DNA of 64,000 nucleotides from Lachnospiraceae bacterium (GTDB lineage Bacteria; Bacillota; Clostridia; Lachnospirales; Lachnospiraceae), in NCBI GenBank assembly GCA_015057365.1, contig SVEN01000003.1, positions 1 to 64,000 of the forward strand. The letters are read 5' to 3'. The translations under genes and the position numbers were made by a program. Below are positions 1-64,000 of this stretch, in pieces. Under the pieces are notes generated by a model, which had not been told where the DNA came from, made no database searches, and saw only the letters and a list, made by a program, of their open reading frames with translations. Position 1 is the first letter of the stretch. Every line of letters starts with the position of its first letter.

Positions 1-113
1 TCGCGCTTCCCCGCACCTCGCGACTCAGTCGCTCGGTCGCGGGCGCGTTCGCATATCCGCCGCCTTGTGCAATCTTACGCTTGCTCCGTCGGCTCCATGC
101 TCACTTTGCCAAC
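1..113 (-). repeat. Dispersed intergenic repeat, copy 1
   Basis: Read on the minus strand, this stretch follows directly after the T-box terminator. It carries the blocks GCAAAGTGAGCATG and ATGCGAACGCGCCC..CGACCGA, which recur at about 39.13-39.25 kb, again just after a minus-strand terminator. Short reading frames inside it stop quickly, so I see no gene. It separates the T-box leader from the gene it must control beyond the left edge. Confidence 0.55.
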
Positions 114-116
114 TCG

Positions 117-150
117 AAAAAAAACGTCCCATAGCATAAGCCATGGGACG
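117..150 (-). terminator. T-box intrinsic terminator
   Basis: On the minus strand CGTCCCATGGC and GCTATGGGACG form an 11-bp stem with one mismatch around a TTAT loop, followed by an eight-base T run. It lies right after the conserved T-box antiterminator bulge, as expected for tRNA-controlled transcription termination. Confidence 0.85.
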
Positions 151-333
151 GAATAAACTCCGCGTTGCCACCCACGTTGCCGGTCTCCCGGCCTCTCGTG
201 TACGCTGTACGGGGCGTCCCCCGGGCTTTCACCCAGACTCCGAAGGTGGAAGGAATCCTTTGCCTGCCCGCTCGCACCATCCGCGGACTCTCTGAAAAGC
301 ATCGCAATTCTTAGTCTTCATCAACGTCATTGC
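117..333 (-). promoter_or_regulatory. T-box riboswitch leader
   Basis: On the minus strand the leader contains an AGAGAG block, the GGATGGTGCGAGCGGG stem I element, and the antiterminator sequence GGGTGGCAACGCGG, followed by a strong intrinsic terminator. These are the hallmarks of T-box leaders, which bind an uncharged tRNA and allow read-through into an aminoacyl-tRNA synthetase, amino acid biosynthesis or transport gene. I could not fix the specifier codon with certainty, and the controlled gene lies to the left of the window, so the amino acid is unknown. Confidence 0.9.
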
Positions 334-337
334 GTTT

Positions 338-366
338 ATTATAGCGCAAAGCCATAAAAAAAGCAA
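338..366 (-). promoter_or_regulatory. Sigma-A promoter of the T-box transcript
   Basis: The minus strand reads TTGCTT, a 17-base spacer and TATAAT. It sits just upstream of the T-box leader. Confidence 0.75.
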
Positions 367-419
367 CATCTTTGTCCAAATAATTTCCTTTTTTTTACTT
401 CCGAAAGCAGAAAAATCCC

Positions 420-1340
420 TTATTCTTCCGCAGTATTCCCGGAAGTATCTTCCGGATTATTCATCTCTGCAGGACGCACATAGCGCTCCTCAAATACCTT
501 GGACTGTTCCACCTGTGCCAGCAGTTCCTTCGGAAAATATACCGGAACCGGACCGAACGGATTTACTACAATTCCTGCATGCCCTCTGTTTACTTCTACC
601 AGCAAATGCGGAAGCTGCATAGTGGCAAAACGCTTCGGCTGTCCTTCCTTAAACGCATCTTTCCAGCCTAAGGTAGCTACTTCATCCGTAAAAACAGGGA
701 AAACCGCCTGAGAATTATCCCCCGGCTTCTTTAAAGAGCGGAATCCCACAAACGTTTCTTCTCCGAATGCCATAGTACCATCCTCCTGCGGTACCGGCGG
801 ACGCTCCATATAAAGCGGAATCACAAACTTTGCATAACAAAGCTCGTACAAAAGCTCATCCATATAATCCGCGTTCTGATACAAGCGACTATACTCCATC
901 ATCAAACCGAACATACGAGGATTCTCAATGACACGCTGAGCCATCTCCCCCTCTGCCGGCTTCACGCTGCTGAGAACAGCAAATCTGGATACCTCGTTAA
1001 TATCCTCAATATCCAATCCCAGACCTACCTGACAATCCTTTGCGGTTTCAACTACTTCACGCGGTCCCAATTCGATACCGATTACCTGTACCTCCTTAAC
1101 CGGCTTTCCCGGCTGGTACAAATACATGGTATCCTCCTCTCTGACTCTTCCGTGCAGGTTACCGATTACCATAACTCCTTGTATACGGGCGGACTCAAAT
1201 ACTTCCTCTACCAAAAAAGAACAGCGTTTTTCTCTTCCTTCCTTCTTCCCGGCTGCTTTTTTTTCGGCAGACTTCATTTCATTTTTCTGTGCCAGTTCCG
1301 CTTCCTTACTTCTGCGAAATAACTCCTTTACACTAATCAT
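420..1340 (-). CDS. SseB-family N-terminal domain protein
   Basis: The 306-residue soluble protein has a lysine/glutamate-rich start (residues 1-40). Its C-terminal half, with motifs such as FVIPLYMERPP, FVGFRSL and AVFPVFTDEVATLGW, matches the SseB N-terminal domain known from enhanced serine sensitivity proteins. The biochemical role of this family is not established; I infer a cytoplasmic accessory or stress-related role. The start overlaps the end of tcdA by 8 bp, so the two genes are probably translationally coupled and transcribed together. The N-terminal ~150 residues match nothing I recognise. Confidence 0.75.
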   Translation of the reverse strand: MISVKELFRRSKEAELAQKNEMKSAEKKAAGKKEGREKRCSFLVEEVFESARIQGVMVIGNLHGRVREEDTMYLYQPGKPVKEVQVIGIELGPREVVETAKDCQVGLGLDIEDINEVSRFAVLSSVKPAEGEMAQRVIENPRMFGLMMEYSRLYQNADYMDELLYELCYAKFVIPLYMERPPVPQEDGTMAFGEETFVGFRSLKKPGDNSQAVFPVFTDEVATLGWKDAFKEGQPKRFATMQLPHLLVEVNRGHAGIVVNPFGPVPVYFPKELLAQVEQSKVFEERYVRPAEMNNPEDTSGNTAEE

Positions 1341-2034
1341 CCGTTTTCTCCTCTCGTAACAAATCTTTTATCACTTCTCCCGCTATCATAAGCCCGGCCA
1401 CCGACGGCACAAAAGAGATACTCCCCGGTACCGTTCCCGCCTCATGCTTTATGGGCTCTTCTTTCGAATACAATACTTTCAACTTGGTGATTCCGCGTTT
1501 TTTTAACTCCCGGCGCATTACCTTAGCCAAAGGACAAACCGATGTCTTTCCGATGTCTGCAATCTCAAACCGCGACGGGTCCAGCTTATTTCCCGTCCCC
1601 ATGCAACTGAGAATCGGTACTCCTGCCTCTTGCGCCCGTTTCACAAGTTCCAACTTCGCCGTTACGGTATCCACCGCATCCACCACATAATCATACTTTG
1701 CAAAATCAAAGGTATCCGCTGTATCCGGCAAAAAAAAGCAATCCCTGCACTCCAATTTAATCTCCGGATTTATCGACCGCAGGCGTTCTGCCATTACTTC
1801 GGTTTTTGAACGTCCCACCGTATCATAAGTAGCAATAATCTGGCGGTTAATATTACTGACACTGACCGTGTCCTTATCTACCAGCGTAAGCGTTCCGATC
1901 CCGGCTCTGCCTAATGCCTCCGCCACATAACCGCCGACGCCGCCGACACCGAATAATGCAACATGCTTACTCCCAAGCCGTGTCACACCGTCCTCGCCGA
2001 TTAAATAGGCAGTCCGCTCCATGGATTCCTTCAT
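1333..2034 (-). CDS. tcdA: tRNA threonylcarbamoyladenosine dehydratase
   Basis: This 233-residue E1/ThiF-like enzyme uses ATP to cyclise t6A at position 37 of ANN-decoding tRNAs to ct6A. The N-terminal Rossmann nucleotide loop GVGGVGGYVAEAL (about residues 30-42) and the VSNINRQI segment typical of the TcdA/YgdL branch are visible. So are DAVDTVTAKLELV and the C-terminal PGSISFVPSVAG. Length is normal for the family. SD GGGAGA precedes the ATG. The stop overlaps the start of the SseB-like gene. The nrdD terminator lies upstream, so transcription must start in the short gap, though I see no clear promoter there. Confidence 0.93.
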   Translation of the reverse strand: MKESMERTAYLIGEDGVTRLGSKHVALFGVGGVGGYVAEALGRAGIGTLTLVDKDTVSVSNINRQIIATYDTVGRSKTEVMAERLRSINPEIKLECRDCFFLPDTADTFDFAKYDYVVDAVDTVTAKLELVKRAQEAGVPILSCMGTGNKLDPSRFEIADIGKTSVCPLAKVMRRELKKRGITKLKVLYSKEEPIKHEAGTVPGSISFVPSVAGLMIAGEVIKDLLREEKTDD

Positions 2035-2083
2035 ATCGATTCTCCCGTTTCTGACTATTGTTCTTAAAAATCACTTTCTTTAA

Positions 2084-2130
2084 GAAAAAACAGGGGCTGT
2101 CGCGCCTGCGTATCCTGCGTCAGCCCCTGC
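2084..2130 (-). terminator. nrdD terminator
   Basis: On the minus strand a CAGGGGCTG...CAGCCCCTG hairpin is followed by TTTTTTCTT. It lies between the nrdD stop and tcdA. Confidence 0.85.
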
Positions 2131-2187
2131 TTCTTATTTTACACGTTTTTCGGCATTTTTGCAAGCCTTCCGCTACACTTCAAGAAA

Positions 2188-4587
2188 TTAGCGTAAGCTC
2201 TGCGCATATCCCTTAATGTCGGATGCATTTACATACTTCTTTACTTCACCGTTATTTACTACCACAAGAGTCGGTGCCTGCATAATTCCGTACGTATCTA
2301 CCATTGCCAGATTTTCCTCCGCATCCACGGTCTCATAGGAAACATCCTTTAAGAACTCCTTGGCAAGCTTACAATTCGGACAGGTCTTTGTGGTGAAGAG
2401 ATAAATACCGTCACCCTTCTTTTCCTGTGCGGAAATTTCTTCCATCTGCGTATGCATTTCACTATCCAGTGTAATACGGTTCGTTGCCTTATTTAACGGA
2501 TCCGCCATGGTTCTGGACTGTGCCAAATCATACAACTTACGGTTCTTGTACTCCTGAGCCTTACCCTCGTTCCAGTTCTGTACCGGACGATAGTAACCGG
2601 TAATTCTGGAGTATACCTCCGCCTTTGCACCGCAGTGCGGACAAGTCCACTGCTCCCCGGCAAGATAGCCGTGGGTCTTACAAATGGAATAGGTAGGGGA
2701 TAAGGAATAGTACGGCAGCTTGTAATTCTTTGCAATGGTACGAACCAGCTTTGCCGCAGCCTCCCAATCCGGAAGCTTCTCACCTAAGAACGCATGGAAT
2801 ACGGTACCGGAGGTATACAGCGTCTGCAACTCATCCTGGATATCCAATGCATCGAACAAATCTGCGGTATAGTCTACCGGCAGGTGAGAACTGTTGGTAT
2901 AGTACGGAGTATCTCCCGCATTGCCTGCGGTAATGATATCCGGATACTTCTTCTTGTCATGCTTAGCCAGACGATAACTGGTGGACTCTGCCGGTGTTGC
3001 CTCTAAGTTGTACAAATCACCGTATTCTACCTGATAATCACTGAGACGATCACGCATATGATTGAGTACACGCTTTGTAAATTCCTGACATTCTTCGTTC
3101 GTCATATCCTTGCCAATCCACTTTGCATTAAGGCCGGCCTCGTTCATACCGAGAAGACCGATTGTGGAGAAGTGATTGTCGAACGTACCGAGGTAACGCT
3201 TTGTATACGGATACAAGCCCTCGTTCAAAAGTTTCGTAATAACACTTCTCTTAACCTTCAAGGAACGGGCGGAAATATCCATCATACGGTCAAGGCGGGT
3301 ATAGAACTCCTCCTCGCTGTTAGACAGGTATGCAATACGCGGCATATTAATCGTAACAACACCGATGGAACCGGTACTCTCGCCGGAGCCGAAGAAACCG
3401 CCGGTCTTCTTACGAAGCTCACGAAGGTCAAGACGGAGACGACAGCACATGGAACGAACATCGCTCGGCTCCATATCACTGTTAATATAGTTGGAGAAAT
3501 ACGGAGTACCGTACTTCGACGTCATCTCAAACAATAAGCGGTTGTTTTCCGTATCGGACCAGTCAAAATCACTGGTAATGGAATAGGTCGGAATCGGATA
3601 CTGGAAACCACGGCCGTTGGCATCACCTTCAACCATAATTTCGATGAAGGCCTTGTTCACCATATCCATTTCCTTCTTACAATCACCGTAGGTGAAATCC
3701 TGCTCCTCGCCGCCGACAATACACGGAAGATTTGCAAGGTCTGCCGGAACCGTCCAGTCTAAGGTAATATTAGAGAACGGTGCCTGGGTACCCCAGCGGC
3801 TCGGTGTATTTACACCGTAAATGAAGGAAGAAATACACTGCTTTACTTCTCTATAGGAAAGGTCATCAATCTTTACAAACGGTGCAAGATAGGTATCAAA
3901 GGAAGAAAATGCCTGAGCACCTGCCCATTCATTCTGCATGATACCGAGGAAGTTCACCATCTGGTTACAAAGCGTGGAAAGATGCTTTGCCGGGGAAGAG
4001 GTAATCTTACCCGGAATACCACCCAGGCCCTCCTGAATCAGCTGCTTTAAGGACCAGCCCGCACAATAACCGGTAAGCATGGAAAGGTCATGAATATGAA
4101 TATCCGCCTGACGATGGGCATTTGCAACCTCTTCGTCATAAATCTCGGACAACCAGTAGTTTGCGGTAATGGCACCGGAGTTGTGAAGAATCAAACCGCC
4201 TACGGAATAGGTCACGGTGGAATTCTCCTTTACACGCCAGTCTTCTTCCTTTACATAGCTGTTTACGATATCTTTATAGTCCAGAATAGTGGACTTCATG
4301 TTACGAATCTTCTCACGATTCTTACGATACAAGATGTAGGCTTTCGCCACATCCGTATAGCCGGTATGCTCCAATACATGCTCTACGCTATCCTGAATAT
4401 CCTCCACGGACACCGTATTATCCTTCACCTTCTCCTGGAAATCGGAAGTAACACGCAATGCAAGCAAGTTAATAATTTCATCGGTATAGGACTTGTTGGT
4501 TGCAAGGAATGCCTTCGTAATCGCATCACTAATCTTGGAAAGATTAAATTCTGCGATCTCTCCGTCTCGTTTTACTACATTAATCAT
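2188..4587 (-). CDS. nrdD: Anaerobic ribonucleoside-triphosphate reductase with C-terminal thioredoxin domain
   Basis: This 799-residue class III reductase makes deoxyribonucleotides anaerobically using a glycyl radical. Residues 1-92 form an ATP-cone (VVKRDGEIAEFNLSKI). The catalytic barrel follows, then a zinc site (CKTHGYLAGEQWTCPHCG) and the radical motif RITGYY with Gly664. Usual NrdD proteins end soon after the radical glycine. This one continues about 135 residues into a thioredoxin/glutaredoxin-like domain with CPNC at residues 736-739 and a cis-Pro segment QAPTLVVV. The fusion suggests a built-in reductant instead of formate (inference). No nrdG activase is adjacent. SD AAGGGAG precedes the ATG, and NrdR-like boxes lie upstream. 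Confidence 0.95.
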   Translation of the reverse strand: MINVVKRDGEIAEFNLSKISDAITKAFLATNKSYTDEIINLLALRVTSDFQEKVKDNTVSVEDIQDSVEHVLEHTGYTDVAKAYILYRKNREKIRNMKSTILDYKDIVNSYVKEEDWRVKENSTVTYSVGGLILHNSGAITANYWLSEIYDEEVANAHRQADIHIHDLSMLTGYCAGWSLKQLIQEGLGGIPGKITSSPAKHLSTLCNQMVNFLGIMQNEWAGAQAFSSFDTYLAPFVKIDDLSYREVKQCISSFIYGVNTPSRWGTQAPFSNITLDWTVPADLANLPCIVGGEEQDFTYGDCKKEMDMVNKAFIEIMVEGDANGRGFQYPIPTYSITSDFDWSDTENNRLLFEMTSKYGTPYFSNYINSDMEPSDVRSMCCRLRLDLRELRKKTGGFFGSGESTGSIGVVTINMPRIAYLSNSEEEFYTRLDRMMDISARSLKVKRSVITKLLNEGLYPYTKRYLGTFDNHFSTIGLLGMNEAGLNAKWIGKDMTNEECQEFTKRVLNHMRDRLSDYQVEYGDLYNLEATPAESTSYRLAKHDKKKYPDIITAGNAGDTPYYTNSSHLPVDYTADLFDALDIQDELQTLYTSGTVFHAFLGEKLPDWEAAAKLVRTIAKNYKLPYYSLSPTYSICKTHGYLAGEQWTCPHCGAKAEVYSRITGYYRPVQNWNEGKAQEYKNRKLYDLAQSRTMADPLNKATNRITLDSEMHTQMEEISAQEKKGDGIYLFTTKTCPNCKLAKEFLKDVSYETVDAEENLAMVDTYGIMQAPTLVVVNNGEVKKYVNASDIKGYAQSLR

Positions 4588-4658
4588 GCTTATATCTCCC
4601 TTCGTAACATTATGTTATCTTTTGTACTTCTACAAAATATTATCTCCGTACACTCATA

Positions 4659-4687
4659 ATATTACCATTATCTCTTGTGGTAGTCAA
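4659..4687 (-). promoter_or_regulatory. nrdD promoter
   Basis: The minus strand reads TTGACT, a 17-base spacer and TAATAT, about 70 bases upstream of the nrdD ATG. Confidence 0.8.
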
Positions 4688-4693
4688 GAGGAA

Positions 4694-4743
4694 AACCACC
4701 ATATCTAGAAATTTTTTTAAAATCTTTTTCTAGATATAGTGGT
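4694..4743 (-). promoter_or_regulatory. Pair of putative NrdR boxes
   Basis: Two near-identical 16-mers in inverted order (ACCACTATATCTAGAA and TTCTAGATATGGTGGT on the minus strand) lie just upstream of the nrdD -35 box, with centres about three helical turns apart. Sequence and spacing fit NrdR operators, which repress ribonucleotide reductase genes when dATP/ATP occupies the regulator. No nrdR gene is in the window. Confidence 0.7.
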
Positions 4744-4831
4744 TTGTTTTCAAAAGATAGTACTAAAGTCCTATTTACTTTTCAAAGTGAAATGACGCCT
4801 GTTTTTCCTTCGTTTCATTCCCTGTCAAAGC

Positions 4832-6115
4832 TTACTCGTTCCCAAACAACTGACCGTATAAATCCTTCGGTACATACGCCTTGACTGCGGTTCCTTCCGC
4901 CACATATTCCTCCGATAAAAGCTCTCCGTACTTGCGAATCAGTGCCAGCTTGTTTCCGTCGGCATAGGAAATGACCTTCTCAACATATACCTTGCTTTCC
5001 CGAAGCAAATCTGCAATAATCTCCTTCAGTTCCGTCAGGCCCTGTCCGTGCTTTGCACTGATTTTTACCACACGGTCTGCCTTTAAATCCCGACAAGTCT
5101 CAGGCTCTCTCACCAGGTCCTGCTTATTAAACGCAGTTATTACCGGCTTGTCTTTTACTCCGAGATTCCGTAACGTTTCATATACGATATGCATCTGACC
5201 GTCCATATCCGGATTAGAGGCATCCACAACATGTAGTATCATATCTGCATACTTTGCCTCCTCCAGGGTAGAGCGGAATGCATCAATCAAATGATGCGGA
5301 AGTTTACGAATAAATCCTACCGTATCGGTTAACAACACCTGTTCCTTACTTTCCAGCTTTAAAATACGTGTAGTGGTATCGAGAGTAGCAAACAGCTTAT
5401 TTTCTTCCAATACTCCCGCATCCGTCAGAATATTTAACAGCGTAGACTTTCCCGCATTGGTATAACCGACAATAGCAATGACCGGCGTACGATTCCTTTC
5501 CCGCATAGCACGGGCCACTTCACGGTTCTTCTTTACCTGTTCAAGTTCTCTGTTTAACTGGGCAATCCGGGCTTTAATGAGACGACGGTCCACTTCCAGC
5601 TTCTTCTCACCCGGACCTCTGGTACCGATACCACCGGAGGCACCTGCCGCACCGCCGCCGATACGGGACATGGCACTGTAGCTACCGATCAGTCTGGTGG
5701 CACGATACTTTAACTGCGCCAGCTCTACCTGAAGCTTACCTTCTCCCGTACGGGCATGCTGGGCAAAGATATCCAGAATCACCATGGTACGATCCATAAC
5801 CTTACACTGAAGTGCATCCTCCAGATTCTTCATCTGGGCCGGTGAAAGTTCATCATCGCAAACAATACCGTCCGCATTATGCAAAGCCAGCATCATTCCG
5901 ATTTCTTCGATTTTTCCCTTTCCAACATAAGTTCCGGGGTGCACCGCCTCACGGTTCTGTATGATCACATCCACCGTCTCGGCACCTGCGGTCTTTACAA
6001 GCTCCTCCAGTTCCTTTAAAGAAACCTCCGTATCATCTCCGTCGGATACACAGACCCCGACTAAAATCACCCGTTCCTTTTCTTCTTTATTCTCTATCAT
6101 AACTACCTCATGCAT
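4832..6115 (-). CDS. hflX: GTPase HflX
   Basis: HflX is a ribosome-associated GTPase that splits stalled or hibernating 70S ribosomes under stress. The 427-residue protein has the N-terminal HflX domain (ADGIVCDDELSPAQMKNLE), the glycine-rich linker GGGAAGASGGIGTRGPGEKK, and the G domain with Walker A GYTNAGKS, DTVGFIRKLPHHL and NKQD. The annotated ATG overlaps the TPR gene by 8 bp; a second ATG five codons later has a better placed GAGG and is an alternative start. It is the last gene of the U32-like/TPR/hflX operon. I see no clear terminator after it. Confidence 0.95.
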   Translation of the reverse strand: MHEVVMIENKEEKERVILVGVCVSDGDDTEVSLKELEELVKTAGAETVDVIIQNREAVHPGTYVGKGKIEEIGMMLALHNADGIVCDDELSPAQMKNLEDALQCKVMDRTMVILDIFAQHARTGEGKLQVELAQLKYRATRLIGSYSAMSRIGGGAAGASGGIGTRGPGEKKLEVDRRLIKARIAQLNRELEQVKKNREVARAMRERNRTPVIAIVGYTNAGKSTLLNILTDAGVLEENKLFATLDTTTRILKLESKEQVLLTDTVGFIRKLPHHLIDAFRSTLEEAKYADMILHVVDASNPDMDGQMHIVYETLRNLGVKDKPVITAFNKQDLVREPETCRDLKADRVVKISAKHGQGLTELKEIIADLLRESKVYVEKVISYADGNKLALIRKYGELLSEEYVAEGTAVKAYVPKDLYGQLFGNE

Positions 6116-7283
6116 CTTCCCGTACCCTGGTGGCCAAGAAATCCAACTCTCTGCGAATTCTTGTATCCTCCGGATACAGACTCCTATACTCTAACGCTTT
6201 TTCATATGCGGTATTATACTCTCCCATTTTTTCAAGAATTACAACTTCATTAAAGAAAAGCTGTTTCCCGTGAAGCGGGTCCGGCAATTTCTGCCCTGCC
6301 CGTACCGCCTCCAAGGCGTCCGCATATTGTGTCTGCTTCATCAGACAAATTCCCATCTGATTGTAGGCTGCCGCATCCTTTGCACCGCTACCTGCGATAT
6401 ACTGCTTATAGTGATATACCGCTTCTCCGTATGCGGAGCGGGAATGGTAAATCTCTCCGATATAATAATGAGCGTCATCATACCCGTTCTCTGCAACTTC
6501 CGTCAGACTGACAAGGGCAGATTCATACGCTCCGCTGAAATACTGTGCCTTTGCAATATAATAAGAATCCTCGGCTGACGGATTCTCAATCGTTGTAATA
6601 ACGCTAAGAAGCTCTGCCTGCTCCGATGCCTTGCCCAGCTTTTCCAGTACATTATACTTTCCGAAATACAGGTCAAAATCCTCCGGCGTAAGTTTGATTG
6701 CCTCATCGTAATCCGCAAGGCTCTTTTCATAATCCCCCAGTACATAACTCATATAGGCTCTGGCACGGTACCCTGCCGCATAATCCTTCTGTTCCGCAAG
6801 CAATGTATCGTACATGGCAATGGCTGCGGCATAATCGCCTTCGCACTCTAGGGCATCCGCCAGATACATACGGACATCGGCACTCAGCTCCGGAAGCAAT
6901 TCCTCCCCCAGTGCCTTTTCAAAATAGGACTTTGCCTCTGCATACCGGCCTTCCTCATAATAAGTAATGCCGATGGCACGCCATGCCCGCTTGTTATTCT
7001 TTCTGGTCAGTTCAAGGTTCTGCTCCACAACAGCAGCCTCGAACGCCGTTCTGGCTTCCTCGTACCGGCCCAGTGCCGCATACGCATAGCCCTGTTCAAG
7101 ATAATACTCTGCCTTATTCGGGTTTTCATCCAAAGCTTTGGAAAAATACAGAAGGGCAGTCTCATAATCCGCCTCTTTGGCAGCTACAAGACCGCTCTCG
7201 TAATATTCCTCCGCTTTCCCACAGCCGCAAAGAGACAACATCGTAATCCCCAGTGCCACAGCTGCAAAAAAACGTTTCCGCAT
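6108..7283 (-). CDS. TPR-repeat lipoprotein
   Basis: The 391-residue protein begins with a lipoprotein signal peptide (lipobox LCGC, Cys about residue 21). The rest is a run of tetratricopeptide repeats from about residue 24 to 385, recognisable by recurring patterns such as ALLYFSKALDENPNKAEYYLEQGYAYAALGRY-type helices. TPR arrays are protein-interaction scaffolds, so I infer an extracytoplasmic membrane-anchored adaptor; the partner is unknown. It lies 17 bp after the U32-like gene and overlaps hflX by 8 bp. Confidence 0.85.
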   Translation of the reverse strand: MRKRFFAAVALGITMLSLCGCGKAEEYYESGLVAAKEADYETALLYFSKALDENPNKAEYYLEQGYAYAALGRYEEARTAFEAAVVEQNLELTRKNNKRAWRAIGITYYEEGRYAEAKSYFEKALGEELLPELSADVRMYLADALECEGDYAAAIAMYDTLLAEQKDYAAGYRARAYMSYVLGDYEKSLADYDEAIKLTPEDFDLYFGKYNVLEKLGKASEQAELLSVITTIENPSAEDSYYIAKAQYFSGAYESALVSLTEVAENGYDDAHYYIGEIYHSRSAYGEAVYHYKQYIAGSGAKDAAAYNQMGICLMKQTQYADALEAVRAGQKLPDPLHGKQLFFNEVVILEKMGEYNTAYEKALEYRSLYPEDTRIRRELDFLATRVREDA

Positions 7284-7300
7284 CCGTCACATCCTCCTGT

Positions 7301-8251
7301 TTACGGCCAAGTCTCTTTTCTCGGCTTATTCACGGTAATAATCTTATTAGACTGTAAATTCGTGGTCAGTACAAAACGCATTTCATCTCTGTACTCCGGC
7401 TTTGCAAAATAATACGCATAGGTGTCGATTAAAAGGAACAAATTTGCGGTTCTTCCTTCCAACTTAAACTGGTTGAATCCCATCGGTACATACTTGTTCC
7501 AGATATCATCCGGTGAAATATGAGTTTCATAGTTTTTAAATACATACACCGAAGTATTTTCGCCATACTCACAATACCAACTCGGAATCGTAAGCTGCTT
7601 ATTAGCCGGAAGCTCACGATTTTTTAAAGCGATTGCTTCCTGCTGCGCCATAAACTTATAATGATCTCCTCTGCGCGGACAGTTCGGTACACAGCAGCAA
7701 TTTGCCAGAAGCTCACACTTTTCCTTCTTATTAATCTTTTCCAGAATGTCAAACTTATTATTCATATTGTAATCCAGTACCACAATATGATAATCTTTTT
7801 CCAATTCCGCATTGATTGCATCGATGTCCTTTATTTCTTTACAGGTAGAACTGGTAATCTTGTAATTCGGGTAACATTCGCGAATATACTCCTCCAAGAG
7901 CGGAGAAACCACGATAACCTCATTCATCCCGTTGTTTGCCTCAAGCAGACAGAAGTTACAATACGGATCCGCCAAATCTTCCTCGGTAATCAAAGGATTC
8001 GTATAAGTAAAACGAATCGGAATCCCTTCTGCATTCACTGCCTTAATCACCTGACGGATATAATCCACATTACACTGGTCTCCGCCGCAATACCGTCCGC
8101 CGTTCCACTTAGACGTCGGGAACTCGCCGAAAAAAGACGCAATCTCCAAACCCTCACGGAAATACTCCGGATAGGTCTGCATCATTTTTACCAATAACAT
8201 ATTAAGCGGGAAATTCGCACGAAGTCCCGGAAGATGAAACTTTACACTCAT
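7301..8251 (-). CDS. U32-like TIM-barrel family protein, paralogue 1
   Basis: The 316-residue protein is a close paralogue of the product at 30937-31887 (same length, both starting with a KFHLPGLR-type motif). It shows features of the peptidase U32 fold: a StrandVSPLLEEY..KITSSTCKEI segment, a cysteine cluster CCCVPNCPRRGDHY resembling the U32 NxxCxPxCpfRxxH block, and FKLEGRT resembling the KIEGRMKS motif. Extra cysteines occur in YCGGDQC and PYCNFC. U32 proteins act in tRNA/rRNA hydroxylation, ubiquinone synthesis or proteolysis and can bind iron-sulfur clusters. The role of this subfamily is unknown to me. It heads an operon with the TPR lipoprotein and hflX. Confidence 0.65.
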   Translation of the reverse strand: MSVKFHLPGLRANFPLNMLLVKMMQTYPEYFREGLEIASFFGEFPTSKWNGGRYCGGDQCNVDYIRQVIKAVNAEGIPIRFTYTNPLITEEDLADPYCNFCLLEANNGMNEVIVVSPLLEEYIRECYPNYKITSSTCKEIKDIDAINAELEKDYHIVVLDYNMNNKFDILEKINKKEKCELLANCCCVPNCPRRGDHYKFMAQQEAIALKNRELPANKQLTIPSWYCEYGENTSVYVFKNYETHISPDDIWNKYVPMGFNQFKLEGRTANLFLLIDTYAYYFAKPEYRDEMRFVLTTNLQSNKIITVNKPRKETWP

Positions 8252-8337
8252 ACCTTAATCTCCTTTATCCTTATGGTTTGGGAACCTCTGCGGACACAGC
8301 TGTTCCACGGTTCCGATTCTTTCAACACCCACGACTT

Positions 8338-8366
8338 ATCATACCACACTCTCGCAAAAAGTGCAA
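8338..8366 (-). promoter_or_regulatory. Promoter of the U32-like/TPR/hflX operon
   Basis: The minus strand reads TTGCAC, a 17-base spacer and TATGAT, about 87 bases before the U32-like ATG. Confidence 0.7.
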
Positions 8367-8374
8367 GAAAACTC

Positions 8375-8932
8375 CTACACGGTCTCTTCATTTAACTGCC
8401 CCACGGATAACGGTTCCGTCGGACTTTTCGCATACTCTGCAATCGGTAACTCGTACCATGTGACCCCGAGCCATTTTCCCAGCTTATATCCCACATTTTT
8501 AAATTCACCGAGGTTCCGGAAGCCGTACGCTTCATGAAAGGCTTCACTCTCCGGGTTCGGCGTGGAAACACCGGCATATACGGTATAATAGCCTTGCTTT
8601 TGTAACAACCGGATTACCTCATCATACAACTCCGACGCAATGTGCTTCCGATGATATTTCTCATTTATATACACCGACAAATCCGCCGACCACCGGTAAG
8701 CCGCCCGTTCTCCGTGTTTTGATGCATAAGCATATCCTGCAATTACTCCGTCAACCTCACATACAAGCCACGGAAACTGCACCATAATCGTTTCCATTCG
8801 TTCCCGGAACGCCGCAAGGGGCGGCACCTCGATTTCAAAGGTCACTACCGTATCGGTAATATACGTTTCATAAATCCCGAGAATTGCGGCCGCATCCTCT
8901 AAGGTTGCCCTTCGGATGATTCTTTTTTCCAT
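8375..8932 (-). CDS. GNAT acetyltransferase, phosphinothricin-acetyltransferase type
   Basis: The 185-residue cytoplasmic enzyme starts IRRATLEDAAAILGIYETYITDTVVTFE, the typical opening of the PAT/Bar-like GNAT branch. It goes on with YAYASKHGERAAYRWSADLSVYI, a KYHRKHIASELYDEVI acetyl-CoA loop, and NPESEAFHEAYGFRNLGEFKNVGYKLGKW. Such enzymes transfer an acetyl group from acetyl-CoA to small amines or amino acids such as methionine sulfoximine; the substrate here is unknown. It follows the lipoprotein gene by 41 bp and is probably cotranscribed with it. Confidence 0.85.
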   Translation of the reverse strand: MEKRIIRRATLEDAAAILGIYETYITDTVVTFEIEVPPLAAFRERMETIMVQFPWLVCEVDGVIAGYAYASKHGERAAYRWSADLSVYINEKYHRKHIASELYDEVIRLLQKQGYYTVYAGVSTPNPESEAFHEAYGFRNLGEFKNVGYKLGKWLGVTWYELPIAEYAKSPTEPLSVGQLNEETV

Positions 8933-8973
8933 TATTTTCCTCCTTTTCCCGGCTTCATCTCACAACACCCGTT

Positions 8974-10239
8974 TTATTCCGCAATATCTACCCACAGTGC
9001 CGGACGTACTCCTCCGAGAACTTCTATCAATTCTCCATCACGTTTAACATAAGTAAGTGTCTTATTCATTCCGTACTCATTAATAACCAGCCACGGTTGC
9101 ACCATTGAAGCTAATCTAGCCTCTTTCCCCGGTGTTCTTAAAAAGTACTCTGTGTTATCTTCCTCATATTCATATAATCCCTTGACAGAACGGCCATGGG
9201 CAGAATAGGCTCCCTTTGCATAGGCGTATTTTGTAGGCCTTGCTGCCCATGCCTTATTCGTTCTATTCTCTACGAACTCCAATATAAATTGAGGAAATAC
9301 CTCATTAAAATAATGCTTCGTCTCCGATACGCTTAACAGGAACACATAATCTTCCGTATCTTTTCCTCCGTCCGTCCCATACTTTGCATTATCCTCATTC
9401 ACATTATACGTCAATTGTACTTTTTCTCTTTCTTTTTTCGTAAAAGCTGTTTCATAGAACTCCGTATTTAACCATTCTCTTAACTCACATGCATACCATG
9501 TAGCGGTCGGCTGCCAATAGCTGTACATTTGCGCATCTAAAACATACCTGCTCACCAAAAACGCCTTTCCGTCCCGAACCTCCAGTACAATCCATTCAAT
9601 CGGTTCCTTCCCGTTCTTAAAATCATTGTCCTGCTCATAGTTACCGAACGAAACTATAGTTCCGGCCTTTGCCTCCGCAAGGCTCACCTTTTCTATGTCA
9701 TCCCAAATGTCCGTTTTGCTAAACACCTTATACGGTAGTACATACGGAATGGAGGATGGCATAGGAGTCGGTGTCGGGGCAATAAAAACCGCAGTTAAAT
9801 GTGTATCCTTTGTTAAACTGAATTTAATATTCCTTGCAGAATCCAGTTTTTCTTCCCCGTCATACCACCCGTCAAAGCTATAGCCTTTCTTCGGATGCAC
9901 GACAACCCGTATTTCCGTTCCGCTTTCATATACTCCGTTCTCACCGTAGCTAAAGCTTCCCGCACCTTCCGGTTCCGATTCCACCGAAAAATTATAATAA
10001 ACCGGCTCCAGCGTTATCATTACTTCCTGCGTCGGAATCGCTGTCGGCTCCGGTTCTTGTGTCAACTCCGGAACCATAGTTGCCACTAACTCATCCGATT
10101 CCGAAGGCAACTCAACCCCATTCATTGTCGAATCAATTCCCGGTGTTATCATGGAGAAATCCCCTATATTCTCTTCCTCACAGCCTGCAACCGCAAACAT
10201 TCCCATAAGTACCAGTACACCCCATAGTCTTCTCTTCAT
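8974..10239 (-). CDS. Lipoprotein with InlB-like repeat and DUF6273-type domain
   Basis: The 421-residue lipoprotein has a signal peptide with lipobox VAGC (Cys20) and a Thr/Pro/Glu-rich linker. One bacterial beta-grasp type repeat follows (GYSFDGWYDGEEKL...HLTAVF, about residues 75-150), then a second Pro/Thr linker. Its C-terminal domain (about 185-420) has ASFGNYEQ-like VSFGNYEQ, PIEWIVLEV, LREWLNTEFYETAFTKKE and VRPALWV, which fit the DUF6273 family of Clostridia surface proteins. Function is unknown; surface display is inferred. It heads a unit with the GNAT gene. Confidence 0.78.
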   Translation of the reverse strand: MKRRLWGVLVLMGMFAVAGCEEENIGDFSMITPGIDSTMNGVELPSESDELVATMVPELTQEPEPTAIPTQEVMITLEPVYYNFSVESEPEGAGSFSYGENGVYESGTEIRVVVHPKKGYSFDGWYDGEEKLDSARNIKFSLTKDTHLTAVFIAPTPTPMPSSIPYVLPYKVFSKTDIWDDIEKVSLAEAKAGTIVSFGNYEQDNDFKNGKEPIEWIVLEVRDGKAFLVSRYVLDAQMYSYWQPTATWYACELREWLNTEFYETAFTKKEREKVQLTYNVNEDNAKYGTDGGKDTEDYVFLLSVSETKHYFNEVFPQFILEFVENRTNKAWAARPTKYAYAKGAYSAHGRSVKGLYEYEEDNTEYFLRTPGKEARLASMVQPWLVINEYGMNKTLTYVKRDGELIEVLGGVRPALWVDIAE

Positions 10240-10330
10240 ATTACCGCTCTCCTTTGCTCATCTGCTTACAGTACACTATCGTACATTGTCTGAAACCGGA
10301 ATCATTATAAAGAACTAACAAAAACAGTAT

Positions 10331-10358
10331 ATCATACTTCTATCATTGTGTATAGCAA
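10331..10358 (-). promoter_or_regulatory. Likely promoter of the DUF6273 lipoprotein gene
   Basis: The minus strand reads TTGCTA, a 16-base spacer and TATGAT, about 90 bases before the start codon. A second TATAAT nearer the gene lacks a good -35 box. Confidence 0.5.
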
Positions 10359-10368
10359 AACAGAATGC

Positions 10369-10678
10369 AACGTAGACGTTCGAACCAATAGGCATAAATA
10401 AAGGAGGAAAACGCACTTCCCAGTGTGTGTCTACAAGTAGGTACAACTTTTTGACACACGAAAGAGATGCGCAAGACAATGTTCTACCATCAGAATCACG
10501 CCTAAGTTTGTGAGCGTAAGACAGGGCGCACGAGGTCCGGTGGACCTCGGTAATGCGCCGACCGGAGCGAAGCGTCCCACGACATCCGGTGGATGTCGGT
10601 TATGGGACAGACCGTAGTGAAACGTAGACGACTTCGAACCAATACGGAACGTATTGGTTCGTAAGCGCTTGCGCTTAC
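10369..10678. repeat. Intergenic array of covarying hairpin modules
   Basis: Two modules of identical length (35 bases, 49-base period) start at 10525 and 10574. Each has a 5-bp outer stem (GGCGC/GCGCC; GTCCC/GGGAC) around an 8-bp inner hairpin with a GGT loop (CGAGGTCC/GGACCTCG; CGACATCC/GGATGTCG). The stems differ in sequence but keep pairing. A third hairpin (12 bp, CGAACCAATACG with GAA loop) and a GTAAGCGC/GCGCTTAC stem follow. The block AACGTAGACG..TTCGAACCAATA occurs at both 10369 and 10621. ORFs called here are shadows. Confidence 0.75.
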
Positions 10679-10719
10679 AAAAAAATAAGAACCGGTCGTT
10701 TGACCGATTCTTATTTTTT
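10679..10719 (-). terminator. tRNA-Gly terminator
   Basis: A stem of AAAAATAAGAA..GGTC and its complement around a short loop ends in a T run on the minus strand. It lies 3 bases after the tRNA. The symmetric A and T tracts would allow termination from either side. Confidence 0.85.
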
Positions 10720-10722
10720 ACA

Positions 10723-10794
10723 AGCGCAAGACGGGATTCGAACCCGCGACCCTCGCCTTGGCAAGGCGATACTCCACCACTGAGCCACTTGCGC
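10723..10794 (-). tRNA. tRNA-Gly(GCC)
   Basis: The minus strand folds into a 72-base tRNA. It has acceptor stem GCGCAAG/CTTGCGC, anticodon loop TTGCCAA (anticodon GCC), T arm GCGGGTTCGAATCCCGT and discriminator T, as is normal for bacterial tRNA-Gly. CCA is not encoded. It has its own promoter and terminator. Confidence 0.97.
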
Positions 10795-10835
10795 ATTTCC
10801 TATGAGGTACCTTGCTTGTTGCTCGGTACTCTCAT

Positions 10836-10864
10836 ACTATACATCATCTGCATAGATTTGTCAA
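10836..10864 (-). promoter_or_regulatory. tRNA-Gly promoter
   Basis: The minus strand reads TTGACA, a 17-base spacer and TATAGT, about 42 bases upstream of the mature tRNA 5' end. Confidence 0.85.
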
Positions 10865-10911
10865 CAATAAATTAAAAGTTTAAATATTTCGAACAATTCG
10901 CGATTTTTCTG

Positions 10912-11868
10912 TCAAAACAGATTTGTTACCGCTTTGGTAATCCACTCCGACGCCATGACCATAAGAGGAATACAGCCGATGCTGGCAATGGTCGTTACCG
11001 TGAATACATTGGATGCTGTTTTGGCATCGCCTCCGAACCGATTGGCAAACAACATCCCGTTGGCCCCGCTGGGACATGCCGATAAGATCAAAATCGTCGT
11101 TTTCAGCTTCTCGTCAAAAGGCAAAAACATCAATACAAAAATCATAAAGAACGGTACCGCAAGACACTTCATAGCACTGACCGCATATACTCTTCCCTTC
11201 CGGAGCGCCCCAAACAAATCTCCCTGGGCGATATAAATACCGGAGACAATCATCGCCAGCGGCGTATTCATGGAAGAAATATACCCTACCGCAGACTTCA
11301 ACTGCTTCGGCATCGGTATCTGCAAAAAGTACACCAAAAGTCCGATTACGATACAAAACATGGTCGGTGTTAAAAACGGTTTCAGTTTTTCCTTCAGGCT
11401 CCGCTTTTCCGTACTCTTTCCCCTCATCAATGCCAATCCGTAGGTCCATACAAACAAATTAAACATCGTAATATAGGTAGTGCAATAAATTACACCGATA
11501 TCTCCGAACACTGCCTCCGCCAAAGGAATCCCCATGAAGCCGCAGTTCGTAAAAATCACCGTAAACCGTTCCGTAGGAAAGCTTTCCTTCTTGCTTCTCA
11601 CCTTTAACACATACGAAACCAAAATACCGATTACAATACTGATGGCAGAGAGAACAAAGCCCAGAAACATATTTTTGGTGATTGTCGCATCGTACTCCAT
11701 GCTGTAGGTATCCAAAATCAATAGCGGAGCTACCACATACAATACTACACCCGCCATCTGACGGTTTCCCTCGTCGGTAATCATCCCTATTTTATATAAA
11801 AGCATACCGGTCGCCAATAACAAAAACATAACGACGACCTGATTGGTAAGAATTCCGGCCAGTTCCAT
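10912..11868 (-). CDS. AEC-family (auxin efflux carrier type) transporter
   Basis: The 318-residue membrane protein has about ten hydrophobic segments in the two five-helix halves typical of AEC/PIN-like carriers. Motifs include TNCGFMGIPLAEAVFG in the first half and ACPSGANGMLFANRFGGD in the second, at the helix break positions. Bacterial members move organic acids such as malate, malonate or other anions; the substrate here cannot be read from sequence. It is a single gene, divergent from the DUF4250 gene, and starts after an SD GAAAGGA. Confidence 0.88.
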   Translation of the reverse strand: MELAGILTNQVVVMFLLLATGMLLYKIGMITDEGNRQMAGVVLYVVAPLLILDTYSMEYDATITKNMFLGFVLSAISIVIGILVSYVLKVRSKKESFPTERFTVIFTNCGFMGIPLAEAVFGDIGVIYCTTYITMFNLFVWTYGLALMRGKSTEKRSLKEKLKPFLTPTMFCIVIGLLVYFLQIPMPKQLKSAVGYISSMNTPLAMIVSGIYIAQGDLFGALRKGRVYAVSAMKCLAVPFFMIFVLMFLPFDEKLKTTILILSACPSGANGMLFANRFGGDAKTASNVFTVTTIASIGCIPLMVMASEWITKAVTNLF

Positions 11869-11901
11869 TTCTTGTCCATCCTTTCCTCAAAGCTTTTCTG
11901 C

Positions 11902-11930
11902 TTTACATTTTTCCTAACCTGTGCTACAAT
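11902..11930 (+). promoter_or_regulatory. Promoter of the DUF4250 gene
   Basis: The plus strand reads TTTACA, a 17-base spacer and TACAAT, 63 bases before the ATG. Confidence 0.7.
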
Positions 11931-11993
11931 TTAGCCGCATCACAATCCTACGGTACCGGTCCCACCGTTTGCCGTTTCCAGAAAGGAGCCTGT

Positions 11994-12170
11994 ATGAATT
12001 TACCGAAAGACCCGGTTATCCTGTTAAGTTATATCAATACCCAGTTGCGCGATAACTATGCAAGCCTCTCCGAGTTCTGTTCCGCTAACGGCTGTTCTCC
12101 GGAAGATATTATCCGCAGTCTGGAAGCCATTGATTATCATTATAACAGTGACACAAATCAATTCTGTTAA
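11994..12170 (+). CDS. DUF4250 small protein
   Basis: This 58-residue gene is missing from the ORF track. It starts MNLPKDPVILLSYINTQLRD and contains SLSEFCSANGCSPEDIIRSLEAIDYHYN, the compact helical layout of DUF4250 proteins found widely in Clostridia. Function is unknown; the segment before the end resembles a small helix-turn-helix. SD AAAGGAG lies 7 bases upstream of the ATG. It is monocistronic, with its own promoter and terminator. Confidence 0.9.
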   Translation: MNLPKDPVILLSYINTQLRDNYASLSEFCSANGCSPEDIIRSLEAIDYHYNSDTNQFC

Positions 12171-12181
12171 CCCCAAAAACA

Positions 12182-12210
12182 CCTGTCCCTACGGACAGGC
12201 GTTTCTTTTC
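12182..12210 (+). terminator. DUF4250 gene terminator
   Basis: CCTGTCC-CTAC-GGACAGG is followed by CGTTTCTTTTC on the plus strand, right after the stop codon. Confidence 0.8.
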
Positions 12211-12255
12211 TGACACTCTCTTTGCAAAATCTCTGCATGCACCGTTCCAAACTCC

Positions 12256-13017
12256 CTACAAACGCACACTGACGCCTCTTTCACGAAGATAGCCCTTCAC
12301 CTCATTAATTTCCAATTCTTTATAATGGAACAGGGACGCAGCTAATGCGGCATCTGCCTTTCCTTCCGTCAAAGCATCGTAAAAATGTGCCTTTGTTCCC
12401 GCACCGCCGGATGCAATCACCGGAACGGATACCACCTCGGCAATCTGTCTGGTCAGTTCCAAATCGTAACCGTCCTTGGTGCCGTCCTTATCCATACTGG
12501 TCACAAGGAACTCTCCTGCGCCCAGCTTATGCGCTTCCATGGCCCACTCGATGGCATCGATTCCCATATCCACACGTCCGCCGTTTTTATAAATATTCCA
12601 GCCGGAGCCGTCCTCGCGTCTCTTGGCATCAATCGCTACCACAACACACTGGCTGCCGAACTTATCCGCCGCATCCGCAATGAGGCGCGGATTCAAAATC
12701 GCCGCGGTATTTACCGCAATCTTATCGGCACCCTCGCGAAGAATTTCCTTAAAATCATCTACGGTACGAATACCGCCGCCTACAGTAAACGGAATAAACA
12801 CCCGCTCCGCCACACGGCGCACCATGTCAAGCTTAATGGCACGGGCATCGGAGGATGCTGTAATATCCAAAAACACCAGCTCATCCGCACCGGCCGCATC
12901 ATAAGCCGCACCTACCTCTACCGGGTCACCGGCATCTCTTAAATTCACAAAATTAATTCCCTTTACCACTCTGCCGTTATGTACATCCAGACACGGAATA
13001 ATACGCTTTGTAAACAT
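12256..13017 (-). CDS. hisF: Imidazole glycerol phosphate synthase, cyclase subunit
   Basis: HisF is the TIM-barrel subunit that uses HisH-derived ammonia to turn PRFAR into imidazole glycerol phosphate and AICAR in histidine synthesis. The 253 residues carry the catalytic aspartates in [13 protein letters not shown] (Asp11) and [16 protein letters not shown], the phosphate-binding GGGIRT and IASGGAG, and a C-terminal [13 protein letters not shown]. Length is normal. It follows hisH by 10 bp; no other his gene is nearby. Confidence 0.97.
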
Positions 13018-13027
13018 AGTCTTCTCC

Positions 13028-13633
13028 TTACAGCTCTACAAAATTTTTCAAAATAGTCAGTCCGATTTCACCGCTCTTTTCCGGATGGAACTGGCAGGCA
13101 AACACATTATCCTTTTCCACGGAAGCATGCACCGTCACGCCGTATTCCGCAGTGGCCGCCACCACCTCCGGGTCCTCCGCCTGCAAATAATAGGAGTGGA
13201 CAAAATATACATACGGGTCTGCCGGAAGATTTTGAAACAACTTTGCATTCTCCTTTACGGTCAGGGAATTCCAGCCCATATGCGGCACCTTAAGCCCCGG
13301 AGCATCCGGAATACGCTTTACGCCACCCTTTAGAATCGAAAGTCCCTTACAGCCTTCCTTCTCTTCACTATACTCGAATAAAAGCTGCAAACCGAGACAA
13401 ATACCGAGAAGCGGCGTCCCCTTTTCCACCACCTTATAAATCGTATCCACCAGTCCGAAGCTGTTTAACTTCTCCATTGCCTCACCGAAGGCGCCTACCC
13501 CCGGTAAGATTACCTTGTCCGCCTGCAAAATCAGGTCAGCGTCTCTGGTTACTACCGGCTCTGCTCCCACCTTTATCAATGCCTTTTCCACACTCTTTAA
13601 ATTACCGGCATCATAATCAATAATTGCTATCAT
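13028..13633 (-). CDS. hisH: Imidazole glycerol phosphate synthase, glutamine amidotransferase subunit
   Basis: HisH hydrolyses glutamine and passes ammonia to HisF. The 201-residue class I amidotransferase has the oxyanion region [11 protein letters not shown], the nucleophile in [16 protein letters not shown] (Cys of GICLG), and the catalytic His and Glu in CQFHPEKSG near the C-terminus. SD AGGAGG precedes the ATG. It forms a two-gene unit with hisF, apparently separated from the rest of the histidine pathway. Confidence 0.97.
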
Positions 13634-13669
13634 AATTCCTCCTACTGCAAAATCTCTTTCCTTTTAAGA

Positions 13670-13704
13670 TAAAAACTGCTGTCGGGGACATCCCCCGACA
13701 ACAG
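13670..13704 (-). terminator. Terminator of the cheV/zinc-ribbon protein operon
   Basis: On the minus strand CTGTTGTCGGGG..CCCCGACAGCAG is followed by TTTTT. It lies between the zinc-ribbon gene and hisH. Confidence 0.85.
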
Positions 13705-13731
13705 TACATTACATCCCGATTCTGTACAAAC

Positions 13732-15582
13732 CTACTCCTCCAGGCGTTCCACGGCATCATACACCTTCTTACTGTATTCCGCCTGATTATCCGACTGGAT
13801 AATATCCATCGCTTCCTGCTCGGTCAACATAAAACTTTCATTGACCTTTTCCAGTATCTTCTTTCGAACCGAATCCAAATCCGTATCTACTTCCAATTCT
13901 ACTGCCAGTTCAATATATTTCTCATAACGCTGCAATCCCTTTAACAACGAATCCAACGCTTTCGGCTTGTCATTCATTCTGTAATAGTTATCATAAGAAT
14001 TTAACTGCTTCTGTACATACATAACCGTCATAATCCGGTCATACAGCATAATATCTTCTTCTTTTACGTCCAAACCGTAAATCTCGTTATACGCTGCCGT
14101 ATACTGATCATTGTTAAACTCATGCTCCGCATTTTTGATACTGAGGGAATAAGAAAAAATACTGGTTCCCACAATAATCACCACCGCAATCATTGCAAAG
14201 AAGATGAACACAATGGAGGCACCCGCACGATTGATTCGGGTCTTTTCCATTTCCTCCAGCAGAAGCTTGGCCTCTTCCATCTTCTTGGCCTTCTTCTCCG
14301 CCTTTGCTTCCTTCTTTACACGCTGCTTTTCCAGCTGTACCTGCTTCTCCTGTTCCTTCTTTTCCGCAAGCAGAGCTTCCTTTTCTTCCTTGGCGCGAGC
14401 TTTTGCCTCTTCCTTTTCCCGCTTCTTCGCCTCAAGCTCTTCCTTTGTCGGCGGCTGCTTCACCTTGGACGGGTCTACCTTTACATTGTCAAACAGCTTA
14501 TGATACAGCTTGGAGAACGGTCCTTTCTTTTTTATCTTCTTTCCGTTCTGTTCTACAACAGCTTCCGTTTGAGGCGCATCCGCAACCGGAATCGACGCAG
14601 CTATGGAAGCCAACAAATCCTCTTCCTCAGCCGTTTCTTCCAACTCAACCGGCTGTGCTCCGAATTCAAACAGACCGTCTTCTCCATCCAATCCGGTAAA
14701 CAAATCCGCAAATTCATCCGCAGGCTGCGACACAGGCTCCGGCTCATCCTCACCGACATCGTCCTCCGTACTACCGAACAAATCCGCAAAATCTCCAAAA
14801 TCAGGAAAATCCGCTTTCGTTTCTTCCTCCGGAGTCTCCACAATGCCGCTGAAGGTATCCGCTGCCGCATCCAACTCTTCGGCAGATATCACCTCCGGTA
14901 TTGCCATCTCCGGTTCTGCCGGAGCATCCGCTCCGCGCTCATCCTCTAACAAGCCGAACAAGTCCTCAATATCATCCACTTCGGATAACGGTACCTCTTC
15001 ATGCTCCTCTTCCTCAGGCGCACCCTCTTCCGGGTCGTCCTCCAAATAAAAAGCTGAAAGGTCATCCGGTCCGATATCCTCTTGCTCGTCTTCCGACTCC
15101 TCGAAAAGCATCTCCTCCTGCGGTTCTTCCGGCTCCGCCGACATCCATGCATCGTTCTCACCCAAATCCTCCGCAAGCATACGATCTACCGTACCTTCAT
15201 CCACATCTTCGAAAATACTGTAGCTCTTTAAATCCGGGAGCTCGTCTTCTTCCCGGAAAAAGGTGTCGAAAGCGTCCTCCATGGACACCTCTTCCGCTTC
15301 CTGTAACTCTTCCGTTACCGACATACCGTCAAACTCCTGCGGTTCTTCCTCCACAGGTGCAAAATCTTTCATTTCCTCATCTGCAGGCACGGAAACAAGA
15401 GAGCTTGCTTCCTTTTTCGGAAAAACAATCTCCCTTCGTTTCGGTTCATCTGTCATAACTGCATTAAGTAAACTATCCAGATATGATTCCGAATCTTTCG
15501 CAGTATTCAATTTGCTTACACATTCCGCACAGTAATCCGCTCCGTCCGGAACCGCTGTACCACAATTTCTGCATTTTGCCAT
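13732..15582 (-). CDS. Large zinc-ribbon, acidic, coiled-coil membrane protein
   Basis: I do not recognise this 616-residue protein. It starts with a zinc ribbon (CRNCG..CAEC). A very acidic low-complexity stretch of about 300 residues follows, with repeated ADLFG/FADLF-like patches, then a Lys/Glu/Ala coiled coil (about 380-450) and one transmembrane helix (SIVFIFFAMIAVVIIVGTSIF). The extracytoplasmic C-terminal domain of about 140 residues is helical. The ORF track begins at a GTG; the ATG three codons later has SD AAAGG at the right distance and gives MAKCRNCG. It lies 24 bp behind cheV, so a link to chemotaxis or polar organisation is possible but only inferred. Confidence 0.7.
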   Translation of the reverse strand: MAKCRNCGTAVPDGADYCAECVSKLNTAKDSESYLDSLLNAVMTDEPKRREIVFPKKEASSLVSVPADEEMKDFAPVEEEPQEFDGMSVTEELQEAEEVSMEDAFDTFFREEDELPDLKSYSIFEDVDEGTVDRMLAEDLGENDAWMSAEPEEPQEEMLFEESEDEQEDIGPDDLSAFYLEDDPEEGAPEEEEHEEVPLSEVDDIEDLFGLLEDERGADAPAEPEMAIPEVISAEELDAAADTFSGIVETPEEETKADFPDFGDFADLFGSTEDDVGEDEPEPVSQPADEFADLFTGLDGEDGLFEFGAQPVELEETAEEEDLLASIAASIPVADAPQTEAVVEQNGKKIKKKGPFSKLYHKLFDNVKVDPSKVKQPPTKEELEAKKREKEEAKARAKEEKEALLAEKKEQEKQVQLEKQRVKKEAKAEKKAKKMEEAKLLLEEMEKTRINRAGASIVFIFFAMIAVVIIVGTSIFSYSLSIKNAEHEFNNDQYTAAYNEIYGLDVKEEDIMLYDRIMTVMYVQKQLNSYDNYYRMNDKPKALDSLLKGLQRYEKYIELAVELEVDTDLDSVRKKILEKVNESFMLTEQEAMDIIQSDNQAEYSKKVYDAVERLEE

Positions 15583-15606
15583 ATACTGCACCTTTCAAGA
15601 TACGTT

Positions 15607-16506
15607 TTATTTCCACAAAATACGATCAATTGCTTCTACCAAATGACCGATTTCCGGCTTGGAAAGCTGTGCATCCGCACCGAGCGCTTCTCCCTTCTTT
15701 CTCATCTCTTCATTTACCAACGAAGAGAAAATCATAACCGGGATATGAGAAAACGCTGTAGAATCTTTTACCAGCTTTGTCAAACGATGCCCATCCATCT
15801 GCGGCATCTCGATATCGGTAATAATCAGGCGCACCTTCTGGTCCAGAACACCCTCGCTCTTATACTGGTTCAGCCTGTCCCAAGCCTCCTGGCCGTTGGT
15901 TGTCATGGTCAGATTGGTGTATCCGGCCTTGCTCAGGCTCTCGCTGATTAACTTACCCAACAATGCGGAATCCTCCGCGATCAAAATCGGAGCCGTATTT
16001 CTCTGTCTCGGTCCCAACTGATCGATTTCGGAAACCTTAAGTCCCGTCTCCGGACTGATATCGGAAATAATCTTCTCAAAATCGAGAATTATGATTAATT
16101 TACCGTCCAACTTAATAATTCCGGTAGCAACTCCCGTACCGTTTCCGCTTAAGGTAGCATCCGGCTTTGAAATATCCGACCAGGAAACACGGGAAATGCC
16201 GACTACGTTATGTACGTGAAAGCCGATATTCAACTTATTGAAATTTGTAACGATATACATGTCCAAATTACCACCGGATGCCGGCATATTCAAATGCTTC
16301 GCCAAGTCTACAATGGTAATAATCTCGTCACGCGGCATAAAAATACCTTCGATGCAAGGATGCGCATTCGGAATCGGTGTCGGTTCCTTAAAAGGAAGAA
16401 TCTCACGTACCTTTGCCACATTAATACCGTAATGATTTGCACCGATACGGAATTCCAAAATCTCCAACTCATTTGTTCCGCTTTCTAATAAAATACCCGT
16501 TTCCAT
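15607..16506 (-). CDS. cheV: Chemotaxis coupling protein CheV
   Basis: CheV couples chemoreceptors to CheA and takes part in adaptation. The 299 residues contain an N-terminal CheW-like domain (EFRIGANHYGINVAKVREIL, IPNAHPCIEGIFMPRDEIITIVDL) and a C-terminal receiver (PILIAEDSALLGKLISESL, LIITDIEMPQMDGHRLTK, IFSSL, Lys in LSKPEI). The phosphoacceptor Asp is in IITDIEMP. It heads an operon with the zinc-ribbon/coiled-coil gene. No cheA or flagellar genes are in the window, but an MCP gene lies at 39.9-41.6 kb. Confidence 0.95.
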   Translation of the reverse strand: METGILLESGTNELEILEFRIGANHYGINVAKVREILPFKEPTPIPNAHPCIEGIFMPRDEIITIVDLAKHLNMPASGGNLDMYIVTNFNKLNIGFHVHNVVGISRVSWSDISKPDATLSGNGTGVATGIIKLDGKLIIILDFEKIISDISPETGLKVSEIDQLGPRQRNTAPILIAEDSALLGKLISESLSKAGYTNLTMTTNGQEAWDRLNQYKSEGVLDQKVRLIITDIEMPQMDGHRLTKLVKDSTAFSHIPVMIFSSLVNEEMRKKGEALGADAQLSKPEIGHLVEAIDRILWK

Positions 16507-16557
16507 ATATGCTACCTCCGTTCCTGACTGCTACATTATAGCGTATATTATGGTTAT

Positions 16558-16586
16558 ATTATACTTCAAATCAGCAAAAAAATCAA
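16558..16586 (-). promoter_or_regulatory. cheV promoter
   Basis: The minus strand reads TTGATT, a 17-base spacer and TATAAT, about 50 bases before the ATG. This is a sigma-A rather than a sigma-D (TAAA-N15-GCCGATAA) type. Confidence 0.75.
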
Positions 16587-16620
16587 ACATTTTCCAAGAT
16601 TTTTAAAAATATTCTTGCAC

Positions 16621-17391
16621 TTATTTTATTTTTATCAAAACCGCATCCTCACTGCCTTCCACATCCTTTAAAACAGAAAGCATGAGTGCCTTCTCTGTAA
16701 AAGATTCATCACACTCAAACACAAGAACGCAAGTCTTCGTCTCGCCCGGTTTATAAGATTTTTCGTATGATGTGTAAAAATCCTCTTCCAATAAGGTAAG
16801 ACTCGGACGAATCACCTTACCATCCCCATGGAGCGTATATACAAATTCCTTGGATGCGCCCTTATTTAACACCAACGTGGCACCGGAATCGGACCGGTTG
16901 GTCACATCAAACTCCAATACTACCAGTTGCTTGCCTTCTCCCGCTGCCGCAAACAAATCTCCGGCTCCCTGATACAAAAGCGTGGTCTCATAACCGGTAT
17001 ATCGGAAGAAAAAGTCCTTCTTTCCCATAAGGTCGGTCAAATCCTGCATCGTCATCTCGGTATTGTCCGGTACCGGCGTCACCGTAGGTTTCGCGGTAGG
17101 AGTCGCCTTATCTGTCGCATCTCCCCCCTGCACCGGGTCCTTGTCTTCCTTTGCCGGCGCATACGTCGGACGCGGAGTCGGAGTCGCCAATTTTGCAAAT
17201 GCTTCCTCCTGTTCCTCCCGATTTAAAAGAGCATCCGTCGCATTTGTGCCATGCTTTACCAATACTCCCGCAGCATATTCCGCAACCATATCCATCTCAC
17301 TGTCCGTAATATCCAGCGGCTCATAACATCCGGCCAGCATTGCCAATGTACAGGCCCCGAATAACACTCCGATGAACTTTTTCAACTTCAT
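16621..17391 (-). CDS. Lipoprotein with DUF4352-like domain
   Basis: The 256-residue lipoprotein has lipobox LAGC and a helical segment. A Thr/Pro linker (TPTPRPTYAP, TPTAKPTVTPVP) follows, then a C-terminal beta-sandwich of about 120 residues (LVVLEFDVTNRSDSGATLVLN, YKPGETKTCVLVFECDE) that fits the DUF4352/immunoprotective-extracellular fold. Function is unknown. The ORF track starts at a GTG; the ATG three codons on follows GGAGG with 8-base spacing, so I moved the start. It is monocistronic. Confidence 0.75.
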   Translation of the reverse strand: MKLKKFIGVLFGACTLAMLAGCYEPLDITDSEMDMVAEYAAGVLVKHGTNATDALLNREEQEEAFAKLATPTPRPTYAPAKEDKDPVQGGDATDKATPTAKPTVTPVPDNTEMTMQDLTDLMGKKDFFFRYTGYETTLLYQGAGDLFAAAGEGKQLVVLEFDVTNRSDSGATLVLNKGASKEFVYTLHGDGKVIRPSLTLLEEDFYTSYEKSYKPGETKTCVLVFECDESFTEKALMLSVLKDVEGSEDAVLIKIK

Positions 17392-17452
17392 GGCACTCAC
17401 CTCCGTTGTTCCCTCTTTGTTCGCATAAAAACCGAATTTTACCCTTATGAAC

Positions 17453-17481
17453 AGTATACCTCATTTTCCGACAAATGTAAA
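17453..17481 (-). promoter_or_regulatory. Promoter of the DUF4352-like lipoprotein
   Basis: The minus strand reads TTTACA, a 17-base spacer and TATACT, 62 bases before the ATG. Confidence 0.75.
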
Positions 17482-17482
17482 G

Positions 17483-17521
17483 CAAATAAGAAAGAGTCCC
17501 ACAATTAAATTGCGGAACTCT
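17483..17521 (-). terminator. DUF1846 gene terminator
   Basis: AGAGTTCCGCAATT pairs with AATTGTGGGACTCT on the minus strand, followed by TTCTTATTT, just after the stop codon. It partly overlaps the -35 region of the next promoter. Confidence 0.75.
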
Positions 17522-17526
17522 GCCTT

Positions 17527-18996
17527 TTATCTTACCTTTTTCAAAATCGGCTCACAAGTCAAATCCACGCCCAACTTCTTAAAAATACGCAAATCCACCT
17601 CCGACAACATGACAGAGGTATGCACCTGACAACCACAAAGCTCCGGAAGCTTGCTCATAGCAAGTCGCGCATTCTCGTCATCCATTGCGGAAATCGCAAG
17701 GGCAATCAACACTTCGTCCGTATGAAGTCGCGGATTCTTACTTCCCAGATATCCCACCTTCAAATCCTGAATCGGCTCAATGGCCTGCGGAGAAATCAAA
17801 TGAGTATCATGGTCCACACCGGCCAGATACTTTAACGCATTCAGCAACAACGCTGCAGAGGCGCCCAAGAGATCCGAAGTCTTGGAAGTAATAATCGTAC
17901 CGTCCGCCAGCTCGATAGCAGCCGTACCGACACCGAGAAGCTCCGCACGCTTTTTCGCCGCTACCGTTACCGCGCGATCATCGGTAGTGACCTTTGCCTG
18001 CTTCATCAAAAGCTCAATCTTATATACTTCGTTTTCCGTATCTTCTCCCTTTGCCAGCTTGTTCATGGCACGATAATACCGGCGGATCACCTCCATCCGG
18101 GACGCCTGACAGCATACCTCATCGTCTATAATGCAGTTTCCTGCCATATTAACGCCCATATCCGTCGGCGACTTGTACAAATTCTCTCCGTAAATCTCAT
18201 CGAATACCGCATTTAACACCGGGAAAATCTCGATATCACGGTTATAATTGACCGTGGTCTCTCCATATGCTTCCAAATGGAACGGGTCAATCATATTCAC
18301 ATCGTTTAAATCCGCAGTGGCCGCCTCGTAGGCCAGATTCACCGGATGCTTTAACGGCAAATTCCAAATCGGGAAGGTCTCAAACTTCGCATAGCCGGCC
18401 TTGATTCCTCGCTTATTTTCATGATACAACTGGGAAAGGCAGGTAGCCATCTTTCCGCTACCCGGTCCCGGTGCCGTTACCACTACAAGAGGCCGGTCCG
18501 TTTCGATGTAGTCATTCTTTCCGAAACCGTCGTCACTGACAATCTGGGAAACATTCGTCGGATACCCCTCGATTACATAGTGGCGATATACCTTAATTCC
18601 TTTCTTTTCCAGCTTCTCCTTAAACATGTCTGCCGCAGCCTGTCCCGCATACTTGGTTACAACTACACTGCCTACATACAAACCGCAGTCACGGTAGCCT
18701 TCTACCAGACGTACCACATCTTCGTCATAGGTGATACCGAGGTCCTCACGTTTTTTATTCTGTTCAATCGAATCCGCACCGATGACAATAATGACTTCCG
18801 CCTGATCCGCAAGCTTTAACAGCATTTTCAACTTACTGTCCGGCTCAAACCCCGGCAATACTCTGGATGCGTGATAGTCATCCAACAGCTTTCCGCCGAA
18901 CTCCAAATAAAGCTTATCTCCGAATTTCTCGATACGCTTCATAATGTATTCCGACTGCATCTTCAAATACTTGTCATTGTCAAATCCGATTTTCAT
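17527..18996 (-). CDS. DUF1846 domain-containing protein
   Basis: This 489-residue cytoplasmic protein fits the DUF1846 family along its whole length: the start IGFDNDKYLKMQSEYIMKRI, TAPGPGSGKMATCLSQLYHE (a P-loop-like glycine motif), AGNCIIDDEVCCQASRMEV and LKVGYLGSKNPRLHTDEVLIAL. Family structures suggest a nucleotide-binding protein with an additional C-terminal domain, but no reaction is established. It is common in Firmicutes and Actinobacteria. A terminator follows; the 83-bp gap to mntP carries no visible terminator, so read-through is possible. Confidence 0.9.
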   Translation of the reverse strand: MKIGFDNDKYLKMQSEYIMKRIEKFGDKLYLEFGGKLLDDYHASRVLPGFEPDSKLKMLLKLADQAEVIIVIGADSIEQNKKREDLGITYDEDVVRLVEGYRDCGLYVGSVVVTKYAGQAAADMFKEKLEKKGIKVYRHYVIEGYPTNVSQIVSDDGFGKNDYIETDRPLVVVTAPGPGSGKMATCLSQLYHENKRGIKAGYAKFETFPIWNLPLKHPVNLAYEAATADLNDVNMIDPFHLEAYGETTVNYNRDIEIFPVLNAVFDEIYGENLYKSPTDMGVNMAGNCIIDDEVCCQASRMEVIRRYYRAMNKLAKGEDTENEVYKIELLMKQAKVTTDDRAVTVAAKKRAELLGVGTAAIELADGTIITSKTSDLLGASAALLLNALKYLAGVDHDTHLISPQAIEPIQDLKVGYLGSKNPRLHTDEVLIALAISAMDDENARLAMSKLPELCGCQVHTSVMLSEVDLRIFKKLGVDLTCEPILKKVR

Positions 18997-19079
18997 CTCG
19001 TTTGCCCTCTCTTTTCACTACTCATTCCGGTCCTGCAAACACTGTCGTCGCAGACCCTTATCCGTCAAACGTTACTCTC

Positions 19080-19637
19080 CTATAACACGCCCAAATGCTC
19101 CAGCAAAATCTTCGTCCCTAACAAAATCAAAATAATACCGCCGGACAACTCTGCCGCCGATTTATACTTTGCACCGAACAGATTGCCAAGCTTTACACCG
19201 ATGGCGGATAACGTAAAAGTAATCACTCCGATAAACAAAACCGCCCAACCGATTTGCACCCGCATAAATGCAAAAGAAATACCTACCGCCAGTGCATCGA
19301 TACTGGTAGCCACGGCCATCGGAAGCATTGCCTTTAAGCCGAAAGAAGCATTTATCTCCTCTTCCTTCTCTCTCGATTCACGAATCATATTAATACCGAT
19401 GATTCCCAACAAAACAAAGGCCACCCAATGGTCAAAGGCTTCTATGTACTTTGCAAAGCTACTGCCCAGCAGGAAACCAAGAAGCGGCATTGCTGCCTGA
19501 AATCCGCCGAAATACAAGCCTACAATCAAACCGTGCTTTACAGTTACCTTCTTTACGGACAGCCCTTTACAAATCGCTACCGCAAAGGCATCCATGGACA
19601 GTCCCACGGCAATTACAAACAAGTCAAACAGTCCCAT
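19080..19637 (-). CDS. mntP: Manganese efflux pump MntP
   Basis: The 185-residue protein has six hydrophobic segments and the conserved intramembrane aspartates of MntP in [15 protein letters not shown] and [17 protein letters not shown], plus [19 protein letters not shown]. It exports Mn2+ to prevent toxicity. SD GGAGG lies 10 bases upstream of the ATG. The leader is short and I see no yybP-ykoY manganese riboswitch. Confidence 0.93.
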
Positions 19638-19802
19638 TGAAAAACCTCCATCACATAAAATCTAGTCTACACGATTTTTAAAACAGTGTCAATATTCCTC
19701 TCCGTAATTTTTCCGTAAAAAAAACGTGCAATCCGTATCATTTTCTGTTATACTCTCCCTAGAGATTTTTTTCGACAAAAGGATACATGCAGGGAGGTCA
19801 TT

Positions 19803-20438
19803 ATGGGATTTGTACTGGGTTTGGGCATGGCAATCGGCGGAATTGCCCTGATTATACTGATTTGTACCGTCTTTTACTTTTACAGAAAGGCAAAAAACAC
19901 CATAAGCCGGGCAAAAAGTACCATGAATGATCTGTTCGGCACGGATAATTTGACCGAGTTAATCGAAACCAGAAACGAAGAAATCGCCAACACGCCAAAG
20001 TCGGTAGCCGGCATGACCGCTGTTTATGCCCCGGCTATCCAAGAGGACTTCCCGGAGCTTAATCTGGCGGAGCTCAAAGGAATTGCGGAAGGCCACTTAA
20101 AAAAGTTCCTCTCCGAGAAGAAGAACTATGCAAGCATCCGGATTCACCGGACCGAAATTAAAGATTACGTCAAAAAATCCGGTACCTGCGTTATTGTGTT
20201 CCAGTCCGGCGTCCAGTACCTGACCGGCACAAAAAAAGTGCAGAGCCGTTACAACACCCACATGATGTATGTACAGGATGCCAACGAATACGGCCATGCA
20301 AGCGGCTTTGCAACCGACTGTCCGCACTGTGGTGCCGCCATCTCGGACCTTGGGCGGAAGTTCTGTGACTACTGCGGCTCGGAGGTCATTCCGATTAACA
20401 TCCACGTCTGGGAATTACATGATATTAAAGAGGCATAA
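19803..20438 (+). CDS. Membrane-anchored zinc-ribbon protein
   Basis: The 211-residue protein has an N-terminal transmembrane helix (LGLGMAIGGIALIILICTVFYFY), a charged linker and a central alpha/beta domain (about 75-160: FPELNLAELKGIAEGHLKKFL, TEIKDYVKKSGTCVIVFQSGVQYL) that vaguely recalls Tim44-like folds. A C-terminal zinc ribbon CPHCG..FCDYCGSEV ends the protein. The function is not known. It is a plus-strand singleton divergent from mntP; SD GGGAGG precedes the ATG, and a bidirectional terminator follows. Confidence 0.75.
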   Translation: MGFVLGLGMAIGGIALIILICTVFYFYRKAKNTISRAKSTMNDLFGTDNLTELIETRNEEIANTPKSVAGMTAVYAPAIQEDFPELNLAELKGIAEGHLKKFLSEKKNYASIRIHRTEIKDYVKKSGTCVIVFQSGVQYLTGTKKVQSRYNTHMMYVQDANEYGHASGFATDCPHCGAAISDLGRKFCDYCGSEVIPINIHVWELHDIKEA

Positions 20439-20478
20439 AAAGCGCAGTCCCACTCTTGCGATTTCGGGACTGCGTTTT
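20437..20478. terminator. Bidirectional terminator
   Basis: AAAAA-GCGCAGTCCC...GGGACTGCG-TTTT lies between the convergent zinc-ribbon (+) and SGNH lipoprotein (-) genes and can serve both. Confidence 0.85.
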
Positions 20479-20494
20479 CCTCTACTATGGCTTA

Positions 20495-21823
20495 CTACTT
20501 TGTATAACCGAACGCGTAAATCGTGAACATCTTATCCTCCTGGCCTTCTGCCATGCGGATTTCGATGGTATGCTCCGCTGCTTCTTTCTCATCGATAAGA
20601 AGTACTACATTGGAGCTTCCCCAGCCGCCGGCGCCGTTAACACTCATTACCTTTTCACCGTCTACATACACATCCGCAGTACCGCATTCATTGCCACCCT
20701 GCTTACAGTTCAGCAACAGGTTCTTACAGGTCAGCGTCATCTTAAACGGCTCGTTTCCTGCGGAGGCATCACGCTTCCAGTTGTCCGGGAAGGAATGACC
20801 GCCCTTTACCTGGAATCCCTGTCCGCCCGCATCCGTCTGGGTAAACGCACCCAGCTCAATGGTAACATCTTCGGACTTCGCGGTAATCATCTCCATACCG
20901 GAAAAATCTCTGCCCTTCTTCGGTTCTTCCGGAATCGCATTCATTTCTTCCGGCTCCTCCGCATCAATGGTAGCTAAAAGCTGCATAATACAATCCTTCA
21001 TTACGGTATGACCGTAGTTATTCGGATGATATCTGTCCGTAAAATATTTATTTGTCGTCATATACTTTGCTCTTACCGCACCGAATACAGCTTCTTTCAT
21101 GCCGACAATCGGAATATCATAATGATTCGCAATCGGCAAATGTTCATTTTGCACATTCCATTCATCATTGGTTACCGCAAAAATCATAATCACTGCCGCA
21201 TCGTTGTCCTGCGTCAGCACATCGTATACGATACTCTCGTAAGCACGGCCCCTGGTTACTTCCGCATAATCGTTTACCTCAAACTCAATCAGGAGTAAAT
21301 CCGGCTCTGCACCTAAAGCTTCCTCAATATCACGCTGAAAACGGATCACGCCGAGGGAAGACGGGGTACCGCTTAAGCCCGCATTCACGAAGTTGATGTT
21401 CTCACCGCCGTTGACACCGTAGGTCTCACCGAAAGCCTTTGCAAACAGATACGCATAACCTTCACTCATCGGTTTTGCATTACCGCCCTCGGTAATAGAC
21501 CCGCCCAGTGTAGCAATATTCACGGTTTCTCCGCTTCTTGCCTTTTCAAGAACCTTCTTCAAACGGGCATTGTTGCCGGTAGACTTAACGGATTTCTCCA
21601 ACATCTCCTGATACCAGTCTACATCCGGAGTCGGGGTAGCGGTCGGTTTCGGGGTAGCCGTCGGTTCCGGGGTGGCCGTCGATTCCGGAGTCGGTTCCGG
21701 AGTAGCTGTTGCTTCTACTGTCGGGGTTGCCGTAGTCTCCGGTTCTGTCGTTGTTTCACTGCTACATGCTGCGAGGGCTAATACTGCCACGCAGGCAAGC
21801 AATATCCAAACTTTCTTTTTCAT
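20495..21823 (-). CDS. SGNH/GDSL-type hydrolase lipoprotein
   Basis: The 442-residue lipoprotein has lipobox LAAC and a long Thr/Pro/Glu linker (residues 25-68). An SGNH esterase domain follows with block I GGSITEG (Ser nucleophile), block II NAGLSGTPSSLG, block III EFEVNDYA and the Asp/His dyad in DRYHPNNYGH. A C-terminal beta-rich domain of about 120 residues (FQVKGGHSFPDNWKR, ADVYVDGEKVMSVNG) looks like a carbohydrate-binding or accessory module. Such enzymes often deacetylate polysaccharides. It lies 36 bp after a related intracellular-looking paralogue and is probably the second gene of that operon. Confidence 0.85.
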   Translation of the reverse strand: MKKKVWILLACVAVLALAACSSETTTEPETTATPTVEATATPEPTPESTATPEPTATPKPTATPTPDVDWYQEMLEKSVKSTGNNARLKKVLEKARSGETVNIATLGGSITEGGNAKPMSEGYAYLFAKAFGETYGVNGGENINFVNAGLSGTPSSLGVIRFQRDIEEALGAEPDLLLIEFEVNDYAEVTRGRAYESIVYDVLTQDNDAAVIMIFAVTNDEWNVQNEHLPIANHYDIPIVGMKEAVFGAVRAKYMTTNKYFTDRYHPNNYGHTVMKDCIMQLLATIDAEEPEEMNAIPEEPKKGRDFSGMEMITAKSEDVTIELGAFTQTDAGGQGFQVKGGHSFPDNWKRDASAGNEPFKMTLTCKNLLLNCKQGGNECGTADVYVDGEKVMSVNGAGGWGSSNVVLLIDEKEAAEHTIEIRMAEGQEDKMFTIYAFGYTK

Positions 21824-21859
21824 TTTACTAATCCTTTCCTTTTTCTTCTCTATAAGCAG

Positions 21860-23569
21860 TTACACTTCCGGCGCTTCATAACCGAAGCCCAGAATCGTAA
21901 ACTTCTTATCCTTCGTTTCCGGATTCCTACGAATCTCCACCGTATGTACGGTATTTTCCTTACCGCGGTACGCAATCTGTGCCGTACTGTGGGTCCAGCC
22001 CACCGCCTGCGGGTCTGCCGTCAACACATATTCGCCGTCCACGTAAATGTCCGCCTTGCCGAATTCGAGTTTTCCGCTGTCCTTTGTAATCACCAGTAAA
22101 TACGGACTCTTAATCTTAATGACAAACGGCTCGTCTCCGGATTCCTCCGTGGCCATCCAGTTATGCGGAAGCACCGGCGTACGGTAATTGTCCAGATTCA
22201 TCTCTACGTAGTGCAAATCCGCATCCGTCTCCGTAAATCCTCCGCAGGAAATCTCCGCACCCGCAAAACCGTCCTTGCGGTCTAACAGACGCACATTCAC
22301 AAACTCCGGCCGGAACACAGTCTCAAGCGCCTCATAATCAGGCTCTGCTCCTGTCGGTGCCGCATCCGCCTGAGCAAACAAATAATCCAGACTGTCCGCC
22401 ATAATACGATGACCGTCGCTGGTAGGATGATAAATATCATAAAAGAACCGGTTCTTGGAGATTACACGTCCGACCTCTGCCGGAAGGTAGAACTGCTCTA
22501 CCACAGCATCCCGTACGCTTACCATCGGCAAATCGTAACGAACACCTACCGGAGACAAACGCTCCTGCAGATTCCAATCGTTCTCGAACACAGAAAACAA
22601 TAGAATCACCGCCGGGGCATTGTCGGAAAATAGAATCTTGCGTACCAGCGTCTCGTAGCAATCTCCTTTTGTCTCGTCTCCCTCGTCGTTTACCGCAAAC
22701 TCCACGACTACGATGTCCGGCTTAGCGCCTCTGCTAAGAATATCCCGTTCGTAACGAATCATGCCGAGTTCCGAGGACGTACCTCCCACACCGGCCTTGG
22801 TATAATGCACGTTATCGCCCGTTCCGAACCGTGCACAAAACCGGTCATAGGCTACCTTGGAATAGCAGGTCTTCTGACTCGGCGTGGCACCGGCACCCTC
22901 CGTAATGGAGCCGCCGATAAAGGCCACCGTCACATCCTCGCCTGCCTTTGCCTTTTCGATGGCACGCTTTAAACGGACATTATTTCCTAACGACACAAAA
23001 GACTTTGCAATCATTTCCTTGTATGCCCCGCTCTCAAAATCCACCGGCGCATCCGGAATAAACTCCGGTGCCGTATAACCGTCGTTCAAATACAGACATA
23101 CATTAATCGTAGCCACTTCCCAGTCGCTTGCAAAGCGGAACAAAAACCGCCCCACGCAAACATCATCCCCGTACCAGTCGATATCGGACAAAGGGATTTC
23201 TACCTCCGAACCGTTGGTCACTACCTTTGTCACGTGCTTTGTCCCGCTCTCAAACATATCGGACGCACCGTTCATATGTAATACAAACTCCGCTTCCTGC
23301 GTTGTATTCTCACAGGCAACGGACACTCCTATCGAATGCACCAGTTTCCGAAACCCTTCCGCGGAATTTAAAAGCTCCAGCGTCGCTTCCTCTTCTACTC
23401 TGCCGATCGTCTTTGCATAATTGGCCAACCGCTTGTTATCCAGAAACAGCGGACTTGCACTGCCTCCCTCCGGCATCTTATAGGCCTCAATAGTCTTATC
23501 ATACAGCACAAAAATACTCGGACGCTTCTTCGTCGGGTCTTTCGGTGCCTTCGGTCCTCCGTTACTCAT
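21860..23569 (-). CDS. SGNH/GDSL-type hydrolase without signal peptide
   Basis: The 569-residue protein has the same SGNH catalytic blocks as its neighbour: GGSITEGAGATP, KAGVGGTSSELG, EFAVNDEGD and YHPTSDGHRIMADS. It carries an extra N-terminal beta-rich domain (about 1-175) and a C-terminal domain (ADIYVDGEYVLTADP). No signal peptide is seen, so it is likely cytoplasmic, perhaps acting on imported oligosaccharides. The ORF track starts 32 codons upstream; ATG at 23569 (MSNGGPKAP) follows a GGAAAGG and is preferred. Promoter and a cre-like operator lie upstream. Confidence 0.85.
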   Translation of the reverse strand: MSNGGPKAPKDPTKKRPSIFVLYDKTIEAYKMPEGGSASPLFLDNKRLANYAKTIGRVEEEATLELLNSAEGFRKLVHSIGVSVACENTTQEAEFVLHMNGASDMFESGTKHVTKVVTNGSEVEIPLSDIDWYGDDVCVGRFLFRFASDWEVATINVCLYLNDGYTAPEFIPDAPVDFESGAYKEMIAKSFVSLGNNVRLKRAIEKAKAGEDVTVAFIGGSITEGAGATPSQKTCYSKVAYDRFCARFGTGDNVHYTKAGVGGTSSELGMIRYERDILSRGAKPDIVVVEFAVNDEGDETKGDCYETLVRKILFSDNAPAVILLFSVFENDWNLQERLSPVGVRYDLPMVSVRDAVVEQFYLPAEVGRVISKNRFFYDIYHPTSDGHRIMADSLDYLFAQADAAPTGAEPDYEALETVFRPEFVNVRLLDRKDGFAGAEISCGGFTETDADLHYVEMNLDNYRTPVLPHNWMATEESGDEPFVIKIKSPYLLVITKDSGKLEFGKADIYVDGEYVLTADPQAVGWTHSTAQIAYRGKENTVHTVEIRRNPETKDKKFTILGFGYEAPEV

Positions 23570-23625
23570 ACCCTTTTCCTTTCCGAATGCTCCGGCCATC
23601 CTATGCCCACGCATCCACACGTTTA

Positions 23626-23639
23626 TGTAAACGTTTTCA
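23626..23639. promoter_or_regulatory. cre-like operator (CcpA/LacI-type)
   Basis: TGTAAACGTTTTCA (TGAAAACGTTTACA on the minus strand) matches the catabolite responsive element consensus. It lies about 12-25 bases downstream of the expected transcription start of the SGNH operon, a place where CcpA or a LacI-family repressor blocks transcription. Confidence 0.7.
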
Positions 23640-23656
23640 TAATACCTATAGCATTT

Positions 23657-23685
23657 ACTATACACGATTCTACCGAAAATTTCAA
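23657..23685 (-). promoter_or_regulatory. Promoter of the SGNH hydrolase operon
   Basis: The minus strand reads TTGAAA, a 17-base spacer and TATAGT, followed by the cre-like site and the two hydrolase genes. Confidence 0.8.
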
Positions 23686-23700
23686 TTCAAAAAACAACCG

Positions 23701-23731
23701 CAAAACAAAGAGTCCGCTTTGCGGACTCTCG
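23701..23731 (-). terminator. CDF transporter gene terminator
   Basis: On the minus strand AGAGTCCGC-AAA-GCGGACTCT is followed by TTGTTTTG, about 22 bases after the CDF stop codon. Confidence 0.75.
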
Positions 23732-23753
23732 CACCGAGTTTGGTCACTCACGA

Positions 23754-24653
23754 CTATCTTACACTCTCGTTCTCCCTACTTATCTCATAACGAACCTGTA
23801 TCACAGCCTTTGCTATTCCGTAGGATTCACAGCACCTTCTTGTCTGCATATCCAACTGCATCAAATCCTCCGCGGCCACCTCCTCATACAGCACCAGACA
23901 TACCTCCGCATTTTTGTCCTCTCCGTCCAAAGAGTAAACCCTCAGCTCTTCTACCACCCCTAAGGCATTTAATTGTGTTAAGGCTTCCTGCAAATCCCGG
24001 TATTCCCGCAGCGTTAGCGGAGAACGTAATGTAATAATCCCGAAAATTTTCTTTAAATTCCGCAAAACTCCTACAAAAATAACAAAGGTCATTCCGACAG
24101 ACAACACCGAATCCAGCACAGGCAGCTCATAAAAACACATCACCACTCCCACCGCAAAAACCGCTACCCAGGTCAGCACATCCTCTAACATATGCATACT
24201 GATGGTTTTCTCGTTAATACTTTTCCCTCGCGCAGTCAACACCATGGCAATGCCGTTTATTAATATTCCGAATACCGCAAATGCAAGCATTCCTCTTCCG
24301 TTAATCGGACGCGGGTCAAAAAAACGCTGCACCGAGGTTACAATCAAAACCACACCACCCATAAGCAAAATCATATTATTGATAAGTCCCGCCACAACGG
24401 AAAAACGCCGATATCCGAACTGGTACCGCTCGTTGGCCGGACGTCTTGACAGCTTTTCCATCCGCCATGCCATCCCCAAGGCAATACAATCTCCGAAATC
24501 GTGTATGGCATCCGATAAAATCGTTACACTGCCGGTCAGCATACTTCCGACAACCTCCACAAAGGTAAAAAATAAATTTAAAAGGAACGCAACTAAAATC
24601 CGGTTTTCCGAACCCTTCCCGGAATTTTCCGCTTTCCGTCTGTTTTTTTTCAT
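23754..24653 (-). CDS. Cation diffusion facilitator (CDF) metal exporter
   Basis: The 299-residue protein has a basic N-terminus and six transmembrane helices. The metal-site motifs are SDAIHDFGDCIALG in helix 2 and HMLEDVLTW in helix 5. A C-terminal cytoplasmic domain (LTLREYRDLQEAL...VEELRVYSLDGEDKNAEVCLVL) resembles the CDF ferredoxin-like domain. CDF proteins export Zn2+, Mn2+, Fe2+ or Co2+ in exchange for protons; the His/Asp pattern favours zinc but this is inference. The ATG lies directly after a terminator-like hairpin whose 3' arm covers the likely SD. Confidence 0.9.
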   Translation of the reverse strand: MKKNRRKAENSGKGSENRILVAFLLNLFFTFVEVVGSMLTGSVTILSDAIHDFGDCIALGMAWRMEKLSRRPANERYQFGYRRFSVVAGLINNMILLMGGVVLIVTSVQRFFDPRPINGRGMLAFAVFGILINGIAMVLTARGKSINEKTISMHMLEDVLTWVAVFAVGVVMCFYELPVLDSVLSVGMTFVIFVGVLRNLKKIFGIITLRSPLTLREYRDLQEALTQLNALGVVEELRVYSLDGEDKNAEVCLVLYEEVAAEDLMQLDMQTRRCCESYGIAKAVIQVRYEISRENESVR

Positions 24654-24654
24654 A

Positions 24655-24712
24655 AAAAGGGACCGCCCTTTCCTACACTTACCCTACAGTGTATTCGAAA
24701 AAGACGGTCCCT
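24655..24712 (-). terminator. Terminator-like hairpin overlapping the CDF ribosome-binding region
   Basis: GGGACCGTC...GGCGGTCCC followed by TTTTT ends exactly at the ATG of the CDF gene on the minus strand, about 30 bases after the CAP-domain gene. It can end CAP-gene transcription, or act as a conditional attenuator or SD-sequestering hairpin. Confidence 0.65.
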
Positions 24713-24742
24713 GTGCTTCCGTTTAAGGAAACCGATAATCTT

Positions 24743-25417
24743 TTAGTAAATAAACAACTGAGTAAAATAGTTCACGCCACGGGCATTCTGACGGTAGCCG
24801 ACACCAAGCTCCGTGAACTTCGCGTTCAGGATATTCGCTCTGTGTCCGGCAGAATTCATCCATGCGGTCACTACCTCTTCCGGCGACTTCTGTCCCCATG
24901 CAATATTTTCTCCGGAGTAGCGGTAGGTAATCCCATGCTCCGCAAACACGGTGGAAAAATATCTTCCGTCCGGACGGGTGTGAGAAAAGGACTGTTCAAT
25001 CTCTACGGCACGTACCTGGGCCGCTTTACTGATTTTCGCAGAATATGTCACCGGTGCAAGACCTGCTGCCGCACGATGTTCGTTCACCAGTTCCGTAATC
25101 CGAAGCCCGTATGCATAGGCCTGATCCTGTACTTCCGGTGTCACCTCAGGTGCTTCCTCCGGCGTACCCGGCTGCTCCGGTACATTCTCCTCCGGTGCCT
25201 CCGGCTGCTCCGGCAGATTGCCGCAGTTCCACTTAGAAATGAAATCCCGAATATTCTCACAGCCGTTCATCTGAAGTAATTTATCCTTCAACTCCTCGAT
25301 AGTATCGCAGCTAATCTTGCTTGTGTTTACCGGAAATACCGCTGCCTGAGCTTCCGATACACCTCCCGTTGCAATCAACAGCGCTGCCGCAATTGCACAT
25401 ACGCCTATCTTTCTCAT
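24743..25417 (-). CDS. Secreted CAP-domain (SCP/PR1-like) protein
   Basis: The 224-residue protein has a cleavable signal peptide (IGVCAIAAALLIATGGVSEAQA). A short Cys-containing domain and a Pro/Glu linker (QPEAPEENVPEQPGTPEE) come next. The C-terminal CAP domain carries ITELVNEHRAAAGLAPV, FSHTRPDGRYFSTVF, SGENIAWGQ, TAWMNSAGHRANILN and ELGVGY. CAP proteins of the YkwD/SafA-associated type are extracellular; their activity in bacteria is mostly undefined. The ORF track starts too early; ATG at 25417 follows AAAGGAG with 7-base spacing. Confidence 0.88.
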   Translation of the reverse strand: MRKIGVCAIAAALLIATGGVSEAQAAVFPVNTSKISCDTIEELKDKLLQMNGCENIRDFISKWNCGNLPEQPEAPEENVPEQPGTPEEAPEVTPEVQDQAYAYGLRITELVNEHRAAAGLAPVTYSAKISKAAQVRAVEIEQSFSHTRPDGRYFSTVFAEHGITYRYSGENIAWGQKSPEEVVTAWMNSAGHRANILNAKFTELGVGYRQNARGVNYFTQLFIY

Positions 25418-25530
25418 AAGTTTCTCCTTTCTGACTCTCCATCCTGTTACACATTCCCCTATATGGTACGGGTTCCCCGCCACATCGCTATCCTACCACA
25501 CCTTCCCCACAAAGTACATAGGAGATGCAT

Positions 25531-25559
25531 GGAAAAAGGCGCAGGATTTTCCTACGCCT
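25531..25559 (-). terminator. Terminator of the transglutaminase operon
   Basis: On the minus strand AGGCGTAGG-AAAA-TCCTGCGCCT is followed by TTTTT, immediately after the transglutaminase stop codon. Confidence 0.8.
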
Positions 25560-25564
25560 CATTT

Positions 25565-28270
25565 CTATTCTCTGTCGTCTTCTTTCGCCCTTTCGTACAA
25601 GACCTTATGATATACCTGCCGGCAGAACTCCACTTCCTCGTCCGTAAACTCATTATAGGAAAACGCCGCCGCCTTTACCAGATGCATATATCGTTCTCTT
25701 TCTTCTCTGGATACCACCGCGCTGTATTTCCGTAATACTTCATCATACTCCTCATCCGACAGGAACCGCGGAGAGATTTTTCCTTTTCCGCGAAGCTTCC
25801 GATACAATCGTTGGTTCAACAGTTTAATTTTCTGTCGATTACCAAAGTGCCTTGTCTTCTTGCGCAATCTTCGTTCATCCGCCTCGCCTCTCTTTTTCCG
25901 ATATACATCGGATAATGGCAAGACCACACCGAAATACAGACCGATAACCGGCAATGCAAACAAAAGGATCACCGGATTCAAACTCAGATCTACCTTCGCC
26001 TCATCCGGCTTTTTTTCCGTATCCGGTGCTATCGGTGTAGCCCCCGGAGTCGGCGCCGGAGCCTCCGTACCACCCACCTGAGACACACTGCTTCCCGGTG
26101 TTCCCGGCGTCCCCGGAACAGTTCCTGCGTTTCCGGATGGCGGCACGGAAGGGTCCGGTGTCGCAGTCGGCGCCGGTGTTACAAACGGCAGGGTATGATG
26201 CCAGAAAAAACCTCCGTTCTGATTCTTATCCTCCGGCCAGTTTTCCTTGTTCACCACAAAGGCTCCACTCTCGGTTTCTTCATAAATGCTCGTTCCGGAA
26301 GGAAGTACACTGTATCCCTTAGTCACCTCTACCGGTACCCAGCCGATGCCATTCAGATATATTTCCACCCAGGCATGCGCGGCACTATCCTTCACAACAG
26401 CCTCATACATACGACTCTGCTCGTTATATAAAAAGCTTGCCGCCACGTAACCGGAGACATATCTTGCCGGCACACCCAGCTGGCGTAAAATCATTACGGA
26501 GGCTCCGGCATAATGCATACAATAGCCCTGTCTGCTCGTTCCCAGGAAATACTCAATCGGGTCTTCCCCCTTCGGAAGCTCTGACAATTCCAAACTATAG
26601 GTCGTATTCCGACGCATCCAGTCCGCCACCTGATAAGCTTTATTGATACGATCAAAATTCACGGAATACCGGTCCTTAATCACATAGAAATCCCGGTCCG
26701 AATCCTCGATTTCCTCTGCTACAGCCTTTACCCGGACCATATTCTCCGGCACCTTCACATACGCCTGCGTCACATAGGACTCGTACCATTTCTCCCATGC
26801 TTCCTTCTCCCAGGCACTGTCGGTTTCGGTTCCGCGAAACATTACGCCGACCAAATCATCCACATCGTAATTCCAGACGGCAAAAGGTATCTTCGTTATA
26901 TTCTTCTCCTTGATATAGCGACTGTCTCCCTCTGTCGATACACCTTCCGCGGCCGTCACCTCCGCAAAATACGGCAGATAGGTCTTAACCAGATTGGCCT
27001 TAGCGTAATACATCCATCCGTTAATCCCCCGGTAGGAAAACTCGGCCAGCGATTCCTTCCCGTAATGCTGTGCAATCCGGTCGGCAGCCAGCGTAATCAG
27101 TCGATCTGCCACAAGCTTCGGATCATATCCCGCCTTTTCACAAAGTTTCTCGAAGGCTCTTACATCCGTATCCCAAACACCGTCCTCATAGGCGTCGGCA
27201 TAAAAACCGATCAAATACGCACCGGAAGAAGGCTTTTTCTCCAAAACCGCCTTTACTACCGTTACCTCTTCGTACTCCGGTGTTTCGTTATCCAATCTGG
27301 CATAATTCGCCTCCGGAGCATTTCCTGACTTAACCTCCTGTCTGTCTAAAAACTTCCGTACCGCCCGTTCCACCGACTTGGCCACATTTACCTCCTGCCA
27401 GCCGGTCCATTCGGTAATCTCCTGTAAAATCTCTTTGTTTTTCTGCTTCAGTTTATGTCTTCCGTCTGTCACCCGCTCCGAAGCCAAAGCCCCACCTGCA
27501 CGGGTAACAAGGATACAAATCACTAACAGGCCAAAAGCCATCGGTAGCCAGAGAAACGGAAGCATTCTTCCTTCCCCTCGTCCGTGCTTATCCGGTGCCG
27601 CCAGAAATTCCGGCCGCCGGAAGGAGGCCCCATTGGACAAAAACACCGCTGACAACGCCACAAGCATACTAAGTCCCGTCGGTGTCACTCCTACCAACAG
27701 TCCTGCCACAAGGGAAAGAAACGGTACAAGCACCGCTCCCCCGGACTTTCTCCGGACCCTTCCGTACCACACCAAAAGAAAGCACAAAAAACCGGCCACA
27801 AAGCCTATCGCATCCTCCAAATGCGGCACTTCTCCGGATGCCACCCGAAAGGAAGTCCCATAATACCTGTTCCAGTAGCTCACATACTCACTTGCCACGG
27901 CCTGTAGCCCGTATAAAATCCTCTCTCCCTGTTTTGTACGGAACAAATAAAACAGATTCCATGCCGTACCGGCAACAAAAATCCCTGCCCGTGCCAATGT
28001 ACAATAACGCTGCTTTAACAGACCGGCAGCCTCTGTCAGTCCGCTCACAAGCACCGTTATAAAAAACACCCGAAACAGCATCTCTCCGGTAAACAATTGC
28101 CACTCAAACATACTTTGCAGCATGTGAAGGGCCGCTCCGAAAAATAAAAGCGTGCACAACAAAAACAGGGAAAACTCTCCCGCAAAAGAGCGTTCCGTTC
28201 CGAACCGCGCAATATGAAATTGTTTGATTCCGACAGGGCTTCCCCATCGTACCTTCCGCTTTCTTTTCAT
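25565..28270 (-). CDS. Membrane transglutaminase-like protein (TgpA-like)
   Basis: The 901-residue protein has about six N-terminal transmembrane helices and an extracytoplasmic transglutaminase-like domain. Cys584 (GYCMHYAG) and His632 (AAHAWVEIY) are the expected catalytic residues. The third position is Glu648 (VPVEVT) where most relatives have Asp. A Pro/Thr/Gly linker, a seventh helix (VILLFALPVIGLYFGVV) and a basic cytoplasmic tail follow. Together with MoxR and DUF58 proteins it forms a widespread module whose function is not defined biochemically in Clostridia; a role in envelope protein processing or cross-linking is inferred. Confidence 0.88.
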   Translation of the reverse strand: MKRKRKVRWGSPVGIKQFHIARFGTERSFAGEFSLFLLCTLLFFGAALHMLQSMFEWQLFTGEMLFRVFFITVLVSGLTEAAGLLKQRYCTLARAGIFVAGTAWNLFYLFRTKQGERILYGLQAVASEYVSYWNRYYGTSFRVASGEVPHLEDAIGFVAGFLCFLLVWYGRVRRKSGGAVLVPFLSLVAGLLVGVTPTGLSMLVALSAVFLSNGASFRRPEFLAAPDKHGRGEGRMLPFLWLPMAFGLLVICILVTRAGGALASERVTDGRHKLKQKNKEILQEITEWTGWQEVNVAKSVERAVRKFLDRQEVKSGNAPEANYARLDNETPEYEEVTVVKAVLEKKPSSGAYLIGFYADAYEDGVWDTDVRAFEKLCEKAGYDPKLVADRLITLAADRIAQHYGKESLAEFSYRGINGWMYYAKANLVKTYLPYFAEVTAAEGVSTEGDSRYIKEKNITKIPFAVWNYDVDDLVGVMFRGTETDSAWEKEAWEKWYESYVTQAYVKVPENMVRVKAVAEEIEDSDRDFYVIKDRYSVNFDRINKAYQVADWMRRNTTYSLELSELPKGEDPIEYFLGTSRQGYCMHYAGASVMILRQLGVPARYVSGYVAASFLYNEQSRMYEAVVKDSAAHAWVEIYLNGIGWVPVEVTKGYSVLPSGTSIYEETESGAFVVNKENWPEDKNQNGGFFWHHTLPFVTPAPTATPDPSVPPSGNAGTVPGTPGTPGSSVSQVGGTEAPAPTPGATPIAPDTEKKPDEAKVDLSLNPVILLFALPVIGLYFGVVLPLSDVYRKKRGEADERRLRKKTRHFGNRQKIKLLNQRLYRKLRGKGKISPRFLSDEEYDEVLRKYSAVVSREERERYMHLVKAAAFSYNEFTDEEVEFCRQVYHKVLYERAKEDDRE

Positions 28271-28285
28271 TGTATCCGCCCTTTA

Positions 28286-29386
28286 CTACAACACCAATTC
28301 CACCTGTGACAGCGACTGCACGATATCCTTTTCGGACAGTTGCGCCAGCACCTCATCATCCTTCTTCAACACCAACGTCTCATCCAGTGATATCCCCCAC
28401 ACATAGGGTTCTCTCTTATACTTCTCCCGATACCTAAGTATGATATCTTCCTTCGGTTGCGTCCACTCGATATCCATGAGAAGATTTAAAAAGTAAAACA
28501 GCAGCTCCTCGTCATCTACCCGCAACCGCACAATGTCCTGCAACGCCTTATCAAACCAGACCACATAATGGGGACATTCCGCATCCACCAGGGAAAATAC
28601 CAGCGCGGCAGCCGCCTCCAGATACGGAAGCATCCGCTCCTTCCGCTTCATCCGCTTAGTCGAATGCACATCCAGAAACAGTACCACCGGACAGGCCTTC
28701 GGCTGGGAATGCTCCTTCACCATCAGTTCATCCTGTTTCGCCGTCAACTTCCAGTGAATATTCTGCAGACGATCCCCTTTCCGGTATTCCCGCACATCAA
28801 ACAGCTCGCTGTTATCGTGGCCCGGAAACATGTCATCATAGGCTTCCGCTTCCCCGAAAAAATTTCGAACAGAAAGGCTGAGACGCACCGGAATCTGATG
28901 CAGTCGAGGCATGACCTGTACCTTCCGTTCCGCCTTTGCCCGCACTTTTCCAGAAAAAAGTCCGGTAAAATCATACACCTTAAGCTTCTTTAACCGCACC
29001 TTATAGGTACCGGTTCCGGAAAATGCCACAGACCGCACAAAGACCGTCTCTCCCCGCAACACCGTACCGGTCTTCATCCATTCCTTTGTCCGTCTCCCGG
29101 TACACTCATCCTCCACCGTCACAAGGGCCTCCAACCGTGTCATAGGCAAAAAGCCTTTATTCGTAATTACCAACTTTACCAGATTCTCCTTGTCCGGCTC
29201 CGCTATTCCCACCGGCACGTCCAGACTGCCGCGAATCGTACATTTCCGGAATATCACCGTAAAAAAAGACAGCACAAAAAGTGCTGCCTGCAAATACACA
29301 AGTAACATTAACTCCGCACTCTCATACATCATTGCAAAATATCCCGTTAAAAGGATACTTCCTGCCAATACAAGAAAACTACCCAC
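28286..29386 (-). CDS. DUF58 domain protein
   Basis: The 366-residue protein has two N-terminal transmembrane helices (about 2-20 and 26-45), a beta-rich middle part, and the DUF58 signature ELFDVREYRKGDRLQNIHWKLTAKQDELMVKEHS. A vWA-like C-terminal half follows (VVLFLDVHSTKRM, LEAAAALVFSLVDAECPHYVVWF). DUF58 proteins are partners of MoxR ATPases. It overlaps the MoxR gene by 8 bp and precedes the transglutaminase gene by 15 bp. Confidence 0.9.
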   Translation of the reverse strand: MGSFLVLAGSILLTGYFAMMYESAELMLLVYLQAALFVLSFFTVIFRKCTIRGSLDVPVGIAEPDKENLVKLVITNKGFLPMTRLEALVTVEDECTGRRTKEWMKTGTVLRGETVFVRSVAFSGTGTYKVRLKKLKVYDFTGLFSGKVRAKAERKVQVMPRLHQIPVRLSLSVRNFFGEAEAYDDMFPGHDNSELFDVREYRKGDRLQNIHWKLTAKQDELMVKEHSQPKACPVVLFLDVHSTKRMKRKERMLPYLEAAAALVFSLVDAECPHYVVWFDKALQDIVRLRVDDEELLFYFLNLLMDIEWTQPKEDIILRYREKYKREPYVWGISLDETLVLKKDDEVLAQLSEKDIVQSLSQVELVL

Positions 29387-30407
29387 GATACTCTTCCCTC
29401 TTCATGTAAGATGCCGGTTGCTGTGTCTGCGCCAAAACCTCCTCAAGCACCGCGGCCTCCGTCACACGGGCCACACGGGCCTTCGTATTCAGAACAATAC
29501 GATGTTTTGCGATATCGGCAAAAATACTCACCACATCCTCCGGCAGCACATAATCTCTGCCCTCAAGGTATGCCCAGGCTTTTGCCATACGTACCGCTGC
29601 AATGGAACCGCGGGGACTTAAGCCCAAATCGATATATGCATGCTCTCTCGTGCTCTTGGACAACCGGGCAACATACGCATAAATCGCATCATTGACTTGC
29701 ACCTTGTTCACCTGCTCCATAATAGCAAGCAGCTGCTCCCGGTCAATGACCGGACGCACCTCTTGTTCCAGGGTACCGCTCTTTCCCTTTAAAATCTCCA
29801 CTTCATCCGCCACATCCGGATATCCCATACTCATACAAATCATAAAACGGTCCAACTGGGATTCCGGTAAAAGCTGGGTACCGGCACTCCCCTTCGGATT
29901 CTGGGTAGCCATTACCACAAAAGGCTCCGGCACCTTGCGGCTCTCGCCGTCTACCGTCACCTTTCCCTCTTCCATTACCTCCAGAAGCGCCGACTGGGTC
30001 TTTGGTGAGGTACGGTTAATCTCATCCGCCAGAAACAAATTACACATAACGGCACCCTCATAATACACAAAGGTTCCGGTGTCCTTTTGATACATGTTAA
30101 ATCCTAAAATATCCGCCGGCATAACATCCGGGGTAAACTGCATCCGCCGTGTATCCAGGGAAAGAGCCTTGGAAAAAGCCATCACAAGCGTCGTCTTTCC
30201 TACCCCCGGCACATCCTCAATCAAAATATGTCCTCCGGATAAAATCGCCGCAAAGGCCTTTTTGATACAATCATCTTTACCGGTCACCGCTTTTTTTACC
30301 TCACAAACCACACGGTACACCGTATCATTCATCCCTACACCGCTTCCGCACTTTCCGCAAAAGCGCTCTCCTTTTGCAATGTGATTTCCGCACTTTTTAC
30401 AAATCAT
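29379..30407 (-). CDS. MoxR-family AAA+ ATPase with N-terminal zinc ribbon
   Basis: The 342-residue protein starts with a zinc ribbon (CKKCGNHI..FCGKCG) that most MoxR proteins lack. The ATPase core has Walker A GVPGVGKT, Walker B CNLFLADEINR, MEEGKVTVDG, sensor 1 VMATQNP and the sensor 2 region LGLSPRGSIAAVRMAKAWA. MoxR ATPases act as chaperones that activate vWA/DUF58 partners. The ORF track begins at a GTG; the ATG at 30407 (MICKKCG) follows AGAAGGGG. The C-terminus overlaps the DUF58 gene. Confidence 0.92.
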   Translation of the reverse strand: MICKKCGNHIAKGERFCGKCGSGVGMNDTVYRVVCEVKKAVTGKDDCIKKAFAAILSGGHILIEDVPGVGKTTLVMAFSKALSLDTRRMQFTPDVMPADILGFNMYQKDTGTFVYYEGAVMCNLFLADEINRTSPKTQSALLEVMEEGKVTVDGESRKVPEPFVVMATQNPKGSAGTQLLPESQLDRFMICMSMGYPDVADEVEILKGKSGTLEQEVRPVIDREQLLAIMEQVNKVQVNDAIYAYVARLSKSTREHAYIDLGLSPRGSIAAVRMAKAWAYLEGRDYVLPEDVVSIFADIAKHRIVLNTKARVARVTEAAVLEEVLAQTQQPASYMKREEYRG

Positions 30408-30452
30408 GCCGACACCCCTTCTCCAATTCACTACATTTATCTGATTTTCCCG

Positions 30453-30923
30453 TTATTCTGCCTTTTCGGTTAATAGTTTCAAAAGCGCCTGACAGCCTTT
30501 GGTTACATCCCGGTAGGTAGACGCAAAATCCCCGGTATACCACGGGTCCGCCACATCAAAGCTCTCCCCCGCAAAAGTCAGAAGCTTATAAATCTTTCCG
30601 TCCGGGTCCCCGTCCGCAATCCGGTTCATATTACGGATATTGGCGGTATCCATGCCGATCAGATAATCATAATAATCATAATCCGCCTTGGTCATCTGCA
30701 CCGCCCGGTGCGGTACCACCGGCACGCCACGATACCGTAGCTCATTCACCGTCCCGTAATGGGGCGAATTGCCGATTTCCTCGCGGCTTGTCGCCGCGGA
30801 ATTAATCTCAAACATGTGCTCTAAGTGAGCCTGACGCACAAAATAAGTCATGACGCTCTCCGCCATGGTGGAACGACAAATATTGCCGTGGCAAACGAAT
30901 AATATCCTGATTATCTCTCTCAT
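30453..30923 (-). CDS. Low-molecular-weight protein tyrosine phosphatase
   Basis: The 156-residue enzyme has the P-loop CHGNICRS (CX5R) near residue 10 and the general-acid Asp in VADPWYTGDF near residue 127, with a normal length for the family. It dephosphorylates tyrosine (or arginine) residues. It lies 13 bp behind the second U32-like gene and 45 bp before the MoxR gene, so it is cotranscribed with both. Confidence 0.93.
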   Translation of the reverse strand: MREIIRILFVCHGNICRSTMAESVMTYFVRQAHLEHMFEINSAATSREEIGNSPHYGTVNELRYRGVPVVPHRAVQMTKADYDYYDYLIGMDTANIRNMNRIADGDPDGKIYKLLTFAGESFDVADPWYTGDFASTYRDVTKGCQALLKLLTEKAE

Positions 30924-30936
30924 TTTCGCACTCCCC

Positions 30937-31887
30937 CTACCTCATCTGCGACGGCTGGGCCACCTGGACAATCTTCGCCTCCTGCAGATTGCGGAGCAAA
31001 AGCAGGCGCACCTGGCCCTGATACTCCGGCTTAATCATGTAGTGACAGTAGGCCTCCAATACCACAAAAAAGTCGTCGGTACGGCCTTCGATTTTGAAAT
31101 TGTTAAAGCCCATCGGCACATACTTCTCCCAAATATCCTCCGGAGAAACGTAGGTGCAGAAATCCTTTATGGTGTGCACGTTTTGTTGCGCACCGGCGCA
31201 GAATTTACACTCCCACGGCTTTAACTCCACCTGCTGTTCCGGCGGAAGCGACATATTCTTTACGATATTCTTCTGATTCTCGGAAATGTGACGGTAATGA
31301 GCACCGCGTCTTGCGCAATTCGGCTCGCAGGCCGCATTAATCAAAATCTCACATCTGCCTTTATCCGTTATCTTTTCCAGCTCTTCGAATTGATTATTCA
31401 TGTTATAATCCAGCACCACCAAATCGTAGCCCTTTGCCAGCTCGGCATTAACCCCTTCCGCGCCTTTGATCTGCTTACAGGTAGAGCTGGTAATCTTCAT
31501 CCCCGGGTAATTCTCACGGACATACGCTTCCAACAGCGGGGAGACTAAAATCACACCATTCATACCGTTGTGAGCCGCCTTCAGACATAAATTACAATAC
31601 GGGTCCTGCAAATCGGTCTCGTCCAGCAACATATTCGTATAAGTAAAACGTACCGGAATTCCCCACTGATTCAAGGACCGAATCACACCGTTGATGTAAT
31701 CCGGACTGCACTGATCCGCTCTGGAATTCCGACCGCCGTTCCAAAGAGACGTCGGAAACTCACCGAAACAGGAGGCAATCTTCACACCCTCTCTGAAAAA
31801 CTCCTGATGACCTTTTAACATACCTAAAAACATCACATTTAACGGGTAATTTCTGCGCAACCCCGGCAGATGAAACTTAACTTCCAT
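30937..31887 (-). CDS. U32-like TIM-barrel family protein, paralogue 2
   Basis: The 316-residue product mirrors the one at 7301-8251 throughout. Shared motifs include FHLPGLR, CFGEFPTSLWNGGR, PYCNLCLKAAHNGMN, VSPLLEAYVRE, KITSSTCKQI, ACEPNCARRGAHY and FKIEGRTDD. The last two resemble the cysteine block and KIEGR motif of peptidase U32 proteins. WECKFC supplies two extra cysteines near the C-terminus. The equal length and strong motif conservation suggest duplication with retained function, possibly iron-sulfur dependent (inference). It heads the operon with LMW-PTP, MoxR, DUF58 and transglutaminase genes. Confidence 0.65.
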   Translation of the reverse strand: MEVKFHLPGLRRNYPLNVMFLGMLKGHQEFFREGVKIASCFGEFPTSLWNGGRNSRADQCSPDYINGVIRSLNQWGIPVRFTYTNMLLDETDLQDPYCNLCLKAAHNGMNGVILVSPLLEAYVRENYPGMKITSSTCKQIKGAEGVNAELAKGYDLVVLDYNMNNQFEELEKITDKGRCEILINAACEPNCARRGAHYRHISENQKNIVKNMSLPPEQQVELKPWECKFCAGAQQNVHTIKDFCTYVSPEDIWEKYVPMGFNNFKIEGRTDDFFVVLEAYCHYMIKPEYQGQVRLLLLRNLQEAKIVQVAQPSQMR

Positions 31888-31956
31888 AAAATCCTCCTCA
31901 AATCTATGACAGAGTGCCCCAGCACTTCCTCATTTATCACACATCTCGTACTTTCT

Positions 31957-31985
31957 ATCATACACTTCTTTGGAGCTGATGTCAA
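31957..31985 (-). promoter_or_regulatory. Promoter of the U32-like/PTP/MoxR/DUF58/transglutaminase operon
   Basis: The minus strand reads consensus TTGACA, a 17-base spacer and TATGAT, 70 bases before the first ATG. Confidence 0.82.
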
Positions 31986-31987
31986 TA

Positions 31988-32030
31988 AAAGTACAAGGAC
32001 AGCCGCCACTGTACTGTGACGGCTGTCCTT
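31988..32030 (-). terminator. Terminator of the alpha/beta hydrolase gene
   Basis: AAGGACAGCCG pairs with CGGCTGTCCTT on the minus strand. The T run (TACTTTTATT) starts a few bases after the stem, so it is less canonical than others here. Confidence 0.65.
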
Positions 32031-32070
32031 TGCCCCCTCCGGGCTGTATAAAAATATCCCCTCTGAATAC

Positions 32071-33666
32071 CTATCTTGTGAACTGAGAAATAAACTTCCA
32101 CGCGTTCTCGTTGGTGTGATGTCTGCACTCATGCACCTGCTCGCTGACGCTGGCAAATGCAGTACGACACACGCCGTCCTCACTGTCAAAGTAGTGAATG
32201 GTCAAATCGCTGCCGCGGGAATCGTCGTGTACCACCTCCACGCGGTCACCCTCGATACCCCAAATCGGCTGCGCCCAGTTGTCCTTGTCAGCGTAGGATA
32301 CGTCGAACTTTTTCTTTACCTTGTTGGTCTCCGCACAGTACTGAATGCGCTCCAGTCCGGACTCTGCCTGGAACGGAAGCTCCGGTAAATGAGACTTTTC
32401 GCCGCCGGAGTAGAAAATCGGCACCGGCACGGTCGTATTGAAACGTCCGCTGTTGGACTGTGCCATCGGATTGTTCTTTACCGGGAACAACGCGCTGGCC
32501 GGAGCAAGTCCCGCAAAAGCCTCCGGGTACTCCTGGTACATATTCCAGGTCTTGCCGCTACCCATGGAGAAACCGGTCGCATAGATGCGCTTCTCATCGA
32601 TATTATACTTCTTCTTTAAGTCCTCGATGACTTCCATGACCTCGGTAGCGGTTACGTTCTGGTGATTCTCTAAAGATACGAACAGGAAACCGTATCTGTG
32701 GGCAATCTCATACCAGCCTGCCACAAAGGTTAAGTACATGGAGGTGTCTCCGCCACCGTGGAAGCCCATCATAAGCGGTGCCGGACCCTTGTCGAACAAA
32801 TCATTGTTGTAATATGCAAAATAGCCTACCGGATGGGTCTCGGTACCCTTAAACTGGCCCATGTTATCCGGAGAGGTCTTCACCACCACGCAGCCTGCCT
32901 CCTCGGTCATATTCATGGCCGGGAAATCCGGTTCGATTTCCATCTTACCGCACCACATCTTAAACTTACGTACAAACGCCTTAAAATCAGCCTTATAGTC
33001 AGCCTCAGCCTTCACTAAAAGATTCTCGCAGTTTGCAAATGCGGCATTCACCTCATCGGAATTGCCTACACTAAGAATACCGATATCGGTACGCTCCACC
33101 TGCGGCACCACGGAAAGACCTTCCATGGAACACATAGCCGGGGTAATCTCGCCCGGTCCCCACAAATACTCACCGTTAAGCGTCTTAAGCAACTTCTTTG
33201 CCACGAAGTCTGCCGACGCACCGTAGCTGTAAATATCCGCTCTAAAAATCGCACCGCGGATAAAGAAGCCCTTGAACTCTCTCTTAAAGAAATCATGCTG
33301 CTCCACGATACCGTCCTCATAACGCGGGTCCATCTTCACCTCAGCGATAAGAGAAGCATACAACTCCTCCGTCGCATTGGCCCAGCCGCCCTCACAGGTC
33401 GGATACACAAAAAGCACGCTGGAATCAACAGCAGACGCAATATCCGCCAGACCGCTCGACTTTGCAAACGCAATCGCATCTTCCATGCTCTGTCTGTTCT
33501 CCTCGAACACGAGAAGCAGTGGCGCACGGAAGGTGTAGTTGTTCACCTGGCCGTCAATCTCCGTTGCCGGCAAATACGCCTTCAAATAAAACTTCTCATA
33601 GGTGTGCTCCCAATACTTACCACCGTCGGCCATCTTCGTCACCAACGGACGCTCCATAATACCCAT
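32071..33666 (-). CDS. Alpha/beta hydrolase, PHB-depolymerase/esterase-like
   Basis: The 531-residue protein has no signal peptide. Residues 1-230 form an extra domain I do not recognise. The catalytic part shows the oxyanion segment MMGFHGGGD, then RIYATGFSMGSGKTWNM with the nucleophile elbow GFSMG, PASALFPV and PVPIFYSGGEKSHLPEL. A candidate His lies in the C-terminal 60 residues (EVVHDDSRGSDLTIHYFDSEDG). The arrangement resembles poly(3-hydroxybutyrate) depolymerase or feruloyl-esterase relatives; substrate is unknown. It is monocistronic with a clear promoter and terminator. Confidence 0.8.
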   Translation of the reverse strand: MGIMERPLVTKMADGGKYWEHTYEKFYLKAYLPATEIDGQVNNYTFRAPLLLVFEENRQSMEDAIAFAKSSGLADIASAVDSSVLFVYPTCEGGWANATEELYASLIAEVKMDPRYEDGIVEQHDFFKREFKGFFIRGAIFRADIYSYGASADFVAKKLLKTLNGEYLWGPGEITPAMCSMEGLSVVPQVERTDIGILSVGNSDEVNAAFANCENLLVKAEADYKADFKAFVRKFKMWCGKMEIEPDFPAMNMTEEAGCVVVKTSPDNMGQFKGTETHPVGYFAYYNNDLFDKGPAPLMMGFHGGGDTSMYLTFVAGWYEIAHRYGFLFVSLENHQNVTATEVMEVIEDLKKKYNIDEKRIYATGFSMGSGKTWNMYQEYPEAFAGLAPASALFPVKNNPMAQSNSGRFNTTVPVPIFYSGGEKSHLPELPFQAESGLERIQYCAETNKVKKKFDVSYADKDNWAQPIWGIEGDRVEVVHDDSRGSDLTIHYFDSEDGVCRTAFASVSEQVHECRHHTNENAWKFISQFTR

Positions 33667-33771
33667 AAAACCTTCCTCCTAATCGTTCCTTCTAATGATT
33701 GACAAAGCCACTCTTTTCTGCCCGGGCCCCACTACGGAGCCTCCTGCATACCGGCTTTGCCTCCGAGGGAT

Positions 33772-33800
33772 ATTTTACCACAAAACACGAGCGGATTCAA
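33772..33800 (-). promoter_or_regulatory. Promoter of the alpha/beta hydrolase gene
   Basis: The minus strand reads TTGAAT, a 17-base spacer and TAAAAT. The roughly 100-base leader contains a GGAGGC..GCCTCC inverted repeat. Confidence 0.72.
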
Positions 33801-34076
33801 TCACTAATTTGAAATCTAATTTAATATTTATTGCAAATTTTTGCTGTTTTACTCTTTGGTCACTTTTCACAAAAAAAGCAGGAAATTTCGGTACTTTCGA
33901 CGAAGGGATTTTTCTTGCTTTTCGTCCAAAGATTGAAGTATAATAGTCTTATAACAGAGAACTGCTTTTCCGACGCAGCGCGCGTGTCGAGGCATACATT
34001 CACTCTGTTTCTTCGGCGGAGATCTGCCGGGAGATTCACATTTATAGCGCAGAAGGAAGAAAACAATACGTTTGCC

Positions 34077-34105
34077 TTGCATTTTCCGCAGAGTGCCTCT
34101 ATAAT
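34077..34105 (+). promoter_or_regulatory. Promoter of the Rpn-like nuclease gene
   Basis: The plus strand reads TTGCAT, a 17-base spacer and TATAAT, 54 bases before the ATG. A further TTGCTT-18-TATAAT lies upstream at 33915. Confidence 0.75.
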
Positions 34106-34159
34106 AAAGGCAAAGGAATATGTGCTTCTTTCTGCAACACCAAAGGGAAAGGAGAATTT

Positions 34160-35161
34160 ATGCAACAAAAGACACACATTGCCAATGTACTGGAACGTAA
34201 CAACTACAAAGACCGGTATGATACACAGGCAAAACAAATCCTCAGTGACAAAACAATACTTTCATGGATACTGAAGTATACTACATCGGAGTTTAAAGAC
34301 TACCCGATAGAGTTAATCAAGACCTGCTTCGAAGGAGAACCGGAAGTAGGTACCCATAGAGTATTCCCAAATCTTGTTCCAGATATTTCGGAAGACTCGG
34401 AAAGCTCCGGCCCAAATCCAGACAATACATTCCCGGAAGCCATTACCGGCTTAGATACCGTGAATAAAGTCCCGGGAGAAGGCGAAGTCACCTACGATGT
34501 CCGTTTCACTGTACTTACGCCTGCCGCTGAGCGTATCAAACTGATTATCAACGTAGAAAGCCAGAAAAAGTTTAATCCCGGCTACGACATCGTAACCCGT
34601 GGCATATTTTACTGTACCCGTATGGTGGCGGCACAAAAAGAGACCGAATTTAAAGGCTCTGATTACGATTCCATCAAAAAGGTATATTCCATCTGGATTA
34701 GTATGGAAAATCCGCAGTATGCCCAGCATACAATTACCTCCTACCGTATGAGTGAACACCCGCTTTATGGAGTACTGCCGAAGAAAAAGCGTTACGATTT
34801 GCTGGAACTGGTCCTGGTTTGCTTAGGGACTTCGGACGCCGAAAACAAAGGAAATGAGCTTCACGGTCTATTAGATACCTTGTTTTCACAAGAATTATCA
34901 CCACTTGAAAAAGAAAATATCTTATACAACGACTACCATATAGAAACAACCGTTGAAATGGAAGGAGGCTTACGCGAAATGTGTAACTTAAGCGATTTGA
35001 TAGAAGAAAGAGGCATTGAAAAAGGTATCAAACAAGGCATTGAACAAGGCAAACTGACCACCCTGATTGCCTTGGTTCAGGACGGCCTGCTTTCTATAGA
35101 GGAGGCCGCAAAGCGGGCCGGTATGACTGTTGGAGATATGCAAAAACTCATCACTGATTAG
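34160..35161 (+). CDS. Rpn-type PD-(D/E)XK nuclease (transposase-associated family)
   Basis: The 333-residue protein fits the Rpn/PD-(D/E)XK 'nuclease family transposase' group abundant in Lachnospiraceae. An N-terminal helical part (DRYDTQAKQILSDKTILSWILK) is followed by the nuclease core TYDVRFTVLTP...LIINVESQKKF with the expected Asp and Glu-x-Gln/Lys. Next come YDIVTRGIFYCTRM and KVYSIWISM, and a C-terminal EKGIKQGIEQGKLTTLIALVQDGLLSIEEAAKRAGM tail. Such proteins promote recA-independent recombination or act in phage defence. SD AAAGGAG precedes the ATG. It borders a deleted alcohol dehydrogenase gene. Confidence 0.82.
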   Translation: MQQKTHIANVLERNNYKDRYDTQAKQILSDKTILSWILKYTTSEFKDYPIELIKTCFEGEPEVGTHRVFPNLVPDISEDSESSGPNPDNTFPEAITGLDTVNKVPGEGEVTYDVRFTVLTPAAERIKLIINVESQKKFNPGYDIVTRGIFYCTRMVAAQKETEFKGSDYDSIKKVYSIWISMENPQYAQHTITSYRMSEHPLYGVLPKKKRYDLLELVLVCLGTSDAENKGNELHGLLDTLFSQELSPLEKENILYNDYHIETTVEMEGGLREMCNLSDLIEERGIEKGIKQGIEQGKLTTLIALVQDGLLSIEEAAKRAGMTVGDMQKLITD

Positions 35162-35172
35162 AACAACCACTA

Positions 35173-35630
35173 TTAAATAAAACCAAAAGCTCTTGCCGTA
35201 GGATGCATCATCCGCAACCGACGACAAGAGCTTTTTATCGACAAAATAATCGCATTGGCCACACCGTGAGGCGTGTCATACACCGCACCCAACGGATGGG
35301 CCATGGAATGCACAATACCGAGGCCTACGTTGGAAATTCCCATACCTGCCACGTACTGATCGAGAGCCATACCCTCCATACCGGCAGCCTCGCCCTTTAC
35401 CGCAGAGCGCAGGGAACGGGCAATAATCTCGATTGCCTTTAAGCGGAACATGTCGGACAGTTCCCAAGCCTCGCCGGTAATATAGCCTTCGATGGCATTG
35501 GTCAGAGCATCCATACCAGTCGCCGCCGTCAGGCTCTTTTAAAGCCCCGTGCCTCTGCCTCCTCCGCGATTGCAGCAATTGCGCAGGAACCGTGGTAGGA
35601 AGTTTCGTTGAGAATGACTCTGTTTGCCAT
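35173..35630 (-). pseudogene. Internally deleted iron-containing alcohol dehydrogenase (FucO-like)
   Basis: The intact SD and start give MANRVILNETSYHGSCAI...ARGFKRA, the first 33 residues of a FucO/lactaldehyde-reductase-type enzyme, then a stop. A second fragment in another frame starts at GMDALTNAIEGYIT, about residue 195-200 of the family, and runs through the iron-ligand region IVHSMAHPLGAVYDTPHGVANAII. It then ends in unrelated codons across a terminator. So about 160 residues of the NAD-binding domain and the C-terminal ~100 residues are missing. The product cannot be active. Confidence 0.88.
35187..35240 (+). terminator. Terminator of the Rpn-like gene
   Basis: AGCTCTTG and CAAGAGCT form the base of a long hairpin followed by TTTTTATC on the plus strand. 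On the minus strand an AGCTTTTGG tract follows the stem, so it may also end transcription from the alcohol dehydrogenase remnant. Confidence 0.75.
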
Positions 35631-35662
35631 AGTTTTTCTCCTTTGCGTATATCATTTCAACA

Positions 35663-35932
35663 TTACACTTTCAATTTCATCTGGGAAGGTTCCTTTAATG
35701 CCTTCTCAACAAGAGTCTCATCCTCAAAATTATTATAGTGTTCTTCTAACGTTTGACGTAATCCAAATAACTTCGCACTCGCTGTTTCAACCAAATGTCC
35801 ATAAGTTACTACATCAACAACACCACTTTCTGTTTTCTTATGTGTATCAATATCACCAATTGTACATCCAACAACAAATGCATGTATCTCTGATGTTTTG
35901 TGTAACATAGTCTTTTTCAATAAGATTCTCAT
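35663..35932 (-). CDS. Small protein of unknown function, second gene of an acquired pair
   Basis: The 89-residue protein has no motif I can assign with confidence. It reads HKTSEIHAFVVGCTIGDIDTHKKTESGVVDVVTYGHLVETASAKLFGLRQTLEEHY: a beta-rich half followed by a helical half. Its ATG starts immediately after the stop of the 213-residue gene (TAA-ATG), so translation is coupled. Codon use is AT-richer than most of the window, consistent with horizontal transfer. An antitoxin or accessory role beside its larger partner is only a guess. Confidence 0.55.
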   Translation of the reverse strand: MRILLKKTMLHKTSEIHAFVVGCTIGDIDTHKKTESGVVDVVTYGHLVETASAKLFGLRQTLEEHYNNFEDETLVEKALKEPSQMKLKV

Positions 35933-36574
35933 TTAATCATTATTTATTTCATAACAAATAAAACTCTCTTGTTCTCCCAAATGCTGTAGAATAATACTCC
36001 CAAGCACTCGAACCACAAAATAGCTTACTACAGCATCATACGCATTAAACATTCTGTCTCGCGACGGGTCTTGATTAATCTCATGCTTCGACCTGTTATA
36101 TACTGCAACAAAATCATAAAGAGCTTGAATAATATGTTCCTCAAATTCACCCAATCTTTCAATTTTTTGTACAGCCCTTCCTAAGGTCGTACTATTAAAT
36201 CTCAATTCACCCAACGGTAGTTTTTCCCTCAAAAACAGACGACATGCTGACTCTAAATGCATACCGGAACTTTCAATCACATATCTCGCAAATGTTCTTA
36301 CATCACATAAGTCAATATCACTTCTTGCATATTGCAACGGTCTATATAACTCTCTCTTTATTCCTGCCGGGAATGGGTTCTTCACCGGATCTGCAGGCAT
36401 AAAATATCCTCCGATTCCACCTATCATCGAGTCTGTTTTCCATATGCAATCCGTGATATATTCATAATCAGGATTCTCTAAATCTTGTTCTATAAACTGT
36501 TGTATTCCTTCCTTGATTTTCTCACCAAGAAAATAATCATACAATCTTTGTAGTTCTACATGTGATAATGTCAT
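35933..36574 (-). CDS. Protein of unknown function with HEPN-like C-terminal helices
   Basis: The 213-residue protein is not recognised. Its C-terminal 90 residues are helical and contain QALYDFVAVYNRSKHEINQ followed by YDAVVSYFVVRVLGSIILQHLG. The R-x2-H and amphipathic helices recall HEPN-type or AbiV-type folds, but the canonical Rx4-6H motif is not clear, so I keep this as a weak suggestion. It has its own consensus promoter about 100 bases upstream and is AT-richer than its neighbours. It is coupled to the 89-residue gene. Confidence 0.6.
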   Translation of the reverse strand: MTLSHVELQRLYDYFLGEKIKEGIQQFIEQDLENPDYEYITDCIWKTDSMIGGIGGYFMPADPVKNPFPAGIKRELYRPLQYARSDIDLCDVRTFARYVIESSGMHLESACRLFLREKLPLGELRFNSTTLGRAVQKIERLGEFEEHIIQALYDFVAVYNRSKHEINQDPSRDRMFNAYDAVVSYFVVRVLGSIILQHLGEQESFICYEINND

Positions 36575-36679
36575 ATCTTCCTCCGTTTTTCACACCAAAG
36601 TCTTTCTTAGAATCCATACTTTCCGGTTCATTCTCACTCTATTTTCATCATTCTTTAACGCCTTCCGACTCTATCTACT

Positions 36680-36708
36680 ATTATACGCCCATTGTCCCCA
36701 AATTTCAA
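36680..36708 (-). promoter_or_regulatory. Promoter of the acquired two-gene unit
   Basis: The minus strand reads TTGAAA, a 17-base spacer and TATAAT, about 105 bases before the first ATG. Confidence 0.78.
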
Positions 36709-36733
36709 GTTTAATCTCCTTCTTCCGCACACA

Positions 36734-36759
36734 AAAAGAGGCCTTTCAGCCTCTTTTTC
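36734..36759 (-). terminator. SIMPL gene terminator
   Basis: AAAAAGAGGC-loop-GCCTCTTTTT is symmetric and lies 12 bases after the SIMPL stop codon. Confidence 0.8.
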
Positions 36760-36770
36760 GTTCTTCCTAT

Positions 36771-37427
36771 TCACCCAATCTCCCACACCACCGTGACCGT
36801 ATCCGTCACGTCGATGTCATCCGGTTCGATGTCCATCTTGTAGCTGTCCGCAGCGGCGTTCGGCGCGCTCATCATGCAGCGTTCCACAGGCCTTGAGACA
36901 ATTTCCAGCTCGCCCCAGGAGTAGTCGATTTTTACGATATCGCCCAGGGTGACCCCTGCGGCCTCCGCCAGTACCTTGGCCTTTTCCTTGGAGTCTGCCA
37001 CCGCCTTGGCTAGCAGCTTGTTTTTGGCTGCCTCGGTGTCCTTTATGGTGTAGTTGATGCGGAACTCCGGAGAAACCTCCGTCTGTGTCAGAGCGTACAA
37101 CACCCGTCCCAGTCTTTCGTTATCCGCGTCAAACTCCAGCTTCATGTTGTGGTTGAAACGGTAGCCCAGAAAACGATTTTTCCATACGTTGTTTTCGTCC
37201 CGGTAGTTCTCATACTCCGTATCCACCGAAAAGCGCAGTGTCTTTAAGTCCGTGCGGGCAAAGCCCAGCTCTTCAAAGCAGTTCTTTAACGTCTCGGTCT
37301 GCTCCGAGGATTGGCGCAGTGCCTCCTCGTAGGTTTCGCACACCTTTGTGGCGTCCAGCAGCAGCCGGATCATGTCCGGCTTCACCGACAGCTTGCCTTT
37401 TCCCGTAACTCTCATTGTTTTTTCCAT
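36771..37427 (-). CDS. SIMPL (DUF541) domain protein
   Basis: The 218-residue protein matches the SIMPL family: MRVTGKGKLSVKPDMIRLLLDA at the start, QTETLKNCFEELGF, the central TEYENYRDENNVWKNRFLGYRFNHNMKLEF and the C-terminal AVADSKEKAKVLAEAAGVTLGDIVKIDYSW. Unlike YggE-type members it has no signal peptide, so it is cytoplasmic. The exact function of SIMPL proteins is unclear (stress protection is reported). The ORF track starts early; ATG at 37427 follows AAGGAGG. It lies 13 bp after the vWA gene. Confidence 0.88.
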   Translation of the reverse strand: MEKTMRVTGKGKLSVKPDMIRLLLDATKVCETYEEALRQSSEQTETLKNCFEELGFARTDLKTLRFSVDTEYENYRDENNVWKNRFLGYRFNHNMKLEFDADNERLGRVLYALTQTEVSPEFRINYTIKDTEAAKNKLLAKAVADSKEKAKVLAEAAGVTLGDIVKIDYSWGELEIVSRPVERCMMSAPNAAADSYKMDIEPDDIDVTDTVTVVWEIG

Positions 37428-37440
37428 AGGTAGATCCTCC

Positions 37441-38106
37441 TTACTTTCCTCTCTTCCTGTAATCCGCTTCAATCTCTTTCTTCCAGTCCTCTGCCAGTGC
37501 TGCGCTCATCTGCGCTCCGGAGCATTTCCGCACCCGGCTGACTGCTTTTCCCAAGGCTCTGAAGTTTACCGCAGTCCCTTCCTCGTCGCACTGATAACGA
37601 ACCGCCCGTTCCGGTGCGATGCCGAAGCGCCCCGCCTCTGCAATGGCGTCGATATTCGCTCCCAGAAATAAGAACTCCCAACCGTACTTCACCTTCTGCC
37701 GCTCCACCATCTTCTTCACCTTTTCGTAGGTGTAGGTGTGACTGGAGTTTTCCTGCCCGTCGGTGGTGATGATGAATAAGGTCTTCTCCGGCCGATCCTC
37801 GTCTCTGGCGTATTTGTGGACGTTGCCGATGTGGTGGATGGCACCGCCCAAGGCGTCTAAAAGTGCTGTACAGCCCCGCACGTAATACTCCTTCTCCGTC
37901 ATAGCCGGCACCCGGTCCAGCGCCACACGGTCGTGTATCACCTCGATTTTATCGTCGAAGAGTACCGTAGACACCAGCACCTCCCCCTCTTCCTTTTTCT
38001 GCTTCTCCATCAGGTCATTGTAACCGCCGATGGTGTCCGCCTCCAGGCCGCTCATGGAGCCGCTCCGGTCCAAAATAAATACAAGCTCCGTCAATCCGTT
38101 TCTCAT
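37441..38106 (-). CDS. vWA (TerY-like) metal-ion-dependent adhesion domain protein
   Basis: The 221-residue protein is a single von Willebrand A domain with the MIDAS residues in ILDRSGSMSGLE (DxSxS), the Thr in RGCTALLDALG and the Asp in FIITTDGQENSS. There is no signal peptide, so it is cytoplasmic. The short one-domain form resembles TerY-type proteins of stress-response modules. It sits between a gene whose product carries a macro-protein-associated C-terminal domain and a SIMPL gene. Confidence 0.88.
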   Translation of the reverse strand: MRNGLTELVFILDRSGSMSGLEADTIGGYNDLMEKQKKEEGEVLVSTVLFDDKIEVIHDRVALDRVPAMTEKEYYVRGCTALLDALGGAIHHIGNVHKYARDEDRPEKTLFIITTDGQENSSHTYTYEKVKKMVERQKVKYGWEFLFLGANIDAIAEAGRFGIAPERAVRYQCDEEGTAVNFRALGKAVSRVRKCSGAQMSAALAEDWKKEIEADYRKRGK

Positions 38107-38166
38107 GGTCGTTACCTCCGTTTGTTTGTGTTTTCTTGGTTCTGAGGTAACTATACCATATGTTTT

Positions 38167-38194
38167 TCAAAAGAAGGTCGCCGTGAGGGCGACC
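38167..38194 (-). terminator. Terminator between the helical-domain and vWA genes
   Basis: On the minus strand GGTCGCC-CTCA-CGGCGACC-type pairing is followed by TTCTTTTG, just after the 38200 gene's stop. Confidence 0.6.
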
Positions 38195-38199
38195 CTGTA

Positions 38200-38847
38200 T
38201 TATTCGATAAAGCACTCCGTCCCGTGCTCCTCCAGCGCAATGTCGATTTCGATCATGTCGTACACGCCCTTCTCGATAAAGTACGAGAAAATCACATCCC
38301 GCTTCTCGCACGGCGACAGCGCATATCCGGCCCGGGCCAGCAAATCCTTGGTCTCGTCCAAGTTCAGCTTCACCCCGACACAAAGCCGCATGGCGGTAGC
38401 TTTGTCCGGGTGATACTCCGGATTCAGCTTAATTTTCGAAAACAGCTGCTTTGTCAGCAGCGCCCGCTTATAGACATCCGCATTGGTCAGTCCCTTCGTC
38501 TCGATAAGGTACATCAAATACTCCTGAAAGGTATCCGACAGATGGGCGATACGCTCCTTTATGGCAGCTTCGCTCTCCTCGATGAAGGCATTATAGTCGA
38601 CGATATTCGGAGCTACGGATTCTTCCTCTGCCAAAGGCGCACTTGCCTTGGCAAAGAACTTTGGCGCCTTCAAACAAAAGCTGCGTTCTTTCCGCTCCGC
38701 CGGTCGCGCTTTTCTGCAATCCCCGGCGCTCTCGTCCCACGTGTCCGCTTCCTCCACATAATGACTGTCTATATAGGCCTCCAACTCCGGATACCGGCTC
38801 CGTACCCGCATCCGGGTGATATCGTCGTGAATCTTCTGAAAAGACAT
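38200..38847 (-). CDS. Protein with macro-domain-associated helical (HTH-like) C-terminal domain
   Basis: The 215-residue protein has a poorly conserved N-terminal 100 residues. Its C-terminal domain (about 105-215: FQEYLMYLIETKGLTNADVYKRALLTKQLFSKIKLN, DKATAMRLCVGVKLNLDETKDLLARAGYALS, FIEKGVYDMIEIDIALEE) has the pattern I associate with the extra C-terminal domain of clostridial macro-domain (ADP-ribose-binding) proteins. Here it occurs without a macro domain. It resembles an HTH fold, so DNA or protein binding is possible. It has its own promoter upstream of the vWA/SIMPL genes. Confidence 0.7.
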   Translation of the reverse strand: MSFQKIHDDITRMRVRSRYPELEAYIDSHYVEEADTWDESAGDCRKARPAERKERSFCLKAPKFFAKASAPLAEEESVAPNIVDYNAFIEESEAAIKERIAHLSDTFQEYLMYLIETKGLTNADVYKRALLTKQLFSKIKLNPEYHPDKATAMRLCVGVKLNLDETKDLLARAGYALSPCEKRDVIFSYFIEKGVYDMIEIDIALEEHGTECFIE

Positions 38848-38902
38848 GTTGCACCTCCCTTTTATGTCAAAGCATCAAACCGAACCGTTTCCTCTTTCCT
38901 CT

Positions 38903-38931
38903 ATTATACCTTTTCCATATCTGTCATGCAA
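38903..38931 (-). promoter_or_regulatory. Promoter of the helical-domain gene
   Basis: The minus strand reads TTGCAT, a 17-base spacer and TATAAT, 56 bases before the ATG. It lies between the 36-residue gene and the 38200 gene. Confidence 0.75.
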
Positions 38932-38991
38932 GCTTCTTTCCTTCCCTGCCGCCTTACAAGCACTTCCCACATTGCTCCGGTGCATGCCTTT

Positions 38992-39102
38992 TTACTCACC
39001 CATCTCCTCCATAACCTCTTTTAACTCATTTGCATCGCAGGAGCATACAAAAGCTCCGTTCATATAGATTTCATAGTGTCCGTTTACGTTGCGTACTTCC
39101 AT
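38992..39102 (-). CDS. 36-residue small protein
   Basis: This gene is missing from the ORF track. It encodes MEVRNVNGHYEIYMNGAFVC and continues SCDANELKEVMEEMGE. SD AAAGGAG lies 8 bases upstream of the ATG. The sequence has a beta-hairpin-like half (HYEIYMNGAFVCSCD, with two cysteines) and a short helix. I know of similar unnamed micro-proteins in Clostridia but no function. The strong SD and compact fold-like pattern support a real gene. Confidence 0.65.
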   Translation of the reverse strand: MEVRNVNGHYEIYMNGAFVCSCDANELKEVMEEMGE

Positions 39103-39124
39103 AATGATGCTCCTTTCTGTAGCT

Positions 39125-39250
39125 CCCCAGCGCGAAAAACTATTGACACTATCCTAGCGCGGTCTTCTTCGGTCGTGGGCGCGTTCGCATGACACCGCAA
39201 CTGCTTGTGAGCAAGCTCACGCAGATTGCTTGCATGCTCACTTTGTCTGC
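39125..39250 (-). repeat. Dispersed intergenic repeat, copy 2
   Basis: Read on the minus strand, CAAAGTGAGCATG and ATGCGAACGCGCCCACGACCGA match copy 1 at 1-113, with a variable middle part that here includes GTGAGCTTGCTCAC. Like copy 1 it lies directly after a terminator. The 39084-39269 ORF in it is spurious. Confidence 0.55.
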
Positions 39251-39251
39251 A

Positions 39252-39297
39252 CAAAAGAAAAAGAACCAAGCCTAGGATGTCTCCTATCTTGGTTCTT
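39252..39297 (-). terminator. DUF4190 gene terminator
   Basis: AAGAACCAAG pairs with CTTGGTTCTT, followed by TTTCTTTTG on the minus strand. Confidence 0.82.
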
Positions 39298-39331
39298 AAT
39301 TTACATCATATGGTGTCCCATAAAACGGACT

Positions 39332-39772
39332 TTACTGCATTGCAGACATAATCAAACAAGTAGCCGCGCAGTGCCATGCCACGGTGATTACCAGGCCGAC
39401 AATACACATTACAAGACCTGCGATTGCCATGTTCTTACGGGAAGACTTCATTCCCTTTACGCTCAGGATGATACCTACAATACCGGTAATGTAACCGATC
39501 AGCGGCATTAAAAGCCATGCAACCAGAGTAATAATACCGAGTACCAGACCCGCAATTGCGAATCCCGGCTTATCTGCAACCGGTGCTGCAGTCTTCTTTG
39601 CCGGCTCCATAATCTGAGAAGTCGGTGCCTCTGCAGTGTATACAGTCTCCGTTGCCGGTGCAACCTTTTCTACAGTTTCAACAGTTTCTTTCTTTGCTTC
39701 AACCTTTGCGCCACAGCTCTGGCAGAACTCATCACCCGGCTGAAGGTTTCCTCCGCAACTTTCACAATTCAT
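39332..39772 (-). CDS. Zinc-ribbon DUF4190-type membrane protein
   Basis: The 146-residue protein has an N-terminal zinc ribbon (CESCGGNLQPGDEFCQSCG), a Thr/Glu/Ala linker, and two transmembrane helices (FAIAGLVLGIITLVAWLLMPLIGYITGIVGIIL and NMAIAGLVMCIVGLVITVAWHCAATC) in the DUF4190 pattern. Function is unknown; many Clostridia have several such genes. The ORF track begins 16 codons early; ATG at 39772 follows an AAGGGGG SD. Confidence 0.82.
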   Translation of the reverse strand: MNCESCGGNLQPGDEFCQSCGAKVEAKKETVETVEKVAPATETVYTAEAPTSQIMEPAKKTAAPVADKPGFAIAGLVLGIITLVAWLLMPLIGYITGIVGIILSVKGMKSSRKNMAIAGLVMCIVGLVITVAWHCAATCLIMSAMQ

Positions 39773-39810
39773 TTGAATATCCCCCTTAATGTGGTTTGTT
39801 AACACGGTAA

Positions 39811-39839
39811 AGTATATCACACTTTTTCTGCTATTACAA
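39811..39839 (-). promoter_or_regulatory. Promoter of the DUF4190 gene
   Basis: The minus strand reads TTGTAA, a 17-base spacer and TATACT, 39 bases before the ATG. Confidence 0.75.
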
Positions 39840-39868
39840 GCAAAATATTATTTTACCTCCACATAATC

Positions 39869-41593
39869 TTACGCAAGCTTAAATTTATTTACTTCCTGAT
39901 TCAGATTCAGCGCAATCTCCTTGTTGACATTCGCTTCTTCCTCAATCTCTCCCACATTCATGGTCAGATCTACGGAACGCTCCGTCACATCCGCCACACC
40001 GGAAGTACACTCACCCACCGCAGTCCGTACCGCTTCTACGGAAGCAACAATACCGTCCATGTTCTGCTTTAACAGTGCACTCTCTGCCGCAAAATTCTGC
40101 ATCAGACCGTTTAAGCTGCCTACGTCACCCTGATAACTTTCACTGATGTCAAGGAGCTTTTCGTAGCCCTTCATAGCGGTTTCTTCCATAAAGGTCAACA
40201 TCTCTCCTGCCTCTTTTGCAAGATCGTTCACAGCCTTGATTACCTCCGCACTTACCTTCTGAATAGAGGTAGCAGCCTCTGCGGAATCGGATGCCAGCTT
40301 ACTGATTTCATCCGCAACTACCGCAAAGCCACGGCCCGCTTCTCCGGCTCTTGCCGCCTCGATACTTGCATTTAACGCCAAAAGGTTCGTCTGGGAGGAA
40401 ATGTTTAATATATTTGAGGTGAGGATACTGATTTCCTCCACCGCTTTGGACTTCTGAATCCGCTCGTTTACTTCCAACGCCATCTCGTCCGCTTTCCCCT
40501 TTGCAACCGCACGTTCCTCTGCAGCATTCCGGTAGATTTCCTCTGCATTTACGCGAATCTCCTCGGAAGATTTGCTTCCCTCTTCTGCCTGTCCGGAAAT
40601 CGCCTCCAGAGACGTGTATACCTGTCCGACGGACTCCGTAATCTGATTTAAGGAGAAGTTTGTCTGCTCCATGGACGCACTCATCTCTTCCATAAACGCA
40701 GACACATCGGAGATGCTCATTTCCGCCTGAGAAAGCTTCCGCACAATCGTTCCCGAGGATCCGTCCAGTTTCATGGAGTTATCGGAAATCGTAATCATAA
40801 TTCCCCGGATATATGCCAAAAGACTGTTAATATTCTCGGCAATGCTCTCCAACTCGTCCCGGCTCTTAATCTCCAACTGCTTGGTCAAATCACCCTCGCT
40901 GCTGACCAGTTCGTATACCTTTTCTTCTACCTGCTTTAAGCCGTTCAACATCGCATTAATCACAAGACAAAGTACCAACACACCTACCACCAGAGCCACT
41001 ACCGCAATCAAGACAATCTGCTTGGAAGAATCCGCAAGGCGCTCGGAAACATGTCCCGCATCGTAGTCGCATCCCAATACCGCTACCACCGCTCCGGTGC
41101 TATCATAAATCGGTTTGTACACGGATATCAAATCCCCGTCCACCGTCTCATCAATATAATCCTGTACATATTCTTCTCCGACAAAGCAATCCGCCAGTTC
41201 TTCATAGGATACTTCAAACTCATCGCCGAAATCGGCACACTCCTCCGATGCATCGGTATCAATGCCGTAATACACCGCTTCTCCGTCCGTGTGAAGCGTA
41301 TACAAAAACGCTATACCATAAGACTGCTGGATATCGCACAAGGCATCACGCAGTTCCTGATACTCCGCGCTGTCCTCACAGCCCGGCTCCAGAGTCTTTA
41401 ATACATCTCCGTCAATCACCTTCACCGCCATCTTGGAAACCATGTCCGCCTGTTCTACACCCATGGCCACCATACCGTCATTCATTTTCCGGTATGAGCT
41501 GATTCCCAGAATCACGCAAAGCACCGCAACCAGAAAAACTACCGGTAACAGAATTTTCAATCGGATACTGATTCTTTTTTTCGTTTGTTTCAT
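39869..41593 (-). CDS. Methyl-accepting chemotaxis protein
   Basis: The 574-residue receptor has an N-terminal transmembrane helix ([20 protein letters not shown]), an extracellular sensor of about 165 residues ([27 protein letters not shown]), a second helix ([24 protein letters not shown]), a HAMP-like region and the signalling hairpin [36 protein letters not shown]. The ligand cannot be read from the sequence. Start at 41593 follows GGAGG; the ORF track is 15 codons longer. It is monocistronic and would signal to CheA through CheW/CheV. Confidence 0.94.
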
Positions 41594-41649
41594 AACCCCT
41601 GACCTCCGCAATATTCTAGCTATATTAAAGCGTTTCACTCCATGCTCTT

Positions 41650-41678
41650 ATCATACTACTTTTTCAGTTATTTGTGAA
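41650..41678 (-). promoter_or_regulatory. MCP gene promoter
   Basis: The minus strand reads TTCACA, a 17-base spacer and TATGAT, 57 bases before the ATG. Confidence 0.65.
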
Positions 41679-41739
41679 GTATTTTGATAAAATATTAATA
41701 ATTTTTCATTTCTCATCAGCTTTTCTCTGATTTTTATGT

Positions 41740-41777
41740 AAAAAAAAGAAGCCGTTTCCTATAAAACAGCTTCTTTT
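41740..41777 (-). terminator. Terminator of the cobalamin-uptake unit
   Basis: AAGAAGCTGTTTT pairs with AAACGGCTTCTT, followed by eight T residues on the minus strand after the ECF S component gene. Confidence 0.85.
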
Positions 41778-41785
41778 ACTTACTT

Positions 41786-42304
41786 TTACGGTGTATTTGT
41801 ACTTCGCTCTAATTGCTGCAGTACCAGTACAATCGGCACAATAAGCAGTCCGCACACCAAATTGCTGGTACCGTGTATGACATCAAACGGGAATCCCGCC
41901 ACTATCCAGGCAATCATTCCCTTAAAATTCAGCCCGAACAGCAGTGCCTGGGCCGGCGCATACAGGATTCCGAACCCATATCCGTGCAACGCATTTACCA
42001 AAGAATACACCACCACCGCCACCGGCTTCGGCATTTTCTTCGGAAGCAGCATGGTGATTCCCCAGAGCACGGCCCATATGTACAGATACGGAATCCACCA
42101 GGTCCCAAAACCGGCAAAGATACCGTTTAACAGCACATAAATATAAATCGGATACAAGGCCTTCGCCCGGTACACCACTGTAAAGGCAATGGTAAACACG
42201 CCTAACAGGTGGATATTCGGCGCCCATTCCATAATCATCTTTGAGACATACATCAATGCTCCCAGCATGGAAAATATGGCCATTTCCCGAATTGTCAGCT
42301 TCAT
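41786..42304 (-). CDS. ECF transporter S component, probably cobalamin-type
   Basis: The 172-residue membrane protein has five to six hydrophobic helices and the small-size, N-terminal layout of ECF S components (TIREMAIFSMLGALMYVSKMIMEWAPNIHLLGVF, with the Ala-rich helix 1). It binds a vitamin and uses a shared EcfAA'T energising module encoded elsewhere. Because it follows a cobalamin riboswitch and a transcobalamin-like lipoprotein, cobalamin or a corrinoid precursor is the likely substrate (inference), as in CblT-type components. The start lies directly against the stop of the DUF4430 gene. Confidence 0.83.
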   Translation of the reverse strand: MKLTIREMAIFSMLGALMYVSKMIMEWAPNIHLLGVFTIAFTVVYRAKALYPIYIYVLLNGIFAGFGTWWIPYLYIWAVLWGITMLLPKKMPKPVAVVVYSLVNALHGYGFGILYAPAQALLFGLNFKGMIAWIVAGFPFDVIHGTSNLVCGLLIVPIVLVLQQLERSTNTP

Positions 42305-42858
42305 TACTTGGATACCTTGAAGGAATAGTTTGCTCCTTCTTCGATGTTGGTGGAATCTACGCCACTCATGCCGTACTCACCGTTTACATAAAAGCCCCAG
42401 TAGGTCTGGTCTACATCGTAATCCGCCAGGATTCCGTTGACCTTCTTCACATAAAGGCCGTACTGTCCTTCCTCTCCCTCAATTAAGCCGTGCTCCAAAA
42501 GTGCGGCACCTACTGTCTCTGCATCGGTATGAATCACGAACTTCGTCTCATTTCCGTCCTTATCCACTACAGAAAAGTTAAATGTTGCCTTGCCCTCGCC
42601 AAGCTCGGTCACTCCATCCTCAGTCTCGCCTGCCTGTCCGACATCCTCACCGTCTTCAGTAGCTTCGCCGCCTTCCGCACCCTCGCCGGCTGCGTCGCCC
42701 TGATTGTCCTTGGCCGGTGCGGTGACCTTGGTCTCCTGACCGCTCTGCGGGGTCTCCTTCTCATCCTTCTTGCATCCTACCGTAAACAATGCCATAGCCA
42801 CAATCAGCATCATACAAAGGATACGCGTTAACATCGTGTTTCTTGTTTTTCTTTGCAT
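42304..42858 (-). CDS. DUF4430 (transcobalamin-like) lipoprotein
   Basis: The 184-residue protein has a lipoprotein signal (lipobox-like TVGC, then KKDEKE) and an acidic Gly/Glu/Ala linker (GDAAGEGAEGGEATEDGEDVG). The C-terminal DUF4430 domain carries KFVIHTDAETVGAALLEHGLIEGEE, YGLYVKKVNGILADYDVDQTYWGFYVNGEYGMSGVDSTNIEEGANYSFKVSK. DUF4430 is related to the C-terminal domain of transcobalamin and intrinsic factor, which closes over bound cobalamin. With a B12 riboswitch upstream and an ECF S component downstream, a surface corrinoid-capture role is likely (inference). Confidence 0.85.
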   Translation of the reverse strand: MQRKTRNTMLTRILCMMLIVAMALFTVGCKKDEKETPQSGQETKVTAPAKDNQGDAAGEGAEGGEATEDGEDVGQAGETEDGVTELGEGKATFNFSVVDKDGNETKFVIHTDAETVGAALLEHGLIEGEEGQYGLYVKKVNGILADYDVDQTYWGFYVNGEYGMSGVDSTNIEEGANYSFKVSK

Positions 42859-42894
42859 ATCGTTTCTCCTTTTATTTGTATTTCCTCTCTATCC

Positions 42895-43093
42895 TGCCGG
42901 CACTCGCGGCGTACATCTCTAGAGGAGCGTTTCTGTCCGGGTATTTCGACTCGGCATTGCTTTTTTCACCTTCTCGGATCACTCCAATGGCCTGTCCCGA
43001 AGGTTGTGGCACCTCCGGTAGAAAAAAGGTTATATCATGCCTCACGGCGACGGGCTCGTACAGGAGTTACACCTGTTTCCCCGACACAAAAAC
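42895..43093 (-). promoter_or_regulatory. Cobalamin riboswitch
   Basis: On the minus strand the leader shows the conserved core GGGAAACAGGTGTAACTCC, then CGAGCCCGTCGCCGTGA, then GCCATTG..GAGAAGGTG, and a diverged B12 box (CCGAGTCGAAATACCCGGAC). These appear in the order and spacing of adenosylcobalamin riboswitches. No intrinsic terminator is seen before the DUF4430 start, which suggests control of translation initiation. It would repress the uptake genes when cobalamin is plentiful. Confidence 0.9.
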
Positions 43094-43099
43094 AAGGTG

Positions 43100-43105
43100 A
43101 TTATA
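43100..43105 (-). promoter_or_regulatory. -10 box of the riboswitch transcript
   Basis: TATAAT on the minus strand lies just upstream of the riboswitch. The -35 region (TTCCCT at 17 bases) is poor. Confidence 0.6.
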
Positions 43106-43115
43106 CCACAAAGCC

Positions 43116-43147
43116 AAAAAAAAGGGAACCCATAATCGGATTCCCTT
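43116..43147 (-). terminator. Terminator of the hybrid kinase gene at 43172
   Basis: AGGGAATCC-loop-GGGTTCCC followed by eight T residues on the minus strand separates the kinase gene from the riboswitch. Confidence 0.85.
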
Positions 43148-43171
43148 GCCTTCTTTTCTTCTGTCCGGCAC

Positions 43172-45532
43172 TCATTTCGCTTCCGTCCAATGTACCTTCT
43201 CCGTCGGAAGATGCAGGGCTAGCATTTCTTCCAGTTCGCTTACCGCCAACGGTTTCGATAAGTATCCTGCAAATCCTTCCTTTTCGTACATCTCTTCCAT
43301 CCCGGCAATCACATTTGCCGTCAACACCAGCACTTCTGTCTCTCGATTCGGTGTCTCTTCCTTGCGAAGCAAATGCAACGTTTCGATTCCGTCCAATTCA
43401 GGCATCATATGGTCCATCAATATCAAATCATATTTCTTCCGTCGACAGTTTTCCATACATTCCTGTCCGCTTTCTACCGTCTCCAGTTGGATTTGCGTCC
43501 GCTTCAATAATGCTTTCACCACTGCTAGATTCATTGCATTATCATCTACCGCCAGCACCGTTGCCTCCGGTGCCCGCAATATTTTTTCTACCGGTTCTTT
43601 TATGATACCGCTCTCCTGCTTTCCTGTATCTGCCGATGCAGTATCCTCCGGCAACTGCTGCGGTATCCTCACCGTAAAGCAAGAACCTTTTCCGTATTCA
43701 CTCTCTACCGTAATGCTTCCGCCCATGAAATCCAGCAATTGTTTTGTGATTGCAAGACCCAGACCGGTTCCCTCAATATGGCGGTTTTTCCGTTCTTCCA
43801 AACGTTGAAAACTGTCAAACAAACGCTCTGCATCCTCTTTCCTTATTCCGATTCCCGTATCTTTTACAGATGCACACAGAACGATTGTATTGCCGGCTTG
43901 TTCCCCGTGTATTGCAAAAGTAACGGTTCCCTGATGGGTATATTTTACTGCATTTGACAACAGATTGGTCAAAATCTGATTTACTCTGAGTTCATCACCC
44001 ACGACTTCCTCCGGAAGATCCGGAGACACTTCTACCACCGTCTGCAAATTCTTATTTCCTGCCTTGAACCGCAGGTTTTGTTCAATGGAACTCAACACTT
44101 TTTTAAGAGAATATCGCGTATTTGTCAAATCCAGTTTACCGGCTTCTATTTTCGAAAAGTCCAGCACATCGTTAATCAATCCCAACAAAAGCCGGCTGGA
44201 ATTCCCGATATTATTTGCATATTCCCGGATTACTTCATCCTCATTCTCCCGCAAAATCATTTCATTCATACCGATAATCGTATTAATCGGGGTTCGGATT
44301 TCATGCGACATCTGGGCCAGGAACTGCGCCTTGGCTTCTCCTGCCACCACCGCTCTCTGCTTTTCCTTTTCCACTGCCTGCAAATCGCGTCCCGTCTTTA
44401 AGGAAGCCATCAACAGAAGAAAACATAGCGCTCCGCAAAAAGCAAACCCGCCGCCGTTTTCTCCCGGACGGTAAACTTGATAGATTTCCCAAAAAGCAGC
44501 AACGATAATTCCTCCGAGTCCTACCCCCACTTCCCAATACTCTTTCATTCTGCGGCTCCTGATATCCGCAACCATAGTTCCTGCTCCCACAAGCAACGCC
44601 AACACCACAACCAGGTAATCCGCAAACATAGAATCCATATAATCTACAATCCCCGTAATATGCAGACCGGTGGAAATCAAAAAGTTTGCCGCTACGCATA
44701 CCAGCACGAGCATGTAGAACTTCCGATACCGCTTCTTCTGTATCAGATTTGCGTAAATCACAAACGGATACGGTGCCAGCATCGTCAAACAAAAGCCCAT
44801 AAGTGTGGCCACGGTAATATTCGGCAAATAAAACTGGCGGATGACCGACTCTACGATCAAAATCAAAGAGGTCAAAAAAGTACCCAGACCAAGATAAAGA
44901 ATATCAATTTCTTTTTTATGTATGACACAAAGAATCAGGCTCACTGCCACCGTAAGCAGGCTCAGAATTACCGTAGTAAACGAAACCAAAAGTAAAAGCC
45001 CGCTTTCCTCCATAAATTGATTTACAATATCCTGTTTCTCACCGGTGTACACCTGATTCATACGACCGGTATAGGCCGAATCACTTACGGTCTCTATTGC
45101 CAGTACTTTCCCTGCATCAGATGCATAGAGCGGAAAAAACACGTAGACGCTGGCACTGGTTTTTCCGAATGGCCGCATCTCCTTGGTAGAATATTCTTCT
45201 CGCAACTCACCCTCTACATAAATACGGACGTCCTGTTGGGAGCCTCGAATATATGCCCACGGATCCGTCATGGTTTCCGGCAACACCGCTTCCGCACGGA
45301 CAACCTCTCCCCGTTCCGCCTCCCACACGCCCGGAAGTGTTACATCTTCTCTGGCTCCGTCCGGATATACCCGTTCCCATCGGACCTCCAGTTCGTTCCG
45401 GCTCCCCTTCCGTGTAGGAACATCCGATGGTGTAAGCCACTCTCCCACAATGAAAAAAAGAAGCACAACAAGCAGGATTCCTCCCAAACCGTACTTCAGT
45501 ATTTTTTCTTTCTGCTCACTCCCGCTTTTCAT
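43172..45532 (-). CDS. Hybrid sensor histidine kinase with 7TM sensor region
   Basis: The 786-residue protein has an N-terminal helix, an extracytoplasmic domain (about 35-165: YPDGAREDVTLPGVWEAERGEVV, 7TMR-DISM-like) and about seven further transmembrane helices. The kinase core follows: HisKA AQFLAQMSHEIRTPINTIIG, N box VNQILTNLLSNAVKYT, DTGIGI, and GTGLGLAITKQLL. It ends in a receiver with EATVLAVDDNAMNLAV and LILMDHMMPELDGIET. No HPt or separate regulator is adjacent, so it must pass phosphate to a protein elsewhere, possibly the HPt-containing system at 49.9 kb. It has its own strong promoter and terminator. Confidence 0.92.
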   Translation of the reverse strand: MKSGSEQKEKILKYGLGGILLVVLLFFIVGEWLTPSDVPTRKGSRNELEVRWERVYPDGAREDVTLPGVWEAERGEVVRAEAVLPETMTDPWAYIRGSQQDVRIYVEGELREEYSTKEMRPFGKTSASVYVFFPLYASDAGKVLAIETVSDSAYTGRMNQVYTGEKQDIVNQFMEESGLLLLVSFTTVILSLLTVAVSLILCVIHKKEIDILYLGLGTFLTSLILIVESVIRQFYLPNITVATLMGFCLTMLAPYPFVIYANLIQKKRYRKFYMLVLVCVAANFLISTGLHITGIVDYMDSMFADYLVVVLALLVGAGTMVADIRSRRMKEYWEVGVGLGGIIVAAFWEIYQVYRPGENGGGFAFCGALCFLLLMASLKTGRDLQAVEKEKQRAVVAGEAKAQFLAQMSHEIRTPINTIIGMNEMILRENEDEVIREYANNIGNSSRLLLGLINDVLDFSKIEAGKLDLTNTRYSLKKVLSSIEQNLRFKAGNKNLQTVVEVSPDLPEEVVGDELRVNQILTNLLSNAVKYTHQGTVTFAIHGEQAGNTIVLCASVKDTGIGIRKEDAERLFDSFQRLEERKNRHIEGTGLGLAITKQLLDFMGGSITVESEYGKGSCFTVRIPQQLPEDTASADTGKQESGIIKEPVEKILRAPEATVLAVDDNAMNLAVVKALLKRTQIQLETVESGQECMENCRRKKYDLILMDHMMPELDGIETLHLLRKEETPNRETEVLVLTANVIAGMEEMYEKEGFAGYLSKPLAVSELEEMLALHLPTEKVHWTEAK

Positions 45533-45573
45533 TGTTACCGACCACCTCCGTACCGTAATTTCCTTTTCTTTTC

Positions 45574-45602
45574 ATTATACCAAAAAGTAGGTTCCATGAC
45601 AA
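45574..45602 (-). promoter_or_regulatory. Promoter of the 7TM hybrid kinase gene
   Basis: The minus strand reads TTGTCA, a 17-base spacer and TATAAT, 42 bases before the ATG. Confidence 0.83.
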
Positions 45603-45659
45603 GCAAACATCATTTTTTTCACATTTTATTTCAAGAAATAACCATTTCTTTCGCATATC

Positions 45660-45709
45660 TTGTTTTCTCCTTGCGCATATGATAAAATGAACTCCGTTAC
45701 GATGCGCAA
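45660..45709 (+). promoter_or_regulatory. ABC exporter promoter with flanking inverted repeat
   Basis: TTGTTT-17-TAAAAT (45660-45688) drives the exporter gene. A perfect 8-bp inverted repeat, TTGCGCAT at 45671 and ATGCGCAA at 45702, surrounds the -10 box, which suggests a repressor-binding site. Confidence 0.6.
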
Positions 45710-45744
45710 ACCATTGATATTTACATACTCGAAGGGAGTTTTTT

Positions 45745-47469
45745 ATGAAAATGTTATGGAAACTGACCAAGGAGGCCGCCCGCTACAAGGTCCTCTATAT
45801 TCTGGCAATCCTGTCCACACTACTACTGACCGGTGTGAACCTGACTGCTCCGAAACTGCTGTCCAAGATGACCGGTATCGTGGGGGAAGGCGTGGATGAT
45901 GCCGCATTAAAGCAGATTGTGTATCTTGCCATCGGACTGCTGGTGCTCTATTTACTTCGCATCGTGTTCCGATTTATGAATAATTATCTGGCCCACAAAG
46001 CTGCCTGGTACCTGGTGGGCGATTTGCGCGACCGCCTGTATAAGAAGCTCCAAAGCCTGGATTTGGGATTTTTCCACGACAAGCAGACCGGTGATTTGAT
46101 GAGCCGTGTCGTGAATGATACGAGAGACTTCGAGCTTCTGTACGCACACATGATTCCGGATATGATTACAAATCTTGTGACCTTCGGCGGCGTGCTAACC
46201 ATCCTTCTTGTTATCAACTGGAAGCTGGCTCTGATTACCTGCTTCCCGATTCCGCTCATCCTCATTTCCGGCGTGATTTTCGCAAAAAAAGTACGCCCGT
46301 TTTTTAAGGCGTCCCAGAAAAGTATGGGTGAATTAAATGCAAAGCTTCAGGACAATTTGTCCGGTCTTCACGAAATCCAGTCCTTCGGACAGGAGGCGGA
46401 AGAGGCAGCCCTTGTCAGCGAAAGTAACTTCACTCAGGTCCGTGCCATGCTCCGGGCCCTGCGGGCCAGTGCCATCTTCCACCCGAGCGTGGAGTTTGTT
46501 TCCTCCATCGGTACGGTGCTTGTGGTGGCTGTGGGCGGTTATTTGGCTTATTTAGGCCAGTTATCCGTAGAAGATATCGTAGCCTTCGTTTTATACCTAG
46601 GACTGTTTTACGCACCGATTTCGGGCCTTGCAAGCTGGCTTGAAAACCTCCAGCAGTCTCTGGCCGGTGCGGAGCGTGTGACTTTGATTCTGGATACCCC
46701 ATCCGCTATTGAAAATAAAGAAGATGCAAAAGACTTAGAAAATGTCTCCGGCGAGATTTCCTTCCGGAACGTTTCCTTCCACTACAGCAACAAGGTGCCG
46801 GTATTAAAGGACATTTCCTTTACCTGTAAGCCGGGCCAGATGGTAGCCCTCGTAGGTCCGACCGGTGTGGGCAAAACCACCATTACCCAGCTTATCTCCC
46901 GCTTCTACGACCCGGTAGAGGGTACGGTACTGGTAGACGGGCAGGACGTCCGCGATGTCACCTTAGAGAGTCTTCGTAAAAACATTTCCCCGGTATTGCA
47001 GGATACCTTCCTGTTCCACGGCTCCATTGCCGACAACATCGGCTACGCAAAGCCGGATGCCACCCGTGAGGAAATCATCGCCGCCGCAAAGGCAGCAAAC
47101 ATCCACGAAGACATCCTACATATGCCGGAAGAATACGAAACCCAAGTCGGTGAACGGGGTCTGCGCCTCTCCGGCGGTCAGAAACAGCGTGTTGCCATTG
47201 CCCGGGCCATCCTCCGCCAGTCTCCTATTATTATCTTAGACGAGGCAACTGCTTCTGTTGACGTGCAAACCGAACGCCAGATCCAGGCCGCCATTAACAA
47301 CATGGCCGGCAAACGCACCATCGTGGCCATCGCTCACCGTCTGTCCACCATAAAAAATGCAGACCTGATTTTGGTCATTCATGAAGGCGAAATTAAGGAA
47401 CAAGGAAGCCATGAAGAACTGCTGGCTCTGGGCGGAATCTATGCGCAGATGTTGAAGGCACAGGAATAG
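45745..47469 (+). CDS. ABC exporter, fused permease and ATP-binding protein
   Basis: The 574-residue half-transporter has six transmembrane helices in the type IV exporter domain (residues 1-310: FFHDKQTGDLMSRVVNDT as coupling helix). The nucleotide-binding domain carries Walker A GPTGVGKTT, Q-loop, signature LSGGQKQRVAIARAIL, Walker B IILDEATASVD and H-loop AIAHRLS. It likely acts as a homodimer exporting lipids, peptides or drugs; substrate is unknown. It is a single plus-strand gene between two signalling units, with its own regulated-looking promoter. Confidence 0.93.
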   Translation: MKMLWKLTKEAARYKVLYILAILSTLLLTGVNLTAPKLLSKMTGIVGEGVDDAALKQIVYLAIGLLVLYLLRIVFRFMNNYLAHKAAWYLVGDLRDRLYKKLQSLDLGFFHDKQTGDLMSRVVNDTRDFELLYAHMIPDMITNLVTFGGVLTILLVINWKLALITCFPIPLILISGVIFAKKVRPFFKASQKSMGELNAKLQDNLSGLHEIQSFGQEAEEAALVSESNFTQVRAMLRALRASAIFHPSVEFVSSIGTVLVVAVGGYLAYLGQLSVEDIVAFVLYLGLFYAPISGLASWLENLQQSLAGAERVTLILDTPSAIENKEDAKDLENVSGEISFRNVSFHYSNKVPVLKDISFTCKPGQMVALVGPTGVGKTTITQLISRFYDPVEGTVLVDGQDVRDVTLESLRKNISPVLQDTFLFHGSIADNIGYAKPDATREEIIAAAKAANIHEDILHMPEEYETQVGERGLRLSGGQKQRVAIARAILRQSPIIILDEATASVDVQTERQIQAAINNMAGKRTIVAIAHRLSTIKNADLILVIHEGEIKEQGSHEELLALGGIYAQMLKAQE

Positions 47470-47476
47470 CAAAACT

Positions 47477-47506
47477 AAGGGGTAGGCATCTTGCCTACCC
47501 TTTTTC
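47477..47506. terminator. Terminator between the ABC exporter and HD-GYP genes
   Basis: GGGTAGGC-ATCT-TGCCTACCC followed by TTTTTC on the plus strand lies between convergent genes. The opposite side has a weaker T tract. Confidence 0.82.
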
Positions 47507-47518
47507 TGCAATCAAACA

Positions 47519-48526
47519 TCATTCCGACTCTTTTCTTCGTCTGAGTTTTCCCTCATCGAATAACTGAAGAAAAATATCCAGAAAATACGGGTCAAACTGC
47601 GTTCCTTTTCCGTTGACCAGTTCCTTTCGGATCACCTCCGAACTTAAACTATCACGATAAATTCGTTTACTGTTCATGGCATCAAACGCATCGGCAATTC
47701 CGATAATGCGTGCCACTGCCGGAATCTCTTCTGCCGCCAGACCGCAAGGATAGCCGGTTCCGTTATATCGTTCATGATGATACCTTGCTCCTGCTTCAAT
47801 CTCCGGTATGGACTTAATCTCTTTCAAAATATCGGCTCCGATAATCGTATGAGACTTAATAATCGCGAATTCTTCCTCTGTCAATTTCCCCGGTTTATTT
47901 AAGACATGATCCGGAATACCTACTTTGCCGATATCGTGCAAAAGTGCGATATGTTGCAAATTAAGTATCGCTTGTTCTCTCCAACCGGCTCGTTCCGCAA
48001 GCATCACACTATACTCTGCTACCCGGACAGAATGTCCTTTTGTGTAGCTGTCTCTTGCCTCCAGCATACTGGATATGGTAGCGATTGTTTCAAACGTCAT
48101 TTTCTCAATCTGCGCCGTTTTCTCCATAACTTTCCGTTCCAGATAATGGGTCAGTTCGTCCAATTCCAGTACACGCCGTATTCTGTTTCGCATCACTTCC
48201 GGCATAAACGGCTTACGCACAAAGTCCGACGCCCCCTTCTTCAGGCAGGTTATTTCACTTTCAATGTCCGTATCCGCCGTCAAAAATATAACCGGCACAT
48301 TCTTCCCGTTCTCCAATTCCCGTAACCGATCGTAGGTTTCCATTCCATCCATCTCCGGCATAAGAAGGTCCAGTAACACCAAATCTACCGTATTGTTCTC
48401 TAAATATGCGAGAGCATCAAAGCCGGAACCCAACAACTCCAACTGATATTCTCCCTTTATCATATTTTCCACCAGCTTCAGATTCATTGTCGAGTCATCT
48501 ACTGCCAAAATACGCTTCATATGCAC
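47519..48526 (-). CDS. Response regulator with HD-GYP c-di-GMP phosphodiesterase
   Basis: The 335-residue protein has a receiver (ILAVDDSTMNLKLVENMI, phosphoacceptor in LVLLDLLMPEMDGMET) and an HD-GYP domain with all key residues: HSVRVAEYSVMLAE, ALLHDIGKVGIPD, IKSHTIIGADIL, GARYHHERYNGTGYPCGL. It should hydrolyse cyclic di-GMP under phosphorylation control. It is the last gene of the BMP/kinase operon, 32 bp after the GGDEF gene. Confidence 0.95.
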   Translation of the reverse strand: MHMKRILAVDDSTMNLKLVENMIKGEYQLELLGSGFDALAYLENNTVDLVLLDLLMPEMDGMETYDRLRELENGKNVPVIFLTADTDIESEITCLKKGASDFVRKPFMPEVMRNRIRRVLELDELTHYLERKVMEKTAQIEKMTFETIATISSMLEARDSYTKGHSVRVAEYSVMLAERAGWREQAILNLQHIALLHDIGKVGIPDHVLNKPGKLTEEEFAIIKSHTIIGADILKEIKSIPEIEAGARYHHERYNGTGYPCGLAAEEIPAVARIIGIADAFDAMNSKRIYRDSLSSEVIRKELVNGKGTQFDPYFLDIFLQLFDEGKLRRRKESE

Positions 48527-48558
48527 TACCCCCGTTTTTTGATCGAATCAATTCCGAC

Positions 48559-49911
48559 TTACATCGTTCTGACGTCGTAAGTCACCTTAACCTCTGTTTG
48601 CATCGCCCGGTTACTTTCATAGAACCGTTCTATCAACCGTTCTGCGGCTATTCTTCCGTGTTCGTCGTTAGTATCCATAAGGACTGCCAAATACTGGCAG
48701 TTGCTATACCTTGCTCCCGTATCCATAGAGCGAAGTGTACTTATCATTGCCTGTTCCCAACGCTTCATCACTTCTTCCATTCCCACGGTCATCGGCTTTT
48801 TCAGTTCTTCCATGGTAAACAAGACAATTTGAACCTTCTGATGCTTTCTGCTGACACAGCGCAAAATAAAGTCATACACATTTTTAAATTCTTCAAATGC
48901 CATATGAAATGCGCCCTTCTGCTCAGAGATTCCCTTTTCCATCACTCCTCTGACATACTCCAAATCCACTGTGGTAGTGATTTCTTCCATAGTTTCTGTG
49001 CTGTCACCATAGAAGAGATATGCGTTCTTTCCGTTTTCTTTCACAACATACAATGCTTTATCTGCCTGATTGTAAATCGTCTGGAAGTCTTCTCCGCCTG
49101 ACGTCATCATAATTCCGATGGACACGGATACAATACCGCCATACCCCATTTCTCCCATTTCTTCAGAGAATTTCCGGATAATATTCTGTGCCTTGTCTCC
49201 TGCTTCCTTGCGGTCCGTAAGATTCGGATAAAAGGTAACAAATTCATCTCCCGCAAGACGGCATACCATATCTCCTTCCTTCGAATACTCCTTTAATATC
49301 TGAGCAAACTTTTGCAGTGTCGTATCACCCATAATATGACCGTAAGTATCGTTCATCGTCTTAAAATTATCCAGGTCGATCATGAACAATGTTCCGACGC
49401 CGCCCATCTCCAGCCACTCCGTCAAATGCTTAACCAGATAATCTCTGTTGTGAATGCCGGTAAGTGCATCCGTAAGGGACTTCAGCGTTGCGGTTTCCAT
49501 TTGTTTGGTCCGCTTTTCCAACTTCATTTGCAATTCCCGACGAAGCTCATATATTTCCAATATCCGGCTGACTCTGGTATTCATGACCAACGGAACAAAC
49601 GGTTTAATAATAAAGTCGTCGGCTCCCCATTTCAAACATTCCACCTCGGTTGCCGGGTCGGAGTCTGCCGTCAGAAAAATCAACGGAATCTCCTTCCAAT
49701 CTTCTCTTTCTTTGATTCTTTGTGCGGTTTCCTTTCCACTCATCCCCGGCATCATGATATCCATCAATACCAAATCTACCGGTTGGCGTTCCAAAAACGT
49801 AAGTGCTTCCTCGCCGGAGCTAACCGTATCTACCTCGTAAGTATCTCCCAACGCTCCCTTTGCCATAACACAATTCATCCAATCATCATCTACTACAAGA
49901 ACTCGTTTCAT
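48559..49911 (-). CDS. Response regulator with GGDEF diguanylate cyclase and extra C-terminal domain
   Basis: The 450-residue protein has a receiver (VLVVDDDWMNCVMAK, LVLMDIMMPGMSGKET) and a GGDEF domain (DALTGIHNRDYLVKHL, DNFKTMNDTYGHIMGD, active-site loop RLAGDEF). The AGDEF variant is compatible with activity. A C-terminal region of about 130 residues (FEEFKNVYDFILRCV, QIVLFTM, STLRSMDTGARYSNCQYLAVLMDT) has the layout of a degenerate second GGDEF-like domain. It should make cyclic di-GMP under phosphorylation control. Start at 49911 follows GGGAGG. Confidence 0.93.
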   Translation of the reverse strand: MKRVLVVDDDWMNCVMAKGALGDTYEVDTVSSGEEALTFLERQPVDLVLMDIMMPGMSGKETAQRIKEREDWKEIPLIFLTADSDPATEVECLKWGADDFIIKPFVPLVMNTRVSRILEIYELRRELQMKLEKRTKQMETATLKSLTDALTGIHNRDYLVKHLTEWLEMGGVGTLFMIDLDNFKTMNDTYGHIMGDTTLQKFAQILKEYSKEGDMVCRLAGDEFVTFYPNLTDRKEAGDKAQNIIRKFSEEMGEMGYGGIVSVSIGIMMTSGGEDFQTIYNQADKALYVVKENGKNAYLFYGDSTETMEEITTTVDLEYVRGVMEKGISEQKGAFHMAFEEFKNVYDFILRCVSRKHQKVQIVLFTMEELKKPMTVGMEEVMKRWEQAMISTLRSMDTGARYSNCQYLAVLMDTNDEHGRIAAERLIERFYESNRAMQTEVKVTYDVRTM

Positions 49912-49928
49912 ATATCCTCCCATGTACT

Positions 49929-52454
49929 TTAATTACTTTTCATAAATTCTTTTGCCGCCGTTACGGTACAATCAAACATCCGTAGCATTTCCGGATGTTT
50001 TTGGGCAATCAATGCTTCATTCGCCTCGATTTCTTCTCCTGCCTGTATCTTTTTCCCCGCCAGTTCCAGCACATAACACAACTCACCCATCGGGTCTGCT
50101 CCGATGCTCCTTGCATTGGTTTTCAGCGCATGCACCTTTATGGTATAGTTTTTCATGTCTTTTGCGACAAGATATCCGGCAAGTTCTTCTTCTGCCGGGT
50201 TTCTCAACTCACAAAACATCGTCAGTATTTCGCAATACACTTCCGGGCTGTTGGCACAATACTCCAGACCTTTTTTTGTGTTAATCATCGTTTCTTCCGA
50301 TACGTGCTTCACATCTGTCTCCGGCACCGTCTGAAGCGAATCCGGAGTCTTCCCCTCATCGTTTACTTCAATTCTGTCTTCCGGCAAATGCGCAAGCAGC
50401 ATTTCCTCCAATCTCTTTCCGTTTATCGGTTTACTTAAATAATCATCAAAACCTTCCGATAAATACATCTCCCTTACCCCGGAAAATGCATTGGCTGTCA
50501 AAGCGATTACCGGTGTCCTGCGACCGGTGTCGTTTTCGGACGCTCTTATTCGTTTTAACGTCTCTATTCCGTCGATTCCCGGCATCATATGATCCAGAAG
50601 AATCAAATCATAGGTCTCCTTCTCCAGAAGTTCCAATGCCTGTAAGCCGCTCATAGCTTCCGTAATCCGTACTCCGGTAAGTTCCAACAATTTTTTTGCA
50701 ACCAAAAGATTCATACTGTTATCGTCTACTACCAAAATCTTTGCACTCGGCGCATGAAAAGAAACTTCATAGGAGTATTCGGTTGTTTCCTGTCTCCGTC
50801 CTTTTTCACTAAAGTTGCCGATTACCCCGTCACCTACAATCTCTTGTTCCAATGTCAGAGTAAATACGGACCCAGTTCCGTAAACACTCTCCACATCAAT
50901 TTTTCCGTTCATCATTGTTGCCAGTTTATGTGTAATGGCAAGTCCAAGACCGGTTCCCTCTATGTTCCGGTTTTTCTCCAGATCAAGACGCTGAAAGCCC
51001 TTAAATAACGCTTTCATCTCCTCTTCTTTAATACCGATTCCGGTATCTTCTACCGCCACCTTCAGTACTATCCTTTGTTCTTTTTCGCCCCGGTCCCCCT
51101 TTACTTTCAGCCGTACGGTCCCTTCTTTCGTATACTTTACCGCATTATTCAGTAAATTCAGCATAATCTGTTTAATACGATTGTCATCACCGAATAACCG
51201 TTCCGGAAGCGTTTCTTCCACCTCTACTTCAAATACCAGTCCCTTCTTTTTTGCACGAATGTCCACCATATTGATGACATCGGTTAACAGCTCCTCCAAC
51301 TTGTAGTTGTGCTCATAGATTTCCATTTTCCCGGACTCGATTTTGGAGAAATCTAAAATGTCATTAATGATATTCAACAGATTCCGACTGGCACTTTTTA
51401 TGTTATACGCATACTCTAAAACACTCTTGTCCTTACTCTCTCTGAGAATCATCTCATTCATGCCGATTACGGCGTTAATCGGCGTTCTGATTTCGTGGGA
51501 CATACTGGCCAGAAAATCACTCTTTGCCTGATTTGCCTTTTCCGCAATGAGCTTTGCCTGCCGGAATTCATCACTTTCTCTGGCTTTCTTTTCCGCACTC
51601 ATAAGATACACAATTACGATAACCAAAAGCAACCAGAGAAGGCCGAAACACCAAAGTACCAACGGAATAATCAGCGAAACATCTCCGGATACGGTTTCCG
51701 CCGGTACATACCCCCGGATATAAAGGTTGTAATAATCGGTCTCTGCCGCAAAAAGAATATTGTCACCGTAAGCATTCTCTTCATATACCGCTGCCGAAAA
51801 GTTTATACTCATCTTCTCGGCAATTACCCGAAACGCCTCCCGGTGTGCCTCATTTTGAAAAAAATCCTTTGTAAGACTACTGTTTTCTTCCCTCAACACA
51901 ATATTGCCGTCAACATCCGTAAGTACGCATTCGCCCTGTCCGTCATAACAGGTGAGGTCAATCTTCCGTGCCATTGCGGCGCTGTCGTAACACTTGTATA
52001 GTACATACTTTACATTTGCACCGTTATACACCGGCACGGCGAATAGCATCGAATTGTTGTTGCCGCTACACACCGACGCATTCCCGTGCAATGCATCAAA
52101 AATCCCACTATACTCCTTAAAATCCAGCGTTTCTCCGTACGCTGCTTCCCCATTAATTCGAAGTACGCCGTATGTTACGCCTTCCTCTTCCCGGAAGAAC
52201 TCCGGAATACTGCCGTCGGATAACCGGACAAAGACCGTCGCATCCTGTAAAAGACGTAATTCATCTCCGAAACTGCTGTTGATTCTTGCCGAGATTGCTT
52301 TCCCTTGTTCCGCTACATGATGCTCCAGCTGTTCATTGATAATATTACGCATCTTTCCCCACATAACCAGGCAGACGAGGATCAGTATGCCAAAACTGAT
52401 TGCCATGAGAAATACGGTGTTTTTCAGTTTCGCGGTATTTCCTTTCTTACTCAT
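49929..52454 (-). CDS. Hybrid histidine kinase with receiver and HPt domains
   Basis: The 841-residue protein has two transmembrane helices (about 12-34 and 265-290) around an extracytoplasmic sensor of about 230 residues resembling a Cache-type domain. The kinase part has DFLASMSHEIRTPINAVIG, MLNLLNNAVKYT, DTGIGIKEEE and GTGLGLAITHKL. A receiver (KILVVDDNSMNLLVA, LILLDHMMPGIDGIET) and a C-terminal HPt (KVHALKTNARSIGA) follow. The HPt histidine would pass phosphate to the two following response regulators. Its start overlaps the end of a BMP-type gene by 8 bp, linking sensing and kinase. Confidence 0.95.
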   Translation of the reverse strand: MSKKGNTAKLKNTVFLMAISFGILILVCLVMWGKMRNIINEQLEHHVAEQGKAISARINSSFGDELRLLQDATVFVRLSDGSIPEFFREEEGVTYGVLRINGEAAYGETLDFKEYSGIFDALHGNASVCSGNNNSMLFAVPVYNGANVKYVLYKCYDSAAMARKIDLTCYDGQGECVLTDVDGNIVLREENSSLTKDFFQNEAHREAFRVIAEKMSINFSAAVYEENAYGDNILFAAETDYYNLYIRGYVPAETVSGDVSLIIPLVLWCFGLLWLLLVIVIVYLMSAEKKARESDEFRQAKLIAEKANQAKSDFLASMSHEIRTPINAVIGMNEMILRESKDKSVLEYAYNIKSASRNLLNIINDILDFSKIESGKMEIYEHNYKLEELLTDVINMVDIRAKKKGLVFEVEVEETLPERLFGDDNRIKQIMLNLLNNAVKYTKEGTVRLKVKGDRGEKEQRIVLKVAVEDTGIGIKEEEMKALFKGFQRLDLEKNRNIEGTGLGLAITHKLATMMNGKIDVESVYGTGSVFTLTLEQEIVGDGVIGNFSEKGRRQETTEYSYEVSFHAPSAKILVVDDNSMNLLVAKKLLELTGVRITEAMSGLQALELLEKETYDLILLDHMMPGIDGIETLKRIRASENDTGRRTPVIALTANAFSGVREMYLSEGFDDYLSKPINGKRLEEMLLAHLPEDRIEVNDEGKTPDSLQTVPETDVKHVSEETMINTKKGLEYCANSPEVYCEILTMFCELRNPAEEELAGYLVAKDMKNYTIKVHALKTNARSIGADPMGELCYVLELAGKKIQAGEEIEANEALIAQKHPEMLRMFDCTVTAAKEFMKSN

Positions 52455-53541
52455 GTAATACTACCCCCTCCACATACCAGTCCATTTTCTCAAGTAGCAC
52501 CTCATCACTCAGACTTTCTCCGTTATCACAGCGAAGCTGCCCCGTATTATCGTATATCACGTTAGAAAACACACTGTTTTCCGCCATGAAAGATTTTACA
52601 TGCGCTATCTCCTGTCGTAGTTCTTCCGGAACAAGCGGAGAATACTCTCCCAGACCTACCGCTCCGGTCTCAATCCCGAACCAATGTCGCTTTATATTGT
52701 TTGCTTCTCCGGTCAAACGTTCCCGGACAATTTTACAATACAGTTCCTCCCAATTCCAGACACTGGCCGTCAAATAGCGTTCCGATAAACCTTCTTCCAT
52801 CTCGTTGTATCCGATGGAATACACGCCTGCCTTATCCGCTGCTATCGCCACAAAGTGTTGATTTTGATGATAGGTTATCAAATCAACCTCAAATTCCTCA
52901 ATGAGTCGCTCTGTGGCCGCTTCTTCCTTTTCACGATCATCCCATGCCTGTGTCCATATCACATGTACCTGTGCCTCCGGATTTACACTTCGTACCCCCA
53001 ATGTAAAGGCATTGATTCCGCGATTCACCTCACTGTTGGCCATCGCCGCCACATAACCGATCGAATTGTTTTGTGTCATCCTGCCGGCAAGGACACCCGA
53101 TAAATATCTAGCCTGATACATCCGTCCGAAATAGGAGGTCATATTATCTGCATAATACTCCGCAGATATCCCGTAAAATGCCACGTCCGGATAGCTTTGA
53201 ATCACATCCCGCATCAATGACGGATATGCATAGCTTGACAAAATAATCATAGAGGCACCTTCTTTTACCAGACTGTGTACCGCCTTCGCACAGCTGTCAC
53301 TATCCTCCGGCACATGCTCTTTCACAAGCAATTCCGTACCCAGCTTCTCACACGCATATCGTACTCCCCGGTAATGCGCACTGTTCCAGCCCTGTTCATC
53401 AACGGAACCCGTAATTATCAAGCCTACCTTCATTGCTTTTTCCTTTTTGTTTCCGGTAATCAGAATCCCGATCAACAAAATCGCCAGTACCACACCGATT
53501 GCCACAAGCAATATTCTTTGAAACAGCTTACTGTTTTTCAT
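52447..53541 (-). CDS. Membrane-anchored BMP-family binding protein 1
   Basis: The 364-residue protein has an N-terminal transmembrane anchor without a lipobox cysteine (ILLVAIGVVLAILLIGILITG). A BMP/Med-type type I periplasmic binding domain follows: KVGLIITGSVDEQGWNSAHYRGV, EVNRGINAFTLGVRSVNPEA, IWTQAWDDREKEEAATERLI, GVYSIGYNEM. Family members bind purine nucleosides and normally serve ABC importers, but none is encoded here. The ORF track starts at a TTG one codon early. It overlaps both the preceding BMP gene and the following kinase gene. Confidence 0.9.
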   Translation of the reverse strand: MKNSKLFQRILLVAIGVVLAILLIGILITGNKKEKAMKVGLIITGSVDEQGWNSAHYRGVRYACEKLGTELLVKEHVPEDSDSCAKAVHSLVKEGASMIILSSYAYPSLMRDVIQSYPDVAFYGISAEYYADNMTSYFGRMYQARYLSGVLAGRMTQNNSIGYVAAMANSEVNRGINAFTLGVRSVNPEAQVHVIWTQAWDDREKEEAATERLIEEFEVDLITYHQNQHFVAIAADKAGVYSIGYNEMEEGLSERYLTASVWNWEELYCKIVRERLTGEANNIKRHWFGIETGAVGLGEYSPLVPEELRQEIAHVKSFMAENSVFSNVIYDNTGQLRCDNGESLSDEVLLEKMDWYVEGVVLHE

Positions 53542-54625
53542 CAATCACCACCCCTTCCACGTACCAGTCAAAACTGTTCAGCATAGCGGAATCGGTCATA
53601 CTTTCTCCTTCTTCCACCCGAATCCGGCCTTTGTTGTCCCGAATCGGACCGTAAAACACGTCAAAATTGCCGCTAATCAGAAGTTGTTGTCTGACATCCA
53701 CTTCTTCCTGCACACCTGCCTTTACCACGGCAGATAACGGAGCCATAGACACCATCCCTGTCTCCACACCTTCCCAATAATGGTGACCTTCAAATTTCCC
53801 TTGCAGGCAGGTCAGAATATGTGGCGTATAAAAATTCTCCCAATCCCAAACCGCCGCCGTTAAAAAGGTATTTGGATAATGAGCACTGTTATCTACATTA
53901 TAACCGATAGACATTACTCCGCAACGCTCAGCCACCTCCAACGGTTTTATCGAGTCACTGTGCATAGCCATGATATCTATTTCATATTCATCGATTAACC
54001 GTTCGGCCGCCTGTTCCGCTGCCGTATCATCATTCCAGGAATTCGTCCAACAAACGTATACCTCTGCCTCCGGATTGACACTGCGAACACCGAGGGTAAA
54101 GGCATTAATCCCTCGATTTACCTCAGCAATGGGAAACGCCGCTACATATCCGATACGTCCGGTTTCTGTCTGCATTCCTGCCACAATCCCGGTCAAATAG
54201 CGAATCTGATACATTCTCCCGAAATAGCTGGATAGATTCTTCCCTTCTCCTACGCCCGTTGCGTGAAAGAAATAAATCTCCGGATATTTCTCCGCTGCCT
54301 CTTCCATTCCGGTTCCGAATTCAAACGAGTTCGCTACGATAATCTCACATCCGGAATGTATCAGTTCATCGATTACACCGCATATGGTTTCTGTCGTAAC
54401 CGTTTCTTTATAAATCAACTCCAAATTTAACTGTGTTGCTGTTTTCTCCAATCCTTCATAATGAGACTGACACCAGTTCCGGTCATCTTTCTTTCCGTTT
54501 AAAATCACTCCGACTTTGGTAGTTTCTTCCGTTACCATCGTTTCCGTTTCACGGGTTGTAATCACAAATATTCCGACAATAATCGCAAGAATAATCACTC
54601 CGGAAATCATAAACACTTTTTTCAT
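53528..54625 (-). CDS. Membrane-anchored BMP-family binding protein 2
   Basis: The 365-residue protein is a paralogue of its downstream neighbour: a single N-terminal anchor (MISGVIILAIIVGIFVITT, no Cys lipobox), then KVGVILNGKKDDRNWCQSHYEGL, SYFGRMYQIRYLTGIVAGMQTETGRIGYVAAF, EVNRGINAFTLGVRSVNPEA and VCWTNSWNDDTAAEQAAERLI. It is the first gene of the operon, preceded by SD AAAGGAG and a consensus promoter. I infer that it binds a nucleoside-like ligand outside the membrane and, alone or with its paralogue, modulates the kinase. Confidence 0.9.
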   Translation of the reverse strand: MKKVFMISGVIILAIIVGIFVITTRETETMVTEETTKVGVILNGKKDDRNWCQSHYEGLEKTATQLNLELIYKETVTTETICGVIDELIHSGCEIIVANSFEFGTGMEEAAEKYPEIYFFHATGVGEGKNLSSYFGRMYQIRYLTGIVAGMQTETGRIGYVAAFPIAEVNRGINAFTLGVRSVNPEAEVYVCWTNSWNDDTAAEQAAERLIDEYEIDIMAMHSDSIKPLEVAERCGVMSIGYNVDNSAHYPNTFLTAAVWDWENFYTPHILTCLQGKFEGHHYWEGVETGMVSMAPLSAVVKAGVQEEVDVRQQLLISGNFDVFYGPIRDNKGRIRVEEGESMTDSAMLNSFDWYVEGVVIDEKQ

Positions 54626-54697
54626 TGCCTCTACTCTCCTTTGTAATGATACCCATCATTCTGCCTTTTCTGCGAAATTCCCTATAAATCTCTTTTT

Positions 54698-54726
54698 ATT
54701 ATACAATATCTTCCATATAATCACAA
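54698..54726 (-). promoter_or_regulatory. Promoter of the BMP/kinase/c-di-GMP operon
   Basis: The minus strand reads TTGTGA, a 17-base spacer and TATAAT, 73 bases before the first ATG. Confidence 0.8.
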
Positions 54727-54733
54727 CACTTTG

Positions 54734-54777
54734 AAAAAAATAAAGAGGATGTCACATAGTAAAATGCAACATCCTCT
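54734..54777 (-). terminator. Terminator of the flavin oxidoreductase gene
   Basis: AGAGGATGT...ACATCCTCT followed by TTATTTTTTT on the minus strand lies about 40 bases after the stop codon. Confidence 0.82.
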
Positions 54778-54817
54778 TCCTACATCAAAGCAATCTATCG
54801 GCTCTGCTTATTTTGTA

Positions 54818-56809
54818 TTAAATATGGTTTGCCACCTCAAAGGCATCCCAGATTGCATACATAATATTGGCTACCTTCTTGGCATCACCAAGGAGATAAA
54901 TCTCCGGCACATCGAACTCTACCTCGTGGTACAGGGAATTCTCCTCATTGTATCCCACGGAAAGGATAACGCTGTCGCAAGCCAGTTCCTTTACGCCCTC
55001 CGGGGTCTCCACAGAAAGCTTACCGCCTGCATAACCGGTTACCTTTGCACCGGTCAAAATCTCTACGTTATTGAACGGAAGCAATGCCGCCAGCATGTCG
55101 GAATTGGAGTGACAAAGCGGGCCGTTTACTTTCATAATCTTATCCTGTGCCTCTACAATGGTCACCTTCTTGCCGTCTTTTGCCAGCCATAATGCAGTCT
55201 CACAACCCACCAGACCGCCGCCTACCACAACCGTGGTGTCGCCGCAATTCTTTTCCTTTAACAGTACCTGAGACGCGGTATATACCTTTTCATCGTCACC
55301 TAAGGAGAATACCTTCGGAGTGGAGCCGGTGGCCATGATAACGGTATCGTAATCGCCTTCTAAAATATCCTTCTTGGTAATCTCGGTGTTTAAATGCACC
55401 TCAACCTTTAAGCGGTCCATTTCCTGGGCATACCAGTTCGCCAACGCAATATCGTCTTCCTTAAACTTCGGCGCACCGCCCGGTAATAAGTTACCGCCCA
55501 GGCGTCCGCTCCGCTCAAACAGTACCGGCTGATGTCCGCGGATGGCAAGCACTCTTGCCGCCTCGCATCCGGCTACACCGCCGCCGACCACAAGTACTTT
55601 TTTCTTCTGTAAAATCGGCTCATAGGCCATGGCACGTTCTCTTGCCGCCTGCGGATTTACCGCACAGTTGATAAGAGAATAGGTCGCAATACGTCCCATA
55701 CAGCCCTCGTGACAGGAAATACACGGACGAATCTGACAGGTTCTGCCGGAACGAAGCTTGTTACAGTAATCCGGGTCCGCAAGAAGCGGTCTTCCCAGAG
55801 AAATCATATCGCACTCACCGTTCTGAAGGGCTTCCAGTGCCGTATCCGGATCATCCATACGTCCAGCACAGATTACCGGAATATCCACAACTTCCTTTAC
55901 AATCTTACAGAACGGACGGAACAGGCCCTTTTCCTGATACATCGGCGGATGACTCCACCACCAGGAATCGTAAGAACCTGCGTCTACATCAAGGGCATCA
56001 TAACCGTACTGTGCCAGAAGCTTTGCAGCCTCGATACCTTCCTCGATATCTCTGCCCTTTTCTTCAAACTCTTCTCCCGGAAGGGCACCCTTTCTCCAGT
56101 CCTTAATCATACTCTTTACGCTGTAACGAAGGGTAACCGGGAAATCCTTACCGCAGCGAGACTTAATCTCTTCCACGATTTCCTTTGCAAAACGAAGCCG
56201 GTTCTCTAAGGAGCCGCCGTACTCGTCGGTTCTTAAGTTAAACATGGAAATCGCAAACTGGTCTAATAAATAGCCCTCATGCACCGCATGAATCTGAATA
56301 CCGTCAAACCCACCTCGCATGGCATTGTACGCACCGTCACCGAAGGACTTTACGATACTGCGAATCTCTTCCTTCGTAATGGAACGGCACATCTTATCAA
56401 GCCAACGATGCGGAATCTCCGACGGTGCTACCGGCGGGAACTCACCCAGGTTGGTCGGAATAGTAACACGCCCGAAGCCGCCGGACATCTGTAAGAAAAT
56501 CTTACTGCCGTAAGCATGTACACGCTCGGTCATCTCCTTACTGGTTCTTGTAAAATGCACCGCATTGTGAGTAGATACCGGAATAATGGACTGATTCTGC
56601 GGCTCTACCTGCTGGTCACAGAAGGTAACACCGGTAATAATAAGGCCGGTACCGCCCTTTGCACGCTCTACATAATAATCAATACCACGCTGGTTCCAAC
56701 CGCCCTCGGCATCGGAAAGGCCTAACGGTCCCATCGGTGCCATGGCAAAGCGGTTCTTAATCTCCACATTACCGATTTTCACCGGGGTAAACAGTTCTTT
56801 GTACTTCAT
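54818..56809 (-). CDS. NADH:flavin oxidoreductase, 2-enoate-reductase type
   Basis: The 663-residue flavoenzyme combines an Old Yellow Enzyme barrel (residues 1-370: FTPVKIGNVEIKNRFAMAPMG, HAVHEGYLLDQFAISMFNLRTDEYGGSLENRLRF) with a four-cysteine iron-sulfur site (CISCHEGC..INCAVNP). An FAD/NAD-binding domain follows (VLVVGGGVAGCEAARVLAIRGH, VVGGGLVGCETALWLA). Relatives reduce 2-enoates, enoyl-bile-acid intermediates or phenylacrylates in anaerobes. The substrate is not evident. The ORF track starts 24 codons early; ATG at 56809 follows AAAGGAG. It is monocistronic. Confidence 0.92.
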   Translation of the reverse strand: MKYKELFTPVKIGNVEIKNRFAMAPMGPLGLSDAEGGWNQRGIDYYVERAKGGTGLIITGVTFCDQQVEPQNQSIIPVSTHNAVHFTRTSKEMTERVHAYGSKIFLQMSGGFGRVTIPTNLGEFPPVAPSEIPHRWLDKMCRSITKEEIRSIVKSFGDGAYNAMRGGFDGIQIHAVHEGYLLDQFAISMFNLRTDEYGGSLENRLRFAKEIVEEIKSRCGKDFPVTLRYSVKSMIKDWRKGALPGEEFEEKGRDIEEGIEAAKLLAQYGYDALDVDAGSYDSWWWSHPPMYQEKGLFRPFCKIVKEVVDIPVICAGRMDDPDTALEALQNGECDMISLGRPLLADPDYCNKLRSGRTCQIRPCISCHEGCMGRIATYSLINCAVNPQAARERAMAYEPILQKKKVLVVGGGVAGCEAARVLAIRGHQPVLFERSGRLGGNLLPGGAPKFKEDDIALANWYAQEMDRLKVEVHLNTEITKKDILEGDYDTVIMATGSTPKVFSLGDDEKVYTASQVLLKEKNCGDTTVVVGGGLVGCETALWLAKDGKKVTIVEAQDKIMKVNGPLCHSNSDMLAALLPFNNVEILTGAKVTGYAGGKLSVETPEGVKELACDSVILSVGYNEENSLYHEVEFDVPEIYLLGDAKKVANIMYAIWDAFEVANHI

Positions 56810-56913
56810 AAGTTTCTTCTCCTTTGTCGTATAATGCACACATACAACTCTCCGTTGTATCCTGTAACACAAGTCTCTCACCCATTTATTCGAATCCTAA
56901 TTTATTTAGATAT

Positions 56914-56942
56914 ATTATACCCCAAAAGAAACCAAAATCCAA
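56914..56942 (-). promoter_or_regulatory. Promoter of the flavin oxidoreductase gene
   Basis: The minus strand reads TTGGAT, a 17-base spacer and TATAAT, with a leader of about 100 bases containing an ACAACGGAGAGTTGT inverted repeat. Confidence 0.72.
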
Positions 56943-56988
56943 GTCCCAAAATACGATTTATCCCTGTGTCTTCCTCACTTTTATCCAC

Positions 56989-57025
56989 AAAAAAGCGGCT
57001 GTGAAAAGCCTTTCACACAACCGCT
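56989..57025 (-). terminator. Terminator of the ABC-2 exporter operon
   Basis: AGCGGTTGTGTGAAA pairs with TTTCACAGCCGCT, followed by TTTTTT on the minus strand. Confidence 0.85.
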
Positions 57026-57037
57026 TTCTTCTTCCTT

Positions 57038-58168
57038 TTACGCCGCTTTTCTTCTCTTTACCACCACTAAAAATACAAAGAACACTGCCACCGCAAAGGC
57101 TGTTATTATTCCACAGTTTACCAAAAACTCCGAAAAATGAGTTGTCGCCGAATTCTCAATGTTCAACAATCTGACATTTTTCATATACCAGCCCGCCGGT
57201 AAAAACTCACCGATGATATTCACATAATCAGGCAACAGCTCCGCCGGCACAAACACTCCGCTAAAAAAGGACATACCAAGGCCCAGGATGTTGCTGGCAC
57301 CGTTTAAAGCATCCACACTCGGCAACAACACACCAAACAATACGGATACCGCTATGGAGAACAGCAAAATGGTAAAACTGTTTAAAGTACCGAGTAAATA
57401 TTCCGCCGCTGTGAAATCTCTGTGATAGATGATTGCTCCCAGTCCCATAAACAAAGCCCATACCAAAATAGCCACCATTACAATCCCTTTTACCATCTCG
57501 ACATTTTGCTTGCGCACACTCACCATTCCGCAATCGGTGCGCATCTTAATATCCTTCCGGTAAAAAACATGCATCACCGGCCCCAATATCATAATCAAAA
57601 TACACGGCATGACATAGGCCAGGAAAGTAAAGAAGAAATACCCCTGTCGTGTACTCATGGCATCACGCCCCGACAGCACCTCGGTTACCGCACGATGTTC
57701 CGTATTCTTTAATACGGATTCACAGGCCTCCTCTATCGTCTTTCCCATGGCTAGCTCCGCTCTCACATATTGGAAAAACAGCTCGATTTTCTGATCCACA
57801 AAGGCCATATTCGGCTTTATACTCAGGCGCTCGATTCCACCCATTTCCCCCGCCAGGAAAGTTTCCTCGAAGCCTTCTTCCACATACACCACATAATCTA
57901 CCATACCGGTAAAAATAAGCTCCGATAAAAGATCTTCATCATACTCCGTCTCCACTTCGTTTTCCTGCTCCAGATAGGCAATCAGTGCTTTTGACAGTAC
58001 CGATTCTTCTTTATCCTCTACATAGATGGTCAGTTCTGTGGCCTGATACATCTTCTCCTGATCTTTTCCCGAAAAGAACGACATTATAATGATAAGCCCA
58101 AAGAAAATCACGAAATACGCACTTACAGAAGGTAATGCCTTTTTCACAATCTTTAATACTACTTTCAT
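57038..58168 (-). CDS. ABC-2 type transporter permease 2
   Basis: The 376-residue protein has one N-terminal helix, an extracytoplasmic region of about 140 residues (YVEDKEESVLSKALIAYLEQENEVETEYDEDLL), and five helices in the C-terminal half, the layout of ABC2_membrane_3 exporters such as YhgE/LnrM-type permeases. The C-terminal tail VVKRRKAA is cytoplasmic. It overlaps permease 1 by 4 bp (ATGA), so the two are coupled and probably form a heterodimer with the ATPase encoded upstream. Confidence 0.88.
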   Translation of the reverse strand: MKVVLKIVKKALPSVSAYFVIFFGLIIIMSFFSGKDQEKMYQATELTIYVEDKEESVLSKALIAYLEQENEVETEYDEDLLSELIFTGMVDYVVYVEEGFEETFLAGEMGGIERLSIKPNMAFVDQKIELFFQYVRAELAMGKTIEEACESVLKNTEHRAVTEVLSGRDAMSTRQGYFFFTFLAYVMPCILIMILGPVMHVFYRKDIKMRTDCGMVSVRKQNVEMVKGIVMVAILVWALFMGLGAIIYHRDFTAAEYLLGTLNSFTILLFSIAVSVLFGVLLPSVDALNGASNILGLGMSFFSGVFVPAELLPDYVNIIGEFLPAGWYMKNVRLLNIENSATTHFSEFLVNCGIITAFAVAVFFVFLVVVKRRKAA

Positions 58169-59316
58169 GCCTTAGACACGCTCCTTCCTGCTCTTTTCTG
58201 GCGAAGCATAACAACAAACATGCTTCCGACTGTCAAGCAAACACACCAAATGAAAACACCGAACAGACAGCTTGCAAACTTCTCTGTATCCCCCATAATA
58301 CACAAGGCCTGCATGGAGTCCGCAATGAGCGTTGCCGGGTTAATCCTGTTCACTACCGGTACCGTCAATTCAATTGCCATACGGATATTTCCTACCATAA
58401 GGCCTGCCAAAAAGCAACTGAACATGGTTGTTCCCATCATTATAGAATTCTGCAAACTGTCGCTTTTTTGTACTACGGTTCCGATAAAATATCCGTTTAA
58501 CACACCAAGCAGGCTGTAGAACGCCCCGCCTAAAAACAGCCATCCGTTTACGTTACCGAAGTCTACCTTCAGTATCAGGATAAAATACGCAATGTTAATC
58601 AAAAACTGTAAATACTGAATGGTAAAGGCCGCTGCCACATCACAAATCACCGTCGGCACAATCCGCATCGGCGCCGCCAGACGTCTTGCGGATACATAGG
58701 CAAGCTTCTGATTCAGCTCATTGGTATTCATAAGTCCGTACATGGCACCGTACAGACTTGCCATGGCAATGAGTGCCTGGAAATACTGTACAAACGGGTC
58801 CGTTGTGGCACCTTCGAATTCCTTTGCGGAAAGGGTGGTAACCTCCGCTGAAAAGGCTTCCATTACCTCCGGGAGTTTCCCTTTCATTGCGGCCTCAATA
58901 AACATATCCTTACTCTGCAAATATCCATCCACTACCGTCTTTACAACAGTGGAGTTGAGTCCGTTTTCTTTGAGAAGCACCTTTGTCTCTTCTCCGGTCA
59001 CAATGACCGCACTCACCTCTCCGTCAGTCAAAAGAGTCTCGGCAGTCTCCCTGTCACCTTCCGTAACCGTAAAAAACGGAGTGTCCCCATTCTTCATTTC
59101 CGCAAGGAAAGTAACAAACGCCTCGTCTTCCGGGTTTCCCTCTTCTGTCACCACAGCCACCGGAATCGTAATAAAGCCCCAGTCCTTGTTTGTTGCATCG
59201 GAAAAAGCTGCCTTAAATACCGTTCCCAAAAGAAGCGGAAACAAAATGGACCAGAAAAACAACTGTCGCATCCGTAGCAATCGTTTTAATCGATAAACAT
59301 AATGTATCATGGTCAT
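58165..59316 (-). CDS. ABC-2 type transporter permease 1
   Basis: The 383-residue protein has the same architecture as permease 2: a short basic N-terminus (YRLKRLLRMRQLFFWSILFPLLLGTVF), an extracytoplasmic domain (TEEGNPEDEAFVTFLAEMKNGDTPFFTVTEGDRETAETLL) and five C-terminal helices ending RQKRAGRSVSKA. It lies 5 bp after the ATPase gene. It probably exports an antimicrobial or lipid-like compound under control of the divergent two-component system. Confidence 0.88.
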   Translation of the reverse strand: MTMIHYVYRLKRLLRMRQLFFWSILFPLLLGTVFKAAFSDATNKDWGFITIPVAVVTEEGNPEDEAFVTFLAEMKNGDTPFFTVTEGDRETAETLLTDGEVSAVIVTGEETKVLLKENGLNSTVVKTVVDGYLQSKDMFIEAAMKGKLPEVMEAFSAEVTTLSAKEFEGATTDPFVQYFQALIAMASLYGAMYGLMNTNELNQKLAYVSARRLAAPMRIVPTVICDVAAAFTIQYLQFLINIAYFILILKVDFGNVNGWLFLGGAFYSLLGVLNGYFIGTVVQKSDSLQNSIMMGTTMFSCFLAGLMVGNIRMAIELTVPVVNRINPATLIADSMQALCIMGDTEKFASCLFGVFIWCVCLTVGSMFVVMLRQKRAGRSVSKA

Positions 59317-59321
59317 CCCCC

Positions 59322-60269
59322 TTACTGTACTTCGTCACGAAGCTCTTTGCCGGTAATTTCAAGAAACACATCGTTTAAGGTCGGCTGCTCCGCAAACACT
59401 CTGCCGAAGGAAATCTCCGCATTGTTTAAATACTCCAGCACATGCAGTACGTTATGTCTTCCGCCGTTACACTTAATGGTAGCCATACCATCGATATACT
59501 CCACAGAGGTTACATGGGAAAGCTTCTCTAACCCGAACATTGCCTCGCTGGTCAGTTCCGGCACCTCCACCCGGATGGTTTCACCGGTCTGAATCATACT
59601 CTTAAGCTCATCCTTCGTACCGGTTGCCACCAACTGACCCTTATCGATAATAGCAATTCTGGAACAAAGCTGCTCCACTTCTTCCATGTAGTGGGAGGTG
59701 TAGATTACCGTCGCTCCCTGGCGGTTCAACTCCTTAATACCCTCTAAGATTTTGTTCCGGCTCTGTGGATCAATGGCCACCGTCGGCTCATCAAAAATAA
59801 TCAGTTCCGGCTTATGTGCGATACCACAGGCGATATTCAAACGACGGAGAAGTCCGCCGGACAACTTCTTCGGATAAAACTTTGTAAATTCCTCCAACCC
59901 TACAAAGGTAATTGCCTCCTGCACCAGCGCCTTTCTTTTTTCTTTCTCCTTTACATACAAGCTGCAAAAGTAATCGATGTTCTCATACACCGTAAGCTCA
60001 TCAAATACCGCTACATTCTGCAGCACTATGCCGATACGGCCCTTCACGGAATAATTGTCCGCCCGCATCTTTTCCCCGAATACGGTAATCTCTCCCTTGT
60101 CATACTCCGTCAGGGAAAGCAGGCAATTAATGATGGTGGACTTGCCGCTGCCGTTTGGTCCCAACAGCCCGAAAATCTCTCCCTTTTCAATGGACAGATT
60201 CATGTGATCCACCGCCACCAGCTCCTTATACCGCTTTACCAGATTCTCAATCTTAACTACTGTATTCAT
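59322..60269 (-). CDS. ABC transporter ATP-binding protein
   Basis: The 315-residue ATPase has Walker A GPNGSGKST, a Q-loop (GIVLQNVAVFDELTV), signature KLSGGLLRRLNIACGIA, Walker B LIIFDEPTVAIDPQS and H-loop IYTSHYMEE, and a C-terminal DUF4162-like domain (GRVFAEQPTLNDVFLEITGKEL). This is the drug/lipid exporter branch of ABC-2 ATPases. The ORF track starts early; ATG at 60269 follows AAAGGAG. It heads the exporter operon, divergent from the histidine kinase gene. Confidence 0.92.
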   Translation of the reverse strand: MNTVVKIENLVKRYKELVAVDHMNLSIEKGEIFGLLGPNGSGKSTIINCLLSLTEYDKGEITVFGEKMRADNYSVKGRIGIVLQNVAVFDELTVYENIDYFCSLYVKEKEKRKALVQEAITFVGLEEFTKFYPKKLSGGLLRRLNIACGIAHKPELIIFDEPTVAIDPQSRNKILEGIKELNRQGATVIYTSHYMEEVEQLCSRIAIIDKGQLVATGTKDELKSMIQTGETIRVEVPELTSEAMFGLEKLSHVTSVEYIDGMATIKCNGGRHNVLHVLEYLNNAEISFGRVFAEQPTLNDVFLEITGKELRDEVQ

Positions 60270-60314
60270 AGTGTCTCCTTTCGTTTCAAACACGGTTTCG
60301 CATCTTATGCCCCT

Positions 60315-60379
60315 ATCATACCAAAGACAAAACTCACATTCCAGTGTCGTTTGTCAGAAGAAGAATGTGACAAATGTCA
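60315..60379 (-). promoter_or_regulatory. ABC exporter promoter region with two response-regulator-like palindromes
   Basis: TATGAT (minus strand, 60315-60320) is a -10 box without a good -35. Upstream lie TGTCGTTTGTCA (60345-60356) and the perfect palindromic ends of TGACAAATGTCA (60368-60379), with centres 23 bases apart. An activator-dependent promoter controlled by the NarL-type regulator at 61602 is the simplest reading. Confidence 0.6.
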
Positions 60380-60527
60380 TCGGTTTTTGGCTTTTCATTC
60401 TACTAAATATGTGATAAACTGGATTATAGAATTTGGATGAAATTATGCCATATATATTACGCGGTGACCCAGGTGTGGCGATTCTTACGTTTTGTCACTA
60501 CGCCCGAAAAAGAAAGGAGGAATGAAT

Positions 60528-61592
60528 ATGCGAGGAATTATCGACAAACTGGTACTGTTGTTTTTCGGACTGACACTTTTATTAACCACGAATCCGTCCG
60601 TCAAGCCGATTATTCTCCTGCTCTGTGTATTCATTGCGCTTACGATAGAAGAACTGGTTTCCTCCCTGCCCTTTTCCTACGGATTGTTCAGCCTTGGCGT
60701 ACTGCTCGGTATCTTTTTTCCGGATGTACTCTTTTTCCTTCCGGTGCTTTGTTATCCGCTATGTGTGAAGCGTCCGACGCCGCTGTTGCTTGCTTCCCTA
60801 CTTCCGGTAATTCGATCCTTCTTTACCTTTGACGAGATTGCCACTTGTTTCCTTGTTTTGTTCCTGCTTACTGTTGCTTTGCTTCTCTCCTACAGAGAAC
60901 GACAGCTATTGCAAGCTTCTTCGGATTTAATAAAGCTGCGGGACACCGATACGGAGGAAAAGCTTTCCTTACAGGAACAGGCACAGACCTTAATGGAGAA
61001 TCAGGACGCGGGAATCAAAATCGCCACCCTGCAGGAACGCACCCGTATTGCCAGAGAGATTCACGATAATGTAGGGCATCTCTTGTCCCGTTCTATCCTA
61101 CAGGTAGGTGCCATGCTGACCGTAAAAAAAGACGACGAGTCTCTTCTTCTCTTAAAGGAAAGCCTGGATGCCGCCATGCAGGGCATCCGTAGCAGCGTCC
61201 ATGATTTGCGGGATGATGCGCTGGATTTGGAAACTTCCGCCAAGCAGCTTCTGGCGGATTATTCTTCCTACCGGACTTCCTTTGAATACGACATAGCACC
61301 GGAACTTCCGGTTCCCGTGACCTATTGTTTCCTCACCATTATGAAAGAGGCACTGGCAAATATCACAAAGCACAGCAATGCAGACTCCATTCGCATCAGC
61401 ATGAAGGAATACACGTCCCTATACCAACTCTCCATCGGAGATAACGGTACCGATGTGCGGATTCCGGAAGGTAATACCGGCATGGGACTGGAAAATATGC
61501 AGGCACGAGTAGCTTCTCTAAAAGGAACCATCCGTTTCTCCACTCAGAACGGATTTCACATTTTCGTATCTATTCCGAAGGACCATAACTAG
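60528..61592 (+). CDS. NarL/LiaS-type sensor histidine kinase
   Basis: The 354-residue protein has about five to six N-terminal transmembrane helices without a large extracellular domain (intramembrane-sensing type) and a linker. A HisKA_3 dimerisation domain with the phosphoacceptor in RIAREIHDNVGHLLSRSI and an ATPase domain with GDNGTDVR and GNTGMGLENMQARV follow. The ORF track uses a TTG start; ATG at 60528 follows AAAGGAGG with 7-base spacing. The response regulator gene follows after 9 bp. Confidence 0.9.
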   Translation: MRGIIDKLVLLFFGLTLLLTTNPSVKPIILLLCVFIALTIEELVSSLPFSYGLFSLGVLLGIFFPDVLFFLPVLCYPLCVKRPTPLLLASLLPVIRSFFTFDEIATCFLVLFLLTVALLLSYRERQLLQASSDLIKLRDTDTEEKLSLQEQAQTLMENQDAGIKIATLQERTRIAREIHDNVGHLLSRSILQVGAMLTVKKDDESLLLLKESLDAAMQGIRSSVHDLRDDALDLETSAKQLLADYSSYRTSFEYDIAPELPVPVTYCFLTIMKEALANITKHSNADSIRISMKEYTSLYQLSIGDNGTDVRIPEGNTGMGLENMQARVASLKGTIRFSTQNGFHIFVSIPKDHN

Positions 61593-61601
61593 GAGGATTT
61601 T

Positions 61602-62225
61602 ATGAAAGTTTTAGTTGTAGACGATGACCGCGTAGTCGGTATTTCCTTAAAAACCATTTTAGAGGCAGAGCCGGACATTACCGTTCCTGCTCTGGGCAGA
61701 GACGGTGCCGAAGCTGTTTCCTTGTACCGGGAGTATCAGCCGGATATCCTTCTTATGGACATCCGCATGGAAGGAATGAACGGCCTGGACGCAGCTACCT
61801 CCATTTTATCGGAATATCCGGCCGCAAACATCCTCTTTTTAACTACCTTTTCCGATGACGAATACATTGTCCGTGCGCTACGCCTCGGTGCAAAAGGATA
61901 TCTTTTAAAGCAAGACTTTGAAAGCATTGTCCCTGCCCTTCATGCCGTATACGGCGGCCAAAATGTATTCGGAAGCGAGGTTGTAAAAAAGATTCCGGAT
62001 ATCCTCTCCACTCCAAAAGAACCGGATGTATCCGGACTTCCTTTAAACGAAAAAGAAATCGAAATCATGAAGCTGGTGGCAGAAGGATTGAATAATAAAG
62101 AAATCGCACAGACCCTCTTCTTATCCGAGGGTACCGTACGGAATTATTTAAGCAGTACACTGGAAAAGCTGGAGCTTCGCGATCGCACCCAGCTGGCCAT
62201 TTATTATTATAAGCACGTACACTAG
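61602..62225 (+). CDS. NarL/LuxR-type response regulator
   Basis: The 207-residue regulator has a receiver (KVLVVDDDRVVGISLKTIL, phosphoacceptor in ILLMDIRMEGMNGLDA, Lys in KGYLLKQDF) and a C-terminal LuxR helix-turn-helix (LNEKEIEIMKLVAEGLNNKEIAQTLFLSEGTVRNYLSSTLEKL). It pairs with the kinase at 60528 and probably activates the divergent ABC-2 exporter genes through the TGACA-type palindromes. Confidence 0.94.
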   Translation: MKVLVVDDDRVVGISLKTILEAEPDITVPALGRDGAEAVSLYREYQPDILLMDIRMEGMNGLDAATSILSEYPAANILFLTTFSDDEYIVRALRLGAKGYLLKQDFESIVPALHAVYGGQNVFGSEVVKKIPDILSTPKEPDVSGLPLNEKEIEIMKLVAEGLNNKEIAQTLFLSEGTVRNYLSSTLEKLELRDRTQLAIYYYKHVH

Positions 62226-62275
62226 CGCATTTTTTAGTCTGTTGTTAAAAATAGTGTACCGGAAAGGACCGACTC

Positions 62276-63505
62276 ATGAAAGTTGCCGGAATAATCGTAG
62301 AATACAATCCGTTCCACAAGGGACACGAATATCACATTGCTGAGACACGCCGCGTGACCGGGGCGGATTGTGTGGTGGCGGTCATGAGCGGAAACTTTAC
62401 CCAGAGAGGGATTCCGGCTTGTCTCGATAAGTTCACAAGAGCGGAATGTGCTCTTGCCTGCGGTGCGGATGTGGTATTGGAGCTTCCTTTTTGTTACGCC
62501 ACCGGCAGTGCCGAGTATTTTGCGGAGGGTGCCGTTACTGTTTTAGATAAACTGGGCTGTGTGGACAGCCTTTGCTTCGGTACGGAGGCGGATGTCCCGA
62601 TCTCTCTTTATACCGAAACCGCTGCCTTTCTTTGTGAGGAACCGGCCGCCTATAAAAAAACATTACAGGAAGGACTTCGTGCCGGACTTACTTTTCCGCA
62701 GGCACGTCTTGCAGCCGCACAACCGCACCTGTCCCGGGAGGCTTTGGCTCTGTTGGAGTCCCCGAACGCCCTGTTAGGTTTGGAATATTGTAAGGCTTTA
62801 TACCGCAGAAAGAGTACTATCACCCCATATGCCATCGGCAGAGTGGGTGCCGGCTACCACGAAGAATCAATCGTTTCGGAGCGCTTTTCTTCGGCCACGG
62901 CCTTGCGTACTTTACTGACACCGGGGACCGCATTTCCGGCGGCATTTCTTGCTGAACTTCCCACGGCTGCAGCTGCGCTTCTTTCCGAAAAGCCTTATGC
63001 ACCGGTTTTTGCGGAAGATTTTCTTTCGTTATATCGTTATGCCGTTGCCGCAAAGGCCGACCGGCTTTCTTCCTTTGCGGATGTTTCTTCCGAGCTTGCT
63101 GGGCGCCTTCGTAAGCGTTTTCCGTCCTGTGACTACGAGACCTTTCTTGACCATATCAAGACAAAGCAGTATACCCGCACCCGGATTGAGCGGTGCTTTG
63201 TACACATCCTATTGGATTTGGAACAGTCCGCTCTGGACACCTTCCGTAAAAACGAGGTATGCTATGCTCGTATTCTGGGCTTCAAAGAAAGCGCAACCTC
63301 TCTTTTAAAGACATGGAAAAAGACCGCATCTTTGCCGGTCCTTACCAAGCTTGCCCAAAAGTCAAAGCGTTGCAATGCCTCGGAAAACGCTCTTCTTTCC
63401 TATGATATTGCCGCCACCGACCTGTACAACACCATAGTTTTCCAAAAACACGGCGTTCTTTTGTCGGATGACTTTTCATATACTTTTTCAAATGACAGGT
63501 TTTAA
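62276..63505 (+). CDS. tmcAL: tRNA(Met) cytidine acetate ligase
   Basis: TmcAL (YlbM) uses ATP and acetate to form N4-acetylcytidine at the wobble position of elongator tRNA-Met. The 409 residues show the HxGH-type nucleotidyltransferase motif in IIVEYNPFHKGHEYHI, VVAVMSGNFTQRG, DKFTRAECALACGADVVLELPF and GSAEYFAEGAV. The C-terminal part is less conserved. SD GGAAAGGA precedes the ATG. Its neighbour ylbJ matches the conserved ylb gene neighbourhood of Firmicutes. Confidence 0.95.
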   Translation: MKVAGIIVEYNPFHKGHEYHIAETRRVTGADCVVAVMSGNFTQRGIPACLDKFTRAECALACGADVVLELPFCYATGSAEYFAEGAVTVLDKLGCVDSLCFGTEADVPISLYTETAAFLCEEPAAYKKTLQEGLRAGLTFPQARLAAAQPHLSREALALLESPNALLGLEYCKALYRRKSTITPYAIGRVGAGYHEESIVSERFSSATALRTLLTPGTAFPAAFLAELPTAAAALLSEKPYAPVFAEDFLSLYRYAVAAKADRLSSFADVSSELAGRLRKRFPSCDYETFLDHIKTKQYTRTRIERCFVHILLDLEQSALDTFRKNEVCYARILGFKESATSLLKTWKKTASLPVLTKLAQKSKRCNASENALLSYDIAATDLYNTIVFQKHGVLLSDDFSYTFSNDRF

Positions 63506-63518
63506 GTGAGACCTTCCT

Positions 63519-64000
63519 ATGACTTTGTCCGTACACTCGCGTTCCCGCCTCATAAAAAGCGCTATGCTTCTCTTTTTGTGTTGTCTGCTTCTCTTCCCCT
63601 CCACAGCCCTTTCCGGGGCTAAAAGCGGGCTCCTGCTCTGGTTCAACCAGGTTCTGCCCAGCCTCCTTCCCTTTTTAATTCTATCCGCTCTGTTTTTATC
63701 TACCGGCCTGTCCGATAGTATTGCAAATCGTCTGTCGCCGGTTCTCTCTCCGATTTTCCGTTGCTCTCCTTCCGGCTGCTACGCTGTCATTATCGGCCTT
63801 GTAGCCGGTCTTCCGGTAGGCGCAAAAACGGTAGCAGCCCTCGTAAGCTCCGGAAAAATCACAAAAAAAGAAGGACAATACCTCCTTCCTCTCTGCAACA
63901 ATCCCAGCCCTTTGTTTTTGTTGGGCTTTATTTCCGTATCCATACTGGAACGACCGGACCTTCGCTATATCGTTTTTCTTATCGTAACCGTATCCTCGGT
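63519..64000 (+). CDS. ylbJ: Sporulation integral membrane protein YlbJ (partial)
   Basis: This open frame runs off the right edge and is absent from the ORF track. It reads MTLSVHSRSRLIKSAMLLFL, then LLWFNQVLPSLLPFLILSALFLSTGL, GLVAGLPVGAKTVAALVSSGKI and FLLGFISVSILERPDLRYIV. These are the multi-helix nucleoside-recognition (Gate) repeats of YlbJ, a mother-cell protein needed for spore cortex or heat resistance. The SD is weak (GTGAG). It starts 13 bp after tmcAL. At least 160 residues are in the window. Confidence 0.88.
   Translation, partial: MTLSVHSRSRLIKSAMLLFLCCLLLFPSTALSGAKSGLLLWFNQVLPSLLPFLILSALFLSTGLSDSIANRLSPVLSPIFRCSPSGCYAVIIGLVAGLPVGAKTVAALVSSGKITKKEGQYLLPLCNNPSPLFLLGFISVSILERPDLRYIVFLIVTVSS

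Follow-up and report, generated by a model that had tools for sequence, protein, structure and literature searches.

A riboswitch-preceded gene pair for a transcobalamin-like lipoprotein and a CbrT-related ECF S component probably forms a corrinoid scavenging operon in a Lachnospiraceae bacterium

The 64,000 nt of Lachnospiraceae DNA analysed here (contig SVEN01000003.1, positions 1 to 64,000, referred to as the window) quite probably contain the corrinoid scavenging operon of a B12-dependent gut bacterium, in which a riboswitch-repressed lipoprotein hands corrinoid to a CbrT-type S component working with EcfAA'T. Corrinoid scavenging through an ECF transporter follows from the riboswitch, the match of the S component to CbrT, the fold of the DUF4430 domain, the presence of B12 enzymes with no CbiD or BtuC-type permease found, and the adjacency of the two genes in 78 of 80 loci, and it is well supported. 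The physical hand-off from lipoprotein to S component is something we infer from fold, adjacency and anchoring.

The operon is encoded on the minus strand. Upstream of it, a hybrid histidine kinase gene ends in a terminator (43122-43147; 11 pairs, five of them G-C, followed by TTTTTTGGCT). A perfect -10 box, TATAAT (43100-43105), lies 24 nt 5' of the GGGGAA of the cobalamin riboswitch aptamer, which belongs to a P1/P2-less subtype and occupies 42931-43089. The aptamer is followed by the P13 hairpin of the expression platform (42883-42926; UCCUCU/AGAGGA, inner GCCG/CGGC, loop CGAGUGC) and by a Shine-Dalgarno sequence, AGGAG (42866-42870), located about 12 nt 3' of P13 and 7 nt 5' of the ATG. 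The DUF4430 lipoprotein (42304-42858, 184 aa) and the S component (41786-42304, 172 aa) are encoded next, with the ATG of the latter overlapping the last base of the lipoprotein stop codon (TAATG). An intrinsic terminator (41744-41777) with a hairpin of 15 pairs and a TTTTACATAA tail closes the operon. The order of riboswitch, lipoprotein, S component and terminator had been proposed from the letters of the window, and the hairpin and T run at 41777-41744 complete it. The genome assembly is 83% complete, and the named relatives in the family are gut Lachnospiraceae MAGs. Elsewhere in the window, on the minus strand between 47519 and 54625, several response-regulator-like and sensor-kinase-like ORFs in a row, recognised by eye, adjoin two exported paralogues that could be substrate-binding proteins.

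The S component was identified by its relation to CbrT. In a search of the PDB with the single sequence, the sole match is 6fnp_A (E 9e-4, 22 bits), the entry deposited for ECF-CbrT (PMC5997447). A profile of the S component matches the same chain at E 6.2e-18, with positions 4-165 aligned to residues 8-175, and homology is therefore full-length. The structure model is all-helical with six helices (pLDDT 90), and its best Foldseek matches are ECF S components, every one with a weak E-value. No Pfam or NCBIfam family matched above cut-off; a match to PF04881 (E 0.12) fell below it and was treated as chance. As no family applies and the Foldseek E-values are weak, the identity rests on the sequence match to CbrT. 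The assignment as an ECF S component, made in the original prediction, is upheld by this match, and no grouping with the family of another vitamin was found. CbrT, which was predicted by Rodionov et al. 2009 (as cited in PMC5997447) and proven in 2018, binds and imports both cobalamin and cobinamide (PMC5997447).

The genome contains B12 users, namely a MetH-like protein and four B12-binding radical-SAM proteins. Within the 83% of the genome that is assembled, CbiD was not found and the FecCD permease PF01032 (BtuC-type) gave no match. The bacterium probably cannot make the corrin ring, and the proposed contrast with the BtuF/BtuCD route agrees with the lack of a FecCD match in this genome. 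FecCD permeases do occur in some members of the genus, where the pair need not be the sole route of uptake. Of 48 relatives in which CbiD and the S component were both looked for, none of the 13 with a clear S-component match has CbiD, versus 17 of the 35 without one (Fisher p 0.0016, uncorrected for phylogeny). Genome G002 is the sole genus member without the S component and the sole one with CbiD. In G002, contig C13 carries FecCD close to CbiD, which amounts to a clean exchange of corrinoid scavenging for synthesis. The assembly of the bacterium studied here yielded neither EcfT nor rplQ. EcfT is present in eight of nine other genus members, and in one of these (G001) it belongs to a ribosomal operon, rplQ-ecfA-ecfA'-ecfT-truA (gene names by eye). 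Because rplQ is missing too and EcfT is present in the genus, its absence fits an assembly gap, which is not to say that it proves one.

The gene pair is widely conserved. A profile search of GTDB genomes yielded 576 S-component relatives among the candidates examined, and gene neighbours were taken from the best 80 loci. DUF4430 lies directly upstream of the S component in 78 of these; one exception begins at a contig end. In whole-genome relatives the two genes adjoin in 19/21 loci, down to 31% identity, and a contig end truncates one of the two remaining loci. Roseburia inulinivorans (L066), a cultured relative, has the pair too. An RF00174 match precedes the pair in 42 of the 54 GTDB loci scanned. 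In a more distant clade the pair mostly lacks a riboswitch, which was counted against the explanation as regulated scavenging. A second, more CbrT-like set of DUF4430 and S-component genes, with an apparently TM-anchored DUF4430 protein and mostly no RF00174 match nearby, was observed in L014-L016, L018-L020 and L023; genome G010 carries one pair of each kind.

The lipoprotein consists of a signal peptide, Cys29 in a lipobox-like FTVGC, an acidic low-complexity linker and the C-terminal DUF4430 domain. The lipobox cysteine is kept in 10/10 of the closest homologues among the matches listed. DUF4430 proteins of the distant clade have no lipobox and an apparent TM helix instead, so that, judging from these sequences, membrane anchoring appears to be retained across clades while its mode changes from lipid to TM helix.

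The two proteins could nevertheless act side by side without any hand-off, the S component binding B12 itself and the lipoprotein storing, protecting or sequestering corrinoids, for example against competitors. This explanation is considered somewhat unlikely. It gains from the properties of CbrT, which has high affinity for cobalamin and cobinamide; ECF-CbrT is described as a transporter that is complete with no additional binding protein (PMC5997447). It also gains from four loci of one genus (L143, L144, L145 and L148) in which a subtype riboswitch governs a DUF4430 lipoprotein gene and no S component is present in the flanking DNA examined; these lone genes were counted against a paired function. 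What speaks for a hand-off is that adjacency and overlapping start are kept in most loci and that anchoring persists in altered form, suggesting a need for nearness to the S component. The lone DUF4430 genes have a tRNA methyltransferase-like gene as neighbour and, in three of the four loci, a gene for a CPBP-like membrane protease.

The riboswitch is the genome's sole match to RF00174 (42918-43125, minus strand), with 43.2 bits at a gathering score of 31.5 (E 1.5e-7). The original prediction of a complete cobalamin riboswitch thus stands as to the family, with the covariance model above its threshold; it does not stand as to completeness, as the P1/P2 arm is missing and the -10 box lies inside that region. 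At its 5' side, from 43125 to about 43094, the match contains the T run of the kinase-gene terminator, which overlaps the 5' end of the match, and the TATAAT box. Transcription is therefore likely to start near 43093, which would leave about 42931-43089 for the aptamer proper, without a P1/P2 arm.

The same architecture recurs in other loci. RF00174 matches upstream of the pair form two groups, one with 90-107 bits and one with 32-52 bits, and the window belongs to the latter. In the alignment of the low-scoring group the P1/P2 arm is absent and P3 forms the terminal helix, with covariation (helices are named after the published numbering of cobalamin riboswitches as understood by the authors). 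Two-sided changes occur at six of seven P3 pairs in 37 variants, with 92% of cells paired; the window's own P3 has a G.G mismatch. TATAAT-like sites with at most one mismatch were counted in 47 variants, giving 47 sites in the nine offsets 18-26 nt upstream of the aptamer versus about 37 in the next 44 offsets, and a transcript starting from such boxes would begin at P3. The subtype shares with canonical RF00174 members the core GGAAA..GGTG, an L5 containing CCC, P6, the P6 extension GCCATTGG..GAGAAGG and a downstream P13. It differs in its low score, in the lack of the P1/P2 arm with P3 as terminal helix, in a short J3/4 (GGGGAAA in place of GAAAAGGGAAA) and in J6/3, which reads GUCGAAAUAUCC in place of GCCGGGAGACC (CGAAAUA and not CGGGAGA). 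It might be a known class II cobalamin riboswitch. In three loci (L049:1000-1664, L057:2705-3479 and L059:2923-3432) a single DUF4430 gene is preceded by a canonical and a P1/P2-less switch in tandem; control by two inputs, or a pair of promoters, is possible.

A model of the subtype, R1, was built from 37 copies, all of them upstream of DUF4430. It scores the window copy, which is part of the training set, at 145.3 bits. More than 100 bits were reached in 51 sources, canonical switches in the same loci score 39-55 bits, and intermediate scores were obtained for L093, L097, L100 and L109. Subtype copies in L012, L055 and L072 that reach >100 bits with R1 go undetected by RF00174 at its gathering threshold. 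The model was further run on whole genomes regardless of the proteins encoded. Besides the window's copy, 393 Clostridia genomes gave 12 copies with >68 bits, two of which lie at contig ends and the other ten (10/10) precede DUF4430. Among 299 Lachnospiraceae genomes, 16/16 further loci precede DUF4430 and an S component. A few of the scanned genomes also supplied training sequences, and the low-scoring tail is only partly classified; with these limits, the subtype riboswitch tracks the DUF4430 capture gene and has so far been seen only ahead of it, in 26/26 assessable copies of both scans together.

The phylogeny of the S components places the window's clade, on a long branch, apart from a clade nearer to CbrT (100/100 support). 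Two members of the latter score 52-55 bits to CbrT, compared with the 22 bits of the window protein. All 54 rows of the tree with a subtype riboswitch fall into one clade (100/100), which also holds members with a canonical switch and members without any; the clade nearer to CbrT has canonical switches or none. This separation, together with riboswitch junctions by the core that differ from the canonical form and the acceptance of cobinamide by both CbrT and the transcobalamin beta domain, would suit a cargo other than B12 itself, such as an incomplete or non-B12 corrinoid (cobinamide, pseudocobalamin). Such a cargo is doubtful: the genome has no detected CbiD, and canonical riboswitches govern S components of the window's own clade in L009, L046 and L047.

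The mode of switching was assessed from the leader sequences. The P13 loop GCGRGNGCCGG is nearly invariant across loci, and the outer stem varies in sequence with pairing kept in many of them. The P13 loop is a candidate partner of L5; in the window, pairing of L5 (CCCGU) with L13 (GCGAG) leaves one C.A mismatch, and one such mismatch is tolerated in known cobalamin-riboswitch kissing loops (PMC10907184). Known cobalamin switches work through ligand-dependent docking of L5 and L13 (PMC10907184), and the leader contains no terminator after P13. In view of this docking, the conserved P13 and the nearby Shine-Dalgarno sequence, translational repression by corrinoid is the likely mode, with its direction inferred. 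The position of the Shine-Dalgarno sequence outside P13 was counted against docking as a block to ribosome access. An anti-Shine-Dalgarno model, pairing CUCCU with AGGAG, was rejected: predicted folds of most leaders, including that of the window, keep P13 and leave the Shine-Dalgarno sequence mostly unpaired, and a strand-exchange switch is therefore not claimed.

The DUF4430 gene is the sole one found in the genome. Its product matches PF14478 at residues 114-181 (34.4 bits, cut-off 23.8) and no further Pfam domain, and NCBIfam gave no match above cut-off. A profile of 16 homologues detects 3u7z (RUMGNA_00854) at E 5e-37 and human Transcobalamin-1 (4kki) at E 6e-4 in the PDB. The AlphaFold model is confident over residues 81-184, with pLDDT >90 across the domain, and the transcobalamin-beta-like domain spans residues ~84-183. 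Its Foldseek neighbours in the PDB after 3u7z are haptocorrin, intrinsic factor and transcobalamin (E 1e-6 to 4e-4), among them a structure of the human transcobalamin beta domain on its own with cyanocobalamin. Crystals show this lone domain bound to cyanocobalamin and to cobinamide (PMC5599065). By model and profile, the prediction that the lipoprotein ends in a transcobalamin-related DUF4430 domain is confirmed, and a fold like that of the beta domain of transcobalamin, haptocorrin and intrinsic factor is supported. It is very unlikely that DUF4430 binds a metal or another ligand and owes its B12 link to the operon only, as the PDB annotation of 3u7z as 'putative metal binding protein' and the varied ligands of the SLBB superfamily, stressed by a reviewer of the 2007 paper (PMC1796856), would allow, given that the best fold matches after 3u7z are all B12 carriers, that in dozens of species the first gene behind a B12 riboswitch is a DUF4430 gene and that the subtype tracks DUF4430.

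Under the preferred explanation of riboswitch-controlled scavenging with hand-off, the RNA would bind cobamide when this is plentiful in the cell. L5 would then dock with the P13 loop near the ribosome binding site, and both genes would be translated less. When cobamide is scarce, the lipoprotein and the S component would both be made. Tethered by its lipid and acidic linker, the lipoprotein would capture extracellular corrinoids with its beta-grasp domain and pass them to the membrane-embedded S component. Import would follow from docking of the S component on the shared EcfAA'T motor. The second face of the binding sandwich, for which transcobalamin uses its alpha domain, may also come from the S component. 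The lipoprotein itself, with only 184 aa and DUF4430 as its one Pfam domain, has no alpha/alpha toroid and thus corresponds to one half of the mammalian sandwich. An extended form of this proposal appears quite unlikely: that the P1/P2-less subtype with its altered junctions is specialised in transcobalamin-like capture operons and may read another corrinoid than the canonical AdoCbl switch, which in some loci lies upstream of it in tandem, and that the operon encodes a split transcobalamin, with the DUF4430 lipoprotein as beta half and the S component in place of the alpha half, taking over the vitamin directly.

In outline, the idea of a capture protein serving an ECF transporter is not new, as Burroughs et al. 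2007 already predicted B12 scavenging by bacterial transcobalamin-like surface proteins together with CbiO/CbiQ-type (ECF) transporters (PMC1796856) and CbrT is known. Riboswitches are not mentioned in the text of that paper. In the literature searched, which left many subscription papers out of reach, no paper on the DUF4430-CbrT pair or the riboswitch subtype was found. Of the gut microbes with a predicted need for external B12, a 2019 survey could assign known B12 transporters to no more than roughly half, and it called the identification of the remaining transporters an open problem (PMC6593275). The pair is a concrete candidate for these missing importers in hundreds of Clostridia genomes, going by the 576 S-component relatives and the adjacency in the best 80 loci. 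Two features lend the locus interest: it opens the 2007 transcobalamin prediction to testing with a pair of small proteins, and its capture protein is tracked by a riboswitch subtype that standard annotation scores weakly or overlooks. It would connect the B12 carriers of humans with an uptake system at work in living bacteria.

Compared with known systems, the window S component resembles CbrT of Lactobacillus delbrueckii (6FNP) in its sole PDB match, the full-length profile alignment and the helical S-like model, and its gene is not clustered with those of the motor, which is also the case in group II ECF systems. It differs by its diverged, separate branch and by its pairing with a DUF4430 lipoprotein and a riboswitch. 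The C-terminal domain of the lipoprotein shares the predicted beta-grasp fold with the beta domain of transcobalamin, intrinsic factor and haptocorrin, but has only ~12-20% identity to that family, a bacterial lipid anchor and no toroid. The SLBB proteins of Burroughs et al. 2007 (PMC1796856) are similar in their surface-anchored transcobalamin-like domain, their occurrence in low-GC Gram-positives that usually lack B12 synthesis, and their link to ECF-type transporters, whereas here the partner is a directly adjacent CbrT-type S component, with no A/T genes beside it and under the control of the riboswitch subtype. BtuG and BtuH of Bacteroides are likewise described as surface lipoproteins that capture B12 for an importer; they are, however, outer-membrane proteins of Bacteroidetes that serve the TonB-dependent BtuB and not an ECF transporter, and the B12-binding proteins of this kind in B. 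theta are DUF4465, in contrast to the DUF4430 of the window.

Follow-up and report, generated by a model that had tools for sequence, protein, structure and literature searches.

BMP-family protein pairs encoded with a hybrid histidine kinase in Lachnospiraceae: a candidate surface receptor

Gene organization

Here, we describe a five-gene operon on the minus strand of a Lachnospiraceae contig, analyzed within a window (the whole stretch of DNA studied) of 64,000 nucleotides. The source MAG is 83% complete, and the closest relatives are Lachnospiraceae MAGs from ruminant guts. Open reading frames and Pfam matches agree with a preliminary description of this DNA on the position and domain family of all five genes, which are given below with their flanking signals.

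54742 to 54779, minus strand: terminator-like stem-loop, which would terminate the oxidoreductase gene upstream and set the operon apart
54698 to 54726, minus strand: promoter-like TTGTGA-17-TATAAT 5' of BMP1 (consensus match only)
53528 to 54625, minus strand: BMP1, 365 aa, PF02608 (180 bits), predicted uncleaved N-terminal membrane anchor, no lipobox
52447 to 53541, minus strand: BMP2, 364 to 365 aa, PF02608 (173 bits), N-terminal anchor, no lipobox
49929 to 52454, minus strand: hybrid histidine kinase, 841 aa, with dCache-like outer domain, HisKA, HATPase_c, REC and HPt
48559 to 49923, minus strand: REC-GGDEF response regulator (Pfam), AGDEF motif, C-terminal extra domain
47519 to 48526, minus strand: REC-HD-GYP response regulator, PF13487 and PF00072, HDIGK and HHERYNGTGYP motifs
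47480 to 47500, minus strand: terminator-like hairpin past the HD-GYP gene, common to a convergent ABC exporter gene

The transcript had been called overlapping, which is right for BMP1/BMP2 (14 nt) and BMP2/kinase (8 nt), but the last two junctions are gaps of 5 nt (kinase to GGDEF) and 32 nt (GGDEF to HD-GYP). The TTGTGA-17-TATAAT site reported earlier is present as a consensus match at 54726 to 54698, between the stem at 54779 to 54742 and BMP1; because sites of this type are about as frequent in the region as expected by chance (24 observed versus 18.7 +/- 4.1 expected), we treat it as suggestive only.

Conservation of the BMP-kinase core

A scan for BMP pairs covered 85,462 species genomes, and the best 80 of 203 loci were kept, nearly all of them named Lachnospiraceae, Oscillospiraceae or related gut clostridia. 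Neighborhood annotation of these best 80 of 203 loci (mechanical open reading frames, labeled with phmmer) gave the order BMP-BMP-kinase, the last with sensor, HK, REC and HPt parts, in nearly every locus of sufficient length. Since a BMP-seeded scan conditions on BMPs, the search was repeated with the kinase outer domain alone (outer-domain alignment A2) in draws of 150 family, 246 order and 399 phylum genomes. The family draw yielded 11 strong sensors in 10 genomes (E < 1e-70), followed by a wide gap to the next matches (E about 1e-22); 11 more came from the phylum draw (E < 1e-39), all within another family (f62) and spread over 5 of its genomes, and the order draw contained no additional sensor.

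All 22 strong sensors (15 genomes, window included) lie directly downstream of a BMP gene, which is the BMP1-BMP2 pair in 13 cases, BMP2 alone in 8 and BMP1 alone in 1. A kinase standing without BMPs, which had been named beforehand as an observation that would count against a BMP-kinase module, was thus not seen among these sensor-seeded kinases. Weak sensor matches (E 1e-22 to 1e-10) were considered as BMP-free kinases and rejected; they are other dCache-type proteins, BMP-less and some with GGDEF, outside the module family. Across all 94 annotated module kinases, most of which were BMP seeded, the gene immediately 5' of the kinase is a same-strand BMP. The module of family f62 often has a single BMP2, and in one genome (G135) the two BMP genes lie on different contigs, with a kinase copy of its own behind each BMP (L134 and L135). 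The overlap between BMP1 and BMP2 is conserved, as had been anticipated, in 81 of 84 adjacent pairs (start codons picked by a simple ribosome-site score).

The conserved core is BMP1-BMP2-kinase, and the output side, unlike this core, is exchangeable between lineages. The order put forward earlier, which continued through GGDEF and HD-GYP, stands for the core; its outputs vary, with both enzymes near only 8 of 71 other loci.

Output genes

Downstream genes were counted at 71 other loci with at least 4.5 kb of downstream sequence: HD-GYP only was near 24, GGDEF only near 19, both near those 8 and neither near 20. The view that the system both makes and breaks c-di-GMP as a fixed feature thus fails, as the full complement is the minority state. 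This variation, together with free-standing REC proteins or additional hybrid kinases at several loci, would suit a genuine BMP-kinase receptor that acts chiefly through a transcription factor or another receiver encoded elsewhere, with the c-di-GMP genes as local passengers. We consider that unlikely, however: c-di-GMP genes are near 51 of the 71 loci, many with a receiver and often as the next gene, and those of the window follow the kinase at 5 and 32 nt and end at the terminator-like hairpin.

Where present, the enzymes look active by their motifs (AGDEF/GGDEF and HDxGK...HHExxxGxGYP). The REC-GGDEF protein of the window has an AGDEF catalytic motif, with GGDEF in orthologues, and its best Foldseek matches are WspR-type proteins, PleD and DgcR. 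The REC-HD-GYP protein (PF13487, 116 bits) carries HDIGK and HHERYNGTGYP, and its orthologues have the same motifs.

The conserved C-terminal domain of the REC-GGDEF protein contains LRSMDTGARYSNCQYLAVL, in register with LRxxDxxxRxGGDEFxxLL, the pattern of GGDEF domains. The R and D of its LRxxD motif are kept in 25 of 25 aligned proteins, and the catalytic letters are lost. The domain may be a second, degenerate, noncatalytic GGDEF domain that retains an RxxD product-binding site; we hold this as a lead only, since the basis is motif register and predicted topology, and HMM-HMM comparison with the GGDEF domain of the same protein gave it no support.

Kinase and its outer domain

The kinase had been described as a hybrid with an outer domain, a receiver and an HPt domain. 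HisKA, HATPase_c and REC all score above their Pfam cut-offs; HPt falls below (18.8 bits versus a cut-off of 24.6), with its phospho-acceptor His motif present. The phosphorelay residues can be read from the sequence (SHEIRTP, the receiver Asp and the HPt His motif), and the kinase region scores well against NCBIfam TorS, yet under the cut-off.

The outer domain spans about residues 34 to 262, between two transmembrane helices. Its AlphaFold model (pLDDT 88) has a long N-terminal helix, two Cache-like halves and the second membrane helix, and Foldseek matched it to dCache ligand-binding domains (PctA, CtaA and Mlp24) and to histidine-kinase outer domains; the PDB fold matches include amino-acid and uric-acid receptors. 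Pfam dCache_1 gave a weak match in 18 of 43 kinase orthologues. On the strength of the model, the domain appears to be dCache-like.

Mean identity to the window protein is 39% for the sensor domain versus 63% for the kinase core. Mirror-tree comparison of 55 non-redundant loci gave correlations of sensor distances of 0.74 with BMP1 and 0.75 with BMP2, versus 0.44 with the kinase's own core. With core and REC signal removed, partial correlations were 0.65 and 0.68 (0 of 5,000 permutations as high); an HPt control, run before de-duplication, gave 0.15 to 0.18. Such co-variation would be expected from a binding interface or from shared ligand specificity, and it can arise from shared selection without contact.

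A dCache-like domain might detect ligand unaided. In that case it could be the actual receptor, and the BMPs, in the role of co-receptors of high affinity or of buffers for the ligand, would do no more than sharpen sensitivity, a role that has been reported for CuaD alongside CuaS. Direct ligand binding is frequent among dCache domains, the uric-acid and amino-acid receptors among the fold matches are in keeping with this, and CuaSR responds even without CuaD (PMC10384115). Against such an arrangement stand a kinase that was never found without a BMP in the sensor-seeded search and a sensor domain that diverges fast and in step with the BMPs, and we regard it as quite unlikely.

The BMP proteins and their pockets

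Both BMPs exceed the PF02608 cut-off of 24.1 bits by a wide margin, and they are paralogues with 38% identity in alignment. As reported earlier, neither has a lipobox; Cys is absent from both N-terminal anchor regions. A lipobox is likewise absent from almost all pair BMPs, whereas a lipobox-like Cys is found in most transporter-linked BMPs. In a tree, all 80 BMP1 sequences form one clade (support 1.0) and all 80 BMP2 sequences another (support 0.98), both apart from 21 transporter-linked, lipobox-bearing BMPs. When divergent f62 members were added, BMP1 stayed firm and BMP2 still grouped, with weak support (0.38). Other Lachnospiraceae have BMP-like proteins of some 650 aa (L173 to L175), which were rejected as members; they are a separate kind that adjoins metallophosphatase genes. 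No further PF02608 protein was found in the 83% complete MAG of the window.

The best relatives of both BMPs among solved structures are AtzT, which binds guanine at about 110 nM, and PDB 3s99, in which adenine was modeled (PMC6834077). A single offset in AtzT numbering reproduces all nine residues named in that paper. The pocket residues of the window are W51, S100, F101, E168, W197, H222 and D224 in BMP1 and W52, S103, Y104, E171, W200, H225 and N227 in BMP2. As contact strings, most BMP1 proteins read WSFEWHD and nearly all BMP2 proteins WSYEWHN. The corresponding string of AtzT is YSFEWNN, and transporter-linked BMPs mostly have YSWEWHD. Both clades keep the AtzT-type aromatic 45, Ser97, Glu165 and Trp194. 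At AtzT positions 218 and 220, AtzT has Asn and Asn, the pair BMPs have His followed by Asp (BMP1) or Asn (BMP2), and PDB 3s99 aligns with His and Asp; Asp versus Asn at the Asn220 position is a near-fixed BMP1/BMP2 difference at one contact.

By these residues, both clades would retain a purine-type pocket. The signal had been called nucleoside-like; "purine-base-like" is the better term, because guanine is the ligand of one of the nearest relatives of known structure, adenine is modeled in the other, and most pocket positions are conserved. Ligand binding by both BMPs is not universal, since f62 often has a single BMP2 and some f62 copies (L169 to L171) have degraded pockets. A tentative and on balance doubtful extension is that BMP1 and BMP2 form a heteromeric receptor on the kinase and bind different purines, so that the balance of two extracellular purines is read and c-di-GMP is set by opposed enzymes (dual input, dual output).

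Absence of a linked importer

The operon is adjoined by no import permease or ATPase, as the preliminary description had noted; the nearest ABC gene (45745 to 47469, opposite strand) is exporter-like. A map of PF02653 (BPD_transp_2) permeases across 15 genomes that carry the module placed none near it, the nearest being about 18.7 kb away (contig 11 of G135), so the pair BMPs of these relatives do not sit beside ABC permeases. The genome of the window has two BPD_transp_2 permeases, both on another contig, in a Liv-type amino-acid importer operon that includes a Peripla_BP_6 binding protein; a purine importer could still lie in the 17% of the MAG that is missing.

That the BMPs are ordinary importer subunits feeding purines to an ABC transporter encoded elsewhere, with the kinase linkage only co-regulating uptake, we judge very unlikely: ABC importers are the normal partners of BMP family members, and some module-bearing relatives have further BMPs or BPD_transp_2 permeases elsewhere, but the pair BMPs form separate clades, have no lipobox and co-vary with the sensor domain, the sensor-seeded kinase is always directly behind a BMP, and the sole permeases of this type in the 83% complete MAG belong to an importer with its own binding protein.

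Proposed receptor

The locus probably encodes a "three-component" surface receptor, with the BMP pair as the external binding part docked on the kinase and a phosphorelay running to receivers and, in the window genome, to c-di-GMP. The two anchored PnrA/BMP-family proteins would capture a small molecule, with a purine base as the likeliest candidate, and would attach to the hybrid kinase at its dCache-like outer domain, not to an importer. The ligand state of the BMPs would set kinase activity, and phosphate would travel from the His through the kinase's own REC and HPt domains and end on separate receiver proteins. In the window genome, the neighboring REC-GGDEF and REC-HD-GYP proteins would fill that role, and the signal would therefore set c-di-GMP. 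The sequences themselves show the anatomy, the loss of lipobox and importer, the constant linkage, the two BMP clades, the conserved pockets and the co-variation; we infer that the proteins associate, what they bind, which way the kinase responds and that both outputs receive phosphate.

That the BMP pair senses at the surface and tunes the kinase, as first proposed, is well supported by the linkage (22 of 22), the lack of a near permease, the separate clades, the co-variation and the conservation of the pockets; the fixed opposed outputs and the nucleoside-like signal attached to that proposal call for correction. If the proposal is true, the BMP family, usually filed under purine or nucleoside importers, joins a short list of kinase antennae, and ruminant-gut Lachnospiraceae and Oscillospiraceae gain a concrete route from extracellular purines to c-di-GMP. 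The proposal also suggests that the label "ABC transporter substrate-binding protein", as assigned by automatic annotation, is mistaken across an entire clade. G135, with its split pair, and the BMP2-only loci of f62 offer natural experiments on which BMP works alone.

Comparison with known systems

The preliminary description knew of no account of this exact combination, and no description of a BMP/PnrA-kinase module, with or without a diguanylate cyclase, was found in the openly licensed literature. TorT/TorS (TMAO sensing) likewise joins a type I binding protein to a tripartite HK-REC-HPt hybrid kinase, but TorT is outside the BMP family and is a single binding protein; the TorS sensor domain is all-helical, and the system's output is a transcription regulator. 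LuxP/LuxQ (AI-2 sensing) also pairs a type I binding protein with a hybrid kinase, and the tandem PAS/Cache fold of the LuxQ outer domain compares with the dCache-like sensor of the window. LuxP is soluble, single and non-BMP, LuxQ has no internal HPt and the output is LuxU/LuxO, whereas the window has two anchored BMPs and an internal HPt. Med (the ComK activator; PDB 2hqb) is a BMP-type protein with a regulatory role, but it is a single protein and more distant (94 to 98 bits versus 158 to 196 for AtzT), and we know of no kinase partner for it.

AtzT and PDB 3s99 share the four pocket positions kept in both BMPs; AtzT differs at 218, with Asn in place of the His of the two window BMPs, and in lacking the Asp of BMP1 at 220. 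AtzT and PDB 3s99 are periplasmic proteins with a presumed role in uptake (PMC6834077). Among Gram-positive three-component systems are CuaD/CuaS/CuaR and XylFII/LytS of clostridia, in which the binding-protein gene adjoins the kinase gene and the two proteins form a complex (PMC10384115). For CuaD/CuaS, the outer domain of the kinase alone had no detectable ligand affinity (PMC10384115). Their binding proteins are sugar binding, of other families and one per system; CuaS and LytS are not REC-HPt hybrids, and the systems have no c-di-GMP enzymes. The best-supported reading of the locus is a receptor of the LuxPQ/TorTS/CuaDSR type that differs in its BMP/PnrA family, its anchored pair, its dCache-like domain on a REC-HPt hybrid kinase and its frequent c-di-GMP outputs.

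Variation in module components

The REC-GGDEF protein encoded downstream of the module kinase ends in a conserved domain.

48559-49923 (minus strand), REC-GGDEF protein; conserved C-terminal domain at residues about 338-454

LRxxD was present in this domain in 25/25 aligned proteins, and letters such as SSSQY stood in place of the catalytic GGDEF. The domain looks like a degenerate second GGDEF, with a possible c-di-GMP-binding feedback role.

A second hybrid kinase, without HPt and with what look like several membrane helices in its N-terminal region, was encoded close by, outside the BMP-kinase operon.

43172-45532, second hybrid kinase

At loci L048, L045, L052, L055, and L072 of relatives, the module was adjoined by fused kinases such as HK-REC-REC-HDGYP (at L048, joined to the module kinase itself), and a stand-alone REC often accompanied them. 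These arrangements suggest that rewiring towards HD-GYP outputs has happened more than once.

One genome (G135) shared out the BMP pair between two loci (L134 and L135), one with BMP1, kinase, and REC-GGDEF and the other with BMP2 and kinase, so that each BMP had its own kinase copy. Modules of another family of the phylum (f62; L165-L171) had BMP2 only, several with REC-HD-GYP upstream; binding pockets were degraded in some copies (L169-L171), which may have lost ligand binding.

Long BMP-domain proteins

Single proteins of ~650 amino acids, a kind frequent in Lachnospiraceae, carried the BMP domain within their C-terminal half, with no Pfam match in the N-terminal half; a metallophosphatase gene adjoined theirs.

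L173, 3602-5560, ~650-amino-acid BMP-domain protein
L174, 4018-5952, same
L175, 3783-5705, same
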